Part shown: piece after piece, positions 1 to 64,000 of the stretch
How the letters are laid out: each line of letters begins with the position of its first letter
How positions within the stretch are numbered: the first letter of the stretch is position 1
DNA from: Thermoplasmata archaeon
Lineage (GTDB): Archaea > Thermoplasmatota > Thermoplasmata > Thermoplasmatales > Thermoplasmataceae
DNA: 64,000 bases
Assembly: GCA_021797355.1 (NCBI GenBank)
Contig: JAJZZX010000007.1
Coordinates: forward strand, 1 to 64,000
Direction: 5' to 3'
Program-made: the position numbers and the translations under genes
Notes under the pieces: generated by a model
Seen by the model: the letters and a program-made list of their open reading frames with translations, nothing else
Told to the model about the DNA's origin: nothing
The model's database searches: none

Positions 1-139
1 TCATATGATGCTGCAATTGGCCTTAAGGCAATTGCATACAATCTCATGATTGTGTCAAACATCAAAATGGGAAATAAGCCGAGGGAGATAATGAAAATCG
101 TCAGTTGTTAAATTGTGAGACGCCCTATCCTTTGAATTA

Positions 140-676
140 TTAAATGAGCCAATTGATGGTATTGACAGAATAATAGTATGGACCAAAACCATCAAAGAAT
201 GATACCGTGACTTTAGCAGAAAACTGGGTTGAATTAGTGATCGGCTCATTTGTTGACACTGAATAGTAAGTAGTTTGATATATTGTTCCGTTTATAACAG
301 AATGGTGACTGTTTTCTGTTGGAATAGATGTTTGATTGATATAGGCGTGGTTGACTACGACATTGATCATGATGTGATTTGATGTATCACCATTGGAGAC
401 CACAAACGCATTGACTGCTATTAGAAATGGCGTATCGCTGGGCAGGTTGCCACCAGGCGTTATGAGCTGCATGTAAAGGGTCAGATTGATATTATTTATT
501 GTTAAATTCCTAGTAAAGTATGGAGTTCCTTTTACCAGGTAATATTGCTGGCTTTCCCGTTTTATGACAGAGACATCTGCTGGATGTGATACTGTCTGTG
601 AGATTGAGAATGCGGCAATCGAAATGATGACTACCGCAATTACTGCTATTCCTGCTAAACCTTTTTTGGACCTCAT
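140..676 (-). CDS. Secreted/surface protein with pilin-like N-terminus
   Basis: This 178-residue protein has one N-terminal hydrophobic segment (about residues 8-27) preceded by a basic stretch RSKKG. It continues with a Thr/Ser/Asn-rich exported domain carrying many N-x-S/T sequons. The KKG-LAGIAV start resembles the class III signal of archaeal type IV pilins, where cleavage follows the glycine. An ordinary signal anchor is equally possible. A GGTGGA ribosome site lies three bases before the ATG, which supports this start. No pilus assembly genes are nearby, and the gene sits beside the insertion-sequence zone. I recognise no specific family. The surface location is inferred from the N-terminus and composition, and the pilin idea is weak. 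Confidence 0.55.
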   Translation of the reverse strand: MRSKKGLAGIAVIAVVIISIAAFSISQTVSHPADVSVIKRESQQYYLVKGTPYFTRNLTINNINLTLYMQLITPGGNLPSDTPFLIAVNAFVVSNGDTSNHIMINVVVNHAYINQTSIPTENSHHSVINGTIYQTTYYSVSTNEPITNSTQFSAKVTVSFFDGFGPYYYSVNTINWLI

Positions 677-853
677 TATTCCACCTACGTCGATTCACCC
701 ATATTGAAATATAAGTTATTTGTTCCCTCATAGAATTGAGTGTTTGTCGAAGAGCACGTTATGATAGGCAACTGCCAAGACGACTAACAATGCCATGACT
801 TTGGAAAACACAGATTTACAATGCACTTTCTTTATTAATATTTTCGGATCTCT

Positions 854-945
854 TTAACATTCTGGGGGTAACCTCAATCCTCCTGCCACCAGATATATGA
901 TCGTATCTCTGTATTCCTGGGCCTTGAAACCATATGAACGCTTGA
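854..945 (-). pseudogene. ISL3 transposase, C-terminal fragment
   Basis: Read on the minus strand, this stretch encodes IKRSYGFKAQEYRDTIIYL followed by VAGGLRLPPEC and a stop that lies inside the left terminal repeat of the ISL3 element. The IKR-x-x-G-F/Y pattern with a following short helix is the usual tail of ISL3 transposases. It is separated from the N-terminal fragment at 2262-2686 by the inserted IS3 element, and roughly half of the transposase is missing in between. The assignment rests on the motif and on its position against the terminal repeat. Confidence 0.65.
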
Positions 946-982
946 TGATCTGGATCCACTTCCATCAGACAGTTTTCCAGGT

Positions 983-1855
983 TCATTCAAGTAATTCAAC
1001 ATGTTTGTACCTCCCAGTTTCCTTTTCGATCCATCTCTTCCTGAAATCTTCATTCAATATTGCGGATTCAAACTCTTCCGGTGTCATATAATTCAATGAG
1101 GAATGTGGTCTCTTTGTATTGTAATCGGATACAGCCCATTCCATGTGCTTTCGGAAGTCCTCAAGGCTGACGAATTCCCTTGTATATATGTAGTCGTCCT
1201 TGAATCTGCCAAAGTATGTTTCGATATGGCCATCCTCTTCCGGAGTGTGTGCGTGTATGGTCTCATGCTTTATTCCCAGTGATCTGAGGTGCCTCTCGTA
1301 TCCGGATGATGTGAGCTGTGATCCATTGTCTGATCTGATCCTGAGACCGCTCACATTCATATCAGGGAACGTACCAAGGATTGCATTGTCATGGGCCTCG
1401 ATCATCTCGGCAGTTCCTAGCATACAGGATACGAGGTATCCCTTTATCTTCCTTGAGCAGAGATCCAGGTATGCCGTGAGATATATCCATCCCTCACCTT
1501 CTATGTGTATCTTTGTGAAATCCGTCTCCCACATGATGTTTGGTCTGGCAACGACCATTGCCCTGGGGGCATGTTTCCTGCGGATCTTCTTATTTGTGGA
1601 AATGAGGTTCATGTGACGCATATGTCTTCTTACACGGTTCCTGCCGATCCTGAAACCGGATCGGCGGATCATTGCCGTCACCCTCCTTGTGCCGTATGAT
1701 GGTCTTTCTTCCACAATGCTGGAAATGCGTCTTTCCAGATCAGCATCGTATTCTGGTTTCCTCTCCCTGTGCCTGTAATATATCATGGACCTGGAAACCC
1801 CTGTCAGGGAAGATGATCTGGATCTTGAGAGGCCATTTGCAATAAGCTCAGTCAT
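983..1855 (-). CDS. IS3-family transposase OrfB (DDE integrase core)
   Basis: The 290-residue protein has an N-terminal HTH_21-like region (SYGTRRVTAMIRRSGFRIG) and an rve integrase core. The three catalytic acids are visible: Asp in WETDFTKI, Asp in RIRSDNGSQL and Glu in DGHIETYFGRFK. Length and order match complete IS3 OrfB proteins, so this frame looks intact. Its ATG overlaps the end of orfA (orfA TGA at 1848-1850), so translation could be coupled. An A7 run at 1884-1890 lies in the overlap region, but the orfB frame is not in the -1 position relative to orfA. OrfA upstream is broken, so transposition activity is doubtful. Confidence 0.93.
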   Translation of the reverse strand: MTELIANGLSRSRSSSLTGVSRSMIYYRHRERKPEYDADLERRISSIVEERPSYGTRRVTAMIRRSGFRIGRNRVRRHMRHMNLISTNKKIRRKHAPRAMVVARPNIMWETDFTKIHIEGEGWIYLTAYLDLCSRKIKGYLVSCMLGTAEMIEAHDNAILGTFPDMNVSGLRIRSDNGSQLTSSGYERHLRSLGIKHETIHAHTPEEDGHIETYFGRFKDDYIYTREFVSLEDFRKHMEWAVSDYNTKRPHSSLNYMTPEEFESAILNEDFRKRWIEKETGRYKHVELLE

Positions 1856-2149
1856 GGCTTCCCACCTCTCCTCGTACGTTGAATTTTTTTAAGGTTTCGT
1901 TTGCAATGGTCAATTCACCAATTATGCCCTTCAGTTCGTCTATTTCCTTCATAAGCGACTGTTCCACCGTGGACTTGCCATGTTCCATTGCGGCTGTACC
2001 TCCGGCAATGAACTCGTCCCTCCCCTGTATATGGATGAGGCAACGTTGTACTTCCTGCAGATCTCCGATATGGTGGAGGAGTTGGAAAGCACCTCCATGA
2101 CGATCCTTGCCTTCTCCTCCTTTGTCCGGTATGTGCCCTTCCCTACCAT
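1848..2149 (-). pseudogene. IS3 OrfA (HTH_Tnp), single-base frameshift
   Basis: The frame starts MVGKGTYRTKEEKARIVMEV and continues through a typical OrfA helix-turn-helix (ISEICRKYNVASSIYR). It then leaves the family pattern at about 2030. Resuming one base over, the sequence reads GRDEFIAGGTAAMEHGKSTV and runs as a leucine-zipper-like coil to a stop at 1848. Inserting one base in the AGGGGAGGGACG tract would restore the usual YRWRDEF motif, so the lesion looks like a one-base loss in a G-rich run. OrfA binds the terminal repeats and is normally fused to OrfB by frameshifting. A sequencing error in the homopolymer-like tract is the alternative. Confidence 0.75.
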
Positions 2150-2206
2150 ACAGTCACCTCTTGAACCGGCAGGAGATTAAAAACTCCCCCTCCCTTGACT
2201 CTTTCC

Positions 2207-2686
2207 CTATATAAGCATTTCTCCATGCTCATGCTGTCTGAATCTAATCGGATCCAGTACATCCACATAATGTTTGAGGATTCTCCACACAGAATCCTCA
2301 TTGATTTCCACGATCCTTGAAACAGCAGATACCGGCATCTCCCTGCACATCTCAACAACCATTGCCTCAAAGTGCAGTGAGAAGCCCGATCCTTTTCGAG
2401 CCCATGGAAGATCGACGGTCTTCTTTCCATGTTCGTTGCATTTTATCCTTGGTTCCCTTGCATGCACATATGTTGGATACTGGAATATATTGAGATGTCT
2501 CCATGTGCGTTCTTCTGTGTCGTATACACCATAAGGTATGCCACATACTGGACACGGGAATTTTGATCCCCTTGGGAAATCCATGAAGATATCAACCCTC
2601 TTTCCCTGGTGGTCGAACTTTATTTCCTTGATGACCCATGGACCTTCGAGACCTAGAAGTTTCCTGAAAAGTTCCTCAGATTTCAC
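2207..2686 (-). pseudogene. ISL3 transposase, N-terminal fragment
   Basis: The start at 2686 gives a zf-ISL3 zinc finger (CPVCGIPY ... KCNEHGKKTV) followed by an HTH region (MPVSAVSRIVEINEDSVWRI), the standard N-terminal half of ISL3 transposases. The frame is native only to about 2262, at HYVD. The last 18 codons (VLDPIRFRQHEHGEMLI) lie in the terminal sequence of the inserted IS3 element. The catalytic DDE region is absent from the window apart from the C-terminal tail at 854-945. The remnant has no catalytic residues; whether it still produces a DNA-binding peptide is unknown. Confidence 0.8.
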
Positions 2687-2862
2687 ATAATGTAAATGAA
2701 CGAGGGTTTATAACTTACCCCCGAAGAGTTAAAGAGATCCATATTTTCTATTCATTTTTAATTTGCATATGAAATTGTAATGAAGGAGATTATCTCCTCG
2801 AAATCCTTTATATCTCCCCCCTTTTAAAACATTAATGGAATGACACTTATTTCGTGTCTTAC

Positions 2863-3587
2863 TCAAGTCATATTAGAGATTATCTCATTTATTAGCCACC
2901 TGGCATTATTCATCACACGATCAAGATTCTCCTTCCCTAAGCCCTTTCCATTCTTCTTTGCATCATCAATCCATCCTTTGATGTATGCAGCGGAATCCTC
3001 CCTGAAGTCAAAGCCGAAGTGAGCTCCAACCAGGTAAGTTGACAGTTCCGCTTCAGATTCTGCCAGACCCCGTGAAAGATCATTTCTGTAAAGATGTTCC
3101 AGCCTTGCATGGGACATTTCATGTATCAGGGTGTGAAGAACATTAACATCCTCTCCAGGTATCTTCATAACAACAATTTTCTGCCCTTCACCAGAGTGTG
3201 CCGTGTATCCTCTTGCCCCATTGTCAATGGTGGATTCCTCCACCGTATAATGCTCTCTTGCAATCTTCTTCAGTGTGTTGTACAGAGATGCGGCCTTAAT
3301 GTCCTCTTCTACTGGCTTTGATTTTCCGGGTATTGGGGCGGTCTGTGAAATGTCATAAACTTTTCCTGTGCCTAGACATGTGTAACACCTCCTCCGGACA
3401 GATTGGAGTTCTCACTGACAAGTTCCTCAATGGGTTTATCACTGAGCCCTTCCATCTCTTCCATGAGTCCATTTACCCTGCCAGGGCTATGTTTTCTGGC
3501 AATTTCCAACAGATGCAAAACTGCCGTTGTGCCCATATTAAATGTTCTATAACAATTTTCCGTTGGGTGATATAACAGAATATTCAT
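2863..3587 (-). pseudogene. ArdC-like zinc metallopeptidase, frameshifted
   Basis: The 2863-3243 frame (GTG start) contains a zincin motif HEMSHARLEH with a downstream acidic helix AESEAELSTY, as in the MPTase domain attached to ArdC-type ssDNA-binding proteins. The same frame is open far upstream of the GTG, to 3411. It encodes VYDISQTAPIPGKSKP, a recognisable ArdC-family segment (xFDxSQT), so the GTG is not the true start. A stop at 3412-3414 blocks it. The adjacent frame 3587-3372 supplies a plausible N-terminal part ending near the same point. The simplest reading is one gene broken by a single frameshift around 3390-3405. ArdC proteins are plasmid or phage anti-restriction factors, consistent with the neighbouring insertion elements. 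The typical N-terminal ArdC domain is not evident. Confidence 0.65.
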
Positions 3588-3612
3588 ATACCGCCTGCAT
3601 CATATATATTTG

Positions 3613-4524
3613 ATGAAAAGAATACTTGCGTTTTTATTTAGCTTGATTTTTATCGTGTCAGTAACAACTGTAGCTGTTGGCCTTGTTGCCAACACACAAT
3701 ATCAGGGAAATGCTATGAGTGAAGCCGGCGCTCTGTTGTTTGGAGTAAGCTCCAGCGAAAGCCTCAACTGGGCTGGATATGCTGTAACAGGTACAAATAT
3801 AACAAACGTTTCAGGTTCATTCGTTGTTCCAGCTCTAGCCACAACATTATCGTCTTCGGCCGGACCAAATGATGTATCAAATATGAATTCGGTATCCGTG
3901 GCCACTCCTGGCATAATCTCAGGAGAATTCAAGAATTCCAATGCGCACGGTTCCTCCGGGGGAGGTTCCACCACTTCCTATGCAGCTTTCTGGGTCGGCA
4001 TTGATGGCTATAATAGCAATACAGTAGAGCAGGCGGGAGTCCTTATGGAAGATCAGAATGGTGTAGCAGTTTACAGTGTATGGTATGAATTTTATCCCGC
4101 GGCACCGGTTTACGCAAACTGGGCACCTAATCCGGGAGACAACATAACCGTTTATGTGAACTATACATCAAGCAACAATACCTTCGTTGCCACGGTAATG
4201 GATACCACTCTTGGCCTTAAATATGTCTCACCATATACATCGGTGAGTGGGGCAGCAAGGACATCCGCGGAATGGATTACCGAAGCTCCAGCATCGGATA
4301 ATAGGATCCTGCCGCTAGCAGATTTCGGAACCGCCTACTTTGGACCGGCTTATGCAAAAGATAACCCTAGCAATTATGCAACCGTGAATGGCCAGTCTGG
4401 GGAAATTGGGCAATTTGCCTCTGTTTACCAGATCAACATGGTTCAGAGAAATGGCTCACTTAAGGCAGAAACTTCCAGTTTGCAAGGAAACGACAGTTTC
4501 TATGTAACATGGGTTAGCAGCTGA
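3613..4524 (+). CDS. Secreted G1-family (eqolisin-like) acid endopeptidase
   Basis: After a signal peptide (hydrophobic residues 5-24) comes a beta-rich domain. It has the G1 landmarks SLNWAGYAV, FVVPAL, the catalytic Gln in NTVEQAG (about Q140), a VWYEFYP strand and the catalytic Glu in SAEWITE (about E220). Glutamic peptidases of this family use a Gln/Glu dyad and work at acid pH, which suits an extracellular enzyme of an acidophile. A TTG at 3610 is in frame, but the ATG at 3613 is preferred because a TATA-like box at about 3577-3588 would place transcription start almost on it. Its role is probably digestion of external protein for peptide uptake. It has no operon partner. Confidence 0.82.
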   Translation: MKRILAFLFSLIFIVSVTTVAVGLVANTQYQGNAMSEAGALLFGVSSSESLNWAGYAVTGTNITNVSGSFVVPALATTLSSSAGPNDVSNMNSVSVATPGIISGEFKNSNAHGSSGGGSTTSYAAFWVGIDGYNSNTVEQAGVLMEDQNGVAVYSVWYEFYPAAPVYANWAPNPGDNITVYVNYTSSNNTFVATVMDTTLGLKYVSPYTSVSGAARTSAEWITEAPASDNRILPLADFGTAYFGPAYAKDNPSNYATVNGQSGEIGQFASVYQINMVQRNGSLKAETSSLQGNDSFYVTWVSS

Positions 4525-4531
4525 TCCCTCC

Positions 4532-4551
4532 ATTATTTTTTCTGAATTTTT
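4532..4551 (+). terminator. T-rich terminator after the G1 peptidase
   Basis: Two thymine runs (T6 at 4536-4541 and T5 at 4547-4551) begin 11 bases after the peptidase stop. Archaeal RNA polymerase terminates at such runs without needing a hairpin. The convergent haem O synthase gene ends at 4590, so the tract lies in the short convergent gap. The call is by pattern only. Confidence 0.4.
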
Positions 4552-4589
4552 AAAGTTCCCCTCAAGTGATTTTTATCTGGACAATTGAA

Positions 4590-5465
4590 TCATGAAAGAA
4601 GGTGCATTAAAGTGAATGCCAGGAACAACCCCGCCAGATATGGGTTGGAATACTTGAACAATGAGAATGATGCCCCCCCATCACGTTTCCGTAAAAATCT
4701 CCAGGTGGTAAACAAGAGAGGAACAGCCAGTATAGTTACCAGGACCATATAAATAAGCCTTTCATACCCAAGGAACACTGGAATAAACGAGAAGAACGCT
4801 AGCAAAAGCGCAGAAAGGGAAATGAACTTAGCAGAAGTGTTCTTGGAACAAATCACTGGCAGCATTGGCACTCCAGCCCTGGCATAGTCATCGCGATAGA
4901 TGAATGCCAGGCTCCAAATGTGGATTGGTATCCACACTATTACAAGAATGAAAAGAAACCATGGAATTAATGAAGAAATGCTTGAGATCATGTACCAACC
5001 AACTAGTACTGGTGCCCCTCCTGAAAACCCGCCGAATATGACGCTCCATGGGGTTCTCCTCTTTAGCAGATAACTGTAAACAATCACATTGTCGATAATG
5101 CCTGTAGCCATAAAGGCACCCGCTAGAAACCTTCCCATGCTCAGAGGTATTGCTATTGCTATTGATATCAGCAGGATACCTGAGGAAACAGCAAATGTAG
5201 GATTAACCTCCCCGGTGACCATGGGCCTCATTTTCGTCCTTGTCATTCTTGCATCTATGTCCCTATCCAGATAATTAGTCACTGCTTCGGCACCTGCAGA
5301 CCCAGCTGCGAGGGCTAAAGCGACAAAAATCAATCGCAAAGAATACTGCAAATTAAAAGAAGGAATGGCAATTATCGCCGGAATAACACCAATGAAAACT
5401 AGGAGCGCCCAAACCCTAGGTTTTGTGAATCTAAAGTATACTATGACTCTCTTTAACCTGCTCAT
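4590..5465 (-). CDS. ctaB: Protohaem IX farnesyltransferase (haem O synthase)
   Basis: This UbiA-superfamily prenyltransferase has about eight to nine membrane helices. The diagnostic loop NYLDRDIDARMTRTKMRPM carries the first Asp-rich metal/prenyl-diphosphate site, and a second loop has FIYRDDYARAGVPML. It transfers farnesyl to haem B, giving haem O for haem-copper oxidases. The frame extends upstream to 5552, but the start at 5465 (MSRLKRVIVYFRFTKPRVW) fits the family; the extra 29 residues look non-native. It is divergent from the polytopic protein at 5760, which has candidate haem ligands, suggesting a joint respiratory role. Confidence 0.9.
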   Translation of the reverse strand: MSRLKRVIVYFRFTKPRVWALLVFIGVIPAIIAIPSFNLQYSLRLIFVALALAAGSAGAEAVTNYLDRDIDARMTRTKMRPMVTGEVNPTFAVSSGILLISIAIAIPLSMGRFLAGAFMATGIIDNVIVYSYLLKRRTPWSVIFGGFSGGAPVLVGWYMISSISSLIPWFLFILVIVWIPIHIWSLAFIYRDDYARAGVPMLPVICSKNTSAKFISLSALLLAFFSFIPVFLGYERLIYMVLVTILAVPLLFTTWRFLRKRDGGASFSLFKYSNPYLAGLFLAFTLMHLLS

Positions 5466-5759
5466 AGGATAGAATATTACCTGCGTTAATAAAATAGAAA
5501 CCTTACCAGTAAAATATTTATGGAAATGAGGCAAGGGTAGAAGGAGAGGCAAAGTCTCACCAAAGGAATAGAGTTTGATTTCTGAACTCAGGAATGGTAC
5601 TGATAAGAGATCTAATTATAAAATATGTTGTTAATATTCTTTAATCCATTTTCATTTAGTTATATCAAATAGTGATTCTCGTTTTCATATAACGCAATCA
5701 TTCACAATATAACACTATTTTATTATCATACCTTCCAGATTAGGCATCCCGTTATTATA

Positions 5760-7187
5760 TTGTGTGATAATAATACTATCATGAATCGGCAAGTCGCACA
5801 TGGGGATGTAAAGGAACTATTGCTAAATCCGAAAATGAACATCGGGCTACTCCTGGCATTCATTGCGATTTTTCTTGCAATCAGTCCTGTAGTTCCTGGT
5901 GTTAATTGGTTCAAGTTGGGGGATTTTACACTCGACATGGTGAATTTCTACCATACAGTCATGATACCCTTTGCTTTTCTCCTCATACTATACACTGCGG
6001 AACTACTTAATTTGGGGACATTAGTCAGGAAAATAATCAATATCAGCACAGTTCCAGTGCTGCTGTTAACGGTTCTAGGAATGGCTCTCTTTTACCCGGT
6101 TTCAGCACAGAATGCTGACTATGTTCTTCAGGCCATAAGGGATGTATGGATGATAGTGATAGCACTACTATTCTTTGTCTCACTTATAATAATGCCCTTC
6201 AGGGAATATGAAAGATTCAAGGCAATATGGGGCGCATATTTCCTCATAGCCATATCTACACTGTCCGCAGGGATAGCTTCGGTAATGGGTATGGTATACG
6301 AATATGGCACTCTCTTCGGCTATTCATCAATTCCAGCCTTCAGCAATTACGTGGCCTCCCTGGGAGGGCTGCAGACATTTCTGGGGAACCTTGTCACTTC
6401 ACACTCGCATGAGATGTTGCCTGCAGTAATGGGCGGCATAGTTGCAGTTGCTGCCGTAACAATGAAATATGAAAGGCTCACCGGATGGCGAAGGCACATC
6501 ATAAATGCCGGAATGCTTATTGCAGTGGCGGGAACCATATCAATGACTTACCTATACCTGATATCTTCGTTCGGAACATATGTGATACCTGCAATCGCGC
6601 CTTTCGGCCCGGGCGGAATGAACGGTCTGGCACTGGATGATAGCCAGACTGGAATTATTGGGTGGGGGGCGCTAATTGCCATATTAGGTTTGTATTACCT
6701 TTCTTCATCAAACCGCATTGAAAAACTTGCACAGCTGGCAGAATTTTTTACCTGGATTGCCACAATGGCCGTCATGATTGGAGTGGGGTACAGCATGGAA
6801 TTCAATGAGTCTTACTACGGATTTGGTTCGCCTGGAACTCCTCCCAATGGAGGGCCAGGTTACCTATACGACATGGCATTCACAAACGGGCATCTGCTCT
6901 TTGCCTTTTTCATGATGCCTCTTGTTGCCGGTCTCCTCCTTATATTCCTGAAGTATTCTCCGGGAATAGATGCTGGAAAAAGGCTGTTCCTATACCTAAT
7001 ATACGCAGGTACAGCTATAGGTGGGTTTGGTGTGCTGGTATACACCATAAACCTGTACTGGCTTCCTGAAGCTGTGGGCCTTTCCCTGCTCGTTATTTCC
7101 GTGCTCCTGCTTACTGCCTTGTATCTCAGTCAAAATAGGAAATATACTTCATCTGTTTCAGCATCCGAAACTGCTAAGGCGCAGTAA
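5760..7187 (+). CDS. 12-TM membrane protein, possible divergent haem-copper oxidase-like subunit
   Basis: The 475-residue protein has about 12 predicted membrane helices and almost no large soluble domain. Histidines fall at the start of helix 2 (H65, FYHTVMIP), before helix 6 (H215/H217, TSHSHEMLPAV), before helix 7 (H246) and in helix 10 (H378, TNGHLLFAF). Haem-copper oxidase core subunits have 12 helices with ligands in helices 2, 6, 7 and 10, so the spacing is suggestive. However, the usual HPEV-type copper site and the paired helix-7 histidines are missing. The divergent neighbour is haem O synthase (4590-5465). I infer a haem-binding quinol- or gas-reactive membrane protein. A transporter with chance histidines cannot be excluded. 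Confidence 0.45.
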   Translation: MCDNNTIMNRQVAHGDVKELLLNPKMNIGLLLAFIAIFLAISPVVPGVNWFKLGDFTLDMVNFYHTVMIPFAFLLILYTAELLNLGTLVRKIINISTVPVLLLTVLGMALFYPVSAQNADYVLQAIRDVWMIVIALLFFVSLIIMPFREYERFKAIWGAYFLIAISTLSAGIASVMGMVYEYGTLFGYSSIPAFSNYVASLGGLQTFLGNLVTSHSHEMLPAVMGGIVAVAAVTMKYERLTGWRRHIINAGMLIAVAGTISMTYLYLISSFGTYVIPAIAPFGPGGMNGLALDDSQTGIIGWGALIAILGLYYLSSSNRIEKLAQLAEFFTWIATMAVMIGVGYSMEFNESYYGFGSPGTPPNGGPGYLYDMAFTNGHLLFAFFMMPLVAGLLLIFLKYSPGIDAGKRLFLYLIYAGTAIGGFGVLVYTINLYWLPEAVGLSLLVISVLLLTALYLSQNRKYTSSVSASETAKAQ

Positions 7188-7865
7188 GTGTAAACATCAT
7201 ACACCTTCCCAATTTTTTCAAACTCTGTAGCGCTTGGCCCCTAATGATCTTTCTCAATATTGCCCAGATCCATTCAAGATCCACAGATTTCCCGGGATCA
7301 GCCTGATGAGAAAGATGGCATCACTCGAATGTTGCCGCTTTTCCATTGCAGGAAGCGTTTAATCCGGCATTCCACAGCAGCCATAAGGCAAACTTAATTT
7401 CCGATCATTCCCAAGGAACGCCAATGTATTGATACATTCGTCCCTCCTCGAAAAGAAGATCTGGCACCGCGAATGCGGCGACATTACTCCTTCTACGTAT
7501 GACAGTCACAAATACATTTGATGTGACTAAAGGTAAGGTTCCAACATTAGCTTAAGGACACAATTATTCTTTAAGGTAGTTCTTGATAAATTGTGCGGTC
7601 CGGATTGAATACAGAAGCATACATAAGGTTCTGCCATTCCATTCAATTAAAAGAGCGGGATCCCAACTTCGCCATAGTATGGCTTTAAAGTGGCCTTTTA
7701 TAAATCTCTAATTAGCTTCAGTGTAATAAAATTATGAGTAGTATCCTATGCTATCGTAGGTGGCAGTGTGTCTGTATTCTATGAGGGACATGGCATTTTT
7801 ATTCATGATTTCGCACAGAAGAGCTATAAAATTTAAATGAAACATCTGACTTTTCTTGTACAGAT
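7188..7865. other. Gene-poor stretch of about 680 bases
   Basis: No intact reading frame over 60 codons looks real here and I see no tRNA or recognisable RNA gene. A T6 run at about 7212-7217 could terminate the upstream gene. On the minus strand, one frame around 7210-7490 reads as protein-like sequence broken by at least three stops, so a decayed gene is possible. A TATA-like TATAAAATTTAAA at about 7826-7838 precedes the small gene at 7866. Confidence 0.4.
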
Positions 7866-8135
7866 ATGAACGAGGGCATTTTCCTTGATCTCATGCGCCG
7901 TACGCAGAAGGGTGATATGATCAGGATATACCCTCTTTCCCAAGACAACAAGATGGGCCTTAGAACAAGGGCATATCCTTGCAAGGCAGGTTCAGGAGAG
8001 ATCTATGAGGTCACAGAGCCATTTGAGGCAAGGGTTGAGGCATACAATGACGTTGCACTGCGTGTGAGGACGGAAAACGGCCTCTGTTTAATTATAAACG
8101 TAGAGGAGATATATGGTATAGAAAGGATGTGGTGA
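7866..8135 (+). CDS. Small uncharacterised protein
   Basis: This 89-residue soluble protein is rich in charged and aromatic residues and has no membrane segment or signal. The middle looks like alternating beta strands (EPFEARVEAYNDVALRVRTE followed by LCLIINVEEIY), suggesting a small beta-barrel fold. It has no cysteine pairs or catalytic motif that I recognise. A TATA box at about 7826-7838 lies about 28-40 bases before the ATG, consistent with a short or absent leader. The next gene (8180) follows in the same direction after 44 bases. Function unknown. Confidence 0.6.
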   Translation: MNEGIFLDLMRRTQKGDMIRIYPLSQDNKMGLRTRAYPCKAGSGEIYEVTEPFEARVEAYNDVALRVRTENGLCLIINVEEIYGIERMW

Positions 8136-8179
8136 ATCCGTCACGATAATTAGGGGCAATTCCATTGGGTAAATAGATC

Positions 8180-8545
8180 ATGGCAAGAAGACAGATTATG
8201 TGGATAATATGGTCAGTGTATATTGTCATATTCATACTATTAGACTTCTTAATACCATATTTTCTGCCAAGGTATGCTGGGGACACTGATTTTCTCCCAT
8301 TCTTCTTCTTTTTCCCCTTTTTCTGGATAGGCGGAAGGAGGAGAACCAGCGGAGGTGGCCAAAATTCTCCACAGCCAGTCGACGATTCAGGCAAGCATCA
8401 CGGCGAGATATTTACCGCCTCAAACAAATACGATTATGATGAGTTCGGTATTCCAAGGAGGAAGAACTCAAGCAGAATATTTTACATAATAGGGGCTGCA
8501 ATCATTATCATCGGCATTGCAGTATCGCTAATTATCTTCTTCTGA
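8180..8545 (+). CDS. Small membrane protein with two membrane helices
   Basis: The 121-residue protein has a hydrophobic segment at about residues 10-28 and a Phe-rich run at about 35-50, then a polar Gly/Ser/Asp linker. It ends in a C-terminal helix (IFYIIGAAIIIIGIAVSLII). The N-terminus (MARRQIMWIIW) suggests the start is inside. The layout is like a tail-anchored or two-pass envelope protein. It lies between the small protein at 7866 and the antiporter at 8611 on the same strand, and a TATA-like box before 8611 suggests the antiporter is separately transcribed. I know no family for it. Confidence 0.6.
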   Translation: MARRQIMWIIWSVYIVIFILLDFLIPYFLPRYAGDTDFLPFFFFFPFFWIGGRRRTSGGGQNSPQPVDDSGKHHGEIFTASNKYDYDEFGIPRRKNSSRIFYIIGAAIIIIGIAVSLIIFF

Positions 8546-8610
8546 AGGAATATGAGTGCCAGTACGCATGGAAAACATATATTAGCAAATGCAGGTTAGA
8601 GAAAAGGATT

Positions 8611-9789
8611 ATGACTCTTATCTCATCAATATTCATTCTCCTTTTCGTTGCCCTCGTTGTAGGGGAACTTTTGAACAGGTTTGGGGTCCCGTCTGTTGTA
8701 GGCGAGCTCCTCACTGGCCTCGTTCTTGGGCCAGCCATACTTGGGATAGTGAAACCCAATCAAGTTTACAGCGGCATATCGGAGGTCGCGCTATTCTTCA
8801 TAGTTCTCCTCATAGGGGTAGAGGCAACAACGGATTCGCTCAGGAAGAACTACAAACAGGCACTCGTCCTGTCTGCGACGAGCTTCATGATTCCTGTTGC
8901 TGCCATGTATTTTGTATCAACAATGATCTTCGGGCTGGATAACATCCAGTCCATTGTCATTTCAGTTTCGATTGGGGTACCTTCCATATCAATCATATCG
9001 GTCATCCTGAAAAATTTCGGAATGATGAAGATCCGGGCTGGGCACCTAATACTGGCCAGTGTTGTGATAACCGACATCCTTGCTTTCGCAATAGCATCAA
9101 TAGTCTCGGACCCTAAGGCCATCTATTATGAGGTTCCGGGAATTGCCGTATTCCTAATTCTCTTCTTTCTGCTTGACATGGAGATAAGAAAGCACTCCAG
9201 TGCTGTCGTGGAACTCTTCAAGAAACTCCACGCAACAGAAAGGGGCGAGAAGATCATATTTGGGTCAATAATACTGTCTGGCCTCATTATTTCAAGTATA
9301 TTTGAAATAATCGGAATCACATATGTACTTGGTGCATTCTTCGCGGGCATAATAATCAGCGACGTTGTTGTGGGTGAGGAACTGCAGGGAATCCTAACAA
9401 GAACACTTTCCCGCATAAACGACAGCTTCTTTATCCCAATATTCTTTGCAATAGCCGGGCTAAACAGCGTTTTGCCTCCTAGCGGTACGATTTACCTGAT
9501 GATTGGGCTGATTGCAGTGGACATAGTGATTGCAGTTCCACTGGACTTCTTCTATGGGAGAGCCATATTCCAGCACATCAGGGCGAAAACCGGCACAGGA
9601 ATTCTGGGTGGAAGGGGGGCTGTTGGTGTCATTATCGCAACAGTTGCACTCAGTTCCGGCATAATTAGCAAAAACCTCTATTCCGCTGCAGTATTTGCTA
9701 CCGTAATCATATCGGTGATCCTTCCGCCCCTGGTAAAAAAGGAGGATATATCGATTCCAGAAGGCGCAAGGGAATCATTTTACTACTGA
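8611..9789 (+). CDS. CPA2-type cation/proton antiporter
   Basis: The 392-residue protein has about 12 membrane helices and is a Na+/H+ exchanger-domain protein of the KefB/NapA type. It has an N-terminal GVPSVVGELLTGLVLGPAILG, the canonical first-helix motif, and a core helix with a conserved acid (ASVVITDILAF). It has no C-terminal TrkA-N/RCK domain. It would exchange Na+ or K+ for protons at the cytoplasmic membrane, a basic need in acid environments. A TATA box at about 8574-8584 precedes the ATG. The last 15 bases overlap the convergent Lrp-type regulator gene. Confidence 0.88.
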   Translation: MTLISSIFILLFVALVVGELLNRFGVPSVVGELLTGLVLGPAILGIVKPNQVYSGISEVALFFIVLLIGVEATTDSLRKNYKQALVLSATSFMIPVAAMYFVSTMIFGLDNIQSIVISVSIGVPSISIISVILKNFGMMKIRAGHLILASVVITDILAFAIASIVSDPKAIYYEVPGIAVFLILFFLLDMEIRKHSSAVVELFKKLHATERGEKIIFGSIILSGLIISSIFEIIGITYVLGAFFAGIIISDVVVGEELQGILTRTLSRINDSFFIPIFFAIAGLNSVLPPSGTIYLMIGLIAVDIVIAVPLDFFYGRAIFQHIRAKTGTGILGGRGAVGVIIATVALSSGIISKNLYSAAVFATVIISVILPPLVKKEDISIPEGARESFYY

Positions 9790-10206
9790 GAATACAGACA
9801 CGGTCTCCGTCTTTTCAACTCCACCTGTGGCGCGAAGCTTGTCCAGTACAAAATCGCCCACCTCCTCTATGGTTCCTGACCTCACCTTCACCATCATGTC
9901 CCACTGCCCCGCTATTATGTAAACCTCCTCTACCTCAGGGAACTTGGCGATCTTTTCAGCCAGTTGCCTCTGTGTTACCTTTCCGTCCGGGCTGTACGAA
10001 ACGAAGATGAAAGACACCACTGGAAGTCCAATGGCCTTGTAGTCGGGCACTATTGTAAATTTCTTTATAACTCCGTCACGCACCATTCCCTGGATCCTTT
10101 CATAGACTGTTACCCGGGGAATATCAAGTTCCTTGGAAATGTCTGAAATCTTGTCCCGCCCGTGGTCCACCAGATAATTGAAGATCTTCTGATCCTTTGC
10201 ATCCAT
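9775..10206 (-). CDS. Lrp/AsnC-family transcriptional regulator
   Basis: The 143-residue protein has the standard two-domain Lrp layout: an N-terminal helix-turn-helix (ISDISKELDIPRVTVYERIQ, residues about 18-37) and a C-terminal RAM/AsnC ligand domain (VVSFIFVSY ... VEEVYIIAGQWDMMVKV). Lrp proteins form octamers and respond to amino acids. It is divergent from an asparagine-synthetase-type gene (10338) across a 131-bp region containing two dyads, so control of that gene and itself is likely. In bacteria AsnC controls asnA, but here this is inference from arrangement. The 3' end overlaps the antiporter gene by 15 bases. Confidence 0.92.
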   Translation of the reverse strand: MDAKDQKIFNYLVDHGRDKISDISKELDIPRVTVYERIQGMVRDGVIKKFTIVPDYKAIGLPVVSFIFVSYSPDGKVTQRQLAEKIAKFPEVEEVYIIAGQWDMMVKVRSGTIEEVGDFVLDKLRATGGVEKTETVSVFSVVK

Positions 10207-10236
10207 ATAATGTCATTCAAAAGTCATATATAAATT

Positions 10237-10251
10237 TAGACATAGTGTCTA
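10237..10251. promoter_or_regulatory. Dyad TAGACA-N3-TGTCTA at the Lrp-type promoter
   Basis: A perfect 6+6 inverted repeat with a 3-base spacer lies immediately upstream of the TATA box (about 10224-10233, read on the minus strand) of the Lrp/AsnC gene. The size and position suit an Lrp-type operator. It is visible in the sequence; the binding protein is inferred. Confidence 0.5.
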
Positions 10252-10289
10252 TTCAAACAGGTTAGATACGACGCAGTAAATCAAAATGT

Positions 10290-10302
10290 TCAACTTTGTT
10301 GA
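10290..10302. promoter_or_regulatory. Dyad TCAAC-N3-GTTGA upstream of the asparagine synthetase gene
   Basis: A 5+5 inverted repeat with a 3-base spacer sits just upstream of the TATA-like ATTATTATAGG (about 10308-10318) of the gene starting at 10338. It is the second dyad in the shared divergent region. Short arms make chance occurrence possible. Confidence 0.35.
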
Positions 10303-10337
10303 CAAGCATTATTATAGGCATGGAAAATAACTAATGC

Positions 10338-11270
10338 ATGGAAACGGAAACTGTTTCTGAGCTCATGGACCATATATCGGAAAAGAAACTGGAAATTGCA
10401 CTGAAGATCAACACAACGGTAAGGGCTGAAATGGGAGCATTCCTCAGAGATAGAGGCTTCGTCGAGATACCTCCAGTCATTTTCTCCACCGTTACCGATC
10501 CATTGAACCATCCGGTCTATGACCCATCATTCGAATACGAAGGCACCAGGTACGCGCTCACCAAGAGCATGATATTCCATAAGCAGATAATCGTGCAGAA
10601 GATACCAAAGATATTTACCTTCTCCCCCAACGTGAGGCTTGAGATGCCAGAGAAGGCCAAGACAGGCAGGCATCTCCTCGAGTTCACCCAGCTTGATCTG
10701 GAGGTAAAGGGAGCCACAAGGGAAGAGCTTATGCAGCTTGGTGAAGAACTGTTCATCCACACAGTAAGCAAAGTCATGGAAAAACACAGTGAAGAACTGG
10801 CAATGCTGGGCCGAAAACTGCATGTCCCGGCAAAGCCGTTCAAGGCCTACAAATACACTGAGGCAGAGGCCAGGTACGGCCCTGAATTTGAGTCAATCCT
10901 CTCAGAGAAATCAACAGACCCGTTCTGGATAATTGATATTCCACTGAAGCAGAGGGAGTTCTACGACAGGGAAAAGGACGACGAGCCAGGCATCCTTAGG
11001 GACATGGACCTGATATACCCCGAAGGATACTGTGAAGCCCTGTCGGGAGGGGAGAGGGAATATGATCTTGAGAGGATAAAGGAACGCATCCTTAAGAAGG
11101 GGCAGACTTTTGAGCAGTTCAAGTGGTTTTTGGAGTTCGCCAAGGGAGGGCTTGAACTCTCCTGCGGATTCGGAATAGGCATAGAGAGATTTGTACGTTA
11201 CATCTGCGGGTTCCAGAGGATTGAGGACGTGCATCCCTTCCCAAAGGTTCCAGGGAAAGTATCAGTCTGA
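10338..11270 (+). CDS. AspRS-like archaeal asparagine synthetase
   Basis: The 310-residue protein is the catalytic core of a class IIb aminoacyl-tRNA synthetase without the anticodon-binding domain. Motif 2 (FTFSPNVRLEMPEKAKTGRH) and motif 3 (GLELSCGFGIGIERFVRYI) are both present. Stand-alone AspRS/AsnRS-like cores of this length in archaea are known to make asparagine from aspartate, ammonia and ATP (described in Pyrococcus). The cytoplasmic asparagine synthetase role fits the divergent Lrp/AsnC neighbour. A TATA-like box 20-30 bases before the ATG suggests a leaderless transcript. Aspartyl-tRNA synthesis is unlikely because the anticodon domain is missing. Confidence 0.8.
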   Translation: METETVSELMDHISEKKLEIALKINTTVRAEMGAFLRDRGFVEIPPVIFSTVTDPLNHPVYDPSFEYEGTRYALTKSMIFHKQIIVQKIPKIFTFSPNVRLEMPEKAKTGRHLLEFTQLDLEVKGATREELMQLGEELFIHTVSKVMEKHSEELAMLGRKLHVPAKPFKAYKYTEAEARYGPEFESILSEKSTDPFWIIDIPLKQREFYDREKDDEPGILRDMDLIYPEGYCEALSGGEREYDLERIKERILKKGQTFEQFKWFLEFAKGGLELSCGFGIGIERFVRYICGFQRIEDVHPFPKVPGKVSV

Positions 11271-11271
11271 T

Positions 11272-11291
11272 GGGATAATATCCCCTTTTTT
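11272..11291 (+). terminator. Palindrome plus T6 after the asparagine synthetase gene
   Basis: GGGATAATATCCC at 11272-11284 is followed by CTTTTTT, directly after the stop codon. The dyad and T-run together look like an intrinsic terminator. The archaeal polymerase would mainly respond to the T-run. Confidence 0.5.
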
Positions 11292-11356
11292 GCCAAATAT
11301 ATAAATTATCCTGATCGTTCCTGGTTACTATTTATATTATCCGGCAATAACAGTGC

Positions 11357-12085
11357 ATGGTAGATCTTATAAGAGAATCCATGGCCGGAAAAGCCGCAGC
11401 AGTTATTGGAGTTGGCCCGGGGCAGGGTATTTCAACAGTGAGAATGCTAATAAACTTTGGCGCAAAGGTTGCCATTGTATCAAGGAGCGGGAATACATTT
11501 GGCCTTGTTGAATCGTCAACGATCAAGGCATACAAGGCAGATGCCACAGATGAATCGCAACTCCTGGCAGTTAGGGACAGAATCCTTGCCGACTACGGTT
11601 CCCTGGACTTTGTCATATCAAATGTCGGCACATGGGAAAAATTACCCGGCGAATTTCCCGAGATCAAGGATTTCGAGCGCATGATCCGGATTAACCTCTC
11701 ATCTCACCTCTCTGTCCTCAGGATATTTTCAAAGCCAATGAAAGCCAAGGGCGGATCCTTTGTGCTTGTAGGTGCGTCAAAGCACATATTCAGGGGAAAT
11801 GACCTTGCCTACAATGTTTCAAAATCTGGCATAGAGGAGCTGACAAGGAAGTCAGCTGAAATTCTAAGACAGTCAAATATACGGGTAAATGCCGTAATGC
11901 CGGGAAGCGTGGGTAAGGAGGACACGTACTACAAAGTTTTCCCTTTCAACTTCACAAAGTTCTCCGAGAGAAGGGAACTGGAGCCAATCGAGGTGGCTAT
12001 GGTCTCCACCTTCCTGGCAAGTGAGATGTCGCTTGGCATCAACGGGCAGTGCATAAACGTTGATCACGGGTTGAATACTTACTAA
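11357..12085 (+). CDS. Short-chain dehydrogenase/reductase (SDR)
   Basis: The 242-residue Rossmann protein has a glycine-rich nucleotide loop (VIGVGPGQGIS, about residues 14-24), the structural SNVGTWE (the NAG-like motif) and the catalytic YNVSKSG (Y-x3-K). It also has VNAVMPG after the active site and an SDR-type tail (GINGQCINVDHGL). These mark a classical NAD(P)-dependent SDR of the FabG group. The substrate cannot be read from the sequence. The usual TGxxxGxG loop is modified to GVGPGQG. A TATA box (TATTTATATTA, about 11330-11340) lies about 20 bases before the ATG, suggesting leaderless expression. The convergent methyltransferase follows 4 bases after the stop. Confidence 0.88.
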   Translation: MVDLIRESMAGKAAAVIGVGPGQGISTVRMLINFGAKVAIVSRSGNTFGLVESSTIKAYKADATDESQLLAVRDRILADYGSLDFVISNVGTWEKLPGEFPEIKDFERMIRINLSSHLSVLRIFSKPMKAKGGSFVLVGASKHIFRGNDLAYNVSKSGIEELTRKSAEILRQSNIRVNAVMPGSVGKEDTYYKVFPFNFTKFSERRELEPIEVAMVSTFLASEMSLGINGQCINVDHGLNTY

Positions 12086-12089
12086 GGAT

Positions 12090-12866
12090 TCATGGCTTCA
12101 CAGCCATGACCATCCACTGGTCGACCTCAAGGGAAATGAGATCACCTCCAGAAATCTTGACGCTGAAATATCTCCGGGATTTCTCATCCATGGATAGGAT
12201 GTATTCTTTAACCTGCTCAATCTGTTCGCCGTTCCTTGCAGTCCTAGCAGCCCATTCCTTGAATTCATAGGTTTTTCTCACAGTTTCCTCTCTTATTATT
12301 GAGAAGCCTGCACCATTGAGCATCTTTTTCCACTGGCTGATGGTGCTGCATCTCACGTGGCTTTGGTCTCTCAGCTTCTCAAACGTATTCATGTCATTGT
12401 CCAGAACCGGATCTTCTGGGGCAACATTATCGATCATGACAAATGTGCCTCCATGCATAAGGACCCTGCTGGCCTGTTGCAGAAACTGGGCCTTTTCCTT
12501 GAAATGATGGGGAGCAATCCTGCATGTGACAAGGTGGAAAGCCTCACTGAGGAATGGAAGATTTTCCGCATCTGCAATAACATAAATGACATTTTCCGCA
12601 CCTGCCTCCTCAAGTGATCTTCTGGCTGCCTGAAGCATTTCCATTGTAATGTCTGCAGCAACCACGAGGCTAACATGTGGTGATAAGGTCCTGGCCACAT
12701 GCCCTCCTCCAGTGGCAATGTCAAGGCATTTCCATGAATCTGAAGGCCTTGCCCAGTCAAGAATTTTCCCAAGATCACTTCCCTGAGAGTGCGACCTGCT
12801 CTTCACGTACGCTTCAGCATTCCTTCCAAACTGTTCCTTAACAAGGTCTTTTTCTTTTGGCTCCAT
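12090..12866 (-). CDS. SAM-dependent methyltransferase (class I, UbiE-like)
   Basis: The 258-residue protein has the Rossmann motif I CLDIATGGGHVARTLS (about residues 44-59), motif II with an acidic end (VVAADITMEML), and the post-motif ADAENLPFLSEAFHLVTCRI typical of Methyltransf_11/UbiE-like enzymes. It transfers methyl from S-adenosylmethionine to a small molecule that cannot be named from sequence. It converges with the SDR gene (4-base gap) and is divergent from the aldehyde dehydrogenase at 12982. Quinone methylation is one possibility; there is no neighbour evidence for it. Confidence 0.85.
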   Translation of the reverse strand: MEPKEKDLVKEQFGRNAEAYVKSRSHSQGSDLGKILDWARPSDSWKCLDIATGGGHVARTLSPHVSLVVAADITMEMLQAARRSLEEAGAENVIYVIADAENLPFLSEAFHLVTCRIAPHHFKEKAQFLQQASRVLMHGGTFVMIDNVAPEDPVLDNDMNTFEKLRDQSHVRCSTISQWKKMLNGAGFSIIREETVRKTYEFKEWAARTARNGEQIEQVKEYILSMDEKSRRYFSVKISGGDLISLEVDQWMVMAVKP

Positions 12867-12981
12867 AACGGCCCTTACATTCAGTCATTATGCAACTAAG
12901 TTTCGCCTATCATCCATGCTTCCCTGGTTCCATTAGGGCATGCTGGTAATTTTTAAAGTATTTTGAAAGCATCACCATGTC

Positions 12982-14529
12982 ATGTTCGAAAACGAGAAGA
13001 CATTTGTCAGAATGCAGAAAGCCGGCAAGGAATCAGAGTTTCACAGGCTGTATGAGGAGGCACTCAAGGCGGCAGAAAAGTATCTGCACAAGGAGTATCC
13101 AATAATTGTAGGCAACGAGATCACGGAAAAGGAAAAGATAAGCGACATAAGCCCTATTGACGGCTCTGAAATAGCTAAATTCCAGATGGCTTCACCGGAA
13201 AGCATCAACAGGGCACTGGACATTCTCCATTCCGGGTGGAAAGGCTGGTACGAGAAAGGTTACGTGGAGAGGGCCAGGATAATGCTGGATGCCGCGGACA
13301 GGATTGCAGAGGAGAAATACCTCATCTCTGCCCTGCTTGCGTACGAAAATGGGAAGAACCGCACGGAAGCAATGGCCGACGTGGACGAGGGCATAGATTT
13401 CCTGAGGTATTATGCACTTAACATGATTGAGAACCAGGGCTTCGCAAAGCTGACTGGCAAGGGCTATGACAATGAGGAAAGCTTCAGCATAATGAAGCCG
13501 TATGGCGTTTTTGCAGTTATACCGCCTTTCAACTTCTACGCCATAACAGTTGGCATGACTGCAGGGCCGTTGACTGTTGGAAACTCTGTTCTCCTGAAAT
13601 CTTCCAGCGATATTCCCATATCAACCTATCTCACTGTTAAGATACTGCATGAATGCGGCGTTCCAAAGGAGGCACTGGCATTCATAACTGGATCGGGCAG
13701 CACCGTGGGAAAATACGTGGTTGAGAGCGATAGGGTTTCAGGCATAGTTTTCACTGGATCAAGGGAGGTGGGTATGGACATATACCACAGGGCTCAGGCA
13801 AAAAAGCCAAAGCCTGTCATTACGGAAATGGGTGGCAAGGATGCGGTCATCGTCACGGCAAAGGCTGACCTGTCAAAGGCCGTTGAGGGCGTCTTTAGGG
13901 GAGCCTTTGGCTTCTCAGGCCAAAAATGCAGCGCAACATCACTTGTATATGTTGAGGAAAATATATACGATGAATTTATCAGGAGGCTGAAGGAAAGGTC
14001 AAAGGGCGTGCAGCCGGATGATCCCAGAAAGAAGGAAACCTTTGTGAACCCGGTCGTAAACAGATCAGCATTTGACAAATTCAAGAGCCTGGAGCCAAAA
14101 TTCAAGGAATATGGGGATGTCATAGTTGGTGGAAAGTCCCTGGATAGGCCGGGATATTACGTCGAGGCAACTATAATTGCAAACGTCAAGAGGGACTCCT
14201 ACCTGGCACAGAATGAGCTCTTTCTCCCTGTCCTCGGCATAATAAAGGTCAAGGACCTCAAGGAGGCAGTTGCTGAGATAAACAAATCAGAATACGGCCT
14301 GACCGGCGGCATCTTCACTGAGGACTATGACGAGATACAGTATTACTTTAACAATGTGGAAGTAGGGGTTATATATGCAAACAGGACACGTGGGGCCAGC
14401 ACAGGTGCAATGGTGGGGTCACAGCCATTTGTTGGATGGAAGCTGAGCGGGAGCAGCGGAAAAGGTACGGGGTCATATTACTATCTTCCACAGTTCTTGA
14501 GGGAACAGTCACAGACCATTGCCCACTGA
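12982..14529 (+). CDS. Aldehyde dehydrogenase, probably 1-pyrroline-5-carboxylate dehydrogenase
   Basis: The 515-residue protein has the full ALDH fold: NAD-binding FTGSREVG, catalytic Glu in ITEMGGKDAV, catalytic Cys in FGFSGQKCSATS, and ELFLPVLGI near the C-terminus. The N-terminal pattern (long lead helix, SPIDGSEIAKFQ, ERARIMLDAADRI) and the GQKCSA active site resemble the RocA/PutA P5C dehydrogenases, which oxidise glutamate semialdehyde to glutamate in proline and arginine breakdown. No proline dehydrogenase is in the window, so the substrate call is from family resemblance. Its last 21 bases overlap the convergent lipB gene. Confidence 0.82.
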   Translation: MFENEKTFVRMQKAGKESEFHRLYEEALKAAEKYLHKEYPIIVGNEITEKEKISDISPIDGSEIAKFQMASPESINRALDILHSGWKGWYEKGYVERARIMLDAADRIAEEKYLISALLAYENGKNRTEAMADVDEGIDFLRYYALNMIENQGFAKLTGKGYDNEESFSIMKPYGVFAVIPPFNFYAITVGMTAGPLTVGNSVLLKSSSDIPISTYLTVKILHECGVPKEALAFITGSGSTVGKYVVESDRVSGIVFTGSREVGMDIYHRAQAKKPKPVITEMGGKDAVIVTAKADLSKAVEGVFRGAFGFSGQKCSATSLVYVEENIYDEFIRRLKERSKGVQPDDPRKKETFVNPVVNRSAFDKFKSLEPKFKEYGDVIVGGKSLDRPGYYVEATIIANVKRDSYLAQNELFLPVLGIIKVKDLKEAVAEINKSEYGLTGGIFTEDYDEIQYYFNNVEVGVIYANRTRGASTGAMVGSQPFVGWKLSGSSGKGTGSYYYLPQFLREQSQTIAH

Positions 14530-15249
14530 CAATTCCTCAATCTCCTCAATATTTCTTATAATCCTTGGATTGGACAGCCCCAGGGAAGCAACTAATTTTT
14601 CAATCATTCCGCTTCTCACTTTCCCAATATCCTGGCTTCTGCCTAATTCCTGCTCCATGCTGGTCATGATCTGGGATGGCATCCCGCATGGCATTATGGC
14701 AGAAAATCTTGACAGATCGGTGGAAACATTCAGCGCTATTCCATGCAGTGTGGAGAACCCCCTGACAGCAAGGCCGACTGAACATATCTTCCTGTTGCCG
14801 ACCCATACTCCAGTTTCGCCATGCAACCTCCCCTCCGCAGTAATTCCGTAATCATTGAGCAGCGACACAATGGCATCCTCGACAGCAATGATCAGGTCCC
14901 TGATATTGATGCCCCTATCCTTCAGGTTCACCATGAAATATGAAACAAGCTGTCCAGGTCCATGGTATGTGGCGGACCCTCCCCTCTCAACCTGGAACAC
15001 CTCTATTGAAGAATCCAGAATCTCATCTTGATTCCTGTGAATTCCTGTGGTATAAACATGGGGGTGTGTCAGCATTATGAGCGTGTCCGGGATTAAACCA
15101 TCATTCCTCAGGGCATTAAGCCTCCTCTGAATAGCTAGCATCCTTCCGTATTCCACCTGAGGCAGATCTGCAACAATCCCACTGTAGCTGCTCAATACAG
15201 ACGAATTGGTTAATTCGATATTAATGATCGCAAAATGCCGACATGGCAA
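14509..15249 (-). CDS. lipB: Octanoyl-(acyl carrier protein):protein N-octanoyltransferase
   Basis: The LipB signature is clear: ERGGSATYHGPGQLVSYFMV, catalytic Lys in NRKICSVGLAV, STLHGIALNV and catalytic Cys in IMPCGM. The enzyme moves octanoyl groups to lipoyl domains (2-oxoacid dehydrogenase E2 or GcvH) before sulfur insertion by LipA; neither partner is in this window. The longest frame begins with TTG at 15249. An in-frame TTG at 15195 is the better start by two signs: homology begins close after it, and a TATA-like ATTAATAT at about 15221-15230 lies about 26 bases upstream. The 3' end overlaps the aldehyde dehydrogenase gene by 21 bases. Confidence 0.9.
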   Translation of the reverse strand: MPCRHFAIINIELTNSSVLSSYSGIVADLPQVEYGRMLAIQRRLNALRNDGLIPDTLIMLTHPHVYTTGIHRNQDEILDSSIEVFQVERGGSATYHGPGQLVSYFMVNLKDRGINIRDLIIAVEDAIVSLLNDYGITAEGRLHGETGVWVGNRKICSVGLAVRGFSTLHGIALNVSTDLSRFSAIMPCGMPSQIMTSMEQELGRSQDIGKVRSGMIEKLVASLGLSNPRIIRNIEEIEELSVGNGL

Positions 15250-15335
15250 GCAGGCATATGGGGAGAGGGCACCCCACCGGGAATATTTCTTTTGGGATAA
15301 TCATCATTTAATAGCTGGCAAAGGCATTACGATTC

Positions 15336-16106
15336 ATGATTCCAGACCAGGGGACAATGACCCAGATAATGATACTGCTCAACATTTTCGACGGCGAGAG
15401 GAAGCCCTCTGCCATTGCCAGGAATATTGGCATAACAATCCAGGGAGTTCAGTACCACATGAAGATAATGCTGGGAAAAGGTTTCATCGATGAAGACGAG
15501 AACATAACAAAGGAAGGATTCAATTTCCTGGAAACCGGCCTTTCAAACCTCAGGGACTTCGTATCCCAGAGCATGTCCAGGCTGGATGACGTAGTGACCT
15601 GGGAAGCAATCGCTTTGGCCCCAATTTCGCGGGGTCAGGAAGTTTCCCTGGAAATGAGGGATGGCTATCTTTACGCAAACCCTGCAGCTGCCGGCAGCAG
15701 TGCAAGGGGTAAGTCCCACAACAGCGCCGGCGCCGATGACATTGTTGCCGTAAGTTCCATACAGGGAATAATCGGATTCCCCATGGGGTCTGTGCTCGTA
15801 ACGGTTCTGCCCGACGTGGAACATATTGGTGACAGGACTGACATTTCAGCCAGCATCGAGGTAGAAGCAGCAGGCAGGAAGAAGCTCATAGGTGTAGTTG
15901 GCGAGGAAGCATACGTTATGTGCAGGAAATCGCATATTAATCCTGATCTTCAGTATGCGTCACTCCATTCTGCCTTTGAGGCAGCTGTACGGGGGGTAGA
16001 TTCCCAGATTTTTGTCTCAAATAGACGGTTTCACTATCTTTTATCCGACATTAAGGACCTTCAGGCCAGATACAGGGAAGTAAATGTCAGAATCAAATAT
16101 TTGTGA
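15336..16106 (+). CDS. Winged-helix transcriptional regulator with C-terminal sensor domain
   Basis: The N-terminal 65 residues form a helix-turn-helix (KPSAIARNIGITIQGVQYHM) with a following wing, as in archaeal ArsR/MarR-like regulators. Residues about 85-256 are a mixed alpha/beta region with no catalytic motif that I recognise, ending in IFVSNRRFHYLLSDIKDLQARYREV. This architecture resembles a group of archaeal one-component regulators of unknown ligand. It is divergent from lipB and upstream of speD, separated from the latter by a 180-base AT-rich region. The target is unknown. Confidence 0.65.
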   Translation: MIPDQGTMTQIMILLNIFDGERKPSAIARNIGITIQGVQYHMKIMLGKGFIDEDENITKEGFNFLETGLSNLRDFVSQSMSRLDDVVTWEAIALAPISRGQEVSLEMRDGYLYANPAAAGSSARGKSHNSAGADDIVAVSSIQGIIGFPMGSVLVTVLPDVEHIGDRTDISASIEVEAAGRKKLIGVVGEEAYVMCRKSHINPDLQYASLHSAFEAAVRGVDSQIFVSNRRFHYLLSDIKDLQARYREVNVRIKYL

Positions 16107-16284
16107 TACAATTAATATAATTAATATTACATATAATGAAAGATATTTATCAATCCCTATTGTAAATCCTTATTTTATAAATGCATTGAGATATTTATAA
16201 AAATTCACTGCCATAATAAATATTTAAATATAACATATTAATACGATGGAACATCAACCTGAAGGGTGACATATATGGAGGAAG
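16107..16284 (+). promoter_or_regulatory. AT-rich promoter region upstream of speD
   Basis: This 178-base stretch is strongly AT-rich and contains several TATA-like boxes (for example AAATATTTAAATATAAC near 16220-16236) and a repeated AGATATTTAT word (about 16141 and 16190). It is probably the promoter zone of the speD operon. The repeats may be simple AT-rich coincidence. Confidence 0.4.
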
Positions 16285-16683
16285 ATGGTAGTGGCAGTAG
16301 GTTTTCAAATTCTGGCAGATTTGTATGGTGTGGACCCGGATCTGATCTCAAAAGTCGATAGCTTGTATCCTGTCATTGAGGATGCCGTGAGGGCAGGCAG
16401 CCTTACAAAGATATCGTCTGATTATTATCAGTTTCAGCCCCAGGGTGCCAGTGGCGTTGTTCTTCTGGCAGAGTCGCATCTGTCCTTTCACACCTGGCCG
16501 GAGCATGGGCTTGTGACTCTTGATATATACACCTGTGGTGATCCGAAGGGGGCTGAAGTCGCCTTTGACTACATTGTTGATCAGCTCAGGCCTGACACTA
16601 TGGACTGCAAGAGGCTCAGAAGAGGCACCTCTGTTACAGAGGAGCTGACTGTGGAGAAGCCACAGCACCTCATAATACAGTGA
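16285..16683 (+). CDS. speD: S-adenosylmethionine decarboxylase proenzyme (or its arginine-decarboxylase relative)
   Basis: The 132-residue protein carries the self-cleavage and active-site block LLAESHLSFHTWPEHG, where the chain breaks before Ser to form the pyruvoyl group. It also has YTCGDP with the proton-donor Cys. Length matches the small prokaryotic class. The product, decarboxylated SAM, feeds aminopropyl transfer to spermidine. In some crenarchaea a paralogue decarboxylates arginine instead; sequence reading alone does not separate the two. A GAGGAAG ribosome site ends just before the ATG. The exchanger gene follows after 4 bases, so the two are probably co-transcribed. Confidence 0.88.
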   Translation: MVVAVGFQILADLYGVDPDLISKVDSLYPVIEDAVRAGSLTKISSDYYQFQPQGASGVVLLAESHLSFHTWPEHGLVTLDIYTCGDPKGAEVAFDYIVDQLRPDTMDCKRLRRGTSVTEELTVEKPQHLIIQ

Positions 16684-16687
16684 AAAA

Positions 16688-17665
16688 TTGACACGGCGTT
16701 TTATTGCCGTATCAGCAGCATTAAGTGCATTTTTCATATATTTTTCAATAATAGTAAGGACTTTTCCTATCTGGATAAGTGCAGCCGGCATAGCGCTTGG
16801 CATATACGCCCTATACATGTCAGGTGATGTCTTCCTTGATCAGGCCTTGGCCGTCGGATCCAGGATTGGATTGTCAAGTAAGGCTACAGGCACATACTTC
16901 ATCTCATTTGGCGCAGTAATAGATGAATTTGCAGTGGTCCTGGCATCGTCTGCAAGGGGATATGGCGGCATCAGCTTCGGAACCATACAGGGATCAAACA
17001 TAATCACAATGGTTATTTTTCTTGCAGCTCTTCCAATTGCATTCAGGCAGAACTTCAGAAAATTCAGGGCGGACGGTTTCTTCATGCTTGGTATGACGGC
17101 CTTGACCCTGGTGTTTGCGCTTGCCTTTACTCACCAGCCTTGGTATGCCGGCGCATCCCTTGTAGCTGCCTATGCTGCATATGTTCTTGCCAACAGGAAA
17201 AGGGGGCCAGTTCCGGCAAGCAGAGAGTCCCCCGCAGGCATAAGTTATGCATCCCTTGCAGTATCGCTGTTCCTGCTTGCGGTGACCTCTGAGGCAATAG
17301 TGGAGTACACGATGAATGTAGCCGTTTCTGCCCATATCTCCTCATTTTTTTCCGGCTTCGTTGTTACTGGTATTGCAGGATCGCTGCCTGAAATTGTCAT
17401 GTTTGTCCTGAGCATACCAAGAAGTGATCATGATTCCACTATGGGCATAGTAAGCGGCACTGTGATATACAAGGCCTCGTTGATTCTCGGCATCGCCATC
17501 CTTTTTGGGGACGTGGTGCTTGTATCCGGCCTGTGGTCCATTTACCTAATGATATTGCTAATACTGATATTCCTGCTGCTTTCCTTTGTCAGGCAGAGAA
17601 AAGCCTATACACTGCTGCCAGCAATGGCAGTGGTTGCGGTTATTATCTGGCAGTTATTCTTCTAG
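16688..17665 (+). CDS. CaCA-family cation exchanger
   Basis: The 325-residue protein has about ten membrane helices with two internally repeated alpha motifs. The first is GAVIDEFAVVLASSARGYGG followed by GTIQGSNI, the second GIAGSLPEIVMFVLS followed by MGIVSGTVIYKA. These are the ion-binding repeats of Na+/Ca2+ (CaCA) exchangers, here slightly degenerate: the second has SGTV where GSNI is usual. It would export Ca2+ or another cation at the plasma membrane in exchange for Na+ or H+. The start is TTG, 4 bases after speD. The 3' end overlaps the convergent aIF5B gene by 4 bases. Confidence 0.82.
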   Translation: MTRRFIAVSAALSAFFIYFSIIVRTFPIWISAAGIALGIYALYMSGDVFLDQALAVGSRIGLSSKATGTYFISFGAVIDEFAVVLASSARGYGGISFGTIQGSNIITMVIFLAALPIAFRQNFRKFRADGFFMLGMTALTLVFALAFTHQPWYAGASLVAAYAAYVLANRKRGPVPASRESPAGISYASLAVSLFLLAVTSEAIVEYTMNVAVSAHISSFFSGFVVTGIAGSLPEIVMFVLSIPRSDHDSTMGIVSGTVIYKASLILGIAILFGDVVLVSGLWSIYLMILLILIFLLLSFVRQRKAYTLLPAMAVVAVIIWQLFF

Positions 17666-19410
17666 GAACGGGTTCCCCAGAAGATATTTTCCTTGCGCTT
17701 TATCTTTATGATTTCATCCAGTACCGCCATGGTATCTGCATCAAGAGGATTGTTCCGCAGCTCCTTGACCACAGCCTCAGTTATGTCCACATAAAGCGGT
17801 TCCTCGGGAAATATCTGCCTGTTCAGGGTAACGCCGTCTATTGAAACTGCCACCTCTGATGGTGCATCAGCGAACTGCTTTGAAATTTCCCCCTCCCTTA
17901 TGCTCCTGATGGTGCCCGCAAATCGTCCATCCTGCCTTATGAGGGAATCGCCCACCTTTATCCTTCCCGCATGCACCTTCACACCGACTATGACAGGTTT
18001 TGCAGCCCGGAATATGTACTGTGGGAGTATTGTTATTTTTGCAGGCATGGGCAGCCGCTGCTTCCTGCCCTCATCAAGCTGCTGCTTCCTCCTGCTGAGC
18101 CATTCCTCAGTCTCCTGGATCAGTGAATAAATGACGTCACCCACATGGACACCCACATCGGATGCCATTGCAGCCTCCCTGGCCTCCGCAAGAAATTCCA
18201 CATTGAATCCTATTATTATGCGGTCAAGAGGATCGTTGAGCGTAGCAACGTCAGTGATGTCCCTCTTGTTTATGTCGCCAATCTGCGCAGACCTTATTGG
18301 AATGTTCTTTTCCCGTAGTTCGTAGGCTATGGCTTCCAGGGAGCCAAGAGCATCAGCCTTCACAGTTACTCCATGTTCCGAGATATCAATATTCACCTGT
18401 GATTCCTCAAGAATTTCCTTGAATGCCTGCGACGGGTCCCCGTTCACGACTATGAGCGGTGAACCTGACACTACCTCAAGCTTGTCTGATATGAGTATCC
18501 TGACACCAGCCGCCGATTCCACAATTTCCTTCTCTACCAGTTTCTTGCTCCTGCCCTTGGAGTTGACCAGCATCGCCTTGATCTTTGTCACGGCTGGCCC
18601 CGCCCTCGTATTTACGGCAATAGTATCCCCGCGATGAAGCACACCCTGGTAGAGAACTGTATCCAGTATTGTACCGATGGATTCCTCCTTCTTGAGTTCT
18701 ATGATCGTCCCCCTTCCCTGTGCAGCATTGAACTTTATGTTTCCCTCAAGATATCTCTGGGCAAGCCCCGCTATCACCATGAGTATCTCTGCTATCCCGA
18801 TGCCGGCCTTGGCGCTCATGGGGACGATTGCAACTGTCCGCGAGAAATCTGTTATCCTGTCATACCTGTCGCTTGCTATCCCAAATTCATAGAATCTGTT
18901 TACAAGGTCGTAGATCCTCTTCTCCAGCTCCTCAATGTATTCCGGGCGCTGCTGTTTCATGGCCTGCTGGAAAGTGGAATTTTTAACAGGGGTAAAAAGC
19001 GGTATCAGGTCAATCTTGTTTGCGGCCACAACAAATGGAGTCTTGAATTTCTTCAGTATGTTAAGGGACTCTATGGTTTGCGGCTTGAACCCTTCATTAA
19101 TGTCCACCACAAGTATTGCTATGTCAGACAGGGCACCTCCCCTGGCCCTCATGTTAGAGAATGCCACATGCCCTGGTGTATCAATGAACAGCAGCCCAGG
19201 TATCTTCAATTTTCCTTTTCCAAGGAGCCCCCTGGCTTTCTCCTCTATTTCTGAGGAATCAATATTTGTTGCGCCGATTCTCTGTGTTATCCCGCCAGCT
19301 TCCTTCTTTGCAACTGAGGTTCCCCTTATGGCATCAAGTATTGAGGTTTTGCCATGATCGACATGGCCAAGAACACAAACTATGGGTTGCCTGAATTGCC
19401 TGGTATCCAT
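17662..19410 (-). CDS. infB: Translation initiation factor aIF5B
   Basis: This translational GTPase has G1 GHVDHGKTS, G3 DTPGH, G4 NKID and the archaeal/eukaryotic eIF5B domain order. The G domain is followed by two beta-barrel domains and an alpha/beta domain (ADALGSLEAIAYELREKNIP), with no long N-terminal IF2 extension. It promotes ribosomal subunit joining and initiator tRNA placement. The frame runs on to 19521, but the start at 19410 (MDTRQFRQPIVCVLG) fits the family and lies just past the ndk stop at 19418. It is the last gene of an L7Ae-S28e-L24e-NDK-aIF5B operon, an arrangement common in archaea. Confidence 0.95.
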   Translation of the reverse strand: MDTRQFRQPIVCVLGHVDHGKTSILDAIRGTSVAKKEAGGITQRIGATNIDSSEIEEKARGLLGKGKLKIPGLLFIDTPGHVAFSNMRARGGALSDIAILVVDINEGFKPQTIESLNILKKFKTPFVVAANKIDLIPLFTPVKNSTFQQAMKQQRPEYIEELEKRIYDLVNRFYEFGIASDRYDRITDFSRTVAIVPMSAKAGIGIAEILMVIAGLAQRYLEGNIKFNAAQGRGTIIELKKEESIGTILDTVLYQGVLHRGDTIAVNTRAGPAVTKIKAMLVNSKGRSKKLVEKEIVESAAGVRILISDKLEVVSGSPLIVVNGDPSQAFKEILEESQVNIDISEHGVTVKADALGSLEAIAYELREKNIPIRSAQIGDINKRDITDVATLNDPLDRIIIGFNVEFLAEAREAAMASDVGVHVGDVIYSLIQETEEWLSRRKQQLDEGRKQRLPMPAKITILPQYIFRAAKPVIVGVKVHAGRIKVGDSLIRQDGRFAGTIRSIREGEISKQFADAPSEVAVSIDGVTLNRQIFPEEPLYVDITEAVVKELRNNPLDADTMAVLDEIIKIKRKENIFWGTRS

Positions 19411-19417
19411 AACCACC

Positions 19418-19873
19418 TCAGTAGATGTTTTGTTCATCCCCGAACTGGAAGTCATGGATCTCATCGCTTGAAAAGAATACCGGAAGTTCGTGAGCAAATG
19501 ACTCGGGAGAGTCGGAGGCATGAATAATATTCTTTTCTATGCCAGTTGAGTAGTCTCCCCTGATTGTGCCAGGCTGTGCCTTTGAACCGTCAGTGGAACC
19601 TGCCATTGTTCTGGTGACAGAAATTGCGCTTGGTCCCTCTATGACAGCTGCAACTATTGGTCCAGACGTGATGTAGCCGACAAGGTCCTTGAAGAATGGC
19701 TTTGACTTATGGACATCGTAATGCCGCTCTGCCTTCTCCCTGCTCAGGACAAGCATTTTCATGGCAACAATCTTCATGCCCCTGTCTTCAAACCTGGAAA
19801 TAATCTTTCCAATAAGCCTTCTCTTTACCCCATCCGGCTTGATCAAGATCAGAGTTTTTTCAAGTGGCATCAT
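19418..19873 (-). CDS. ndk: Nucleoside diphosphate kinase
   Basis: The 151-residue protein contains the active-site histidine block [15 protein letters not shown] and the substrate loop [20 protein letters not shown]. Both are characteristic of NDK, which equalises nucleoside triphosphates via a phosphohistidine. Length is normal. It lies 3 bases after the L24e stop and 7 bases before the aIF5B start, so it is translated within the ribosomal operon. No oddities. Confidence 0.97.
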
Positions 19874-19876
19874 TTA

Positions 19877-20095
19877 TCAGCTCTTGGAACTCTGCTTCCT
19901 CATTTCCTTGATAGTATGGTATTCCTTGGTCCACTTGGTTCTCCTGGGAACGCGCTTCATCTCTATCATGTTAACCTGGCACTTCCGGCTGCAGAAATTA
20001 AGAACATTCCCGTCCTTTCTGACATACATGAATCCGGTTCCAGGCTCGATCTGTGATCCACAGAAACTGCAACTCTTTGCCGCCATTTTCATCAC
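19877..20095 (-). CDS. rpl24e: Ribosomal protein L24e (eL24)
   Basis: The 72-residue protein has the zinc finger [12 protein letters not shown] ... FCSRKC (four cysteines) and the RRTKWTKEY tail typical of archaeal L24e. It is a large-subunit protein near the subunit interface. The frame overlaps the preceding S28e gene by 4 bases (20092-20095), consistent with translational coupling. An internal start ([10 protein letters not shown]) four residues in is an alternative. Confidence 0.95.
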
Positions 20096-20301
20096 CGTAT
20101 CGAGAGCTTCCTGGCCTCTCTTGCAGTCTCTCTTAGCATCAGGATATCACCAACCCTTACGGGCCCCATGACATTCCTAGCAATGATCCTTCCCTGGTCT
20201 CTCCCGGCAAGAACCCTCACCTTAACTGTGGTGGCTTCCCCGCTCATACCGGTTCTTCCCATGAGCTCAACCACCTCTGCAGGCGTACCTTCATCTGCCA
20301 T
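20092..20301 (-). CDS. rps28e: Ribosomal protein S28e (eS28)
   Basis: The 69-residue OB-fold protein reads through [38 protein letters not shown] and the basic [11 protein letters not shown] tail, the S28e signature. It is a small-subunit head protein found in archaea and eukaryotes. It lies 11 bases after the L7Ae stop and overlaps L24e by 4 bases in one operon. Confidence 0.96.
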
Positions 20302-20312
20302 TGCGGTTCACC

Positions 20313-20684
20313 TTACTTCTTTATTTCCGATAGCTCGGAAATGACCTGTTTCAGGGTCTCCTCACCCTTTCCTCCGACGTCAACAACAGATATTGACGCA
20401 GCCGAGGCAATTCCGACCTTGGCTCCCAGATCGCTCTTCTTCTTTACGAAGCCATACGGGACCTTTCTCTCCTCACAGAGCATTGGAAGGTAATAGACAA
20501 CTTCAGGGGGGGATACGTCTTCGGCAATTACGACAATCTTGCTCTCCCCTCTTTCAATTGACTTTATCACTTCGTTGGTACCCTTCTTTATCTTTCCGCT
20601 TCTGAAAGAATTTTCTACAAGATCAAGCAGTTTCTTCTCTACTGACTCGGGAGTTTCAAATTTCACATAGCTGTTTTTATCCAT
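20313..20684 (-). CDS. rpl7ae: Ribosomal protein L7Ae (eL8)
   Basis: The 123-residue L7Ae/L30e-fold protein has the kink-turn-binding segment GTNEVIKSIERGESKIVVIA, EDVSPPEVVYYLPMLCEE and VPYGFVKKKSDLG. In archaea it binds kink-turns in 23S rRNA, box C/D and H/ACA guide RNAs, and RNase P RNA. It is the first gene of the translation operon. GGAGGT at 20691-20696 is 6 bases from the ATG, with a TATA box further upstream. Confidence 0.96.
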   Translation of the reverse strand: MDKNSYVKFETPESVEKKLLDLVENSFRSGKIKKGTNEVIKSIERGESKIVVIAEDVSPPEVVYYLPMLCEERKVPYGFVKKKSDLGAKVGIASAASISVVDVGGKGEETLKQVISELSEIKK

Positions 20685-20690
20685 TCAGGA

Positions 20691-20736
20691 ACCTCCTTCA
20701 CTAAGGCAGAAGGTAAGCCGTAGACCGTATTTATAC
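20691..20736 (-). promoter_or_regulatory. Promoter and ribosome site of the L7Ae operon
   Basis: On the minus strand GTATAAATA (20728-20736) is a good archaeal TATA box. Transcription would begin near 20703, leaving a leader of about 20 bases that contains GGAGGT at 20691-20696. This gene thus has a conventional leader, unlike several leaderless genes in the window. Confidence 0.7.
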
Positions 20737-20840
20737 TTTGTCAGGGACAGAATTTACGCCTATTTCGCAGTTCCTGGGTCAAATATGGCTGCCAAAGAAA
20801 CAGGATGTTTATGGCAGTTTCCCCTTGGCAATGGAGGCAA

Positions 20841-21707
20841 TTACTGGCTCAAAAGCTTGTCTACGGCAGATTTCCCGTCGGCTGATAGCTCTACCATTGG
20901 GGAACGGAAACCGCCCTTTATGCTAAATTTTCTGTAGAATGCGTAATAATAGGCGGATGGGAATCTTGATACAAGAAGGGAGCGCAGCAGGGGATTGATC
21001 TTTTCAACCTGTATTCTGCTGGCCTCCTGGAATTTTCCCGCAGAGAAAGCCTTGAACGCCATCACAACGTGGTCTGAGAAATTCGTGAGTCCACAGACAC
21101 CGCCGTCTGCTCCAATAGCCATGGACGGTATAAGGAGGTCGTCCTGTCCTTGGAATATTGAAAAGTCTGGGCCAGAGAACTGCATTATCTCGGAGAAATA
21201 CCTCATATCGGCCGAACTCTCCTTCAGGCCTATTATCTCAGAATGTCCAGAAATGAGCCTTTCTACAGTTGACGGTTCAATTCTTGCACCGCAGAGTTGA
21301 GGGATGTTGTAAATGAACGTTTCCTTCCTGACGCTGCTTATTACATCATCAAAGTGCCTTCGAATCTCTTCCTGGCCCGGAGTAATATAGTAAGTGGGCA
21401 TTAACACCAGGGCATCAGCACCAGCATCCTTTGCGTGTTTCCCCAGCCTTATGGATTCCTGTGTTGAAGACGATCCTATTCCGGCCAGTACCTTCATTCC
21501 CCTGCTATTCTCAATAACGAACTCAAGGAATCTCATCCTCTCTTCCATGCTGAGGAAGGGGAAAAGTCCAGTGCTCCCGTTTGGGAAAACACCGGTTACG
21601 CCTATACTTTTCAGGTAGGATAGAAGCTTTCCTGTGGAATCATAGTCGATCTCGCCGTCTGGCCTGAAAGGGGTCAGCATTGGGGTTATAATGCCTCTGA
21701 TCTTCAT
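20841..21707 (-). CDS. DapA-family aldolase, probably 2-keto-3-deoxygluconate aldolase
   Basis: This TIM-barrel Schiff-base aldolase has the Schiff lysine in EIIGLKESSADM, a Tyr in FIYNIPQLCG, and an N-terminal VFPNGSTGLFPFLS loop. That loop has GSTGLFP rather than the GTTGE of dihydrodipicolinate synthases. It matches KDG/KDPG aldolases of thermoacidophilic archaea, which cleave 2-keto-3-deoxygluconate to pyruvate and glyceraldehyde in the non-phosphorylative Entner-Doudoroff path. The frame extends to 21812, but MKIRGIITPMLTPF at 21707 is the natural start. It follows the unknown gene 21736-22347 by 28 bases, probably in one transcript. Confidence 0.8.
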   Translation of the reverse strand: MKIRGIITPMLTPFRPDGEIDYDSTGKLLSYLKSIGVTGVFPNGSTGLFPFLSMEERMRFLEFVIENSRGMKVLAGIGSSSTQESIRLGKHAKDAGADALVLMPTYYITPGQEEIRRHFDDVISSVRKETFIYNIPQLCGARIEPSTVERLISGHSEIIGLKESSADMRYFSEIMQFSGPDFSIFQGQDDLLIPSMAIGADGGVCGLTNFSDHVVMAFKAFSAGKFQEASRIQVEKINPLLRSLLVSRFPSAYYYAFYRKFSIKGGFRSPMVELSADGKSAVDKLLSQ

Positions 21708-21735
21708 GATCTGGAAGTGATTAATAGGATAAAAA

Positions 21736-22347
21736 CTATTGATTACCCATATTGTAACCAACGTTCTCGGTCCTGAGGCTCTCCACCAGGGTTTTGGGAA
21801 GGCCCTTTGCAACTAGATAATCCCAGTCCGGGATAATTCCCCTGGCTATTGCCAGGTTTATGATCTCGTTGACAGGCATATAAAGTGTGCTTGGGGCATG
21901 GACTGTTCCCAACAGCCACGGGGGAAGGTCGAAATAATCCTTGACTCTTCCTGGAACGGCTTCACCAAGCACTTCATTGAGTATGGATGATACACGCTTA
22001 TTGTAATACCACCTTTTGACCGGGCTGTTAGCAAATCCCGGATTGGGAATGTAGACCTTCCATTCAAGGCCAAAAGCAGTCTCGACTCCGGTCTGCTGGG
22101 AGGTGTTGCCGAAGTTGTCAATGTCGGTCCTGGGAGGGGCCTCCTCCGCGCCCGTGCTGGAGTTGACAACCCTTATGCCAAACCTGTTGTAAAGGGACAG
22201 GTGCTTGTCAACGACCCTTTCCAGCTCTTGCGCCTCTGCAGCAGATATTGAAGAATCATTCTCAAACTGCTCCGATATCTGGGCAAGCTCTTCTATTCTG
22301 GAATTCATTATTACCTTCAGGTAATAGTTAAAACGATCTCCCGCCAT
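21736..22347 (-). CDS. Unrecognised 203-residue soluble protein
   Basis: No family is recognised. The N-terminal 65 residues look alpha-helical and acidic (IEELAQISEQFEND, QELERVVDKHL). A central segment is Gly/Asn/Pro-rich, and the C-terminal half has aromatic-rich segments (EWKVYIPNPGF, VKDYFDLPPWLLG). There is no signal peptide or membrane helix. It is directly upstream of the KDG-aldolase-type gene on the same strand. It is likely lineage-specific; function unknown. Confidence 0.6.
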   Translation of the reverse strand: MAGDRFNYYLKVIMNSRIEELAQISEQFENDSSISAAEAQELERVVDKHLSLYNRFGIRVVNSSTGAEEAPPRTDIDNFGNTSQQTGVETAFGLEWKVYIPNPGFANSPVKRWYYNKRVSSILNEVLGEAVPGRVKDYFDLPPWLLGTVHAPSTLYMPVNEIINLAIARGIIPDWDYLVAKGLPKTLVESLRTENVGYNMGNQ

Positions 22348-22492
22348 CCCCCTTTCCTCTTTCCTTAAAAAACATAACTAACTTCCGTATAAATAGTTAG
22401 CTGGTAGGTGTGATGGCATGTTTCCCATGGCATCCTTACCTCATTAAAAGGTTAAATATCAGAAGGTCTGGTTTTGAAATTGGTTTGCGTTC

Positions 22493-23485
22493 GTGTGCAG
22501 GAGGTTTTATGAACCACTGTTAGATGGCAATGCGATTTGCTTGGAACTGAGAGCGAAGGTTCTGGACTATCTGAAGTTGACAGAAAACATAGGGGGTATG
22601 GTGGAGAAGCTGCCTGCAAGAGACCCGTCCTCAGGAATTCCATCATGGATTCTTGCTCCCTGGTCGGTGGAAGCCTTGAAACAAAACCTCTGCCCTAATG
22701 TTAGCGAGGAAATCCGCAGGATGGAAGCTGACGGCCTTCTGGAATTGCATCAGCTAATGGCGGATGGTGAGCCGGTGCAAATGATCCGCAATCCAAAACT
22801 GGGCTCAGTGAACTTCAGTGATTCAATATCTGCAGACATGAAGAGAACTGTAAGTGGGATTATGAATCTGCACATCCTCTCCTATATTCAGGACAGGCAG
22901 AAAATCACTGATAAACCAGTTAAGCTGGAGGAGGCACTTTTCGACTTAAAGAACGGTGTTATGCTTCCGGATGATTTCATGCCGGTATACCTGATGGGAA
23001 ATATAGAGGGCTCAGCAACGCAGGTTGAACCATGCGAGATAGCCAGGGAAATCCAGCCGTTCAATGATGTGGCCGCGATTTTCTGCTTTTTTGAGCACAG
23101 CAGCCAAAGGGCAGGAACACTGGCAATGCTCTATGCGGCCACTAATTTTATCATTCCGCTTACAAGGGAGGAGATGAGGAAGAAGCTTGCCGATTCTTTC
23201 AGGAAACTGCAGGAATGCACAGATTACGGAGACTTCGAGATGAGCAGGATACTGAACCAGATAATATTCAACAGGGAAAGAAGGCATGCAGAGGAACTCC
23301 GGCGCCCCTATCCCAAGCAGGAATACATTTCCCGCCTTATAGAATTGGGGATAGTCCAGGAGATGGAAGGAAGATACCTACTCAATCCTGAAATGCCCAC
23401 AGAAAAGATAAAACAGATTCGCGACGAATTAAAGAAAAAGGCATCGGTGCTGGCTGCAAGGTGGCTCAACTGGAATCTTATCTGA
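22493..23485 (+). CDS. Unrecognised 330-residue soluble protein
   Basis: The predicted start is GTG at 22493 with TTAAATA at about 22452-22458 upstream. The protein appears largely alpha-helical. Its C-terminal part (about residues 225-330) is rich in charged helices (EEMRKKLADSFRKLQE, EKIKQIRDELKKKASVL), with a possible winged-helix-like piece (EYISRLIELGIVQEMEGRYL). There is no catalytic motif that I know. It is divergent from the unknown gene 21736-22347 and its 3' end overlaps the convergent small membrane protein by 8 bases. Confidence 0.6.
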   Translation: MCRRFYEPLLDGNAICLELRAKVLDYLKLTENIGGMVEKLPARDPSSGIPSWILAPWSVEALKQNLCPNVSEEIRRMEADGLLELHQLMADGEPVQMIRNPKLGSVNFSDSISADMKRTVSGIMNLHILSYIQDRQKITDKPVKLEEALFDLKNGVMLPDDFMPVYLMGNIEGSATQVEPCEIAREIQPFNDVAAIFCFFEHSSQRAGTLAMLYAATNFIIPLTREEMRKKLADSFRKLQECTDYGDFEMSRILNQIIFNRERRHAEELRRPYPKQEYISRLIELGIVQEMEGRYLLNPEMPTEKIKQIRDELKKKASVLAARWLNWNLI

Positions 23486-23864
23486 CGCCGCTGCCGTTCT
23501 TTCCTCTGGGTGATCTGCCGGAAGCAATGTTGGAGGCCACCTCCGACCAGAGCATCCCAGAGAAAGCAAAGATTAGGCCGAAGAAAAGCGGAAATCCCAG
23601 CAGCACAACTGCAGAAGGCAGGGAAACAATGCCTGAAACAATTGAGGAAAGCTTAATCACGTTAGCCACCGGGTAAATCATGTACAGCGAAAGCGCTGAG
23701 GCAAGGCCTATGAGAAAGCCAACTGATAATGCTCTTTTCCAGCTTAGAAAGAAGAGCGGAATGGCAGCCACTGCCGCCAGGTAAGGAAGAGGGATAAAGA
23801 TCAGAATGATGAATGATAGGGCCACTGATGCAATTATAAAGACTGCCGAAAGCCGGTTATTCAT
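23478..23864 (-). CDS. Small polytopic membrane protein
   Basis: The 128-residue protein has about four membrane helices (for example AVFIIASVALSFIILIFIPL and AVAAIPLFFLSW) and a short basic tail. Its start overlaps the end of the penicillin-acylase-family gene by 8 bases, so the two are probably translated together, and it may help export or anchor that enzyme. No family is recognised. The convergent neighbour overlaps its 3' end by 8 bases. Confidence 0.6.
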   Translation of the reverse strand: MNNRLSAVFIIASVALSFIILIFIPLPYLAAVAAIPLFFLSWKRALSVGFLIGLASALSLYMIYPVANVIKLSSIVSGIVSLPSAVVLLGFPLFFGLIFAFSGMLWSEVASNIASGRSPRGKNGSGVR

Positions 23865-26328
23865 ATGTTATTCTAACCTCCGTGACCTGCTGGCTGAAAT
23901 TGTAATAGTCATGATCCATCCATGCCATTACCTGGTTGGAGAAATAATAACTGAGCGGGTTCTCACTCGGGCCGCCCGGAAAGACTCCATAATATGATGC
24001 CGTCCCAGGATCTGAAACCTCACGAAGGGATGGCCCAACTGTGACAAACGGCTCAGGAACTGAAAGCTGTCTTGAAACATATGCAGCACTAACCGTATGG
24101 GAATCTCCCCAAATTGGGTATGGGCCAAGCCCAAGGGGCTGAAGCCCAGTGAGGCTGGCTATCTCAAGCAGGTGCACCCTCCCCCAGGTCCATGTATTGA
24201 CAGGGCCAAGCTTACCCAGAAGGAGTGAGACCTCCCTGGAAAATGCTTCCCGGGCAATATTGGTGAAGCTACCATTGAACCAGTATGTGGAATTTGGATC
24301 ATTGAGTGCGAGGTAAATTGCGCTTGTGTCAAACGGCTTTGTCATAGACCCTAGACCCTGCTGAGCGTACACCCTGTCAAAGCTGAGGTTGTAAATCTCG
24401 CTGAGTTCATACCAGTAAACAGTCATACCTGTTGAATTCTCATAGGCCGTGTAATTCCAGCTTTCCAGCAAGTGGTATGCAGTCAGCTCGGAGCTGTTCA
24501 TATGCATTCCCGACAGGGAACCCACAATGATGGGAGTGAAGAGTGAAGCCCAGAAGTCAGAGACATTGCCCTGGAGGGACATCATGTCAGTGGTGGTCAT
24601 TCCGGGGTGATCCTGCAGGTAGTGATATATGGTCTCTGCCCTTCCCCCGGAGGTCCAGAATCCCCCGACAAATGGATAGGGGTAATTTTTCCCTACAGTG
24701 GGCTGGTTTGGGGCAAATGCATATCCACGGGAAGGATTTTCAACCTGTGGAAGGAACCTGAAAGGAACGGCGCCGTCAGGCATGAATTCAGGGAGGGTGC
24801 CATTCAGCAACGACCTCGATCCAACGACATTTACATGGGCGCCATCTGGAAGAGTCTCGTTAAATGTGGGATAGAGCCCGGCGGTAATGTAACCCGTGTT
24901 ATGAAGCCCCACAAGAGCAAAATTCTGGGGTGGGGAGAGCCAGAGCTTCAACGCATTCATCATGTCTGTGTAGTTGTGGCTCGTATCAAGCTCTATCTCC
25001 GCCACAAGGTCAGGCGATGGTATCGAGGCTGTCCAGTTCATACTAATCCCCATGTCACCGCTTCTTGCAATCAGTGGGCCATAGTTAGTATAATAGATGG
25101 TGTGAGTTTCTCCCATCAGGGAATACCTGTAACTGGCCATTGGATGCCATGAACCGTTGAAAAGATAACTGGTTCCATTCAGGTATTCAAGATAATCATT
25201 GGCAATCACCCCCTCTGGAGTTGTGAGTCCCCAGGATGTGTCGGGAGTATGTCCTATGAGTATGCCTGGAAGCCCAGCCAGCCCCCATCCTGTAACATTG
25301 ATTCCGGGGGCATATAGCTGCATCTCTATCCAGAGGGATGGAGCAAGAAGAGTCAGATGGGGATCATTTGCCAGTATTGGTGTACCGGTTGAAGAGTAAT
25401 TTGAGGTTACGATCCAGGAATTGCTTCCAACTTCCGGCCTCAATGTATTCTTCGTCGGGAATCCGAAAGGATCTGATACGTTGTTCAGAGCCTGCTCAAT
25501 GAGCCCCCGATAATCTGATATGGTGGAGGTGCTGATGCCGGTCACGTTCTGGCCGTACCAGTCCTGAGACCAGAAATAGCTGGGCGAAATACCCTGGTCC
25601 GTCAGGTTGTAGCCCCCAACAGTTCCGCTGCCTGGAACCATTGTTACATTTTCAGTATAATAGGGATAATAAGGCCAGATCTGTTGCAGATGGTTCAGGC
25701 CAAACGAAGACAGGAGAAGATCCATCTGGAGTTGTGTTGGCCCCCCAGTGGTCAGGTCCCATGACATGTACTCCTGCCATGCGAACGAATCAAATGGTGA
25801 CCAGTAAAATGGGGCCTTCCCAATTAGCTTAAATCCCAGGGGGAGGTCTGCCCTTGAATTGTTGATGTATGCGTTTACTCCTGCTGCGTAGTCTGATATG
25901 TAATTATAATACTGTGGATAATATTCCATCATGTAGGAATTTAGTTTCGCGGCATCCTGCGGAATCCCGATCATGTGCATGGCTATATCGGAGTTCAGGG
26001 CGCTGCTTCCAACATATGAACTCAAGTTTCCGGAGGCAAGGAGCGCCTGGAGTTCCATCTGGAAAAGCCTGTTGCTTGCCTCGTAATACCCCTGCGCCTC
26101 AAACAGATCATGCATATTGCTGGCACTAATGTGGGCAATGCCGTTCGAATCAATAGTGACATTGACATGGGCATCAAGTCCTGGAATTACTACAGAACCT
26201 GACGTATAATTAGCGTCACCAGCTGATGTCCAGAGTCCTTGAACGGGATTCAGGGTACTGAACTGGGTTGAAACGTAGGAAAACACCACAACAAGGACCA
26301 ATGCCACAACCATAAGCTTTATTTTCAT
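23857..26328 (-). CDS. Secreted penicillin-acylase-family Ntn hydrolase
   Basis: The 823-residue protein has an N-terminal signal or anchor helix (residues 4-20), then the alpha-chain start (HVNVTIDSNGIAHISA, QGYYEASNRLFQMEL). After a linker comes the beta-chain start GSNSWIV near residue 301. In this family Ser302 would become the N-terminal nucleophile after self-cleavage. Downstream NDPHL and GLPGILIGHT are also family landmarks. These enzymes hydrolyse amide bonds of acyl compounds such as beta-lactams or N-acyl homoserine lactones; here the natural substrate is unknown. Many N-x-S/T sequons fit an exterior location. A small membrane protein follows with an 8-base overlap. Confidence 0.87.
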   Translation of the reverse strand: MKIKLMVVALVLVVVFSYVSTQFSTLNPVQGLWTSAGDANYTSGSVVIPGLDAHVNVTIDSNGIAHISASNMHDLFEAQGYYEASNRLFQMELQALLASGNLSSYVGSSALNSDIAMHMIGIPQDAAKLNSYMMEYYPQYYNYISDYAAGVNAYINNSRADLPLGFKLIGKAPFYWSPFDSFAWQEYMSWDLTTGGPTQLQMDLLLSSFGLNHLQQIWPYYPYYTENVTMVPGSGTVGGYNLTDQGISPSYFWSQDWYGQNVTGISTSTISDYRGLIEQALNNVSDPFGFPTKNTLRPEVGSNSWIVTSNYSSTGTPILANDPHLTLLAPSLWIEMQLYAPGINVTGWGLAGLPGILIGHTPDTSWGLTTPEGVIANDYLEYLNGTSYLFNGSWHPMASYRYSLMGETHTIYYTNYGPLIARSGDMGISMNWTASIPSPDLVAEIELDTSHNYTDMMNALKLWLSPPQNFALVGLHNTGYITAGLYPTFNETLPDGAHVNVVGSRSLLNGTLPEFMPDGAVPFRFLPQVENPSRGYAFAPNQPTVGKNYPYPFVGGFWTSGGRAETIYHYLQDHPGMTTTDMMSLQGNVSDFWASLFTPIIVGSLSGMHMNSSELTAYHLLESWNYTAYENSTGMTVYWYELSEIYNLSFDRVYAQQGLGSMTKPFDTSAIYLALNDPNSTYWFNGSFTNIAREAFSREVSLLLGKLGPVNTWTWGRVHLLEIASLTGLQPLGLGPYPIWGDSHTVSAAYVSRQLSVPEPFVTVGPSLREVSDPGTASYYGVFPGGPSENPLSYYFSNQVMAWMDHDYYNFSQQVTEVRITYE

Positions 26329-26364
26329 TCAATATGGATCAGCCCTGTCCCTAAAAAAGTTCTC

Positions 26365-26901
26365 TCATGGGAATATTCTGGCAAACCTGACGAAAGACCA
26401 GTACTTCCCATCCATGAGATAGGTTTCTCTTTCAATTCCCTCAACGCTATAGCCATTCTTCACCAGGACAGACATTGAGGCTGTATTGAAATCAAGCACT
26501 CCAGTGTATATCCTGTGCATTGAAAGTTCATTCCTGGCAAAATCTGTCACGAGGCCTAGTGATTCTGTAGCCAAACCTTTTCCCCGGTATTTTTTTCCTA
26601 TCCAGTAGCCAACATGGCATTTGTTGTCAGTGTAGTCAATATCACTCAGCCCTATGATCCCAGCAGGATGTCCGGAATGGAAAATTATGAAATCTATGGC
26701 AAAAAATCTGCGACCCTCCTCCCGGTTTTTGCTGAAAAATGCCAGCGCATCTTCAACTTTGTATGGATACGGAAAGAAATGTCCGCCGATATTCCTGGAG
26801 ATTTCCCTGTCATTGGCCAGCTCAGCGATCTCGGGAGCCAGAGATGAATCCAGATCGCTGGAAAGAGATACCTTCCTGCCATCCAGCCTGTAGACCTGCA
26901 T
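26365..26901 (-). CDS. GNAT-family N-acetyltransferase (RimJ/RimL type)
   Basis: The 178-residue protein has the Acetyltransf_3 layout. A beta strand VGYWIGKKYRGKGLATES holds the acetyl-CoA pyrophosphate loop (R/Q-x-x-G-x-G/A, here KYRGKGLA). Later segments are LSMHRIYTGVLDFNTASMSV and LVKNGYSVEG, as in RimJ/RimL-like enzymes that acetylate protein N-termini or small amines. The substrate is not readable. It lies 36 bases upstream of the acylase gene on the same strand, possibly in one transcript. Confidence 0.85.
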   Translation of the reverse strand: MQVYRLDGRKVSLSSDLDSSLAPEIAELANDREISRNIGGHFFPYPYKVEDALAFFSKNREEGRRFFAIDFIIFHSGHPAGIIGLSDIDYTDNKCHVGYWIGKKYRGKGLATESLGLVTDFARNELSMHRIYTGVLDFNTASMSVLVKNGYSVEGIERETYLMDGKYWSFVRFARIFP

Positions 26902-26992
26902 TTCTTACCCCGATCGGGCATTGCTATATTTCATTGTTGTTCCGTCAACTTGTCGGAAATCTCATACATTCAGGACAGTTGTTTCAAAATAA

Positions 26993-27007
26993 ATTACTTC
27001 AGGTAAT
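26993..27007. promoter_or_regulatory. Distal operator-like dyad ATTAC-N5-GTAAT
   Basis: A perfect 5+5 inverted repeat with a 5-base spacer. An identical-arm copy with the same spacer length lies at 27161-27175, 168 bases away. The duplicated architecture upstream of asd-lysC suggests a repressor or activator pair of sites. Confidence 0.45.
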
Positions 27008-27159
27008 ATGATATGAAATAATTTGAAAATAGAGCGTTCCAATAGAGGGAGTAGAAATGAACAATCAGTTCTGTACTTTAACAGCTCAAACTCTTTGTTT
27101 TCCTTGTCAACCCGACAATTCGTCCATCATTATATGTAGCTCTTTTTCAGGGGTAAACA

Positions 27160-27176
27160 CATTACTCTTGGTAATG
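27160..27176. promoter_or_regulatory. Proximal operator-like dyad CATTAC-N5-GTAATG
   Basis: A perfect 6+6 inverted repeat with a 5-base spacer, about 25-30 bases downstream of the likely TATA box. It would therefore cover the transcription start of asd-lysC. A bound protein here would block polymerase. The regulator is not identified. Confidence 0.5.
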
Positions 27177-27206
27177 CAAAATTCTCACCTTGGGGTGAAT
27201 GAATAA

Positions 27207-28220
27207 ATGGACAGGATTAAGGTTGGATTGCTTGGAGGCACTGGAGTGGTGGGTCAGGTTTTTGCAAGAATGTTAGCTAACCATCCATTCCTGGAGCTAT
27301 CATCAGTTTATGCTTCAGATCGGTCTTCGGGATCAAGATACTCATCATTCCTAAGTGATGATCTTGGCAGCCTGTATGAGCATATAATGGTAGAAAGGGC
27401 TGATTCAGCCACGATACTCGCAGGGAAAAATGACATAATTTTCAGTGCGGTAAGCGATTCTGCAGCTGGAACCATTGAGAAGGAAATTTCTGCCCAAGGC
27501 GTGAAGGTTTTCACAAATGCATCTGCAAACAGAATGGATCCATCTGTGCCCCTAGTTGTTCCTGAGATAAATTTTTCCTCCCTTGAAGGCCTAGATCAGA
27601 ATTCAGGGTTCATAGTTGCCAACGGAAACTGCAGCACCATTGGCCTCTCCCTCGGGGTAGCTCCGCTCTCAGGGTTCGGGATAAAGAAGATCGATGTCAC
27701 CACAATGCAGGCGGTAAGCGGTGCCGGATATCCTGGGGTGCCTTCCCTTGATATCCTTTCAAATGTAGTTCCGTTCATACAATCAGAGGAGGAGAAGATA
27801 TCAAGGGAATCAGCCAAGATATTTGGCAATCCGCGTATGGAAGTGAATGCAACCTGCACAAGGGTACCCATAAGGGACGGCCATCTGGAATCGGTAACAG
27901 TTGTGCTTGAAGATCAGGTGGACAAAGCGGATGTGCTGAAGGCTTACCATAACTTCGGAAATGGTGCTATCAGGGGGGCTTATCCGACCCTGCCTAGTAA
28001 GAGTGTCATAGTCAGGCAAGAAAGAGATCGGCCCCAGCCCTTACTGGACGTAATGGCAGGCACTCCCGACAGGGCTAAGGGGATGGCGGTCACAGTCGGC
28101 CGCATAAGACAGAAAGGCAACGCAATATCCCTGGTGCTCCTGGTCCATAACCTCATTCGTGGCGCTGCCGGATCAGCAATACTGAACGCAGAAGTTATGC
28201 ATGGAAGGGGTGCATTTTGA
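27207..28220 (+). CDS. asd: Aspartate-semialdehyde dehydrogenase
   Basis: The 337-residue protein has the NADP loop GLLGGTGVVGQ, the catalytic Cys in ANGNCSTIGLS and the substrate region MQAVSGAGYPGVPS with the general-base His in IRDGHLESVTV. This matches the archaeal/fungal type of ASADH. It reduces aspartyl phosphate to the semialdehyde on the way to threonine, methionine and possibly lysine. The lysC start overlaps its stop codon, so the two consecutive pathway steps are translationally coupled. Confidence 0.95.
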   Translation: MDRIKVGLLGGTGVVGQVFARMLANHPFLELSSVYASDRSSGSRYSSFLSDDLGSLYEHIMVERADSATILAGKNDIIFSAVSDSAAGTIEKEISAQGVKVFTNASANRMDPSVPLVVPEINFSSLEGLDQNSGFIVANGNCSTIGLSLGVAPLSGFGIKKIDVTTMQAVSGAGYPGVPSLDILSNVVPFIQSEEEKISRESAKIFGNPRMEVNATCTRVPIRDGHLESVTVVLEDQVDKADVLKAYHNFGNGAIRGAYPTLPSKSVIVRQERDRPQPLLDVMAGTPDRAKGMAVTVGRIRQKGNAISLVLLVHNLIRGAAGSAILNAEVMHGRGAF

Positions 28221-29134
28221 AAGGTGCCAGCGTTGAAATCATAAAGGTCGGAGGATCATTCCTTTCGTCACCAGAGTCGCTGGGTGATGTTCTCAGCCTG
28301 GCAAAATCAACTCAAAAGGCAATACTTGTGCTCAGTGCGTTCAGTGGAGTTACGGATAGGCTGCAGGGCATCCATTCGATGGGCAAGGCGTCAAGGATTT
28401 CTGAATTTCAGTCCATAGTCTCATGGCATGCCAATCTGCTGTCAAAGTCTCCGGGATTTCACTCGGAATTCCCTCCGGATACTCTAGCCGATGGACTGTC
28501 TAGTGGTAACAGTCAAAACGGAGGGCTGCTCGAATGGATAGGCAACGCAGATCATGACGAATTCCTTTCAATCGGAGAAAAGCTCTCTGCCTTAACCGTA
28601 TCTGAGTATCTTAAGTATCACAGAATCAGGTGTCATAGAATTTTTTCAGATGATCTGGGAGTGACAGTATCTGAGGGCAAGGAGGGAAGAACCATAGACA
28701 TCGAGGCAACATCAATCAAAGCAAGATCAATCATTGACAGCCTTCTTGCCAATAACGATGTTATAGTGACCACCGGATTCTTCGGAAGGGGAACTGATGG
28801 AAGAGTGAAGATACTGGGGCGGAACTCCAGCGATTACAGCGCCGTAGGGATCGCAGCATCATTGGGCCATGACAGGGTTACGCTCCTAAAGGACGTGAGA
28901 GGGATCTACAGGGCAGATCCCAAGCATCTTCCGCCAGGATCGCATCACATCCCCGTGCTTTCCTACATGGAAGCCCTTGATATCTGCAGGTCAGGTTCGA
29001 GGGTTGTGCACCCTTCAGCAGTTGAACTGGCAATGAAGACAGGCATCCAGATAAGCGTAAGAAGACATGGGGATACCACCAGCGGCACATTGATCTGCAA
29101 AAACCAGGGGACAGCAAGCTACCTGAAGGGATAA
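28217..29134 (+). CDS. lysC: Aspartate kinase without ACT domains
   Basis: The 305-residue amino-acid kinase begins IIKVGGSFLSSPESL (phosphate loop KVGGS). It continues with GFFGRGTDGRVKILGRNSSDYSA (aspartate and ATP site) and VRGIYRADP, all standard aspartokinase motifs. It stops at about residue 305, before the paired ACT domains that give feedback inhibition in most aspartokinases. It makes aspartyl phosphate for the adjacent Asd. The start is TTG overlapping the asd stop. Missing ACT domains imply that control is transcriptional or by another protein; compare the dyads upstream of asd. Confidence 0.9.
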   Translation: MKGASVEIIKVGGSFLSSPESLGDVLSLAKSTQKAILVLSAFSGVTDRLQGIHSMGKASRISEFQSIVSWHANLLSKSPGFHSEFPPDTLADGLSSGNSQNGGLLEWIGNADHDEFLSIGEKLSALTVSEYLKYHRIRCHRIFSDDLGVTVSEGKEGRTIDIEATSIKARSIIDSLLANNDVIVTTGFFGRGTDGRVKILGRNSSDYSAVGIAASLGHDRVTLLKDVRGIYRADPKHLPPGSHHIPVLSYMEALDICRSGSRVVHPSAVELAMKTGIQISVRRHGDTTSGTLICKNQGTASYLKG

Positions 29135-29166
29135 AATAAAGCCGCCGCTTAGATCACTGCAAATAT

Positions 29167-29994
29167 ATGGATGAAAAACCAAGGCCAATACTGAAGTGGG
29201 CTGGAGGAAAGAGGAGCATAGCAGCGAGCATAATCGGCAAGCTGCCTAATTCCTTTCACGCTTATATTGAGCCATTCCTTGGCGGGGGTTCAATATTCTT
29301 CAGTATATGCGAAAGCCTTGGAAGCCACAGGGCAATACTTGCCGACATAAACGAGGATCTTATGTGCCTCTACGAGGCCATCAAGGAAAAACCAGGTGAT
29401 CTGGTGCGGGAAATCCATGGCATTCAATACAAGAACAGCAGGGAGGACTTCTACATGGCCAGGGCAGAGTATAATTCCCTTCCTGCATGCAGCATCAGGA
29501 GAAGCGCATTGCTGGTTTACCTTAACAGGCACTGCTACAATGGGCTGTACAGGGTCAACCGCCATGGGATGTACAATGTTCCATTCGGCCGCTACGCGAA
29601 TCCATCCATGCCAGGAGAGGATTCAATCAGGGCGGCATCAAGGTGCCTCTCCGGTGCAAGGCTGATCAGATCGGATTTTTTTCATGTGATTTCCCTCGCA
29701 GGGAGTGGAGACCTTATTTATGCTGATCCCCCGTACACTCCAGTTTCCAAGAGCTCAAACTTCACCTCTTATAGCATGGGAGGTTTCGGATGGGAAGACC
29801 AGATCAGGCTAAAAAAGGCCCTGGAACTGGCAGACAGGAATGGTGCGTATTTCATACTGAGCAACTCATGGGTCAGGGAAATTCTCGACCTGTACAGTTC
29901 ATACAGCATTACCCGCGTAGAAGTGAACAGGAATATAAATTCTGTTCCGGATTCTCGGAGAAAAATACCGGAGGCAATCATCCGGAACTTCTGA
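29167..29994 (+). CDS. DNA adenine N6-methyltransferase (D12/Dam class)
   Basis: The 275-residue protein has the D12 order. The SAM motif LKWAGGKRSI at the N-terminus is followed by EPFLGGGSIFF, then ADINEDLMCLYEAI, and the catalytic motif IV DLIYADPPYTPV. It methylates adenine N6 in a short DNA site, which cannot be read from the protein but is GATC for classical Dam. No restriction endonuclease is next to it. It is a solitary enzyme 32 bases downstream of lysC on the same strand, so it may serve mismatch repair, replication timing, or be a relic of a restriction system. Confidence 0.88.
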   Translation: MDEKPRPILKWAGGKRSIAASIIGKLPNSFHAYIEPFLGGGSIFFSICESLGSHRAILADINEDLMCLYEAIKEKPGDLVREIHGIQYKNSREDFYMARAEYNSLPACSIRRSALLVYLNRHCYNGLYRVNRHGMYNVPFGRYANPSMPGEDSIRAASRCLSGARLIRSDFFHVISLAGSGDLIYADPPYTPVSKSSNFTSYSMGGFGWEDQIRLKKALELADRNGAYFILSNSWVREILDLYSSYSITRVEVNRNINSVPDSRRKIPEAIIRNF

Positions 29995-30013
29995 CTTTTA
30001 CCGCTCATCAAAG

Positions 30014-31657
30014 TTATGGGAGAACTATTGGTTCCTCCTCCATTGTGAGGGAGGTCTGGTATTCCTCGTTTTCAAGTTTTGTCTTGAGCCCGGAGAGGAC
30101 ACCTGCCGGATAGAAAACCAGCACAGATACGGCAGCAACTATGGCGCTGGCATCGTAGAAACTTATGATGTTAAGCATGCCATCGCTTCCTATGTAGGTC
30201 ATGCCAAGCAGGAATGCTATGTATAGGATATACCATATTGAGTTCTTGACGTTGCTCAGGTCCCTCTTTGCCGAATTCCTCGCTATGGGAAGAATGAGCC
30301 CGAATATCACCACGCCAACAGTTAGTATGGCAACAGCATAATAAACGGTGACCCATCCGCTCCAGAAGACGATGAGGGAAGCGGCTATAAAGGCTATGGG
30401 GGCGAATATGGAACCGCCGGGAATTTTGAACCTCGTTACCCCCTGCCTCCTGGACACAATCAGGGCGATGGGATTCACTGAAAACCCGAGATAACCAGCA
30501 ACCACTGCATCTTCAATCAGGCCGTATATGCTGGGAACAGGCGCAGCAACAAAGGCAAGCACTGCTCCAACAAACGCTGTCACCAGAAGGGCCCAGTAAG
30601 GCACTGAGTATTTCTTGTGAATAAATTTGATCAGGTCAGGCATTATCTTTGAGCGGCCCTGTGCAAATATAACCCTTGATCCTCCGCCAAGATATATGTA
30701 TCCCACTATGAACGGGCCGATAATTCCTATTATAATTGTAAGAACAAGAATCAGTGGGGCGTTATAGTTGTGTGCAAGGAAGATAAATGGATTGTTGCCG
30801 CCTATGGCGTTTGCCAATCCTGCCCAGTTGCCCGGGGTCACGCCTATCTTGGACCAGTTTATTCCTGCAACGAATACCCAGTCAAGGAGAAGGTAAATAA
30901 GGAGCTGCCCCACCACAACTATTATTATTGCAAGCGGGAGCTTTCTGAACTTCTTCGACTCCTCGGCATAGTCGGGCAGGACCCTGATGCCTCCAAATGC
31001 AAACATTGCCAGCGGGATGGCCAGGAAAACGCCAGCAAATCCAAATGGGAGGAACCCATGATATGCTGTCAGGTTTCGTCCGTCATAGAAGACTGATGCA
31101 AGCCCTATGGCCACTGCAATGTAGAAAAATAGCTTTACAATGCCAAAGTACACAGTTGATCTGCCGAAAGCCCTGACTCCGAAGTAGTTGAACGGAATCA
31201 TGACAAGCATGAGCGCGGCTGCAATGAGCCCCCCAAGGAGTGTAGGGGCACCAGAAGATAATGTGAGGCTGGGATAAAATATGCTTAAGCCATCTACTAC
31301 CGCAAATGCCTCAATGGGCGGGATGAAGAGGTACCAGATGAGGTCCGCAAGGGAGTTTATTGTATTGGTAAACCATCCGTGTGTGTACAGTGCATATCTG
31401 GATGGGCCGCCAGCTTCAGGATATGTAGTCACAAGTTCCGCATATGTCAGGCCAATGAAAAGGTAGAAAATACCACCTATCAGCCATCCAAGCCAGCTCC
31501 CGGGGCCGGCTATTTCAGTCATTCCTGCGGCACTGAAAAGTATCCCCGTTCCAACAGCTCCAACGACACCTATTATTATGAGATCAAAGAAGGATAGCTC
31601 CTTCTTCAGGTTAGTTTGTTTAGACATATTGTCTTCTGCCATGTCTGAATGTAACAT
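30014..31657 (-). CDS. APC-family amino acid permease
   Basis: The 547-residue protein has about 12 membrane helices. It starts with the APC landmark DLIIIGVVGAVGTGILFSAA followed by GPGSWLGWLIGG, and YAELVTTYPEAGGP in helix 3. It imports amino acids, probably with protons. It converges with the methylase gene (20-base gap) and is divergent from the FAD oxidoreductase at 31749. A similar permease of the same layout lies at 51777-53354. Substrate unknown. Confidence 0.88.
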   Translation of the reverse strand: MLHSDMAEDNMSKQTNLKKELSFFDLIIIGVVGAVGTGILFSAAGMTEIAGPGSWLGWLIGGIFYLFIGLTYAELVTTYPEAGGPSRYALYTHGWFTNTINSLADLIWYLFIPPIEAFAVVDGLSIFYPSLTLSSGAPTLLGGLIAAALMLVMIPFNYFGVRAFGRSTVYFGIVKLFFYIAVAIGLASVFYDGRNLTAYHGFLPFGFAGVFLAIPLAMFAFGGIRVLPDYAEESKKFRKLPLAIIIVVVGQLLIYLLLDWVFVAGINWSKIGVTPGNWAGLANAIGGNNPFIFLAHNYNAPLILVLTIIIGIIGPFIVGYIYLGGGSRVIFAQGRSKIMPDLIKFIHKKYSVPYWALLVTAFVGAVLAFVAAPVPSIYGLIEDAVVAGYLGFSVNPIALIVSRRQGVTRFKIPGGSIFAPIAFIAASLIVFWSGWVTVYYAVAILTVGVVIFGLILPIARNSAKRDLSNVKNSIWYILYIAFLLGMTYIGSDGMLNIISFYDASAIVAAVSVLVFYPAGVLSGLKTKLENEEYQTSLTMEEEPIVLP

Positions 31658-31748
31658 GTGTCATTATTTAATAATTTACTTGAGGCACTCAATCAAATTG
31701 TAATCAAAAAATAGAAGAAGTTAATATTTTCAGGAAACATGCTAATGA

Positions 31749-32954
31749 ATGTTATTCGGTGAAGTGCTGGATTATCTTATAGTAGGTGCGGGCAGTACGG
31801 GTTCCAGTATTGCATTCAACATGGCTGGGCGTTCCAAGAAGATAGGCGTCGTGGAGAGGGATACCATTGCCGCTGGCAATACCGGCAAGTCAAGTGCACT
31901 TGTGAGGACACATTACAGCAACAGGATAATTGCTGACATGTCTCTGTATTCACTGGAGGTTTTTCGCAATTTTTCTGGAATCGGATATTCAGGGTTTACC
32001 AGGACCGGCATGATCTTTCCCTTCGACGATAAATACGCTGACGTTGCAAGGGAAAATGTCAGAATGCTGAGGGACTTGGGCATAAAAGAAATGGAGATGA
32101 AGCCTGAGGAGATAGTAAATTATTACCCCGACATCAATCTTGACGGATACGATTACGTTGCCTATGAGCCGGAAAGCGGCTACGCTGATCCGGTGGCAAC
32201 GGCAAACTCATTCATTAGCAGTGCCAGGGAAAAGGGCGTTGAATTGATCCAGAAGAGATCAGTTTCATCACTTGATTCAGGGAGAAACTTTGTCAAGGTG
32301 GACCTGGATGACGGTAGGCAAATAAGGGCAAAAAAGGTCATCCTGGCAACGAACGTATGGACCAACGATATACTTGAGAACTCTGGCATTTCAAGGGGCA
32401 GGTTACTTCCCATATATGCATCGCTTCATGGCATAGTCTACCTGAGGCGCCCGGAAGACTACTCCGGCATCAAGCCCACTCTGTGGGACCCGCACCAGCT
32501 GGCCTATTACAAAATGGAGGGCACGACCGTAACTGCACTGGGGAGTCTCGATCCAAGGATTGACGAGAAACCGGTAGACATTCATGATAATCTTCCTGAA
32601 ACTGCTGACGAATCTTACGTGGAAGATTACATATCGAGGATTGTGAACAGGCTCCCATCCATGGGCAAGGCTACATTGATCTCAACACTAACTGGCCTAT
32701 ACGACATGAGTCCAGATGGCCAGGTCATATGTGACAGCCTGGGCGATCTTGGGCTGGATAATGTCTTTGTATTCGCAGGCCTCAGTGGCCACGGATTCAA
32801 ACTCAGTCCAGCATATGGGCTTATGGCAGCTGACATGCTAAGTGGGCATGATCCAGAAAAGAGCAGGTTTGACTGGCGCCCATTTTACCTGAACAGGTTC
32901 AGAGATGGAAAGCCCATAGTATCAAAATATTCCGAGATCGGAACAATATATTGA
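31749..32954 (+). CDS. FAD-dependent amine/amino-acid oxidoreductase (DAO family)
   Basis: The 401-residue protein has the N-terminal dinucleotide motif YLIVGAGSTGSSIAFNMA, a FAD-binding GNTGKSSALVRTHYS and a C-terminal FAGLSGHGFKLSPAYG, typical of sarcosine/glycine oxidase and related DAO enzymes. The reaction is probably oxidation of a secondary or D-amine to an imino acid. Whether oxygen or an electron carrier is the acceptor is unclear. It is divergent from the amino acid permease at 30014, suggesting uptake followed by oxidation of an amino compound. A TATA-like element lies in the 90-base gap. Confidence 0.85.
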   Translation: MLFGEVLDYLIVGAGSTGSSIAFNMAGRSKKIGVVERDTIAAGNTGKSSALVRTHYSNRIIADMSLYSLEVFRNFSGIGYSGFTRTGMIFPFDDKYADVARENVRMLRDLGIKEMEMKPEEIVNYYPDINLDGYDYVAYEPESGYADPVATANSFISSAREKGVELIQKRSVSSLDSGRNFVKVDLDDGRQIRAKKVILATNVWTNDILENSGISRGRLLPIYASLHGIVYLRRPEDYSGIKPTLWDPHQLAYYKMEGTTVTALGSLDPRIDEKPVDIHDNLPETADESYVEDYISRIVNRLPSMGKATLISTLTGLYDMSPDGQVICDSLGDLGLDNVFVFAGLSGHGFKLSPAYGLMAADMLSGHDPEKSRFDWRPFYLNRFRDGKPIVSKYSEIGTIY

Positions 32955-32980
32955 TCATGCAGCCCATATGACATGGCGGG

Positions 32981-34594
32981 TCAGGGTATTATGAATTCCG
33001 GGCCACCCATTGTTCCAGTGCCTGTGGATTCAACCGCCATCCGGACAGCCTCGAGACTCCTCAGTTTCTTCCTGATAATCTTTCCGCTTATGGTCTTTGG
33101 AAGTTCCGGAACAAATTCTAGGACCTTTGGGCGCATATATGGAGCTGCAACTGCCTTGACATGGAAACTGAGCTCCCTGGCAAGGTTCTCGCTAGGCTCA
33201 AAACCTGGCTTCAGCACAACAAAGGCCTTTACCACGTTGCCCCTGATACTGTCTGGTTTTCCCACAACGGCAGATTCAGCAACGGCAGGATGCTTGATCA
33301 GGGCAGATTCCACCTCAAATGGTCCGATTCTGTAGTCAGAGGCCTTTATGACATCATCCGCTCGTGACACGAACCATATGTACCCATCCCCATCCTTCCT
33401 TCCAAGATCACCAGTTAGGTAGAATCCATTCCTGAACCTTTCCCGGTTAAGTGCAGGATCATTGCCGTATCCGCCGAATAAGCCAGGCACTGTCCCCTCA
33501 ATTTTAACAGCAATGTTTCCTTCCGTATTGTCAGGAAGCTCAATACCATCATCGTCAACAATCCTTATGTCATACTGAAGAAGCGGCTTTCCGGCTGATC
33601 CAGGTTTGATCATGCTGGCCTTGGTGTTGCCCACCATTGCAGTGGTCTCAGACTGCCCATAGCCGTCCTTTATTCTCAGGTGGGTCACGTTTTCCCATCT
33701 TGCAATAACCTCAGGATTCAGCGGCTCGCCAGCAGAAGAGCATTTTTTCAGGGACATTGGATGGAAATGCCTGAGGTCTTCCACCATGAACATGCGCCAA
33801 ACAGTTGGTGCTGTACAAAGGCTCGTTATGGGGTAGTTCTCCAGAACCCTAAGGGATCTTTCCGCACTGAATCTTCCCTGTTCAAATGCAAACGCAGTAG
33901 AACCAATGATGAGGGGCGCATAAAGATTCGACCAGGCCCACTTTGCCCATCCGGGACTGCTGATATTCCAGTGGATATCATTTTCATCCAGGCCGAGCCA
34001 CTGGGCCGTTGACATATGCCCCAACGGGTAGTAGCCGTTATGAATGATGGCCTTGGGCTTGCCTTCAGTCCCGGAAGTGAAGAATATTGCATGGGGTTTT
34101 TCCGGCTCCCTGAAATAGTCTTCATATTGGCTGGATTCGACCCTTATTCTGTTGGAAAAGTATTCCTCCGTCACGTCAAAGATCTTTATAAACTTCCCCC
34201 TTGCAGCTTCAAGAACAGTCCTCCTCGTGTCGGAATCAGTGAATATGGCTTTTGCCCCCGTCTGCTGGATCCTGTATTCAATGTCTGAGCTGTTGAGAAG
34301 GATAGGGGCAGGCGAATAGGTGACACCTGCAATGGCTGAGGCGATGGCAATGTACCATAGATCAGGAATCATCTTCATAATGACGAGGATGGCATCCCCA
34401 GCATGTATTCCTTCACTCCAGAAAAAGTTAGCATACTGATTTGAAAATTTCAGAAGGTCTGTATATGATATCTGCTCTATCTCCTCATCCTGGTTCATTA
34501 TCATTAGCGCGGTTTTTTCCCCGCGATGATAATTCAGGATATCGGCCACCCAGTTGAAATCCTTCTTAGAAGCCAGGTCTTTCATGGAAAGCAT
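32981..34594 (-). CDS. AMP-forming acyl-CoA synthetase (ACSM/acetyl-CoA synthetase-like)
   Basis: The 537-residue ANL-superfamily enzyme has the P-loop-like AIFFTSGTEGKPKAI, adenylate motif DGYGQSETTAMVGN, hinge YLTGDLGRKDGDGYIWFV and C-terminal lysine in LPKTISGKIIRKKL. It activates a carboxylic acid to the adenylate and then the CoA thioester. The DVLxYWxxSPGWAKWAW-like segment (HWNISSPGWAKWAWSN) is seen in medium-chain acyl-CoA synthetases, so a short or medium acid is likely. It converges with the oxidoreductase gene at 32954 and is divergent from pheA. Confidence 0.87.
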   Translation of the reverse strand: MLSMKDLASKKDFNWVADILNYHRGEKTALMIMNQDEEIEQISYTDLLKFSNQYANFFWSEGIHAGDAILVIMKMIPDLWYIAIASAIAGVTYSPAPILLNSSDIEYRIQQTGAKAIFTDSDTRRTVLEAARGKFIKIFDVTEEYFSNRIRVESSQYEDYFREPEKPHAIFFTSGTEGKPKAIIHNGYYPLGHMSTAQWLGLDENDIHWNISSPGWAKWAWSNLYAPLIIGSTAFAFEQGRFSAERSLRVLENYPITSLCTAPTVWRMFMVEDLRHFHPMSLKKCSSAGEPLNPEVIARWENVTHLRIKDGYGQSETTAMVGNTKASMIKPGSAGKPLLQYDIRIVDDDGIELPDNTEGNIAVKIEGTVPGLFGGYGNDPALNRERFRNGFYLTGDLGRKDGDGYIWFVSRADDVIKASDYRIGPFEVESALIKHPAVAESAVVGKPDSIRGNVVKAFVVLKPGFEPSENLARELSFHVKAVAAPYMRPKVLEFVPELPKTISGKIIRKKLRSLEAVRMAVESTGTGTMGGPEFIIP

Positions 34595-34711
34595 ACTTTA
34601 GAAAACGTCTAAACTGTACTTTAACATTTTCCGGATCATGAAAAATGCAACAGGCATCTCTGCAACAGAGGATGCAAATAACTAATACTGGATAGGTATG
34701 GGCATATCCAC

Positions 34712-35539
34712 ATGACCAAGATATCCTGCCTAGGGCCGCCGGGCACTTGGAGTGAAATAGCTGCAAGGTGCTATGATTCCCAGGCTGAACCAATTCTTGT
34801 GAAATCTTTCCGCGAAGCGGTATCTGCCTGTGAAGAGGACAGGGCAGACCTCTGTGTTATCCCTCTTGAAAATTCTGTCGAAGGGCCGGTCTCCTATGCG
34901 ATGGATCTGTTGCTGGATTCCAGCCTGCAGATAGTCGCCGAAAGAATTCTGCCCATAAGGCATGCATTACTTTCAGCTTCTAACTTGATCAGGAGGGTAT
35001 ATTCCCACCCCCAGGCCATCGCCCAGTGCAGGGGTACACTGATAAGATTATATCCGGATGCTGAAATTGTCGAGCTTAATTCAACATCTGAGGGTGCGAA
35101 GTTGGCCCTATCAGAACTTGGATCAGCGGTAATTGGTTCTCCATCAATGTCCCGCATTTACGGCCTGAGCATTGTAAGGGATAACGTGTGCGATTACGAA
35201 CAGAATCTTACGCGGTTTGTCGTTCTGGGAAAAGATTCCCATCTGAAGCTCGCCGCCAACAAGACAACCATTTCATTCCTGTTGAGGTCAGATGGTCCTG
35301 GAGCACTTGTTCAAGCGCTTTCCATATTTTCCCGCAAAGGGATCAACCTCAGCATGGTCTTCTCGCGGCCAGAGAAGAAGAATCCTGGGATTTACAGGTT
35401 CTTCATAGATGCCCAGAGGAGACTGGATGATCCAGATATGTCAGCCAGCATTCTGGAGTTGACAGCACTTTCGGCAGAGGTAACAGTAAAGGGAACATAT
35501 CCCGGATCGTCGTGGAAGAATCCAGATCTGTGCAAATAA
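34712..35539 (+). CDS. pheA: Prephenate dehydratase with ACT domain
   Basis: The N-terminal half has the PDT motifs LGPPGTWSEIAA, VIPLENSVEGPVSYAMD, SHPQAIAQC and the signature NLTRFVVLGKDS. The C-terminal part (about residues 185-255) is an ACT domain (TISFLLRSDGPGALVQAL, GINLSMVFSRP) that senses phenylalanine. It decarboxylates and dehydrates prephenate to phenylpyruvate. It is a stand-alone enzyme of normal length (275) without a chorismate mutase domain. Divergent from the acyl-CoA synthetase. It is followed by trmB on the same strand, with a separate promoter likely. Confidence 0.94.
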   Translation: MTKISCLGPPGTWSEIAARCYDSQAEPILVKSFREAVSACEEDRADLCVIPLENSVEGPVSYAMDLLLDSSLQIVAERILPIRHALLSASNLIRRVYSHPQAIAQCRGTLIRLYPDAEIVELNSTSEGAKLALSELGSAVIGSPSMSRIYGLSIVRDNVCDYEQNLTRFVVLGKDSHLKLAANKTTISFLLRSDGPGALVQALSIFSRKGINLSMVFSRPEKKNPGIYRFFIDAQRRLDDPDMSASILELTALSAEVTVKGTYPGSSWKNPDLCK

Positions 35540-35579
35540 GCAATCTAACCAAGCAGCCGGGTTGTGCCTTCGTTAAAAT

Positions 35580-35604
35580 CTGCACTATATTTTTCTATAT
35601 GCAG
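35580..35604. promoter_or_regulatory. Imperfect palindrome just upstream of trmB
   Basis: CTGCA (35580-35584) and TGCAG (35600-35604) bracket TATA-like halves around a T-rich centre, giving a 25-base imperfect palindrome that ends 11 bases before the ATG. It overlaps or replaces the TATA region and could be an autoregulatory site. Its sequence differs from the palindrome at 44653-44672. Confidence 0.4.
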
Positions 35605-35615
35605 TTCATCCAAGA

Positions 35616-36680
35616 ATGAAGATGGATTTTAAGGATGCATTGCCAGACAAGGGGTCGGAAAACACTGTGATAGTCGGCATACTGCAGGACATGGGGCTTA
35701 CCGAGAACGAGGCAAGAGTGTACATGCTTCTGCTTAGCAAGGGGGGCCTCACTGCACAGGATCTGCTCAGAAACCTTTCCCTCCGACAGCCTCAGCTTTA
35801 CGACATAACTTCATCGCTGGAGCGTAAAGGCTTCATAAACGTGATAGATGAAAGGCCCAAGAAGTTCGAACCGCTGATGCCGGAAGCAGTCATTGAATCC
35901 AGAGAGGTAACCCTCAGGAAAAATAGGGAGTTTTTCCTTAAATGGGCCAACAATGCCGTAAAATCAAGAAGGGAAAATGCTACACTGTCAAGTGCACGTA
36001 ACCTGAAGAGTGTGATAAACAACACGATCCAGATAATCAGCGAAGCCCAGGAGTTTCTGGAAATTGAAACTACCACGGAACTATTGGGCTACTTTTCAGA
36101 ATCATTGCTCAAGAAGGCAAGATCGGGGATCAGAATTCTTCTCCTACTGTTCGGCGCAAGAGGCGAGAAGATAGACGAGCACTACATCGACATGCTTGAC
36201 TTTCTGCAGGATGTGCGTTTCGTCAGCCCAGGGCAGTTTTTCACTGTCATAGCTGACGAATCATCATCAATCTTCATGCCGAGAAACGTTGCTCTTAGCA
36301 GTAATGGATTCAGGTATGGCTACGTAATCAGGGACCGGGACATGTCTTGGTTCATATCACATAATTTCTTTTCCGGATGGTACAAGGGAATGGAGATGAA
36401 GTCATCCCAAATGCGGCTACCAGCAACCTACAGATCACAGAGGATAGCTGTTGATGACATATCAAAACTTCTGAGTCAGGGAATCCAGTTGAATTGCCAT
36501 CTGGAAGGCATCCACATGAATTCCGGCAAGAAAATTGAGCTTCAGGGCAGAATAGTCAAGGCCAACATCGACAGTGAGATAATAAATTTCATAGTTGAAT
36601 CCGGAGGGCGAACCTACAGCGTTGGTGGTTATGACTCCCAGGTGGAGGATATCCAGATGCTGGAGTTGAGAATTTACTGA
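35616..36680 (+). CDS. trmB: TrmB-family sugar-responsive transcriptional regulator
   Basis: The 354-residue protein has an N-terminal TrmB winged helix (GLTENEARVYMLLLSKGGL ... RQPQLYDITSSLERKGFI), a central PLD-like dimer/effector region and a C-terminal domain (about residues 250-354), as in sugar-binding TrmB proteins. TrmB binds maltose, trehalose or glucose and represses or activates sugar transport genes. Here it is convergent, with a 7-base overlap, with a six-gene minus-strand cluster encoding a sugar ABC importer and glycosidases. Those are the likely targets; see the palindrome at 44653-44672. Confidence 0.9.
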   Translation: MKMDFKDALPDKGSENTVIVGILQDMGLTENEARVYMLLLSKGGLTAQDLLRNLSLRQPQLYDITSSLERKGFINVIDERPKKFEPLMPEAVIESREVTLRKNREFFLKWANNAVKSRRENATLSSARNLKSVINNTIQIISEAQEFLEIETTTELLGYFSESLLKKARSGIRILLLLFGARGEKIDEHYIDMLDFLQDVRFVSPGQFFTVIADESSSIFMPRNVALSSNGFRYGYVIRDRDMSWFISHNFFSGWYKGMEMKSSQMRLPATYRSQRIAVDDISKLLSQGIQLNCHLEGIHMNSGKKIELQGRIVKANIDSEIINFIVESGGRTYSVGGYDSQVEDIQMLELRIY

Positions 36681-38305
36681 TCAGGCTCAGGGAAATCCAG
36701 GGATGCAACTCCACCCCAGAACCTGAAGTTCAGGATTCTAACCCATTTCCCAAGGATTCCGCTCGACATTACAGGTTTCCATGCCAGCCTGCCATTTTTA
36801 ATTGAGGTGCCAAGCGCACCCATGGTCAGGCATTCTGCGTAAAATGCTGCAGACCAGGCCTGAAGGTAGCAACCCTCCGGGTTATTTACAATTTCAGGGA
36901 ATGATATGGGCGAGTGCGATCCAAGGCTCAGCTTCAGGATATCGAAGTATTTCCTGAAAGTCTCATGGTCTCCATAGAGCATTGCTCCCATGGCCATCAT
37001 GCCATTATTCATGGGCATTACGTTCCCTTCAGATCCTACCCTGATGCCGCTTCTCCCCGATATCCTCTCAAGGCCACCGCCTTCAGACATGAATTCTTTG
37101 TACTGTGATTCCGAAGCAACACCGGTGTAAAATGGCACAACTGAGGTCCAGAAGCCCCTATCCAAGGGAACACCATCAACAATGCGATTGGCAAACGTGC
37201 CTGCCTCGCCAATCCAGAAATCGTTCCTTATCCTTTTTACAACATCATTCCTGATGCTGCTCAGATCATCGAAATCAAGCCCCACATAGGAATCACCAAT
37301 CGCAGGCTGAAGCTCCAGCAGAGCTTCCAGGCTCCTGGCAAAAAATGACGCAGTATCTATGTCTATGCCGGTGCCAGCATCAATATCCTCCATAATGCCT
37401 CTTCCTGACAATCCCGAATTAAGGACATATCTTGCTGTCATGGAAATGCTTCTGGAATGCAGTTTCGCGAACTGCAAGTCGCCACTCCACTGTACATACT
37501 CATTTAACATCCAGGGAAAAATGGCGCTCTCTTCCAGGTCCCCGTAATTGTATACATAACCGTTTGTTACAACTTCATGAGGTATCCTTCCGTTTACGGA
37601 ATGGGAAATGAGATTGTTCAAGGAAGATCTTACCTCATAAAACATCCCTGACATCATCATTCCTCGAACAGAAAGCAGCGTATCTATTCCAAAAAACCAG
37701 GGAAAATCAGGGTGGCCTGCCGTAATTCCATATCCTGCCAATGGGGAGTATGACATCAGCTGTGTCATGTTTGCCTTTGCAACTTCGTATGCAGTGGATA
37801 TTTCATTTTTTTCACAGTAAATGTGATTATAATCACGATTTGTTGCATGCAAGCCCTTCAGATCATCCATAACTATGGGGTCTAACAATGTATCCGCAAG
37901 TATGGAGGCCGTGAAGCGCCCATTCACTGGGAACTGGATTATGTTCCCCTCCATGGTTTCAGGATCTCCCGGGAAGATGAGGCTCCCTTCCACGGCAATA
38001 CCATTGAACGATGCCTTTGTGCTGACCCTACGACCAGATATGGTGACAACAGGCACATTGTTGCTTAACCAGGCCGAGGCTGGTGAAATATCAAACTTGA
38101 TTTTAACTTCATCTGATACGCTGGCTTCAGCCGTGATCCGAAGCTCCTGCTGGGATCTGAAGCCAATGTCGCATTTAATGCTGCCAAAATCAGCTTCAAC
38201 CGAGAACGGAGTGATTTTGCACTGCAGTGGGGCAATTATATTGCCGGATGTTTCAAACCAGAGATTTTTCAGTATTCTTACTGGATGGTGCCAAACCCCT
38301 CCCAT
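36674..38305 (-). CDS. Six-hairpin glycosidase (amylo-alpha-1,6-glucosidase-like), short paralogue
   Basis: The 543-residue protein has an N-terminal beta-sandwich followed by an (alpha/alpha)6 barrel. The barrel contains HPDFPWFFGIDTLLSVRGMM, equivalent to the WYFGRDGLWMG motif of the neighbouring gene, and later NSRIPHEVVTNG-like and DAGTGIDIDTASFF elements. It resembles the GDE_C/GH15-like glycosidases that trim alpha-glucans. The key acid is probably the Asp in FGIDTL. Located at the end of the sugar operon, 127 bases after the larger paralogue; a TATA-like ACTATATAGG (about 38356-38365) might give it its own promoter. Confidence 0.75.
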   Translation of the reverse strand: MGGVWHHPVRILKNLWFETSGNIIAPLQCKITPFSVEADFGSIKCDIGFRSQQELRITAEASVSDEVKIKFDISPASAWLSNNVPVVTISGRRVSTKASFNGIAVEGSLIFPGDPETMEGNIIQFPVNGRFTASILADTLLDPIVMDDLKGLHATNRDYNHIYCEKNEISTAYEVAKANMTQLMSYSPLAGYGITAGHPDFPWFFGIDTLLSVRGMMMSGMFYEVRSSLNNLISHSVNGRIPHEVVTNGYVYNYGDLEESAIFPWMLNEYVQWSGDLQFAKLHSRSISMTARYVLNSGLSGRGIMEDIDAGTGIDIDTASFFARSLEALLELQPAIGDSYVGLDFDDLSSIRNDVVKRIRNDFWIGEAGTFANRIVDGVPLDRGFWTSVVPFYTGVASESQYKEFMSEGGGLERISGRSGIRVGSEGNVMPMNNGMMAMGAMLYGDHETFRKYFDILKLSLGSHSPISFPEIVNNPEGCYLQAWSAAFYAECLTMGALGTSIKNGRLAWKPVMSSGILGKWVRILNFRFWGGVASLDFPEPDQ

Positions 38306-38432
38306 TTCACCTCTTACATGATATCCTATTTCCCCAGGCGCAAAGTCGAGAAAACCTATATAGTACAGGAAAGGGGTGGAGATTGTGAATGGAATATGCC
38401 CAGGGGTGGATATTGATCTCTCAATGCCTTTG

Positions 38433-40391
38433 CTAGGGATTCAATTCACTCTCCATCATGCCATGCCTTTCCGATATTGTCACGGATATGCCACTGACAG
38501 ACACCGCAATATCATAATAATTTCCCCTCCAAGGGAGTCTTTTTATCGACAGAGAGTTCCATTTATCCGGAAGAGAGGGCCTTATCGCTTTTCCAAGGTC
38601 TTCGGTTTCCGGGTTCATTAGGCCAAGCATGCCGCCTAACACCGAAAGTATGTACATGGAAGATGACCATCCCTGGGCAAATTGGCCTGTCGGGCTGGGC
38701 TGGCAGGAATCGTAGGTTTCGTTAATCCTTCCCGGATCGGCAGAGTCGTATGCATTCGCCACAAATGTCTGAAGCATTCTGAAGGCATATTCATTGAGGC
38801 CGTTGTTATAGGCTGCCAGAACATACCATCCAGTCATCAGTGGCCAAACTGTTCCTGTGTGGTAGCCGCCATCAAATTTTGGATCGTCGCTGGAGACCGA
38901 TCTAACTCCCCAGTCAGTCAGTGTATTAAGATCGGACATTTCAACCAGTTTCTGCTCGACCTCTCCATCCCGCAGGAAGATGGGAGCAATAAGCTGCATG
39001 GCGCTTTTAATTATCCTGGTTTTCTGGCCTTCTATTGAATCGACGAACCCGTCGTCTCTAAAGAATGTCCGGAGGTATATCTCCTTCAGATGCTGGTATG
39101 AGACACCAGAAATGTCTTCTCCTACGAGTTTAACGACCTGAAGCCACAGTGCATTTATATCAACGCATTTCCCATCCCTGTCTGCCGCCCATGTCTCTGG
39201 CCATCCGATAAGACCCCTTTTGAAATTGTTCTCTAGGAGCAGGTCGCCATCGGCATCACAACTCCGTGAAAACCTGAAAACCGATTCTGTAACTTCACTG
39301 GGAAATGGGGTATAGCCCCACCATCGCAGGCTGGAGTTATCCATTATCCAGAGAAGGTTGCTGTCAATGGACATGAACCTGGTATCTAGATTGTGGTCTG
39401 ATATGACATAATCCTGATTTCCTGCCTGCGACAGCCCAATCTCGTGAGGTATCCTGCCATTCTCAGCGTACCTCAGTAGTGTTTCCATATGCTTCCTGGT
39501 AAGATTTCCAAGCCCGCACATATTGGCGGCAAGCCCCATCCATAGCCCATCCCGACCGAAATACCAGGAGAACACAGGAAATCCTGCAAACCAGCCTTCG
39601 CCTGTTGGAGAACTGTTGAAGAACTCCAGAAGATCGTGTTTCGCCCACAAGAAGAGCTTGTTAAATTTCCTGTCCGGCGTTGAGAGAACAGTATGGCCTA
39701 AAATGGATTTGTGGAAGCTGATTGTCTTTTCCAGATCTACGTCATGCTTCGGGAGCCTCCCGGATACAACGATATTGAAATAAGAGAATCTGTCAACGTA
39801 AATCGTCAGATTGCCGTTATTTAGTTCCTTTCTTACTTTGCCGTCAGAGGATACTGAGAAGAAAGTCTGGCCTCCTGTGCTGCTGACCCAAAAGCCGTTT
39901 CCCTCCTCCTTCAGGGCAAATTGTTTTCCTCTGGATTCGCCAGGCCAAGCCTCTGAATGAGCTATTTCCATGGATACGGCAGCACTGTGCCTGGAATTAG
40001 AAACGAACAGAATGTCAAGTGCATCCTCCTCATAACTGATATAATCCAGGCGCTCCACCTCGCCGTATCCCCGATATATGTAGCCAAGTCCCCTTACGTA
40101 CTTCCGGAATGTATCTGCTGCCCTGTGGCCGTCAATGGACACCTTCATTGATGATATATGCCCAACATTATCTATCCAGAATCCGGTACGGCTTCGCCTG
40201 AAATCAGAGGGAATCAGATCGCCGTTCTGGTAGCATATGAAATGGCTTGAACTTCCTTTGATGAGAGAGTAATGAAAACCGTCCAGCGGAGACGATGGGA
40301 TCTTTACCCAGTGTAACGGGTCAGACTCATTGCTGTCCTGATCAAAACCTTTGCACTGTATTATCAGGTCTCTCTGCAGATTCAATTTCAT
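38433..40391 (-). CDS. Glycogen-debranching-enzyme-like glycosidase
   Basis: The 652-residue protein has an N-terminal beta-rich domain (GDE_N_bis-like: VERLDYISYEEDALDILFVS) and a C-terminal (alpha/alpha)6 barrel with the active-site block FPVFSWYFGRDGLWMGLAAN, GRIPHEI and later GGYHTGTVWPLMTGWYVLA. This is the layout of bacterial/archaeal amylo-alpha-1,6-glucosidase-like enzymes. There is no signal peptide, so it acts inside on imported oligosaccharides such as maltodextrin or trehalose-type sugars. Its start overlaps the ABC ATPase gene by 50 bases, showing operon coupling. It shares the WxFGxD motif with the next gene, so the two are paralogues. Confidence 0.8.
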   Translation of the reverse strand: MKLNLQRDLIIQCKGFDQDSNESDPLHWVKIPSSPLDGFHYSLIKGSSSHFICYQNGDLIPSDFRRSRTGFWIDNVGHISSMKVSIDGHRAADTFRKYVRGLGYIYRGYGEVERLDYISYEEDALDILFVSNSRHSAAVSMEIAHSEAWPGESRGKQFALKEEGNGFWVSSTGGQTFFSVSSDGKVRKELNNGNLTIYVDRFSYFNIVVSGRLPKHDVDLEKTISFHKSILGHTVLSTPDRKFNKLFLWAKHDLLEFFNSSPTGEGWFAGFPVFSWYFGRDGLWMGLAANMCGLGNLTRKHMETLLRYAENGRIPHEIGLSQAGNQDYVISDHNLDTRFMSIDSNLLWIMDNSSLRWWGYTPFPSEVTESVFRFSRSCDADGDLLLENNFKRGLIGWPETWAADRDGKCVDINALWLQVVKLVGEDISGVSYQHLKEIYLRTFFRDDGFVDSIEGQKTRIIKSAMQLIAPIFLRDGEVEQKLVEMSDLNTLTDWGVRSVSSDDPKFDGGYHTGTVWPLMTGWYVLAAYNNGLNEYAFRMLQTFVANAYDSADPGRINETYDSCQPSPTGQFAQGWSSSMYILSVLGGMLGLMNPETEDLGKAIRPSLPDKWNSLSIKRLPWRGNYYDIAVSVSGISVTISERHGMMESELNP

Positions 40392-41484
40392 CCGTACTCA
40401 TCTCCTTAATGATCTTTCCCGTCTCGGCGTTAAAAATGTAAAGCATCCCCTTTCCTATGGAGAAATGCATGAGGTCTCCATGCTGGTACCTGTTAATTTC
40501 TGAGACATTGCTCATGCTCCTCCGGACAACAGCCTTCAAGGGTTTCCCCCCAGCCAGCGAGTTTATCTCGTTGTTGCTGCCGGAGAGGATTGTATAGTCA
40601 AATTCTGCCTCTATTGGCCCTTTTGCATCGGGGATAAGGCTCTCAGGCCGTATTCCCAGAGTCACCCTTTCAGTCTCCTCTGGCAGGTCTGGAACAGCGG
40701 TTATTTTCTTTCCCTGGAAATAGAGGCCAGTAACGCCTCTTTCTTTGCTGACAGTGCAGTCAAGAAGGTTCATGGGGGGATTTCCTATGAAAGATGCAAC
40801 AAAAGAGTCCCGTGGGTGATCGTAAAGCTCAGTTGGATCACCTACCTGCACAATCCTGCCTCCATTTATAATGACTATCCTGTCGGCCAGTGCCATTGCC
40901 TCGTCCTGATCATGGCATACGTAAATCGTCGTCTTTCCTACTCGGTCATGGAAGTTCCTCAGCTCCCCAAGCATCTCATGCCTGAGCTTGGCATCCAGGT
41001 TGCTTAGGGGCTCATCCATAAGGTAAACCGACGGATCCCTTACCATTGCCCTAGCCAGCCCAACCCTCTGCTGTTCTCCTCCAGAGAGCTGCTTCGGATA
41101 TTTCTTGAGGTAACCGTCAATGTGAAGCGTCCTGGCCACCTCCTCGACACGCTTCTGTATCTCATTGCGTGGGAGCTTCTTCAGCTTGAGGTTCAGGGAG
41201 ATGTTGTCGTATACCGTCATATGCGGGTAGAGTGCAAAATTCTGGAACACCATGGCAACATTTCTGTCAGATGGGTAATAACCTGTTACATCCACATCAT
41301 CTATGTATACAGACCCTTCAGTGGGTTCAATAAGTCCAGATACGCATCGAAGTAGTGTGGTCTTTCCGCTTCCGGATGACCCGAGTATGACGAGGAACTC
41401 CCCGTCATTTACCTCGAGGTTTATATCGTCAAGCGCCAGTTTATCGCCATATTTAAGTCTGAGATTTTCTATTCTTACACCCAA
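40342..41484 (-). CDS. Sugar ABC transporter ATPase (MalK/UgpC type)
   Basis: The 380-residue ATPase has Walker A GSSGSGKTTLLR, Q-loop VFQNFALYPHMTV, signature LSGGEQQRVGLARAM, Walker B YLMDEPLSNLDA and the switch His in YVCHDQDEAMALADR. A C-terminal TOBE/OB regulatory part (about residues 245-360: LGIRPESLIPDA) marks the MalK/UgpC carbohydrate-importer class. It powers the permeases encoded just upstream (41489 and 42375). It is likely shared only within this operon. Confidence 0.95.
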   Translation of the reverse strand: MGVRIENLRLKYGDKLALDDINLEVNDGEFLVILGSSGSGKTTLLRCVSGLIEPTEGSVYIDDVDVTGYYPSDRNVAMVFQNFALYPHMTVYDNISLNLKLKKLPRNEIQKRVEEVARTLHIDGYLKKYPKQLSGGEQQRVGLARAMVRDPSVYLMDEPLSNLDAKLRHEMLGELRNFHDRVGKTTIYVCHDQDEAMALADRIVIINGGRIVQVGDPTELYDHPRDSFVASFIGNPPMNLLDCTVSKERGVTGLYFQGKKITAVPDLPEETERVTLGIRPESLIPDAKGPIEAEFDYTILSGSNNEINSLAGGKPLKAVVRRSMSNVSEINRYQHGDLMHFSIGKGMLYIFNAETGKIIKEMSTDEIESAERPDNTVQRF

Positions 41485-41488
41485 TTAA

Positions 41489-42373
41489 TCACCTTGCTGA
41501 AACATCAATGGAAATACCTCTGATGAAGTATTTTTCAAACAGAGCAAAAATAACGACTGTCGGTATTATGGTCAGGATATTTACGGTCATCATCTGATTC
41601 CAGTATATCTGAGTCCCGTTGGCGCCCTTGAAGAAGTTCAGCACAAGAGGAAGAGTAAACAGATTCAGGCTGTGAACTTCCATCAGCGGCCAAAGGAAAT
41701 TGTTCCACGACGATATGAAAGAGAAGATTGTTGCAGCAGCTATAGCAGGGGCTGCCATTGGGGCTGAAACCTTAAAGAATATCTGCCAAGGCTTGAGGCC
41801 GTCTATCTTTGCAGCAAACTCAACCTCCTCTGGTATTGTCATGAAATACTGCCTCATGATGAAGACGTCAAGAGCTGAGGCAATCTGGGGGAATATGAGG
41901 CCCTGATAGGTGCTGAGCCAGTGAATATCCAGCATGAATACGTAAGATGCAATCGATATGACCGGAAACGGAATCATAAGTGTAGCAAGTACTGCATAGA
42001 ACAGCAGATCCCTTCCAGGAAACTTGAGTCTGGCAAAGGCATACCCGGCAAGGCTTCCGACAAAAACGCTGCCAGCCACTACAGCAACAGATACCACAAC
42101 GCTGTTCAGGTACCAGAGGGGGAAGTCTCCGAATCCCCAAACAGTCTTTAAGTTTGTTAAGAAATATGCAAGGCTGGTCTTGCTCAGTGGATTCATGTCT
42201 GGGGGAAAATTGGCAAAGATGCTGTTCCTGAAGGCCTTTAATACAGTCCAGTAAAACGGTACAAGATAAATAATGGCCAGTATGATTGATACACCATAGA
42301 TCAGGATATCCCTGGCCTGCTTATGCACTCGCTTTACTGGTTTTCGCGTAACTCTCTGTTCACCGTTGAACAT
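41489..42373 (-). CDS. Sugar ABC transporter permease (MalG type)
   Basis: The 294-residue protein has six membrane helices and the cytoplasmic EAA loop EEVEFAAKIDGLKPWQIFFK, the coupling helix that docks on the ATPase. Order and size match MalG-type permeases. It is 2 bases after the MalF-type gene and 4 bases before the ATPase gene. Confidence 0.93.
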   Translation of the reverse strand: MFNGEQRVTRKPVKRVHKQARDILIYGVSIILAIIYLVPFYWTVLKAFRNSIFANFPPDMNPLSKTSLAYFLTNLKTVWGFGDFPLWYLNSVVVSVAVVAGSVFVGSLAGYAFARLKFPGRDLLFYAVLATLMIPFPVISIASYVFMLDIHWLSTYQGLIFPQIASALDVFIMRQYFMTIPEEVEFAAKIDGLKPWQIFFKVSAPMAAPAIAAATIFSFISSWNNFLWPLMEVHSLNLFTLPLVLNFFKGANGTQIYWNQMMTVNILTIIPTVVIFALFEKYFIRGISIDVSAR

Positions 42374-42374
42374 G

Positions 42375-43295
42375 CTACCACCTCCGTTCCGTAATTACCC
42401 TTCTCTGGGCAATTGTCAGCAGCATTATGATAACAAAGAGTATGAAAGAAGCAGCAGCGGCAACACCTATCTCTCCGGTATAGACGAATGTCCTGTTGTA
42501 AATGAACATTAGAGGGACGTAGGTTGATCTGGCGGGCCCACCATCAGTTATTACATAAATCTGGTCAAACAGCTGCATGGCACCCGTAACCCCAAGGATA
42601 ACTACCAGTATGGTGGAGAACCTCAGCATTGGAAAATAGATGTGCCTGAATCTGGCTAAACCGCTTCTAATGCCATCAATCATTGCGGCATCCAGGACTT
42701 CCGTTGGGATGGATTGGAGTCCCGCGGAATATACTATCATAAAGTATGGTGCGGTTGAGAAGATGTTCATGGCCATTATGGCAGGAAAGGCAAAAGTGGT
42801 GCTGTACAGCCAGTTTCTAGGAGGAACCCCAAAGAATGAAAGAACAAAATTCACAAGGCCAGCATTTGAAAATACCCATAGGAATATTATTGACATGGAA
42901 ACTGGAGACACAACGGCTGGAATAAAGACAATCGCTCTTGCCAGGCGGCTTATTTTAGAAGCTCTGTTGAACAGCATAGCAAAACCGAAGGCAAGAAAGG
43001 TCTGTACACTGACCACTACAGCTGTGTAGATGAGTACGTTTTCAACAGATTTTAAAAATGCGGCACTCTTCATAACAGATATGTAGTTTGAAAACCCCAC
43101 AGGATATATGGAGTGGAAGAATGGATCGTAATGGAAAAGGCTAATCACAAAGGAATAAACAGCAGGGAAAAAAGTGAAGGCTGTTAGAAATATGAAAAGT
43201 GGGATTATAAAAATGATCCCGGTAGTCCTTTCGAGTTTGCTCTTTCTTGGTTTTCTCTTCTGCACTCTCAGTGTATTGTATACCTCCGTATCCAA
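42375..43295 (-). CDS. Sugar ABC transporter permease (MalF type)
   Basis: The 306-residue protein has six membrane helices and the EAA loop TEVLDAAMIDGIRSGLARF followed by RHIYFPML. It lacks the long periplasmic insertion of enteric MalF, like other archaeal sugar permeases. Second gene of the operon, 19 bases after the binding protein gene. Confidence 0.93.
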   Translation of the reverse strand: MDTEVYNTLRVQKRKPRKSKLERTTGIIFIIPLFIFLTAFTFFPAVYSFVISLFHYDPFFHSIYPVGFSNYISVMKSAAFLKSVENVLIYTAVVVSVQTFLAFGFAMLFNRASKISRLARAIVFIPAVVSPVSMSIIFLWVFSNAGLVNFVLSFFGVPPRNWLYSTTFAFPAIMAMNIFSTAPYFMIVYSAGLQSIPTEVLDAAMIDGIRSGLARFRHIYFPMLRFSTILVVILGVTGAMQLFDQIYVITDGGPARSTYVPLMFIYNRTFVYTGEIGVAAAASFILFVIIMLLTIAQRRVITERRW

Positions 43296-43314
43296 CTAAT
43301 CCACCATTGTTGTA

Positions 43315-44631
43315 CTATAGTGAAGACGATCCCTTAAGCCCACTGTTGGTCACGTCCACTATCTGCTGGTATGCCTGGGTTGGCGTCAACTTGCCGGCAA
43401 AGAGGTCAGCAATGGCTGCATGTGCCTGTGCTTCGACTGCTGTGAAATTCGTTGTGTTGTAATTCCAGCCGTATGCATAGGGGAACTGTTTTCCAGCGTA
43501 GCTCTGTATTGGGAAGTTGGTTTTGTACCAGGAACTCTCCAGTATGGCAGTCCTCGACGGTAGGGCGAGTCCCTTTGAAACCCATGATTTCTCCCCAACC
43601 GGGCCAGTGAAGTACTCAACAAACTGTTCAGCAATCCATTTCTGTGTGCCAGTAAGTGCACTGTTAATGGCAAGTCCCACATTGAACATCATGGTTGCAT
43701 TCTGGACATCTGACGGCATAACCATGTATCCCACTGCAGCACTGTCGTTCTGGAAGTATGAACCATTTTCGGATAGGACCGGTACTGTCCAGGTACCACT
43801 TACAACCATGCCTACCTTTCCAGAGGCAAAGTCGCCGCCGTTCCAGCCTGCACTTAGATTTGTATTAAGTCCTGCCAGCCCACTGGAGTAGAGTCCGTAC
43901 CAGAAATTAATGGCAGTCTGCAATCCCCCTATATTGCTGGAGGCTCCGGTTCCGCTCTGGTTTATCCACTGCCCTCCGTCTTCATGCATGAAAGCCAGAA
44001 TACGTGCAAACTGGGGACCAACAACCATTGGATAATAACCGCTTCCGGAATTGGGCAGTTTGCTCTCGTTCGCCTTCAGCATGGTAAGAGTATTTGTGAA
44101 GTTGCTCCAGTTCCAGTTAGTGTAGTTACTAGGATACGGTACATGTTCAGCATTGAAGATGTTCTTATTAAAGTAAACCAGTAGAGGACTCCAGTCCTTT
44201 GGCGCAGCATAAATCTGTCCCTTCTGCTCAAATGAGCTTATTATGCTTGGAGCAAATCCTGAAAGATTGTATGATGCGTTTGAAGATAGCACTGGTGTGA
44301 GATTCATCAGATAGCCGCCTTTGACAAATTCTGGCAAAGCATCATTCTCCATATAGAACACCGCGGGGCCAGAACCTGAAGAAAGCTCAGTAGACAGTGT
44401 TCCATAGTAATTGCTTGTTATGGGCACAAACTTCACGGTAACATTTGGATGCAGGCTGTTGAACTGATTCACCATCTGTACGTCAAAGGTATACTCCTCG
44501 CCACTCGAAACCCAACCTGAAAAAACAATGGTTGGTTTGCTGGCGGTATGAACGTAAGCCTCAAATCCTCCTACCGCAACAATGACAACTATCACGGCAA
44601 CAATTATCGCCATGAGACCTTTTCTCTCCAT
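43315..44631 (-). CDS. Sugar-binding protein of the ABC importer
   Basis: The extracellular solute-binding protein family 1 layout is clear. An N-terminal anchor helix (GLMAIIVAVIVVIVAVGG) is followed by IVFSGWVSSGEEYTFDVQMV, then FNSLHPNVTVKFVPI and GKVGMVVSGTWTVPVL. It has no lipobox Cys, so it is probably held by the uncleaved helix, facing outside. The frame extends to a TTG at 44649, but the ATG at 44631 with GGTGGAAGGA about 8 bases upstream is better. Abundant N-x-S/T sequons are typical for archaeal surface proteins. First gene of the operon under the palindromic operator. Confidence 0.92.
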   Translation of the reverse strand: MERKGLMAIIVAVIVVIVAVGGFEAYVHTASKPTIVFSGWVSSGEEYTFDVQMVNQFNSLHPNVTVKFVPITSNYYGTLSTELSSGSGPAVFYMENDALPEFVKGGYLMNLTPVLSSNASYNLSGFAPSIISSFEQKGQIYAAPKDWSPLLVYFNKNIFNAEHVPYPSNYTNWNWSNFTNTLTMLKANESKLPNSGSGYYPMVVGPQFARILAFMHEDGGQWINQSGTGASSNIGGLQTAINFWYGLYSSGLAGLNTNLSAGWNGGDFASGKVGMVVSGTWTVPVLSENGSYFQNDSAAVGYMVMPSDVQNATMMFNVGLAINSALTGTQKWIAEQFVEYFTGPVGEKSWVSKGLALPSRTAILESSWYKTNFPIQSYAGKQFPYAYGWNYNTTNFTAVEAQAHAAIADLFAGKLTPTQAYQQIVDVTNSGLKGSSSL

Positions 44632-44652
44632 TTTTAATCCTTCCACCAATTG

Positions 44653-44683
44653 ATACTAATTGGCATTAGTATATTAAAATTCA
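44653..44683 (-). promoter_or_regulatory. TATA box and perfect palindrome at the sugar operon promoter
   Basis: ATACTAAT (44653-44660) and ATTAGTAT (44665-44672) form an 8+8 inverted repeat with a 4-base spacer. On the minus strand it follows a TTTTAATAT TATA box (about 44673-44683). It sits where polymerase starts transcription, ending 22 bases before the ATG at 44631. A repressor here would block the sugar operon. The TrmB protein encoded at 35616 is the natural candidate, by inference. Confidence 0.6.
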
Positions 44684-45134
44684 TCTATATCAATCTTACT
44701 CTAAGGATATTGCCAATAACCAATCTCCTGCATTTGATAACAGGGCCAGTAATCAAGCCATTATCTATTTTGTGCAATGCAGAAAAGCGTATATCACTCA
44801 TCGACGTATCTTCATTACAATGATGCGCCTATCTTCAATATTGGCAGATACCATTACACTACCAACATGGAAATTGAGTGCGTTAATTCCCTCGAAATAA
44901 AAGTCACCGAATGCCCTTTCCTTGATGTTAGCCATCTTTCTCACTGTGTCTGGGAAATCTGAATCAGAGCAATGGGTCGTCTGTATGAGCGTGCTTCATT
45001 TCGGCGTTATGGTTTTTCACTACAATCAATTCAACTTAAATGGTCTAGGCTTTGAGGCAGATAGTGATAATATCCCGACGCCCTAGAAAATTGTCAAAGG
45101 ATAAATTCTTGTTAACATTAATGGAGAAGATAAC
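44684..45134. other. Intergenic region of about 450 bases
   Basis: Between the sugar operon promoter and the DUF72 gene I find no convincing gene. A 61-codon frame at 44777-44962 has no family features or good start signal. A TATA-like box is not obvious directly before 45135. Nothing else stands out. Confidence 0.4.
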
Positions 45135-45938
45135 GTGAATCTCATAATGGGCTGCTCAGGATGGAGCTACAAGAGCTGGGTGGGAAATTTTTATCCCGTT
45201 AAGATGAAACCTCCTGAATTCCTTTCATTTTATTCCGGCATATTTGATGCTGTCGAGATAGACTCCTCATTCTACGGAATGCCTGATGCTTCAAGAGTTA
45301 TTTCCTGGAAGAAGGCTTCTCGAGAGGGATTCTATTTCTGCCCAAAGGTACCAGGAGAAATAACACACGAAAACTATCTTAGCAATTCAAAGCCCATTTT
45401 CCAGAGATTTCTGGAAAATATGCAGTCTCTTGAGGACAGGCTGGGTCCCATACTTCTGCAATTGCCACCGAAATTCAAGTACGAGTTTGGAATAAAGAAT
45501 TTCATCGATTTCATTGAAGATATACCTCAAAAGGCGAAACTGGCGATTGAATTCAGGGATCAATCATGGTTCAGGGAGTCGGTCTACAGAGTAATGCGAG
45601 ATCATGATTACACTATAGTATGGTCGGAGTCACCATTTGTAAAAACTGTGGCTCCTATTACGTCAGGCGATGTATACCTGAGACTTGTAGGAGATAGAAA
45701 TCTTCCGGAAGATAAGTTTGGAAAAATTTTGAGGTCCAAGGATGAAGAACTACAAAATTGGGCAGCACGGATCAAGAACGTAGGAGATGATGTGGAGCGT
45801 ATATTCATCTTTGCTAACAATCATTTCCAGGGTTTCGCTCCAGGCACGATCAATGCTTTGAGAAAGGCATTTGGCTTGAACGAAGTCCAGTTTGTGGCAG
45901 TTAGCGCTTCAGGAAGTAAACAGGGAAGGTTATTTTGA
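45135..45938 (+). CDS. DUF72 (YecE-like) TIM-barrel protein
   Basis: The 267-residue protein opens with MGCSGWSYKSWVGNFYP and continues AVEIDSSFYGMPD, PKVPGEITHE, LLQLPPKFKYE and AIEFRDQSWF, the hallmark string of DUF72. These proteins have a TIM-barrel fold with a conserved putative metal- or nucleic-acid-binding face. The function is not established. The start is GTG. It stands alone; the next gene is tRNA-Leu on the other strand. Confidence 0.9.
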   Translation: MNLIMGCSGWSYKSWVGNFYPVKMKPPEFLSFYSGIFDAVEIDSSFYGMPDASRVISWKKASREGFYFCPKVPGEITHENYLSNSKPIFQRFLENMQSLEDRLGPILLQLPPKFKYEFGIKNFIDFIEDIPQKAKLAIEFRDQSWFRESVYRVMRDHDYTIVWSESPFVKTVAPITSGDVYLRLVGDRNLPEDKFGKILRSKDEELQNWAARIKNVGDDVERIFIFANNHFQGFAPGTINALRKAFGLNEVQFVAVSASGSKQGRLF

Positions 45939-46131
45939 GCTTGTTTCGGCTAAAATGAGAATATGGCTTGGTTGGCGAGAGCACATCCAAGTATAATAGA
46001 TTCCGGACGTGTTCACAGCCAATGAGGAAATTAAGGAAGTCTATGTAATTATACTACTAATATTATTGGTAAACACTGGCATCATGCCTCAAATTCTATA
46101 CCTTGGATCAGGACAGAACAAGAATCTTTTA

Positions 46132-46216
46132 TGCGGAGGGCCGGATTTGAACCGGCGGACCCCTACGGGAATGGACCCTGAATCCATCGCCTTTAACCTA
46201 GCTCGACAACCTCCGC
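46132..46216 (-). tRNA. tRNA-Leu (anticodon CAG)
   Basis: On the minus strand an acceptor stem GCGGAGG/CCTCCGC closes around the usual arms. The anticodon stem ATGGA/TCCAT has loop TTCAGGG, giving anticodon CAG. A long variable arm (CCC-GTA-GGG) and T arm GCCGG-TTCAAAT-CCGGC follow. The discriminator base is A. The long variable arm and CAG anticodon identify leucine. The CCA tail is not encoded. The gene is 85 bases with no intron. Confidence 0.96.
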
Positions 46217-46274
46217 AAGCCTATCCTACATTATTGGTTGGTATATAAAAAGTATTCAGAGTTATGTGGGCTGA

Positions 46275-46600
46275 TTTGAATGGCCTAAAATATCACATGG
46301 GGCTAATTTTGAATGGATTAAGATCTATGCAATTTTTGCACAGTGTTTCATGCCTAAGAGTTTCGAAACATGGCCATTTATATGGCTTTCTGATGAAACA
46401 ACTGCAAATGAAATACGCACACTTTGGCACACTGACTGATTGGCCTCTTCGTTTCAGTCGGATATTGTCTCTCAATGAGGGGGAAGTGGCTGGCAACAAA
46501 AATTACAAAGAAGTTCCTTGAATTAATGTTGAATAAAAATGTGTCAATTGAAAGAAAGGCACCAACACTGGAAGTGGAGAAATTCATAAGTGGGACTTAA
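46275..46600 (+). pseudogene. Degenerate protein-coding remnant, at least two frameshifts
   Basis: Protein-like sequence moves between frames. From 46275 the reading is FEWPKISHGANFEWIKIYAI followed by FAQCFMPKSFETWPFIWLSD and ETTANEIRTLWHTD, then a stop. Another frame continues TDWPLRFSRILSLNEG. A third gives WLATKITKKFLELMLNK followed by VSIERKAPTLEVEKFISGT and a stop at 46600. Joined, these make about 105 plausible residues. No start codon or known family is evident. It lies just upstream of tRNA-Leu and is probably the relic of an inactivated or transferred gene. Confidence 0.5.
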
Positions 46601-46708
46601 AATCAGTTTGTTATCATAAATATTTCAGGGGTAAATAGATAAATGCAACTATATCTGTATAAAGCTGGAAACCTGTCCAAAGTCACTGTATGCTATGAAT
46701 TGGGTTAA

Positions 46709-47698
46709 TCAAGTGTAACTCGAGGGTGTAAGGCTTTTGAGATTATGGAGTTCAGGTCTTTCAGCGTTACGCTTAATTGTTCTGAGTCTGACAGTCTCAT
46801 TATGTGCAGCTTTCAAAATACCAGGATACTTGCCACCATCCAGTGACTTAACAACTGCTATAGCAGAGTCAAGGGAAATTCTGTGGCCAGGGCTGACAAT
46901 TGTATGGCGGTTAAGCATATAGCCCACTTTTTCTCCATCCGCAGTTATAAATCCGTTTTCTACATTGCCCATCAATAGGGATTTTGCCACTCCAATTGTC
47001 GGGATATCCAATCTGACACCGGAATAACTCGCCATACCTATCCTTCTTGGATGAAGGTACCCATTGCCGTCCAAGAGGAGAGTTCCTTCGAAACTGCCAC
47101 AGAGTGATTTTATGAACCTGAACTCCCGATATGCAAGGTAGCCGGGAATGTAAGGAAAATTTACCGGCATCACTGCAGATTTGACATGGAGGTCTCCATC
47201 TTCGTAATAGACAAATGCGCCATATCCATAGAAATCGTCATAGGAAACATCAACTGCCCCTATTAATGAAGCATCGAAATCATCTTCAAGCATGACCTGA
47301 GATGCCATGTGAAGCTGTTCCCCCCTCATCTTATTCAACGGATAATCAGTCTTGAATGAGTTGAATCTTAATCTCGTAAAATCTTTAACTAAGCCATTTT
47401 CTATCTCAATGCCATCATTCTCTAGTTTTCTCGCTTTTTCGTTTTGACCCAGAGGATGTGTGTACTTTCCGACTTCTCCACTTGAATGAACAACGCGATA
47501 GCAGGGAGTTCCAACGGGATCGGGATTTATTGAAAGCATGTGACCGCACGCCCTGGCTGCAGCCACATCGCCTAATGCCCGGGCAAGATCTCCGTAGGCT
47601 GTAACCATTCCCTGCGGTATTTGTCTTACCAGATCATAGAAATAGGAATACATGTCAAAGCTATCAAAACTCTGGAATCCTGCTGTCATTGCAAGCAT
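46709..47698 (-). CDS. Fused O6-alkylguanine-DNA alkyltransferase and endonuclease V
   Basis: Residues about 15-100 are the DNA-binding/active-site domain of an alkyltransferase: IPQGMVTAYGDLARAL, then ARACGHMLSINP and the acceptor Cys in GTPCYRVVHSSGEVG (PCYRV in place of the usual PCHRV). Residues about 110-315 are endonuclease V: GAVDVSYDD with a catalytic Asp, YIPGYLAYRE, LLLDGNGYLHPRRIGMASYS and VGYMLNRHTIVSPGHRISLD. The first part removes alkyl groups from O6-guanine by suicide transfer; the second nicks DNA near deaminated adenine (inosine). This two-domain fusion was characterised in Ferroplasma acidarmanus. A second ATG three codons in is possible. Confidence 0.93.
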   Translation of the reverse strand: MLAMTAGFQSFDSFDMYSYFYDLVRQIPQGMVTAYGDLARALGDVAAARACGHMLSINPDPVGTPCYRVVHSSGEVGKYTHPLGQNEKARKLENDGIEIENGLVKDFTRLRFNSFKTDYPLNKMRGEQLHMASQVMLEDDFDASLIGAVDVSYDDFYGYGAFVYYEDGDLHVKSAVMPVNFPYIPGYLAYREFRFIKSLCGSFEGTLLLDGNGYLHPRRIGMASYSGVRLDIPTIGVAKSLLMGNVENGFITADGEKVGYMLNRHTIVSPGHRISLDSAIAVVKSLDGGKYPGILKAAHNETVRLRTIKRNAERPELHNLKSLTPSSYT

Positions 47699-47888
47699 AT
47701 CTGTTTAAAAGTATTTAACAAGTTTTATGGTTGTTCATGGTTCATTTAATTAGCATATATATCATATTTAGTAGAACAGCTTGCACAATCACAATCAGGC
47801 AAATACTTTATATTATGATGCAAACAAATGGTATAACAATTCGAACATAAGTTAGCACAAGAGCTAAAAATCCTTAATTAACTAATTT

Positions 47889-50800
47889 ATGATAACCTGC
47901 CGCATGTTTGAGAAGAATTTTGAGGCAATCGGCAGATTCTCCGAGAAAAACAGCGGCAAGATAATCATTTTCTGGATCATACTTATTCTGGTTCTCGCAC
48001 CGTTTGCCTCCCTTCTGTTCCATGAAACATCGTATAATCTTACAAGTAGCATTGTCCCCTCCAATTCCATGGCACAGCAGGCAAGCAACCTTCAGAGCAA
48101 ATATTTTGGCGGCAACAGCACAGGGAATGGCACTTCCAACAATCAAACAATGGTCATGGTAACAACTAATACGTCCATTGATTCAAGCACCCAGCTCAGT
48201 GATATGATTAACGCTCAGCGAAACGTTCAAAGCTATTTTCTGGGGCAGGGAATCAACATAAGTTTCCAGTCAGTAATAGGGATAGAAAATTCAACTCTAC
48301 ATGGGGTTGCATCGGCAGCTTCTGGATTTCTTGAGCTTGCCTATCCTCTGGTTTCGGAAAGCAACCAGGAATCCTATCAGCTGAACAAATCTGTGAACGC
48401 ATCACTATTCATAATTTACGGGATACCAGCCTACTATCTCTCTGTATTATCTAAAAACAATGGTAACACTTCCATTGCCTACAAGTATACGCTTTCATTT
48501 CTTGGCGATGAGAGTTTTTCTGGAACGCCAATTCAAGCTGTTGGCCCAATATATTTCAATTTCTTTGCATCATGTTTCAATGCTTCAATAAAGGAAGGTC
48601 CCTCAAAAGCAGCAGGTATTTCCATAAATGCAACTGTATTAAGTCCTGAATTCAATCAGAGCCTTTCACAACTTCCCAGCCAACTTTCTGCCTTTATTAA
48701 CATATTTGACATTACAAAGGTGGGAATAGCACAGAATTTCGGCCTATCCAACTTTACCGATACCAGCTCAAGCCACTACAGGTCTTTCCTGTACAGCTTT
48801 GCCGTACCTCATCTCGCCAGTGCCATATCGTCAAACAGCACCATTGAAAAGGCACTCAATGCCGATCTCAACATAAGCGCCACGTCCCTGGTCGGTGCAG
48901 CGTTCAATCTATCTCAGCCAGCAAATGCGCTGAAATTGCAGGAACTGGCGGATTCAATAGTAACGCATGGAATAATTTCTTTTTTCAATGGTAGCCCGCT
49001 TATCAGCATTAACTCCAAGACTATCGGCGCTTTTGTAAGTTCAATAAACCAGACAGCTAATGTCAACAGCACAATTGCATCCCTGATGCTTGACTATAAT
49101 TTCTCGAGCTATCCGGCAATTCCCCAGAACTATGTTCTTCACCAGTTCGTTGGCTATGATAACTCTACGGTGATTACAATTATAGATGCGAGTTCCAACC
49201 TAACACTTGCCCAGACCGACAAGATCACTAGCATATATGTTTCCTCCTTCTCCAATGACAAGGGTGTACAGACATATCTGGCAGGCTCATCTGCACTTAG
49301 CAGCCAGCTTGGTACAGAGTCCATCGATGGAATGGTCCGTGCACTTATCATAGGAATCGTTCTATCTGTTGTCATAGTAGGGCTATTCTTCCAGTCGCCT
49401 CTTGCTGCCTTCCTGCCTTTGCTCATTTTTGGCGTTGCGGCAGAAGTATCCATGGCTGTCAACGGAATAATTTACAAATACCTGCTCCATGGCACAGTCT
49501 CATTCATAACCCCCACGCTTCTTCTCATCCTGTTGCTCGGTCTTGCAAGTGATTACGTTGTTTACATAATGGCAAGATACAGGAGAGAAATTAAGTCTGG
49601 AAACAAGCATCCAGCCGTAGTTTCTGCCAAGTGGTCTGGACACGCTGTCTTTACATCCGGAGTGACAGTTGCCATTTCTTATATTGTCCTGTACCTGTCC
49701 CATGTTCCAATCTTCAGCGATTCCGGTATCACAAATGCAATAGGTGTCCTTATTACAATTCTTGCAGCAAACACCCTCCTGCTCGCAATCCTGAACAGGG
49801 GACGGAAAAGAATATTCTGGCCTGCTAAGCTGGATGGAGATAAGCACCTTCCTGCAGAGAGGACCATGGGAAGGATAGCAAACAAAGTCATAGCCAACAA
49901 GGGCAAGATTGTGATCGTTTTTGTTGTTGCAAGCCTGCTTGCCAGTTACATATATTTTGAGACGCCCTCAAATTTCGACGTCTTTGACTTGGTGCCAGCC
50001 AGCAGTGGCATCCAGGCAATAAAGGTTGTTAACCAGAGCTTCAACGGAGACTTCTTTGACAGAGGTTACATAATACTGCAGTTCAATTCTCCTGTCTACA
50101 ACGGTTCTGCATTCAACGTTTCCGAGATCAATGAGATCAATCACGTAGAAAACCAGCTCCTGTCATCTGGGAAAGTTTCTCAAGTCTATGGCCCCACATA
50201 CCCTTACGGATCCTATGTTCCTGCGAACCTTTCAGGGATTAGCTCAGCATATCGCAGCCAGTATCTAACCGAGATGAAAAGCTATCTCGGCAACAACACT
50301 GATTATGTGATCATAGACTTCCAGCTAAGTTCACTGGCATGGCTAGGACCATCCACTAACTTCGTGAACCAGATTCCTTCACTGTTGTCTGATTCGTCAG
50401 CTTCCTATCGTGTTTATGTTGGCGGCCTTACAGAGGGCCTCAATAACGCCTATTCATACACACTTTCCAGTTTCATAAAGATGGTGCCCATACTGGCAAT
50501 AGCCATCTTCGCTGTCCTATTTGTCCAGCTGAGCAGTCTCTTTACTCCTATCAGGCTTATACTGATGGTGCTTGCATCTGTCATAATTTCCCTCGCTCTT
50601 ACATATCTGGCCGTACATTACTATGCCAATTTGCCAGTTCTCATATTCCTGCCAATGTTCACTGTGATTACCCTCTTGGCCGTGGGGCTGGATTATGATA
50701 TATTCATGGTAACAAGGGTAAGGGAGGAGGCTTTCAAGGGCAGGACCGATGAGGAAGGCATAAGAACAAGTTTGACAGAGAATGGTGGCGTAATAATTAC

Positions 50801-51023
50801 GCTCGGGTCTCTTCTCTTTGCAACATTTGGCTCGCTTGTCTTCAGCGGCATAGGCATAATTCAGGAAATAGGTGTTGGTCTTGCACTTGGGGTCCTGATT
50901 GACACATTTGTCAGTTGGCCATTCTTCGTGCCAGCCATAATGCTCTACCTGAAGAAGTACAACTGGTGGCCTTCCAGGCTGCAGAGGTCGGAAGTGGATG
51001 AATTTCCAGGGGAGAAGGACTGA
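47889..51023 (+). CDS. MMPL/RND-superfamily membrane transporter
   Basis: The 1044-residue protein has the duplicated RND layout. One N-terminal helix (IIIFWIILILVLAPFAS) precedes a large exterior domain of about 430 residues, then six helices with LGLASDYVVYIMARYRRE. A second exterior domain and six more helices follow, with AVGLDYDIFMVTRVREE, the MMPL-type Gly-x-x-x-Asp-Tyr motif. Such proteins move lipids or hydrophobic compounds using the proton gradient. Substrate unknown. Many N-x-S/T sites in the exterior domains fit a glycosylated archaeal surface. An ATG at 47904 (MFEKNFEAI) is an alternative start. Confidence 0.88.
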   Translation: MITCRMFEKNFEAIGRFSEKNSGKIIIFWIILILVLAPFASLLFHETSYNLTSSIVPSNSMAQQASNLQSKYFGGNSTGNGTSNNQTMVMVTTNTSIDSSTQLSDMINAQRNVQSYFLGQGINISFQSVIGIENSTLHGVASAASGFLELAYPLVSESNQESYQLNKSVNASLFIIYGIPAYYLSVLSKNNGNTSIAYKYTLSFLGDESFSGTPIQAVGPIYFNFFASCFNASIKEGPSKAAGISINATVLSPEFNQSLSQLPSQLSAFINIFDITKVGIAQNFGLSNFTDTSSSHYRSFLYSFAVPHLASAISSNSTIEKALNADLNISATSLVGAAFNLSQPANALKLQELADSIVTHGIISFFNGSPLISINSKTIGAFVSSINQTANVNSTIASLMLDYNFSSYPAIPQNYVLHQFVGYDNSTVITIIDASSNLTLAQTDKITSIYVSSFSNDKGVQTYLAGSSALSSQLGTESIDGMVRALIIGIVLSVVIVGLFFQSPLAAFLPLLIFGVAAEVSMAVNGIIYKYLLHGTVSFITPTLLLILLLGLASDYVVYIMARYRREIKSGNKHPAVVSAKWSGHAVFTSGVTVAISYIVLYLSHVPIFSDSGITNAIGVLITILAANTLLLAILNRGRKRIFWPAKLDGDKHLPAERTMGRIANKVIANKGKIVIVFVVASLLASYIYFETPSNFDVFDLVPASSGIQAIKVVNQSFNGDFFDRGYIILQFNSPVYNGSAFNVSEINEINHVENQLLSSGKVSQVYGPTYPYGSYVPANLSGISSAYRSQYLTEMKSYLGNNTDYVIIDFQLSSLAWLGPSTNFVNQIPSLLSDSSASYRVYVGGLTEGLNNAYSYTLSSFIKMVPILAIAIFAVLFVQLSSLFTPIRLILMVLASVIISLALTYLAVHYYANLPVLIFLPMFTVITLLAVGLDYDIFMVTRVREEAFKGRTDEEGIRTSLTENGGVIITLGSLLFATFGSLVFSGIGIIQEIGVGLALGVLIDTFVSWPFFVPAIMLYLKKYNWWPSRLQRSEVDEFPGEKD

Positions 51024-51030
51024 AGACCAT

Positions 51031-51672
51031 TCATAATTCCTTTTCCTGCATGAAAATTCTCATTGCTTCCAGCACGTCTCTGGGTTCAAGTATGAAGGTG
51101 ATATCGTTGTGGAAAGATACGACCTGTATTATATTGATTCCATGATTGGACAGAAGCGATGACGAATACGCAACATAACCCTTCAGGTGCAGTATCTCAG
51201 GGGAGCTGATGATGATAAGTTCAGCTAGCCCCTGGGTAACCTCAATGATCTCCTTCTTGGGAATCATGCTGCTGATTCTCCTGAAAAGATCATCGCTGAT
51301 GACTAGGCCACAGCCCTGTGTAGCCTGTATAATCCTGTATTCAGTATAGCTCTCCGCAAGGTTCCTTGTAAGATTGATCAGCAGTCTTAGGTTTTCTGTA
51401 GCGGGCTTAAGAATGGCAACAGTAATGCTTGATCTTGTCTCAATGGTGGAATCCTTCAGAATCTTCCTGTATTTGCTGTTTGAAATGCCTGATCTTGGAA
51501 CACGCTTAAGAGCGGCTGCAATAGCATCAATATTGTCAATGCCCATATCGGCTGAAATTATTCTGGACAATGCAGAAAAATTTACAACTCCAATATCCAG
51601 GGATTTCCAGAGATCCGGGTTTAGGTCAAGGTACTTTCTTACCATCCCAGCTATTGTGTCTGAATTCTGCAT
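51031..51672 (-). CDS. ACT-domain protein with helical N-terminus, paralogue 1
   Basis: The 213-residue protein resembles those at 56946-57545 and 57557-58231. All have an N-terminal helical region (here VRKYLDLNPDLWKSLDIGVV followed by NFSALSRIISADMG) that could be a DNA-binding or dimerisation unit. A middle strand region (STIETRSSITVAIL) comes next, then a C-terminal ACT-like segment (IIISSPEILHLKGYVAYSSS, NHGINIIQVVSFHNDITFIL). ACT domains usually bind amino acids. It is divergent from an amino acid permease (51777) over 104 bases containing a dyad, so local control of that permease is the simplest idea. Molecular function is unproven. Confidence 0.65.
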   Translation of the reverse strand: MQNSDTIAGMVRKYLDLNPDLWKSLDIGVVNFSALSRIISADMGIDNIDAIAAALKRVPRSGISNSKYRKILKDSTIETRSSITVAILKPATENLRLLINLTRNLAESYTEYRIIQATQGCGLVISDDLFRRISSMIPKKEIIEVTQGLAELIIISSPEILHLKGYVAYSSSLLSNHGINIIQVVSFHNDITFILEPRDVLEAMRIFMQEKEL

Positions 51673-51723
51673 GAGAAATCTGAAATAGAATTATAATGTC
51701 CTATAATAAACTAATTAAAAACA

Positions 51724-51743
51724 TATGTCCAAAAAAGAACATA
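51724..51743. promoter_or_regulatory. Dyad between the ACT protein and the permease
   Basis: TATGTCC (51724-51730) and GAACATA (51737-51743) are inverted copies with one mismatch and an A6 spacer. The dyad directly precedes the AAAATTTAAACC TATA-like box (about 51744-51754) of the permease gene. It fits an operator for the divergent ACT protein; this is inference. Confidence 0.45.
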
Positions 51744-51776
51744 AAATTTAAACCTATCAGTTAATAAAACCGCTTT

Positions 51777-53354
51777 ATGGTACTAAAGAGAGAACTGGGC
51801 ATATTTCATCTTACGCTAGCATCTGTGACCGGAATGGTTGGATCAGGTTGGCTATTTGGAGAATTCTATGCCTCCTCAATTGCAGGGCCAGCATCAGTAT
51901 TGTCTTGGATTATTGGGTCCATGATGATCCTTGCCATTGCGCTCGTATATGCAGAGCTAGGCGGGAAAATTCCACTTGGTGGAGCAGCCGCAAGGTTCCC
52001 TGAGCTGACTCACGGGAAATCTGTATCGGCTATTAACGGCTGGGCTCTATTCCTTGGATACGTTTCAACCCCGCCCTTGGAAGCAGTTGCTTCGGTAACT
52101 TATCTTAACTTCATAACCGGAGGGCTGATCAACTCATCTGGGAATCTCACCTTAGCGGGGATAATACTGTCTTTTGCCATGCTGGTTGTGTTCTTCGCAA
52201 TCAACAGGTTTGGTGTCCGCGCCATATCCAACGCAAACAGTTACATAGCCATTGTTAAGATATTTATTCCTGTTATGACGGCAATTGTCCTTTTGCTGAC
52301 ATTCTTCTCCATAAGCAATTTTACTGCTGGCGGATTTTTTGCCGAAGGAACCGAGTCCATCTTCATAGCCATCCCAAATGCAGGTATAGTCTTCTCATTT
52401 CTGGGCTTCAGGCAGGCCATAGAACTATCTGGCGAGGCAAGAAACCCAGGCAGAACAGTTCCTGTGGCAATTATCCTGGGACTGGCCATCTCGGCTGCAA
52501 TATACATACTGGTTCAGTTCGCATTCATCGGATCACTGACATGGAAAGGAATCTCACTGGGAGACTGGACTGCCCTTTCTTCTTCCGGGTTTTCGTCTGG
52601 CCCTATGGTCGTCCTTGCAACTTCTCTTGGATTAGGATGGTTAGCTCTCATACTTCTTGGGGATGGAGTCATATCCCCAATGGGAACAGCCGCAATATAT
52701 GAGACAACAACGTCCAGGGTTGTTTACGCCCTCGGGGAGATGGGCTATTTTCCGCGCTTCCTTGCAAAACTCAATAAATATTCTGTCCCCTCAATTGCAC
52801 TGATATTTGATCTAATACTGATGGCAGTCTTTCTCATACCGGCACCATCATGGCAGAATCTTGTCTCACTCAACTCTGATCTCAGCATCATAGCTTATGC
52901 ATCAGGTCCTGTTGCGCTGATTGTATTGAGGAAACTTGGATCAGCATCACCTGCAGGGTATTTCAGGCTTCCTGCAGCATCTGTCATTGCACCCGTTGCC
53001 TATATTTCAGCTGTCCTGCTAATTTATTGGTCAGGTTATCCAACTACTTTATATATGTCTGCAGTAGCACTTGCCGGCCTGGCATTGTATGCATACATGG
53101 TCTGGAAAAAATCAGCCACGGTGGTGGACTTAAGGAATTCTCTCTGGTTTATCTTCACTCTCGCTTCAGTTCCGGTAATTTCATACCTGGGAAGCGAGAA
53201 TCTAAACGTCCTGAAATTTCCGCTGGACATAATTGTCATGGCTTTAATTTCCTTGTTGTTCTACGGCATTGGAATCAATACGCATGTGTCAAGGGAAGAA
53301 AGCCTAGGCATTGCTGGGCGAGCTTATGAGGCACACGGAGATGGGGAGATGTAA
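51777..53354 (+). CDS. APC-family amino acid permease
   Basis: The 525-residue protein has about 12 membrane helices with GMVGSGWLFGEFYASSIAGP and YAELGGKIPLGGAAARFPEL near the start, matching the APC motif. It is the same family and length class as the permease at 30014-31657 but clearly divergent. It imports an unknown amino acid. TATA at about 51744-51754 puts transcription start on or near the ATG, so the mRNA is likely leaderless. The dyad and divergent ACT-domain gene upstream suggest amino-acid-responsive control. Confidence 0.88.
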   Translation: MVLKRELGIFHLTLASVTGMVGSGWLFGEFYASSIAGPASVLSWIIGSMMILAIALVYAELGGKIPLGGAAARFPELTHGKSVSAINGWALFLGYVSTPPLEAVASVTYLNFITGGLINSSGNLTLAGIILSFAMLVVFFAINRFGVRAISNANSYIAIVKIFIPVMTAIVLLLTFFSISNFTAGGFFAEGTESIFIAIPNAGIVFSFLGFRQAIELSGEARNPGRTVPVAIILGLAISAAIYILVQFAFIGSLTWKGISLGDWTALSSSGFSSGPMVVLATSLGLGWLALILLGDGVISPMGTAAIYETTTSRVVYALGEMGYFPRFLAKLNKYSVPSIALIFDLILMAVFLIPAPSWQNLVSLNSDLSIIAYASGPVALIVLRKLGSASPAGYFRLPAASVIAPVAYISAVLLIYWSGYPTTLYMSAVALAGLALYAYMVWKKSATVVDLRNSLWFIFTLASVPVISYLGSENLNVLKFPLDIIVMALISLLFYGIGINTHVSREESLGIAGRAYEAHGDGEM

Positions 53355-53618
53355 TTCTCATAATCCAAGGAGGCAGCTTTAGACCTTGAACACGCCAACA
53401 CGAAGTTATCTACAAAGTTTGCGGATGGCGTGAGTCCCACCATCAAATTGCCTTCCAATCTCGCAGGGTATAAAAAAAGGACGAATGGCTCCCATGCCAG
53501 GAGTTCTCATACTTACATTTATTTCACTTTCAACATCAGTTCTTTGTTTTTTATTATGCAGTGTCGTTATCACGCTGCAAAAAAATATATATTTATGTCC
53601 GATGAAGGCTCGAAACCG

Positions 53619-53846
53619 ATGAAAACCTATCTGAAAGTTACGTTTTCCAGTGAGGGGGCTAAGCCCAGTGAGGTAATAAATAGGTTGAGGTCTCTTGGCT
53701 TTAAGCCAGTCATAGGCGAACAGGATATGATCTATGAATGGGGCGACAATGCCACTACAGAGGACTCAATATGGTTTGCCGACAAGATTCAGGCAACACT
53801 GGAAGGGTTCAAGGTTCTTTTTCAGATTGAAACACTGAATGATTGA
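53619..53846 (+). CDS. Small uncharacterised protein
   Basis: The 75-residue protein MKTYLKVTFSSEGAKPSEVI and on has alternating strand-helix-strand character (VTFSSEG, SEVINRLRSLGFKP, KIQATLEGFKVLFQIETL), like a small ferredoxin-like alpha/beta fold. Longer frames run upstream to 53430 and 53595, but a strong TATA tract (AAAATATATATTTA, about 53582-53594) ends about 25 bases before 53619. That makes this ATG the best start, with almost no leader. It converges with rnp4 (8-base gap). No function is recognised. Confidence 0.6.
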   Translation: MKTYLKVTFSSEGAKPSEVINRLRSLGFKPVIGEQDMIYEWGDNATTEDSIWFADKIQATLEGFKVLFQIETLND

Positions 53847-53854
53847 GCTTCAAT

Positions 53855-54193
53855 TTATCTGTGGTAGGGCAACCTTCGAATATCCCCACATTTTCCGCAG
53901 GTTATGATCGAAAGCCCATCTTTCAGTCGTATTCGGGTATCCGAAGAATAAGGGGTTTTGCATTTCTTGCAGTATGATCGCTTTATCTTGGGCGAGAGGG
54001 TGATGTCAAATCTCAGCGCCAGCCTTTCCATTATTATGATGCTGCTTTGAGACAGGCGCACGTCGGAAGATGCATTTCTAAGTGCCAGTCCATGCAGATA
54101 TTCGATCCTATCTTTTGCTATGGACTGAATATCCAGATTGGCGTTTGCACGCATCGACCTGTTTCTCCGCTGAACTCTCATTGCCATGATCAT
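53855..54193 (-). CDS. rnp4: RNase P protein subunit Rpp21 (Rnp4)
   Basis: The 112-residue protein has an N-terminal helical region (IAKDRIEYLHGLALRNAS) and a zinc ribbon YCKKCKTPY ... ITCGKCGDIRRLPYH with four cysteines, the Rpr2/Rpp21 pattern. It is one of the archaeal RNase P proteins that support 5' maturation of pre-tRNA. Start options include the Met at codon 4 (MRVQRRNRS). It is divergent from the phosphatase gene, with starts 48 bases apart. Confidence 0.9.
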   Translation of the reverse strand: MIMAMRVQRRNRSMRANANLDIQSIAKDRIEYLHGLALRNASSDVRLSQSSIIIMERLALRFDITLSPKIKRSYCKKCKTPYSSDTRIRLKDGLSIITCGKCGDIRRLPYHR

Positions 54194-54241
54194 GTTGCTC
54201 CACAGATTCGTTTTATATTGCTACAACTAATCCAGAATTCA

Positions 54242-54910
54242 ATGATAAAGCTTGTCCTGAGCGACGTTGACGGAACTCTGACAGACAATAGGAGAGTTTT
54301 CTCCACGCGGGCAGCTGAGGAGATACGCAAGATCCAGGCCCATGGCATAACTGTGAGCCTTGTAAGCGGAAACGTTATTCCTGTCATGTACTCACTCAGA
54401 ACTTATCTTGGGTTGTCTGCACCACTGTTTGCTGAAAATGGTGGCTCAATGATTGCAGATGACATAACTTCTTTCTTCTCAATGGAGAAACCAGCGCTAT
54501 TTTTCGATCACCTCCAGAACAAAGGGCTTGCCAGGGGGATTCTGACAAACCGCTGGAGATTATGTTCAATGGGGTATGATCCAACTCCCGGAAGGGAAAG
54601 AGAAATCCTAGCCTTGGCCGGTGAATTCCAGGTAGATATAACTAACAGCGGATTTTCGTGGCACATCCTGAACCAGGGGCAGAACAAGGGTTTCGCTCTC
54701 CTTCACCTAATAAAGATGTTCAAACTCAGGCCAGAAGAAGTCCTGGTGATAGGAGACAATCTGAATGATATGCCAATGTTTCAGGAGAGCGTCAAGAAAG
54801 CTGTACCGGCAAATGCAGAACCTGAACTAAAGGCAAAAGCGGACTACGTTTCGAAGCTCCCATACGGCGATGGGGCCAGTGAAATCCTGTCATCTCTCGA
54901 CAGTTTCTAG
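54242..54910 (+). CDS. Phosphoglycolate phosphatase (archaeal HAD type)
   Basis: The 222-residue HAD hydrolase has motif I KLVLSDVDGTLTDNRRV, motif II SLVSGN, motif III Lys in NKGFALLHLIKMF and motif IV VIGDNLNDMPMF. The Cof-type cap between motifs II and III and the size match the archaeal phosphoglycolate phosphatase group, of which a Thermoplasma acidophilum member is characterised. The frame extends to 54047 through the rnp4 region, but ATG 54242 begins right before motif I. The 3' end overlaps pyrC by 21 bases. Confidence 0.85.
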   Translation: MIKLVLSDVDGTLTDNRRVFSTRAAEEIRKIQAHGITVSLVSGNVIPVMYSLRTYLGLSAPLFAENGGSMIADDITSFFSMEKPALFFDHLQNKGLARGILTNRWRLCSMGYDPTPGREREILALAGEFQVDITNSGFSWHILNQGQNKGFALLHLIKMFKLRPEEVLVIGDNLNDMPMFQESVKKAVPANAEPELKAKADYVSKLPYGDGASEILSSLDSF

Positions 54911-56164
54911 GTCCCCGGTGAATATCCCCCGTCGGTCTTCAACGAGTTCATATTTGTCTATAACAGTTTCCCCCCTCATTATAACTGTGATAGGAAAAAC
55001 TGCATTGAAGCCGTGGAACGGGCTTATGGGAGACTTGGAATGTAGCCGGTCCTGGTTTATCCTCCGGATATCGCTGAATTTTACCGCAATGAAGTCAGCA
55101 AAGAAGCCGGGCTCTATCTTTCCCTTCCTTATCCCCATTATTGAGGCTGGATTCTCAGAAGCAGTCCTTATGAGTAGATCCAGGTCTATTATTTTAGCGG
55201 AAACAAGGTAAAGCATCAACGGAAGCCGGGTTTCAACACCGGGAATCCCAGATGATGCCTGATAGAATTCTTCCTTGTCATGCTCAGTATGCGGGGCATG
55301 ATCTGTGGAAAGCACATCAAATCTGCCCTCCCTGAACTGGCGCATCAACGCATCCTGGCTCTCGGGCTTTCTCAGGGGAGGATTCACTTTTCCCCAGCTG
55401 CCAAGATTCATGGCGTTGTTGAGAAGAAGGTGATGTGGCGTAACCTCCTTCTTCACATTCTCTGCAAGTGAAGCAACTGTTCCGGGGGAGCTAACGTGTG
55501 CCATTATTTTCCTATCAAGGGGAAGGTTGCTGATAACCTTTGCAGATTCAAGCTCGCATTCCTCAGGCCTGGCCAGATCATGTTCCTTCAGGTCATGCTC
55601 CTCCTGAATGAAGTGTCTAGAGAGGCACGCAGAATCTTCCCCATGAAAGACAACAGGTACCTGAAGTGCATTTATCTTTTCAAGATCAGCATGAGGAATA
55701 TCACCTACGGGAATTGCGTTTGTGCTTCCTCCAAGGAATATTTTTATACCGCTGCTTTTCCGTGAAATCACATCAGCATTCCGGCCGTCGTAAAGGGAAT
55801 AAAGGCCAAAGTCACAGAATGACTTCGACTTCACAATGGATAGCTTATCATCAAACACGGAATAGTTATTTACCGGTATTCTGTTGTTAGGCATGTCGTA
55901 TACTGTGGTGGTTCCACCAAATAGGGCTGATGTGCTGCCGGTGATGAAGTCTTCCTTGTCTGTCTCCCCGGGGTCCCTAAAATGAACATGTATGTCAGTT
56001 CCTGCTGGCAATATTGCACCCTCTAGAGTCTTTCTGGGCCCTCCGGTCATCGCTTTGCCAATTCCGCGAATAACGCCATCCTTAACCCCTACTTCAAGGT
56101 CCCTGTAGGAACCCCTGAAATAGAACCTTCCGGAATATATGATGTCATATTCCATATCAGACAC
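54890..56164 (-). CDS. pyrC: Dihydroorotase
   Basis: The 424-residue amidohydrolase has the metal motif GTDIHVHFRDPGETDKEDF, a KIFLGGST region with the bridging-site lysine position, PVVFHGED, IMAHVSSPGT and catalytic Asp in LSTDHAPHTEHDKEEF. This is the class I dihydroorotase of pyrimidine synthesis, closing carbamoyl-aspartate to dihydroorotate. Its start overlaps the queE end by 8 bases, so the two are translated together even though the pathways differ. Its end overlaps the phosphatase gene by 21 bases. Confidence 0.93.
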   Translation of the reverse strand: MSDMEYDIIYSGRFYFRGSYRDLEVGVKDGVIRGIGKAMTGGPRKTLEGAILPAGTDIHVHFRDPGETDKEDFITGSTSALFGGTTTVYDMPNNRIPVNNYSVFDDKLSIVKSKSFCDFGLYSLYDGRNADVISRKSSGIKIFLGGSTNAIPVGDIPHADLEKINALQVPVVFHGEDSACLSRHFIQEEHDLKEHDLARPEECELESAKVISNLPLDRKIMAHVSSPGTVASLAENVKKEVTPHHLLLNNAMNLGSWGKVNPPLRKPESQDALMRQFREGRFDVLSTDHAPHTEHDKEEFYQASSGIPGVETRLPLMLYLVSAKIIDLDLLIRTASENPASIMGIRKGKIEPGFFADFIAVKFSDIRRINQDRLHSKSPISPFHGFNAVFPITVIMRGETVIDKYELVEDRRGIFTGDLETVER

Positions 56165-56786
56165 CCCTTATTTCTCCCCAGATGAGCTTGTGCAGCTGTG
56201 GAAGTATACGGACATCTAGCCTGTCATTCAAGACTGAATCAGCGATCCAGCGCATTTCTGTTCCCCAAGCTGGCTGGAACACAACTTCGCAGCTAAATTC
56301 ATTCTCGGAAATAAATCTCCTGGCATATTCATAATCAATCATATCAGCTATGACAAACTTGAGATAATCATTTTTCCTCAGTAGCTTGAGATTTTGCCGA
56401 TGCAGGTTTTTCTCTTCTCCGGAAGAAGGAGTCTTTACGTCCATATCTATCGTGATGGACTTGCTGTGGACATAGGGGTCAATTGGCAAAGAGCCGCTTG
56501 TCTCCAGAAGCACCGACCTTCCAGATCCAGTTATCCTATTGACAAGCTCTGGAGACTCACGCTGCAGCAAAGGCTCTCCTCCGGTCAGGCAGATCCATTT
56601 CTCAGATGAAGCCTCCACTGTTCTCATCAGTTCGTCTATGGTAATGTCAGTGCCTCCAGAAAAAGTGTAGGTTGAATCACACCATTTGCATCTGAGGTTG
56701 CATCTGTTTGTTCTAATGAATAGCATGGGAAGACCCATAAGTGTGCCTTCTCCCTGTATGCTGTGAAATATTTCCGTGATTAGCAA
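56157..56786 (-). CDS. queE: 7-carboxy-7-deazaguanine synthase (QueE), radical SAM
   Basis: The 209-residue protein opens LITEIFHSIQGEGTLMG and has the iron-sulfur motif RCNLRCKWCDSTYTF (CX3CX2C), then WICLTGGEPLLQ, the typical QueE order. It turns 6-carboxytetrahydropterin into CDG, the preQ0 precursor used for archaeosine in tRNA. The start is TTG at 56786. On the minus strand a TATA-like AATATTTATC (about 56809-56818) places transcription start close to it, so it is probably leaderless. It is co-transcribed with pyrC (8-base overlap). The upstream region holds the dyad shared with lysW. Confidence 0.93.
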   Translation of the reverse strand: MLITEIFHSIQGEGTLMGLPMLFIRTNRCNLRCKWCDSTYTFSGGTDITIDELMRTVEASSEKWICLTGGEPLLQRESPELVNRITGSGRSVLLETSGSLPIDPYVHSKSITIDMDVKTPSSGEEKNLHRQNLKLLRKNDYLKFVIADMIDYEYARRFISENEFSCEVVFQPAWGTEMRWIADSVLNDRLDVRILPQLHKLIWGEIRGV

Positions 56787-56811
56787 CCGGTGTACATTGC
56801 ATTGAGAGATA

Positions 56812-56839
56812 AATATTCATCCACTTGCCTGGATGCAAT
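56812..56839. promoter_or_regulatory. TATA-linked dyad, copy A (queE / ACT-protein intergenic)
   Basis: AATATT (56812-56817), ATCCA (56819-56823) and TGGATGCAAT (56830-56839) recur in the same order before lysW (58260-58289). ATCCA and TGGAT form a 5+5 dyad with a 6-base spacer. It lies between divergent queE and the ACT-domain gene at 56946. The word identity over 21 positions is seen directly; a regulatory role is inferred. Confidence 0.5.
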
Positions 56840-56945
56840 AAGGTTAAACTTCATTATTTGTTAAAATGAGTATTTACCTGTTAATCAATTATCAATCTTA
56901 ATAGCATTAAGGCAAAAATAATAAGGATTAAAGAAATACCGTGCA

Positions 56946-57545
56946 ATGGCTCAGCAGAGGAAAGGCCGTGGATCAGTGGAAACGGCCGTTAGGCAATACC
57001 TTAAACTGAGGCCAGAGACCTATTCTTTCCTCAAGGACAAGATTATCAACATCAGCAGACTTGCCGAGGAGATAAAGGAAAAATACCCCGATCTCAGCCT
57101 GGCCAGCATAAGATATTCACTTAACAAGATAATGGAGGAGAGCAGCAAAAGAAAGGCTGACTTTTCTTACGTTGAAGAACTTCTTATGCAAAGCAAGGTA
57201 TCTCTGCAGGACAAGATAACAGTTCTGACTTCTCCGAAGACCCTCAATGTCGGCTATATATCAGCAACTTATCTTACAGACTCTGTGGTTTACATCGTGG
57301 ACGAACTCAGAAACGGCAAGCTACCCATTGGATCCAACGTAACAATAGAGAGGGATGTCAGTGCCATTCACATACTATCACCAAAGGAAATTGAGCATGT
57401 TCCAGGATTTGTTATGAGGATAACTGAAAGGCTCTATTCTGTTGGGGTTAATATTCTGCAGCTTATTTCCTGCTCAAACGAAACGATTATCGTTGTAAAG
57501 AAATCTGACGGGGTAAAGGCATATGAAACCCTGGTAATATCGTGA
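56946..57545 (+). CDS. ACT-domain protein with helical N-terminus, paralogue 2
   Basis: The 199-residue protein has a basic N-terminal helical part (VETAVRQYLKLRPETYSFLK, then NISRLAEEIKEKYPDLSLAS) that looks like a helix-turn-helix. It is followed by a middle beta region and a C-terminal ACT-like domain (AIHILSPKEIEHVPGFVMRI, GVNILQLISCSNETIIVV). It is similar in layout and motifs (IHILxP, GINIxQ) to 51031-51672 and 57557-58231. It is divergent from queE-pyrC with a 159-base gap and convergent with paralogue 3 (11-base gap). An amino-acid-responsive regulator is my best inference; no experimental function is known to me. Confidence 0.65.
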   Translation: MAQQRKGRGSVETAVRQYLKLRPETYSFLKDKIINISRLAEEIKEKYPDLSLASIRYSLNKIMEESSKRKADFSYVEELLMQSKVSLQDKITVLTSPKTLNVGYISATYLTDSVVYIVDELRNGKLPIGSNVTIERDVSAIHILSPKEIEHVPGFVMRITERLYSVGVNILQLISCSNETIIVVKKSDGVKAYETLVIS

Positions 57546-57556
57546 TCAGAGTAATG

Positions 57557-58231
57557 CTACCTCGATATTCTGGCGAATCTGATCATATCTGTGACTATGT
57601 TGAAGGCATCACCAGCCTGACCGTCATCAACAATTATCATCAAGTCTGAAAATGAAGTGGCAGTGCCGGCAACGTTTATCCCGTTCATGGAGAGTTTTTC
57701 AAATACTGTGGTTAGAAATCCCCTTGTGTCCAGGGAGGATCGGGGGACCAGTATATGAATGGCAGAAAGTCCACCCCTCGAACTTGTGATATGGGACTTG
57801 GAAATTCTCCAAAGTTCTCCGAATGTCTTGGAATCCATGAGCAGAGTGCTATCCTGTATTCCTACTGACAGAAAAATTGAACCCTCAGATAGAGGTACCT
57901 TGATCTCGTCCATTATCCTGGCGATGTATAGGTTTGGAATCACGGCTTCTGTCATTCCAGTAGTCATTTTAATGGAAGATGACGCCAGGGCAGAATTTAT
58001 TGGAAACTCAGCGTTCGTTGTTTGATCTCTGCTGCGTTTTATTGCCGACATTATTGCCTCGCGTGTTGGCAACACTCCCAGCCTTGTTTCCACCATGGGG
58101 GCTATGAACCTAGCTATGCCACTCAAGTTTGCGTATCCATTTCGCAATGAAATGTTGAGGAACAGATCCTTCTCCATTATTTCACGTACAACCCTGTTAA
58201 CGCTTACGGTTCCCCCATTCGTTTTGGGCAT
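57557..58231 (-). CDS. ACT-domain protein with helical N-terminus, paralogue 3
   Basis: The 224-residue protein repeats the architecture: an N-terminal helical region (VNRVVREIMEKDLFLNISLR, NLSGIARFIAPMVETRLG), a middle part (SIKMTTGMTEAVIPNLYIA) and a C-terminal ACT-like domain (AIHILVPRSSLDTRGFLTTV, NGINVAGTATSFSDLMIIVD). It is divergent from lysW with only 56 bases between starts. That gap holds a perfect 7+7 palindrome right at the lysW start. A role as sensor and repressor of LysW-dependent synthesis is the natural hypothesis. It shares little identity with the other two except in the ACT region. Confidence 0.65.
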   Translation of the reverse strand: MPKTNGGTVSVNRVVREIMEKDLFLNISLRNGYANLSGIARFIAPMVETRLGVLPTREAIMSAIKRSRDQTTNAEFPINSALASSSIKMTTGMTEAVIPNLYIARIMDEIKVPLSEGSIFLSVGIQDSTLLMDSKTFGELWRISKSHITSSRGGLSAIHILVPRSSLDTRGFLTTVFEKLSMNGINVAGTATSFSDLMIIVDDGQAGDAFNIVTDMIRFARISR

Positions 58232-58259
58232 TTATGAACCATATAGGTCATAAGTAATT

Positions 58260-58289
58260 AATATTTATCCAGCGATAGCTGGATGCAAT
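58260..58289 (+). promoter_or_regulatory. TATA-linked palindrome, copy B (lysW promoter)
   Basis: AATATT (58260-58265) is followed by the perfect inverted repeat ATCCAGC-GATA-GCTGGAT (58267-58284) and GCAAT, running into the lysW ATG at 58288. If AATATT is the TATA core, transcription starts at or next to the ATG and the palindrome fills the gap between. It shares 21 ordered positions with copy A at 56812-56839. It could be an operator or an mRNA hairpin. Confidence 0.6.
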
Positions 58290-58476
58290 GATGAATACAC
58301 AGATGCAGCAGGAATGTGAAACATGCGGCGGCACGATCCCGATCCCACAAGATGTGGTTATTGGGGAGATCCTCAAATGCCCGGACTGCGGACTTGAATA
58401 TGAGGTCAAGGAGATCAACGGCGGAATTTGCAATCTGGAACAAGCTGAGAATGTAAAGGAAGACTGGGGAGAATAA
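58288..58476 (+). CDS. lysW: Amino-group carrier protein LysW
   Basis: The 62-residue acidic protein has the zinc motif CETCGGTIPIP ... CPDCGLEYEV (two CxxC pairs) and the LysW C-terminal signature EDWGE. The terminal glutamate receives the substrate amino group: alpha-aminoadipate for lysine or glutamate for arginine in archaea. Substrate ornithine/lysine synthesis proceeds while attached. It is followed by the ATP-grasp ligase gene after 107 bases. A Met pair at the start leaves codon 1 or 2 as the initiator. Confidence 0.95.
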   Translation: MMNTQMQQECETCGGTIPIPQDVVIGEILKCPDCGLEYEVKEINGGICNLEQAENVKEDWGE

Positions 58477-58583
58477 ATACTTAGAAATTGAACACTATTA
58501 TTAATTTTATTATTATAACATTAAAAAGGTAAAATATTGCTAATATCTTCGGCACCAATTAAAAAAATTGTGAGTAAGGATAG

Positions 58584-59444
58584 TTGGGCATGACAAACAT
58601 AACACTTTTATTTGACATAATGCGCTGGGAAGAGAAACAGCTTCTTCTAAAAGCAAGAGAGAAAGGTGTCGGCATGAATTCTGTGGACATAAGGAAGATG
58701 ACCCCTGTCCTTGGGGAATCTCCAGTTCCAGGCATAGGAGATATATGCCTGCAGCGCGGTGTTAGTTTTTACAGAGGGCTCTTTTCTACTGCATATCTGG
58801 AATACTCGGGGCATATGGTGATCAATACCTTCAGGTCACTCGATCTTACTGGCAACAAGCTTTTGACATCCCTGGAACTATGGAAGAACGGCATACCCAC
58901 TCCACGAACCGGTTCTGCCTTTGACCTTGAGTCAGGACTGAAACTGTTCACTGAAAAGTTTAGCGGAACTGCTGTGATAAAGCCGATAACTGGAAGCTGG
59001 GGCCGGATGATTGCCCTTCTCAAAGACCGGCAGGCGGCAGAGGCAGTTATAAATGAGAGATCTCTAATGCATCCGATCCAGTCAGTGATATATATGCAGG
59101 AATTCGTTGAGAAGCCGGAAAGAGACATACGAATAATTGTGGCAGGAGAAAGAATGGTGGCTGGAATGTACAGGTACCAGGTTGGTGATGAATGGAGGAC
59201 GAATGCAGCCATAGGAGGAAGGGTAGAACCTTTGCCTCATGATCCTGAGATAGAGGAACTAGCGATAAGAGCCACAAAATTTCTGGACCCTGGAATATAC
59301 GGAGTAGACATTATGGAGTCTGCATCAGGAAGCCTTGTACATGAGATAAACGGAACCATGGAGTTCAAAGGCGTGACGTCTGCTTCCGGAGTTGATGTTG
59401 CTGGAGAGATAATTGATTTTCTAGTATCAGAGGCAAGAAGATAA
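58584..59444 (+). CDS. LysW ligase of the ATP-grasp RimK family (ArgX or LysX)
   Basis: The 286-residue ATP-grasp protein has FSGTAVIKPITGSWGRMIAL (ATP grip), MQEFVEKPERDIRIIVAGERM, WRTNAAIGGRVEPLP and the metal/substrate loop VHEINGTMEFKG. It ligates the amino group of glutamate (ArgX) or alpha-aminoadipate (LysX) to the C-terminal glutamate of LysW. Nearby argH and argG favour the arginine route. Some archaeal enzymes accept both substrates, so the choice is not settled. The other LysW-pathway genes (kinase, reductase, aminotransferase, hydrolase) are not in this window. Confidence 0.85.
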   Translation: MGMTNITLLFDIMRWEEKQLLLKAREKGVGMNSVDIRKMTPVLGESPVPGIGDICLQRGVSFYRGLFSTAYLEYSGHMVINTFRSLDLTGNKLLTSLELWKNGIPTPRTGSAFDLESGLKLFTEKFSGTAVIKPITGSWGRMIALLKDRQAAEAVINERSLMHPIQSVIYMQEFVEKPERDIRIIVAGERMVAGMYRYQVGDEWRTNAAIGGRVEPLPHDPEIEELAIRATKFLDPGIYGVDIMESASGSLVHEINGTMEFKGVTSASGVDVAGEIIDFLVSEARR

Positions 59445-59480
59445 GACCCTACTTCAGAGGGCCGAAATTTCACATAAATC

Positions 59481-60815
59481 TCATGATGTTGCTGAAGCAA
59501 TTTGCTTCATTGCAGATACAAGATCACTTATCAGGCCTTCTCTGCGCTCCTGCGCTGACCTGATGCCTTCATCCAGTTTATCCAGATCCTTTACAGCAAC
59601 GCTGCGTATCTCAACAGGATCAATTTCCACCAGCTTCTCCTGTTTCCGAATTTTTCTTCCTACTTCTAAATAAGCATCCTTCCAGGCCAGTCCATTCCTG
59701 AAGCTGACGAAGGAATTTGCTGTCGCGTATGAACTATTATCAATCGCTGAAGAGGAACTTTCCGGATTGAACCGTATTCCCTGAAAAAGCTCAACCATCC
59801 TTGCGAGAATCTCCTCTAAGAGGAGAGCAGAATTAACGGCGAGCAACTTGGAGATCTGGAAATCCCTATGATAACCTGAGCTCTTGTTAAGCAGTATGCC
59901 CAAGGTGGACTGCAGCTCCCCGAAATGCAATGCGGCATATCCCTGCACCATCTCAAGAAAGTCTGGATTTTTCTTGTTTGGCATAAGCGAACTTCCAGTG
60001 GTGAAGCCGTCCGGAAGAGTAAATAATGGCAGATCATCGCCCGAGAACATGATGAGGTCCTGGGAAACTCTGGAAAGTGTTGCCATGATTTCTGCGCCAG
60101 CCATTAGAAATTCAGCCTCATCCATTCCCCTCCTTGAAGCCAGGAACATTGGATTCAGCCTGGGATGTTCAAAGCCAAGATAGGATGCAACCTTATTGAA
60201 GTCAATATCAGTCAGCTGCCCGAATCCGGAGCCATAGCCGAACGGAAGTATTTTCATGCGGGAAGCTCTTTCCACAAGATCCCGTGCGAGGTACTCAAAC
60301 TGTGCAGCCATGAAGTCAAAGTAAGTTACGGCAGAGATTGCCATGGCCTGCCGGTAGTGCGTGTATCCAGGCATTATCCCGGAAATCGAATCGCGTTTCA
60401 TGACAATCGTCCTTGCAAGGCTGGAGCACAGCCTAGCCATCTGAAGCAAGTGGTCATTTAGGAACAGGAAAATATCAGTATGGCTCTGTTCGTTTCTGGA
60501 AAGGAATATCCTTAGATTCTTCCCTGCTTCTCCAGCATCCTTAAGCACAAATTCCTCAACATTTCCGTGGACATCCTCCAGGTCTGGCTGAAGCTTTACG
60601 GGGTTTTCAAGCAATTTGATAAGAGACGCAGCTATTCCCGAACTCTCTTTAGGTGAAATGAGGCCCCTTCCATGAATTTCCCTGTGGTAGGCCATGAGGA
60701 CCAGAACCTCATATCTTTCCAGGTACTCATCAATTCTGATGTCATCATCGACCATCAGCCTGTTTAGGCGGGACGATGATTCTCCGGAAGCTCCTCCCTG
60801 CCATATCTTTGGCAT
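59481..60815 (-). CDS. argH: Argininosuccinate lyase
   Basis: The 444-residue fumarase/aspartase-superfamily enzyme has DVHGNVEEFV, RNEQSHTDIFLFL, the proton-abstracting region PGYTHYRQAMAISA and the signature TGSSLMPNKKNPD. It splits argininosuccinate into arginine and fumarate. It is 4 bases after the argG stop, in one operon, and converges with the LysW ligase gene (36-base gap). Confidence 0.95.
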   Translation of the reverse strand: MPKIWQGGASGESSSRLNRLMVDDDIRIDEYLERYEVLVLMAYHREIHGRGLISPKESSGIAASLIKLLENPVKLQPDLEDVHGNVEEFVLKDAGEAGKNLRIFLSRNEQSHTDIFLFLNDHLLQMARLCSSLARTIVMKRDSISGIMPGYTHYRQAMAISAVTYFDFMAAQFEYLARDLVERASRMKILPFGYGSGFGQLTDIDFNKVASYLGFEHPRLNPMFLASRRGMDEAEFLMAGAEIMATLSRVSQDLIMFSGDDLPLFTLPDGFTTGSSLMPNKKNPDFLEMVQGYAALHFGELQSTLGILLNKSSGYHRDFQISKLLAVNSALLLEEILARMVELFQGIRFNPESSSSAIDNSSYATANSFVSFRNGLAWKDAYLEVGRKIRKQEKLVEIDPVEIRSVAVKDLDKLDEGIRSAQERREGLISDLVSAMKQIASATS

Positions 60816-60819
60816 GGCA

Positions 60820-62037
60820 TCACAGAGTGCTTATCAGCCCTGCAGCTGACTTCTTCCTTGTCCTGCTGGTATTGACTGTCTGCATTCCGTATATCTCCAC
60901 AAATCCCTTTGCATACGATTGGTTGAAGGTATCCATCTTTCCATAGGTGGATTTCTCATAATTATAGAGGGAATTGCTGCTCTCCATCCCCATGACTGTC
61001 AGGTTTCCCCCTTTCAGGCGCAGGAATACCTTGCCAGAGACAAATGAGTTCACGCTTTTCTCAAATGCGTTTATGTGTTCCATTAATGGATCATACCAGA
61101 GGCCGTTATATGTCATGTCTGACCATTTCGTGTCCAATATGTTCTTCATGGACACCTCCTCCTTGCTCAGTGTCATCCTTTCCAGGGATTTGTGTGCAGT
61201 AAGTATTGTCATCGCGGCAGGGCATTCGTAGAATTCCCTGCTCTTTATTCCCGTAACCCGGTCCTCAAGATGATCTATTGCTCCGTATCCTGCCTCCCCG
61301 GCTATTTTGTTGAGAAGCATAACAATCTTTTCCAAAGACATTTGCTTTCCATTTATCTCCCTTGGCAAGCCACCCAGAAACGTTATTTCAAGGTCAACAG
61401 CATCACTGCCTGTTTTTCCTGGCGGAGTTATCCATGAATATGCGTCTTCAGGAATTGGTTTCCTGGGATCTTCAAGATCCGAACCCTCAACTGAGCGTCC
61501 CCAGAGATTTTCATCTGTGGAGTATTTTCCTCCGAGTTTTACCGGAATACCGTTCGCGTGTGCGTATTCCATTTCATCGTCCCTGTTGAGACCCCAATCC
61601 CTGACCGGCGCTATAACATCAATGCCATCCTTGAGCGCCTTGATTGAAACCTCGAACCTGACCTGATCGTTTCCCTTGCCTGTGCATCCATGGACCACGA
61701 GATCGCAGTCGAACTGCTCAGCGGCATTGACCGCCTCAAGAGACATCAGAGGACGGGCTATGCTTGTTGAAAGAGGATAAACACCATCGTAGAGGCCATC
61801 TGCAAGTATGTCCTTCGCAATGTACCCGTTGGAAAATTCCTGTTTTACGTTCTTGGTGATGACATCGGCGGCACCAAGCTTCCATGCTTTATCCGCAATG
61901 GCAGCCAGATCGTTCTCTTCCTGGCCGATGTCGAGGGTGAGTGTTACAACATCTATTCCAAGCTTTTCCTGAAGCATTTTCAATATGACAGAGGTATCCA
62001 GTCCTCCAGAATAGAGGAGAAGGCCACGTTTTACCAT
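60820..62037 (-). CDS. argG: Argininosuccinate synthase
   Basis: The 405-residue protein has the PP-loop LLLYSGGLDTSVILKML, VVHGCTGKGNDQVRFEV, APVRDWGLNRDDEMEYA and KYSTDENLWGRSVEGSDLED, all ArgG hallmarks. It joins citrulline and aspartate using ATP. It is the first gene of argG-argH. On the minus strand, TATA-like GATATATTATA (about 62057-62067) puts transcription start near the ATG, so the message has almost no leader. A palindrome lies just upstream at 62081-62096. Confidence 0.96.
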   Translation of the reverse strand: MVKRGLLLYSGGLDTSVILKMLQEKLGIDVVTLTLDIGQEENDLAAIADKAWKLGAADVITKNVKQEFSNGYIAKDILADGLYDGVYPLSTSIARPLMSLEAVNAAEQFDCDLVVHGCTGKGNDQVRFEVSIKALKDGIDVIAPVRDWGLNRDDEMEYAHANGIPVKLGGKYSTDENLWGRSVEGSDLEDPRKPIPEDAYSWITPPGKTGSDAVDLEITFLGGLPREINGKQMSLEKIVMLLNKIAGEAGYGAIDHLEDRVTGIKSREFYECPAAMTILTAHKSLERMTLSKEEVSMKNILDTKWSDMTYNGLWYDPLMEHINAFEKSVNSFVSGKVFLRLKGGNLTVMGMESSNSLYNYEKSTYGKMDTFNQSYAKGFVEIYGMQTVNTSRTRKKSAAGLISTL

Positions 62038-62080
62038 AACGGGGTATTTTCATTATAATATATCAAGATTTTTAAAATTA

Positions 62081-62096
62081 TTAACAAAATTGTTAA
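62081..62096. promoter_or_regulatory. Palindrome TTAACAA-AA-TTGTTAA upstream of argG
   Basis: A perfect 7+7 inverted repeat with a 2-base spacer lies about 14 bases upstream of the argG TATA box. Position and symmetry fit an operator for an arginine-pathway regulator. AT-rich sequence raises the chance of coincidence. Confidence 0.4.
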
Positions 62097-62237
62097 GTTT
62101 CTCGCAATAACGTTAGTTATACTCTAATTTTTTAGCATATATCTTAAAAAATGCGGCATCAAATCCATGCCTAGCGTCCCGATGGCAAAAGAGTTGGGAA
62201 AGCATTTATCCTCTGGATTGATTGTAGTTCGGTAGGC

Positions 62238-63317
62238 ATGGACTTCAAAAGAATTTTTGATTATGCGAGAGAAACAGATGCTGTTTTGATAATACAGGGT
62301 GATGAGAATTCCGTGGACAAGACATTCTTCTACATCACCGGGGTAGACGGCGGCCTTTTCGAGGGATCAGCCCTTATAGTAAAGCCTGAGGAGGTTAAGA
62401 TCATCACGTCCCAGCTGGAGGAAGAGACCGCGAGAAGGACCGGCCTGGAGGTCATCGTTGCCAATGGGAAATCAGAGTTTGAAAAGGCAATAGCCAGCAA
62501 TCTTTCTGGACTCGATTCCATAGGGCTTAATTACTCCGCCCTCACGGTGAGCAGGTACAAGGATATACTTAGGATCATTCCAGACAAGGAATTCATAGAT
62601 GTATCACAGTCAATAATGGAATCAAGGAGAATGAAATCCGAAGAGGAACTTTCCAGAATAAGGGAAGCCGCCAAAATCGGAAGTGAGGCATTTGAAAACA
62701 TACTTGATAAGCTCAGGGAGGGCATGACGGAAAGCGAGGTGGCTGCCCTAATTGCCTTCGAAATGATGAAGCTTGGAGCCTCAGAGCCCTCTTTCAGCAC
62801 AATAGTTGCCTTTGGCGAAAACGCATCCATGCCACATTATTCTCCAGGAAACAGGAAGCTGAAGAGGAACGATTTTGTCCTTATTGACTTCGGGGCTAGA
62901 TACAAGAGATACTGTTCCGACATAACAAGGACTGTTGTTTTTGGCCGCGCCAGTGAGGAACAGAAGGAAATGTATAATGTCGTATTCAGGGCCCAGGACG
63001 AAAGCATGAAGGCAATCCGGGAAAACGTGAACGGTAAGGATGTCGACGCAATTGCGAGAAAGATAATTGACGGCAGCAAATTCAAGGGCAGATTTATACA
63101 CTCACTAGGGCATGGGCTTGGGATGGATGTGCACGATCATCCTGCACTGTCATCCAACTATGATTTCCCGCTGAAGGAGAACATGGTAGTGACCGTAGAG
63201 CCGGGAGTTTACGTGCCAAAGGTTGGAGGTGTCCGCATAGAGGATGACGTTATTGTGAAGAAGGACGGCTTTGAACTCATAACAACCGCCACAAGGGATC
63301 TGCTGGAAATATCGTGA
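62238..63317 (+). CDS. pepQ: M24-family Xaa-Pro aminopeptidase
   Basis: The 359-residue protein has an N-terminal creatinase-like domain and a pita-bread C-terminal domain with the five metal ligands: Asp in VLIDFGARYKRYCSDITR (two Asp), His in HSLGHGLGMDVHD, Glu in TVEPGVYVP and Glu in GGVRIEDDVIV. It removes N-terminal residues before proline, or hydrolyses dipeptides ending in proline (prolidase); the sequence does not separate the two. The primase gene starts 1 base after its stop, so they are probably co-transcribed. Confidence 0.9.
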   Translation: MDFKRIFDYARETDAVLIIQGDENSVDKTFFYITGVDGGLFEGSALIVKPEEVKIITSQLEEETARRTGLEVIVANGKSEFEKAIASNLSGLDSIGLNYSALTVSRYKDILRIIPDKEFIDVSQSIMESRRMKSEEELSRIREAAKIGSEAFENILDKLREGMTESEVAALIAFEMMKLGASEPSFSTIVAFGENASMPHYSPGNRKLKRNDFVLIDFGARYKRYCSDITRTVVFGRASEEQKEMYNVVFRAQDESMKAIRENVNGKDVDAIARKIIDGSKFKGRFIHSLGHGLGMDVHDHPALSSNYDFPLKENMVVTVEPGVYVPKVGGVRIEDDVIVKKDGFELITTATRDLLEIS

Positions 63318-63318
63318 A

Positions 63319-64000
63319 ATGTTGAGTACGGGAAAAGAAAATTACCTTGACACTGATCCAGTGAAGATCAGGTCAATACTTACATCAAACGATGCGGAGA
63401 GCCAGAAGATCAGGCATAATGCTATTCAACTCATTATGGAGGCGATGCAGGATTCTGCTAACAGGGAGATTACAACAGTGGACGACCTGAAATGCCTCCC
63501 CATCTCCCTCTGGATACTCCGCAGATTTGATGAATCGATCCTGACAGCAAGGGTGATAAACCACTCAAGAGACCTTCTTGAACAGTTTCTTTCAAGCCAG
63601 AAAATTCTCCCCGAGTATGTCTCTGACTATGGCAGGATATATGGTGTGGCTGCAGAATATGACGAATTAAGGGCACTGTTCAAGATGAGCATAGGCCAGT
63701 TTGTGGCATATTCCTCCAGGCTCAGCGGGTACAGGTACAGGCTTGTTTACCAGAGTGTCAAGCGCGGCTTTGTATACTGTGACAGGGAAGTGGCGGTAAA
63801 AATCATAAGGGAAGCATTTGTCAGAAGGGTATTCTCCATATTTGAGAAACTTCCTGAGGATGAAAGCTATACAGTGACCGCACCGCTTGGTGACAGGGTG
63901 GATGACCTGTATGAGACATTCCTCAGGTCTGGCATTAAACATTCCATAGACCTTGGTGACGTGGATGCCACGCTATTCCCTCCCTGCATAAAGGAATACA
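63319..64000 (+). CDS. priL: DNA primase large subunit PriL, cut by the window end
   Basis: The frame opens at ATG 63319 and is still open at the window end (227 residues visible). It reads through an N-terminal helical region (IRSILTSNDAESQKIRHNAI, LPISLWILRRFDESILTARV) to VAYSSRLSGYRYRLVYQSVK. It ends with DVDATLFPPCIKEY, whose PPCI is the first iron-sulfur cysteine region of archaeal/eukaryotic primase large subunits. With PriS it makes RNA-DNA primers. The start lies 1 base after the M24 peptidase stop. The C-terminal iron-sulfur domain is outside the window. Confidence 0.9.
   Translation, partial: MLSTGKENYLDTDPVKIRSILTSNDAESQKIRHNAIQLIMEAMQDSANREITTVDDLKCLPISLWILRRFDESILTARVINHSRDLLEQFLSSQKILPEYVSDYGRIYGVAAEYDELRALFKMSIGQFVAYSSRLSGYRYRLVYQSVKRGFVYCDREVAVKIIREAFVRRVFSIFEKLPEDESYTVTAPLGDRVDDLYETFLRSGIKHSIDLGDVDATLFPPCIKEY

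Follow-up and report, generated by a model that had tools for sequence, protein, structure and literature searches.

Within the 64,000-nucleotide stretch of a Thermoplasmata archaeon contig that we analyzed (the window), three small proteins are encoded at the coordinates and on the strands given by an earlier sequence-only reading: P1 (213 residues; 51031–51672, minus strand), P2 (199 residues; 56946–57545, plus strand) and P3 (224 residues; 57557–58231, minus strand). Also as that reading described, each is divergent from a metabolic gene. P1 faces an amino acid permease of the APC type (51777–53354, plus strand); P2 faces queE (56157–56786, minus strand), with pyrC (dihydroorotase; 54890–56164, minus strand) downstream of it; and P3 faces lysW1 (58291–58476, plus strand), which encodes a 61-residue amino-group carrier protein that scores above the cut-off of NF041070. 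Beyond lysW1 lie lysX1, encoding a LysX/RimK-type ligase (58590–59444, plus strand), argH (59481–60815, minus strand) and argG (60820–62037, minus strand).

The three proteins score together in one profile. They have in common an N-terminal motif, VNxSxLAR...AIxxALKR, and, at the C-terminus, an ACT domain (ACT_7). They are paralogues, with a low pairwise identity to P1 (17–25% in an alignment of P1–P3 and two further copies from the same genome). Those two copies, which make the family larger than had been noted, lie at G000:C4:407151 and G000:C7:78932, where they face a second lysW operon and an EamA-type transporter, respectively. A profile built from all five copies placed every one of them far above noise in the source genome and found members in 27 of the 41 genomes searched, the source included. 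A tree of 61 members contains an argG clade (with P2), a LysW clade (with P3 and the C4 copy), a clade of P1 and other permease-linked copies, and a clade of the C7 copy. Members of this last clade elsewhere (L080–L093) often adjoin a TauE/SafE-like transporter (named by eye), which suggests a different ligand. In a scan of a genome collection the P2 clade fell in the Thermoplasmatales, including Ferroplasma acidarmanus Fer1, Acidiplasma aeolicum and Thermogymnomonas acidicola. A homologue with 28% identity to P2 was also seen outside the phylum, in a Micrarchaeota bin (L173, 1388–2002).

Judged by profile scores, the nearest named family is DUF7523 (PF24367), whose function is unassigned. The window proteins themselves fall under its gathering cut-off of 27 bits (P1 24.1, P3 23.3, P2 no score), whereas relatives near arg genes lie above it, and the P1-clade member of genome G009 scores 38.5. 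Pfam ACT_7 is matched by all three proteins, in P1 and P3 at scores under the curated cut-off; among 26 diverse members at E ≤ 0.01, 19 match ACT_7 and 11 match DUF7523. The A5 profile and DUF7523 recover the same loci in G057, G067, G045, G049, G060, G221, G227 and G245, consistent with a single gene family. A search of the open-access literature found nothing on DUF7523 or this family, and the statement that no member has been characterized holds to that extent.

AlphaFold2 models of P2 and P3 (mean pLDDT 85) comprise four to five N-terminal helices followed by a module of two ACT domains. All 50 PDB matches listed by Foldseek for each protein are aspartokinases or their regulatory subunits, with TM scores of up to 0.70 by target length, and the family sequence profile reaches the PDB aspartokinase 3l76 at an E value of 9e-10. 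The predicted fold and the sequence match therefore agree with each other, and with the earlier assignment of an ACT fold, in identifying the modeled C-terminus of P2 and P3 as an aspartokinase-type tandem ACT module. Aspartokinases use this module to sense lysine and threonine; unlike them, the present family has no kinase domain and carries the helical domain in its place. A winged helix, which the sequence-only reading had proposed to look for at the N-terminus, is absent from both models, and we reject it. A profile of the N-terminal domain gave no significant match to a known DNA-binding domain in PDB or Pfam; hits to HTH_12 and Fur in other searches were weak. In its helix pattern and its VNxSxLAR...AIxxALKR motif the domain resembles a helix-turn-helix, which would be compatible with DNA binding.

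The region between P3 and lysW1 contains a candidate operator, TATGAACCATATAGGTCATA (58233–58252; consensus TATGACC-N6-GGTCATA), that runs from one base upstream of the P3 start codon to 4–5 bp before the probable lysW TATA element. That element, ATTAATATTT (58257–58266), is near-palindromic, conserved together with the operator, and probably common to lysW and P3. Promoter and positional assignments, here and for P1, were read from the sequence rather than from mapped transcripts. In an exhaustive search of nine regulator–lysW intergenic regions, several of them from close relatives and two delimited around a site that had been spotted by eye beforehand, TGACC-N6-GGTCA ranked first of 5120 palindromic combinations of half-site and spacer, with 6 mismatches in total over the 9 loci, as against 19–23 for the best pattern in shuffled sets. 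A 39-bp block containing the site is identical in three genomes, while its flanks differ. Two divergent regulator–lysW pairs that had played no part in defining the motif, found in order-wide lists (G160 and G200), both carry TATGACC-N6-GGTCATA with 0 mismatches and in the same place, before a TATA-like ATTAATA; since the spacer is the same in both and the surrounding region similar, the two may be worth hardly more than a single independent confirmation.

The sequence-only reading had pointed instead to inverted repeats in each intergenic region. Such repeats are indeed present, but repeats of 6–7 bp are common in DNA this rich in AT and are therefore uninformative. The dyads it singled out, CATCCA/TGGATG (56818–56835) and ATCCAGC/GCTGGAT (58267–58284), are not conserved in congeners and look like chance occurrences; the conserved element is a different one, at 58233–58252.

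The LysW clade adjoins lysW in several genera, and the divergent P3–lysW pair is among those conserved elsewhere. Many lysW-bearing genomes have no adjacent regulator, as in the g10 Ferroplasma group. For P3, lysine rather than arginine is indicated by genome G003, where its orthologue lies with lysW and lysX beside homocitrate synthase. The second lysW operon of the source genome (G000:C4:402151-407051; L041) has the order lysW-lysY-lysZ-lysJ-lysX-lysK (lysX tested, the other names assigned by eye), so that the genome holds two LysW and two LysX genes, and each of the two lysW genes has an ACT regulator of its own opposite it. Taken together, the conserved pairing and the operator strongly support a regulatory link between P3 and lysW. 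The site is not unique in the genome. A perfect TATGACC-N6-GGTCATA occurs at G000:C4:244147-244166 (locus L097, 4001–4020), flanked by a ribonucleotide-reductase-like gene and by an ftcD-like operon with a threonine-dehydratase-like gene after it, and this copy may be either an extra member of the regulon or a chance match. Another copy, in G008, is not next to a lysW gene. A genome-wide scan that allowed 2 mismatches was too unspecific to define a regulon.

We propose, with a probability of about 0.75, that P1, P2 and P3 are one-component transcriptional regulators of amino acid metabolism, in which DNA is bound by the helical N-terminus and an amino acid is sensed by the tandem ACT module. 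This reading is built on the observed homology, the predicted fold, the recurrent gene pairing and the conserved operator of P3 and the C4 copy; from these we infer DNA binding, the ligands (arginine and lysine), autoregulation and the sign of control. The helical, HTH-like domain would bind beside the TATA/BRE of the target promoter, and binding of an amino acid by the ACT module would change its DNA binding. P3 would control lysW-lysX, and the C4 paralogue would control the second lysW operon through a site of the same kind. With its site at its own start codon, P3 probably also controls itself: a protein sitting there would lie over the likely start of P3 transcription and reach the lysW BRE, making autorepression likely. 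At lysW itself, occlusion (repression) and activation from a BRE-adjacent site in the manner of the Sulfolobus regulator LysM are both possible, with end-product repression appearing somewhat likelier.

The same domain architecture could also describe free-standing allosteric subunits: an amino acid would be sensed by the ACT module, while the partner of the helical domain would be an enzyme or transporter (LysX, ArgG or the permease) instead of DNA. The kinship of the module to that of an allosteric enzyme subunit and the N-terminus's lack of a significant match to any known DNA-binding family are what one would expect of such proteins. This explanation nevertheless accounts poorly for the variety of the family's partners, enzymes and transporters alike, and for a recurrent divergent orientation that is typical of regulators, and it leaves unexplained a dyad conserved across genera between regulator and target, beside a TATA element. 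We therefore regard it as unlikely.

Less probable still is that the operator is bound by some other regulator, for instance one of the Lrp type, and that position is all that connects the ACT proteins with it. In Sulfolobus solfataricus the Lrp-family protein LysM controls the LysW pathway operon (lysWXJK) in response to lysine from a site beside the BRE/TATA, and archaeal activator sites sit just upstream of the BRE (PMC2995911), so that a precedent for such a binder exists. Against it, each lysW-side site that we read has an ACT protein as its divergent gene and lies at or near the start of that gene, and P3 and the C4 copy, which share the site, belong to one clade. LysM itself differs in kind, combining an Lrp HTH with a RAM domain; no Lrp model in Pfam or NCBIfam matched P1–P3, and the models of P2 and P3 are wingless.

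Regulation by P1–P3 themselves thus being preferred, the question of targets can be taken for P2 and P1 in turn. The proposal that each copy controls its neighbor fits P3 and lysW best; for P2, the probable regulon is argG-argH. P2 orthologues diverge from argG at 26 of the 33 species-level loci; in Ferroplasma acidarmanus Fer1 (L149), a cultured relative, P2 likewise faces argG. In this genus and one other lineage (L144), argH-argG is convergent with P2 and about 3 kb downstream of it, and in this genus queE-pyrC fills the divergent slot. Control of queE-pyrC through the shared region (56787–56945) is thus suggested by an arrangement limited to the window and its genus, and it is very improbable, since the usual divergent partner outside the genus is argG-argH and since the P2–queE region of the source genome fails to align with that of G003, where P2 is 89% identical.

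The association with argG extends to the family as a whole, to which the following counts refer, rather than to P2 orthologues specifically. In a sample of 145 genomes drawn across the phylum, a family member is present in 42 of 42 genomes with argG versus 11 of 103 without (Fisher p 1e-26, a value that, because the sampled genomes are related, is not one of independent trials). The family gene lies within 500 bp of argG in 16 of those 42 genomes and within 7 kb in 32; fifteen of the 16 close genes, in 9 genera, are divergent from it. Counted per genus, 21 of 26 have a family gene within 7 kb of argG. In some classes the family gene comes after argD (named by eye). P2 would accordingly be expected to act on the region upstream of argG (62038–62237), which holds TTAACAA-AA-TTGTTAA at 62081–62096. 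A palindrome search of P2–argG regions established no operator statistically. Its best pattern, AATAT-N8-ATATT, did better than shuffled sequences (23 versus 29–33) but occurs at inconsistent positions, and we set it aside as AT-rich noise. A 26-bp imperfect palindrome, ATTTTTTAGCATATATCTTAAAAAAT (62127–62152), also lies between argG and the next gene, and is apparently not conserved in congeners.

P1 would control the permease from which it diverges. This pair is kept across the genus and also in G009, and like the P3–lysW pair it bears out the expectation that the divergent placement recurs in related genomes, which for P2 and queE holds within this genus alone. Upstream of the permease TATA is a direct repeat of ATGTCC (51697–51730), a candidate P1 site whose TGTCC copies (51697–51701 and 51726–51730) are 29 bp apart from start to start; the spacing is exactly kept in five congeneric genomes, with 0–1 mismatch (one genome with a mismatch). 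The half-site resembles the TGACC of the P3 operator, and a palindromic search of the P1 region found no dyad better than shuffles. Conservation of the gene pair and of the repeat supports a regulatory link between P1 and the permease.

Ligand-dependent repression by a divergent, autoregulated protein has a precedent in TrpY of Methanothermobacter thermautotrophicus, which responds to an amino acid, is divergent from its target, binds boxes in the overlapping promoters and represses itself (PMC6737238). The regulatory logic is similar and the TrpY family (NF053754) has an ACT-like C-terminal segment, but P1–P3 belong to a different family: against a cut-off of 180 bits P1 scores 17.1 and P2 and P3 are not listed, and hhalign joins only 32–48 ACT columns, at probabilities of 25% and 14%, with the N-termini unaligned. 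The source genome has separate TrpY-family proteins, one of which passes NF053754 at 180.8 bits.

To our knowledge, little is known of how amino acid synthesis is controlled in archaea, and here one uncharacterized family tracks argG without exception in the phylum sample and lies beside arginine and lysine genes. We consider it reasonably probable that DUF7523-type proteins form an archaeal class of regulators of arginine and LysW-dependent lysine biosynthesis, combining the aspartokinase module with a new, wingless DNA-binding domain, and that duplication has given copies that recognize related half-sites (TGACC, TGTCC), each next to the target it controls. If so, the feedback-sensing module of an enzyme has been reused as a transcriptional switch. 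With a defined candidate operator, direct tests of the regulator, its ligand and the sign of control become possible, and DUF7523 would thereby gain a function.

As a further observation on the assembly, contig C11 (L176) repeats a diverged copy of the C7 block near 209 kb (L175), beside a TrpY-family gene, as if the contig of a related strain had been mixed in.
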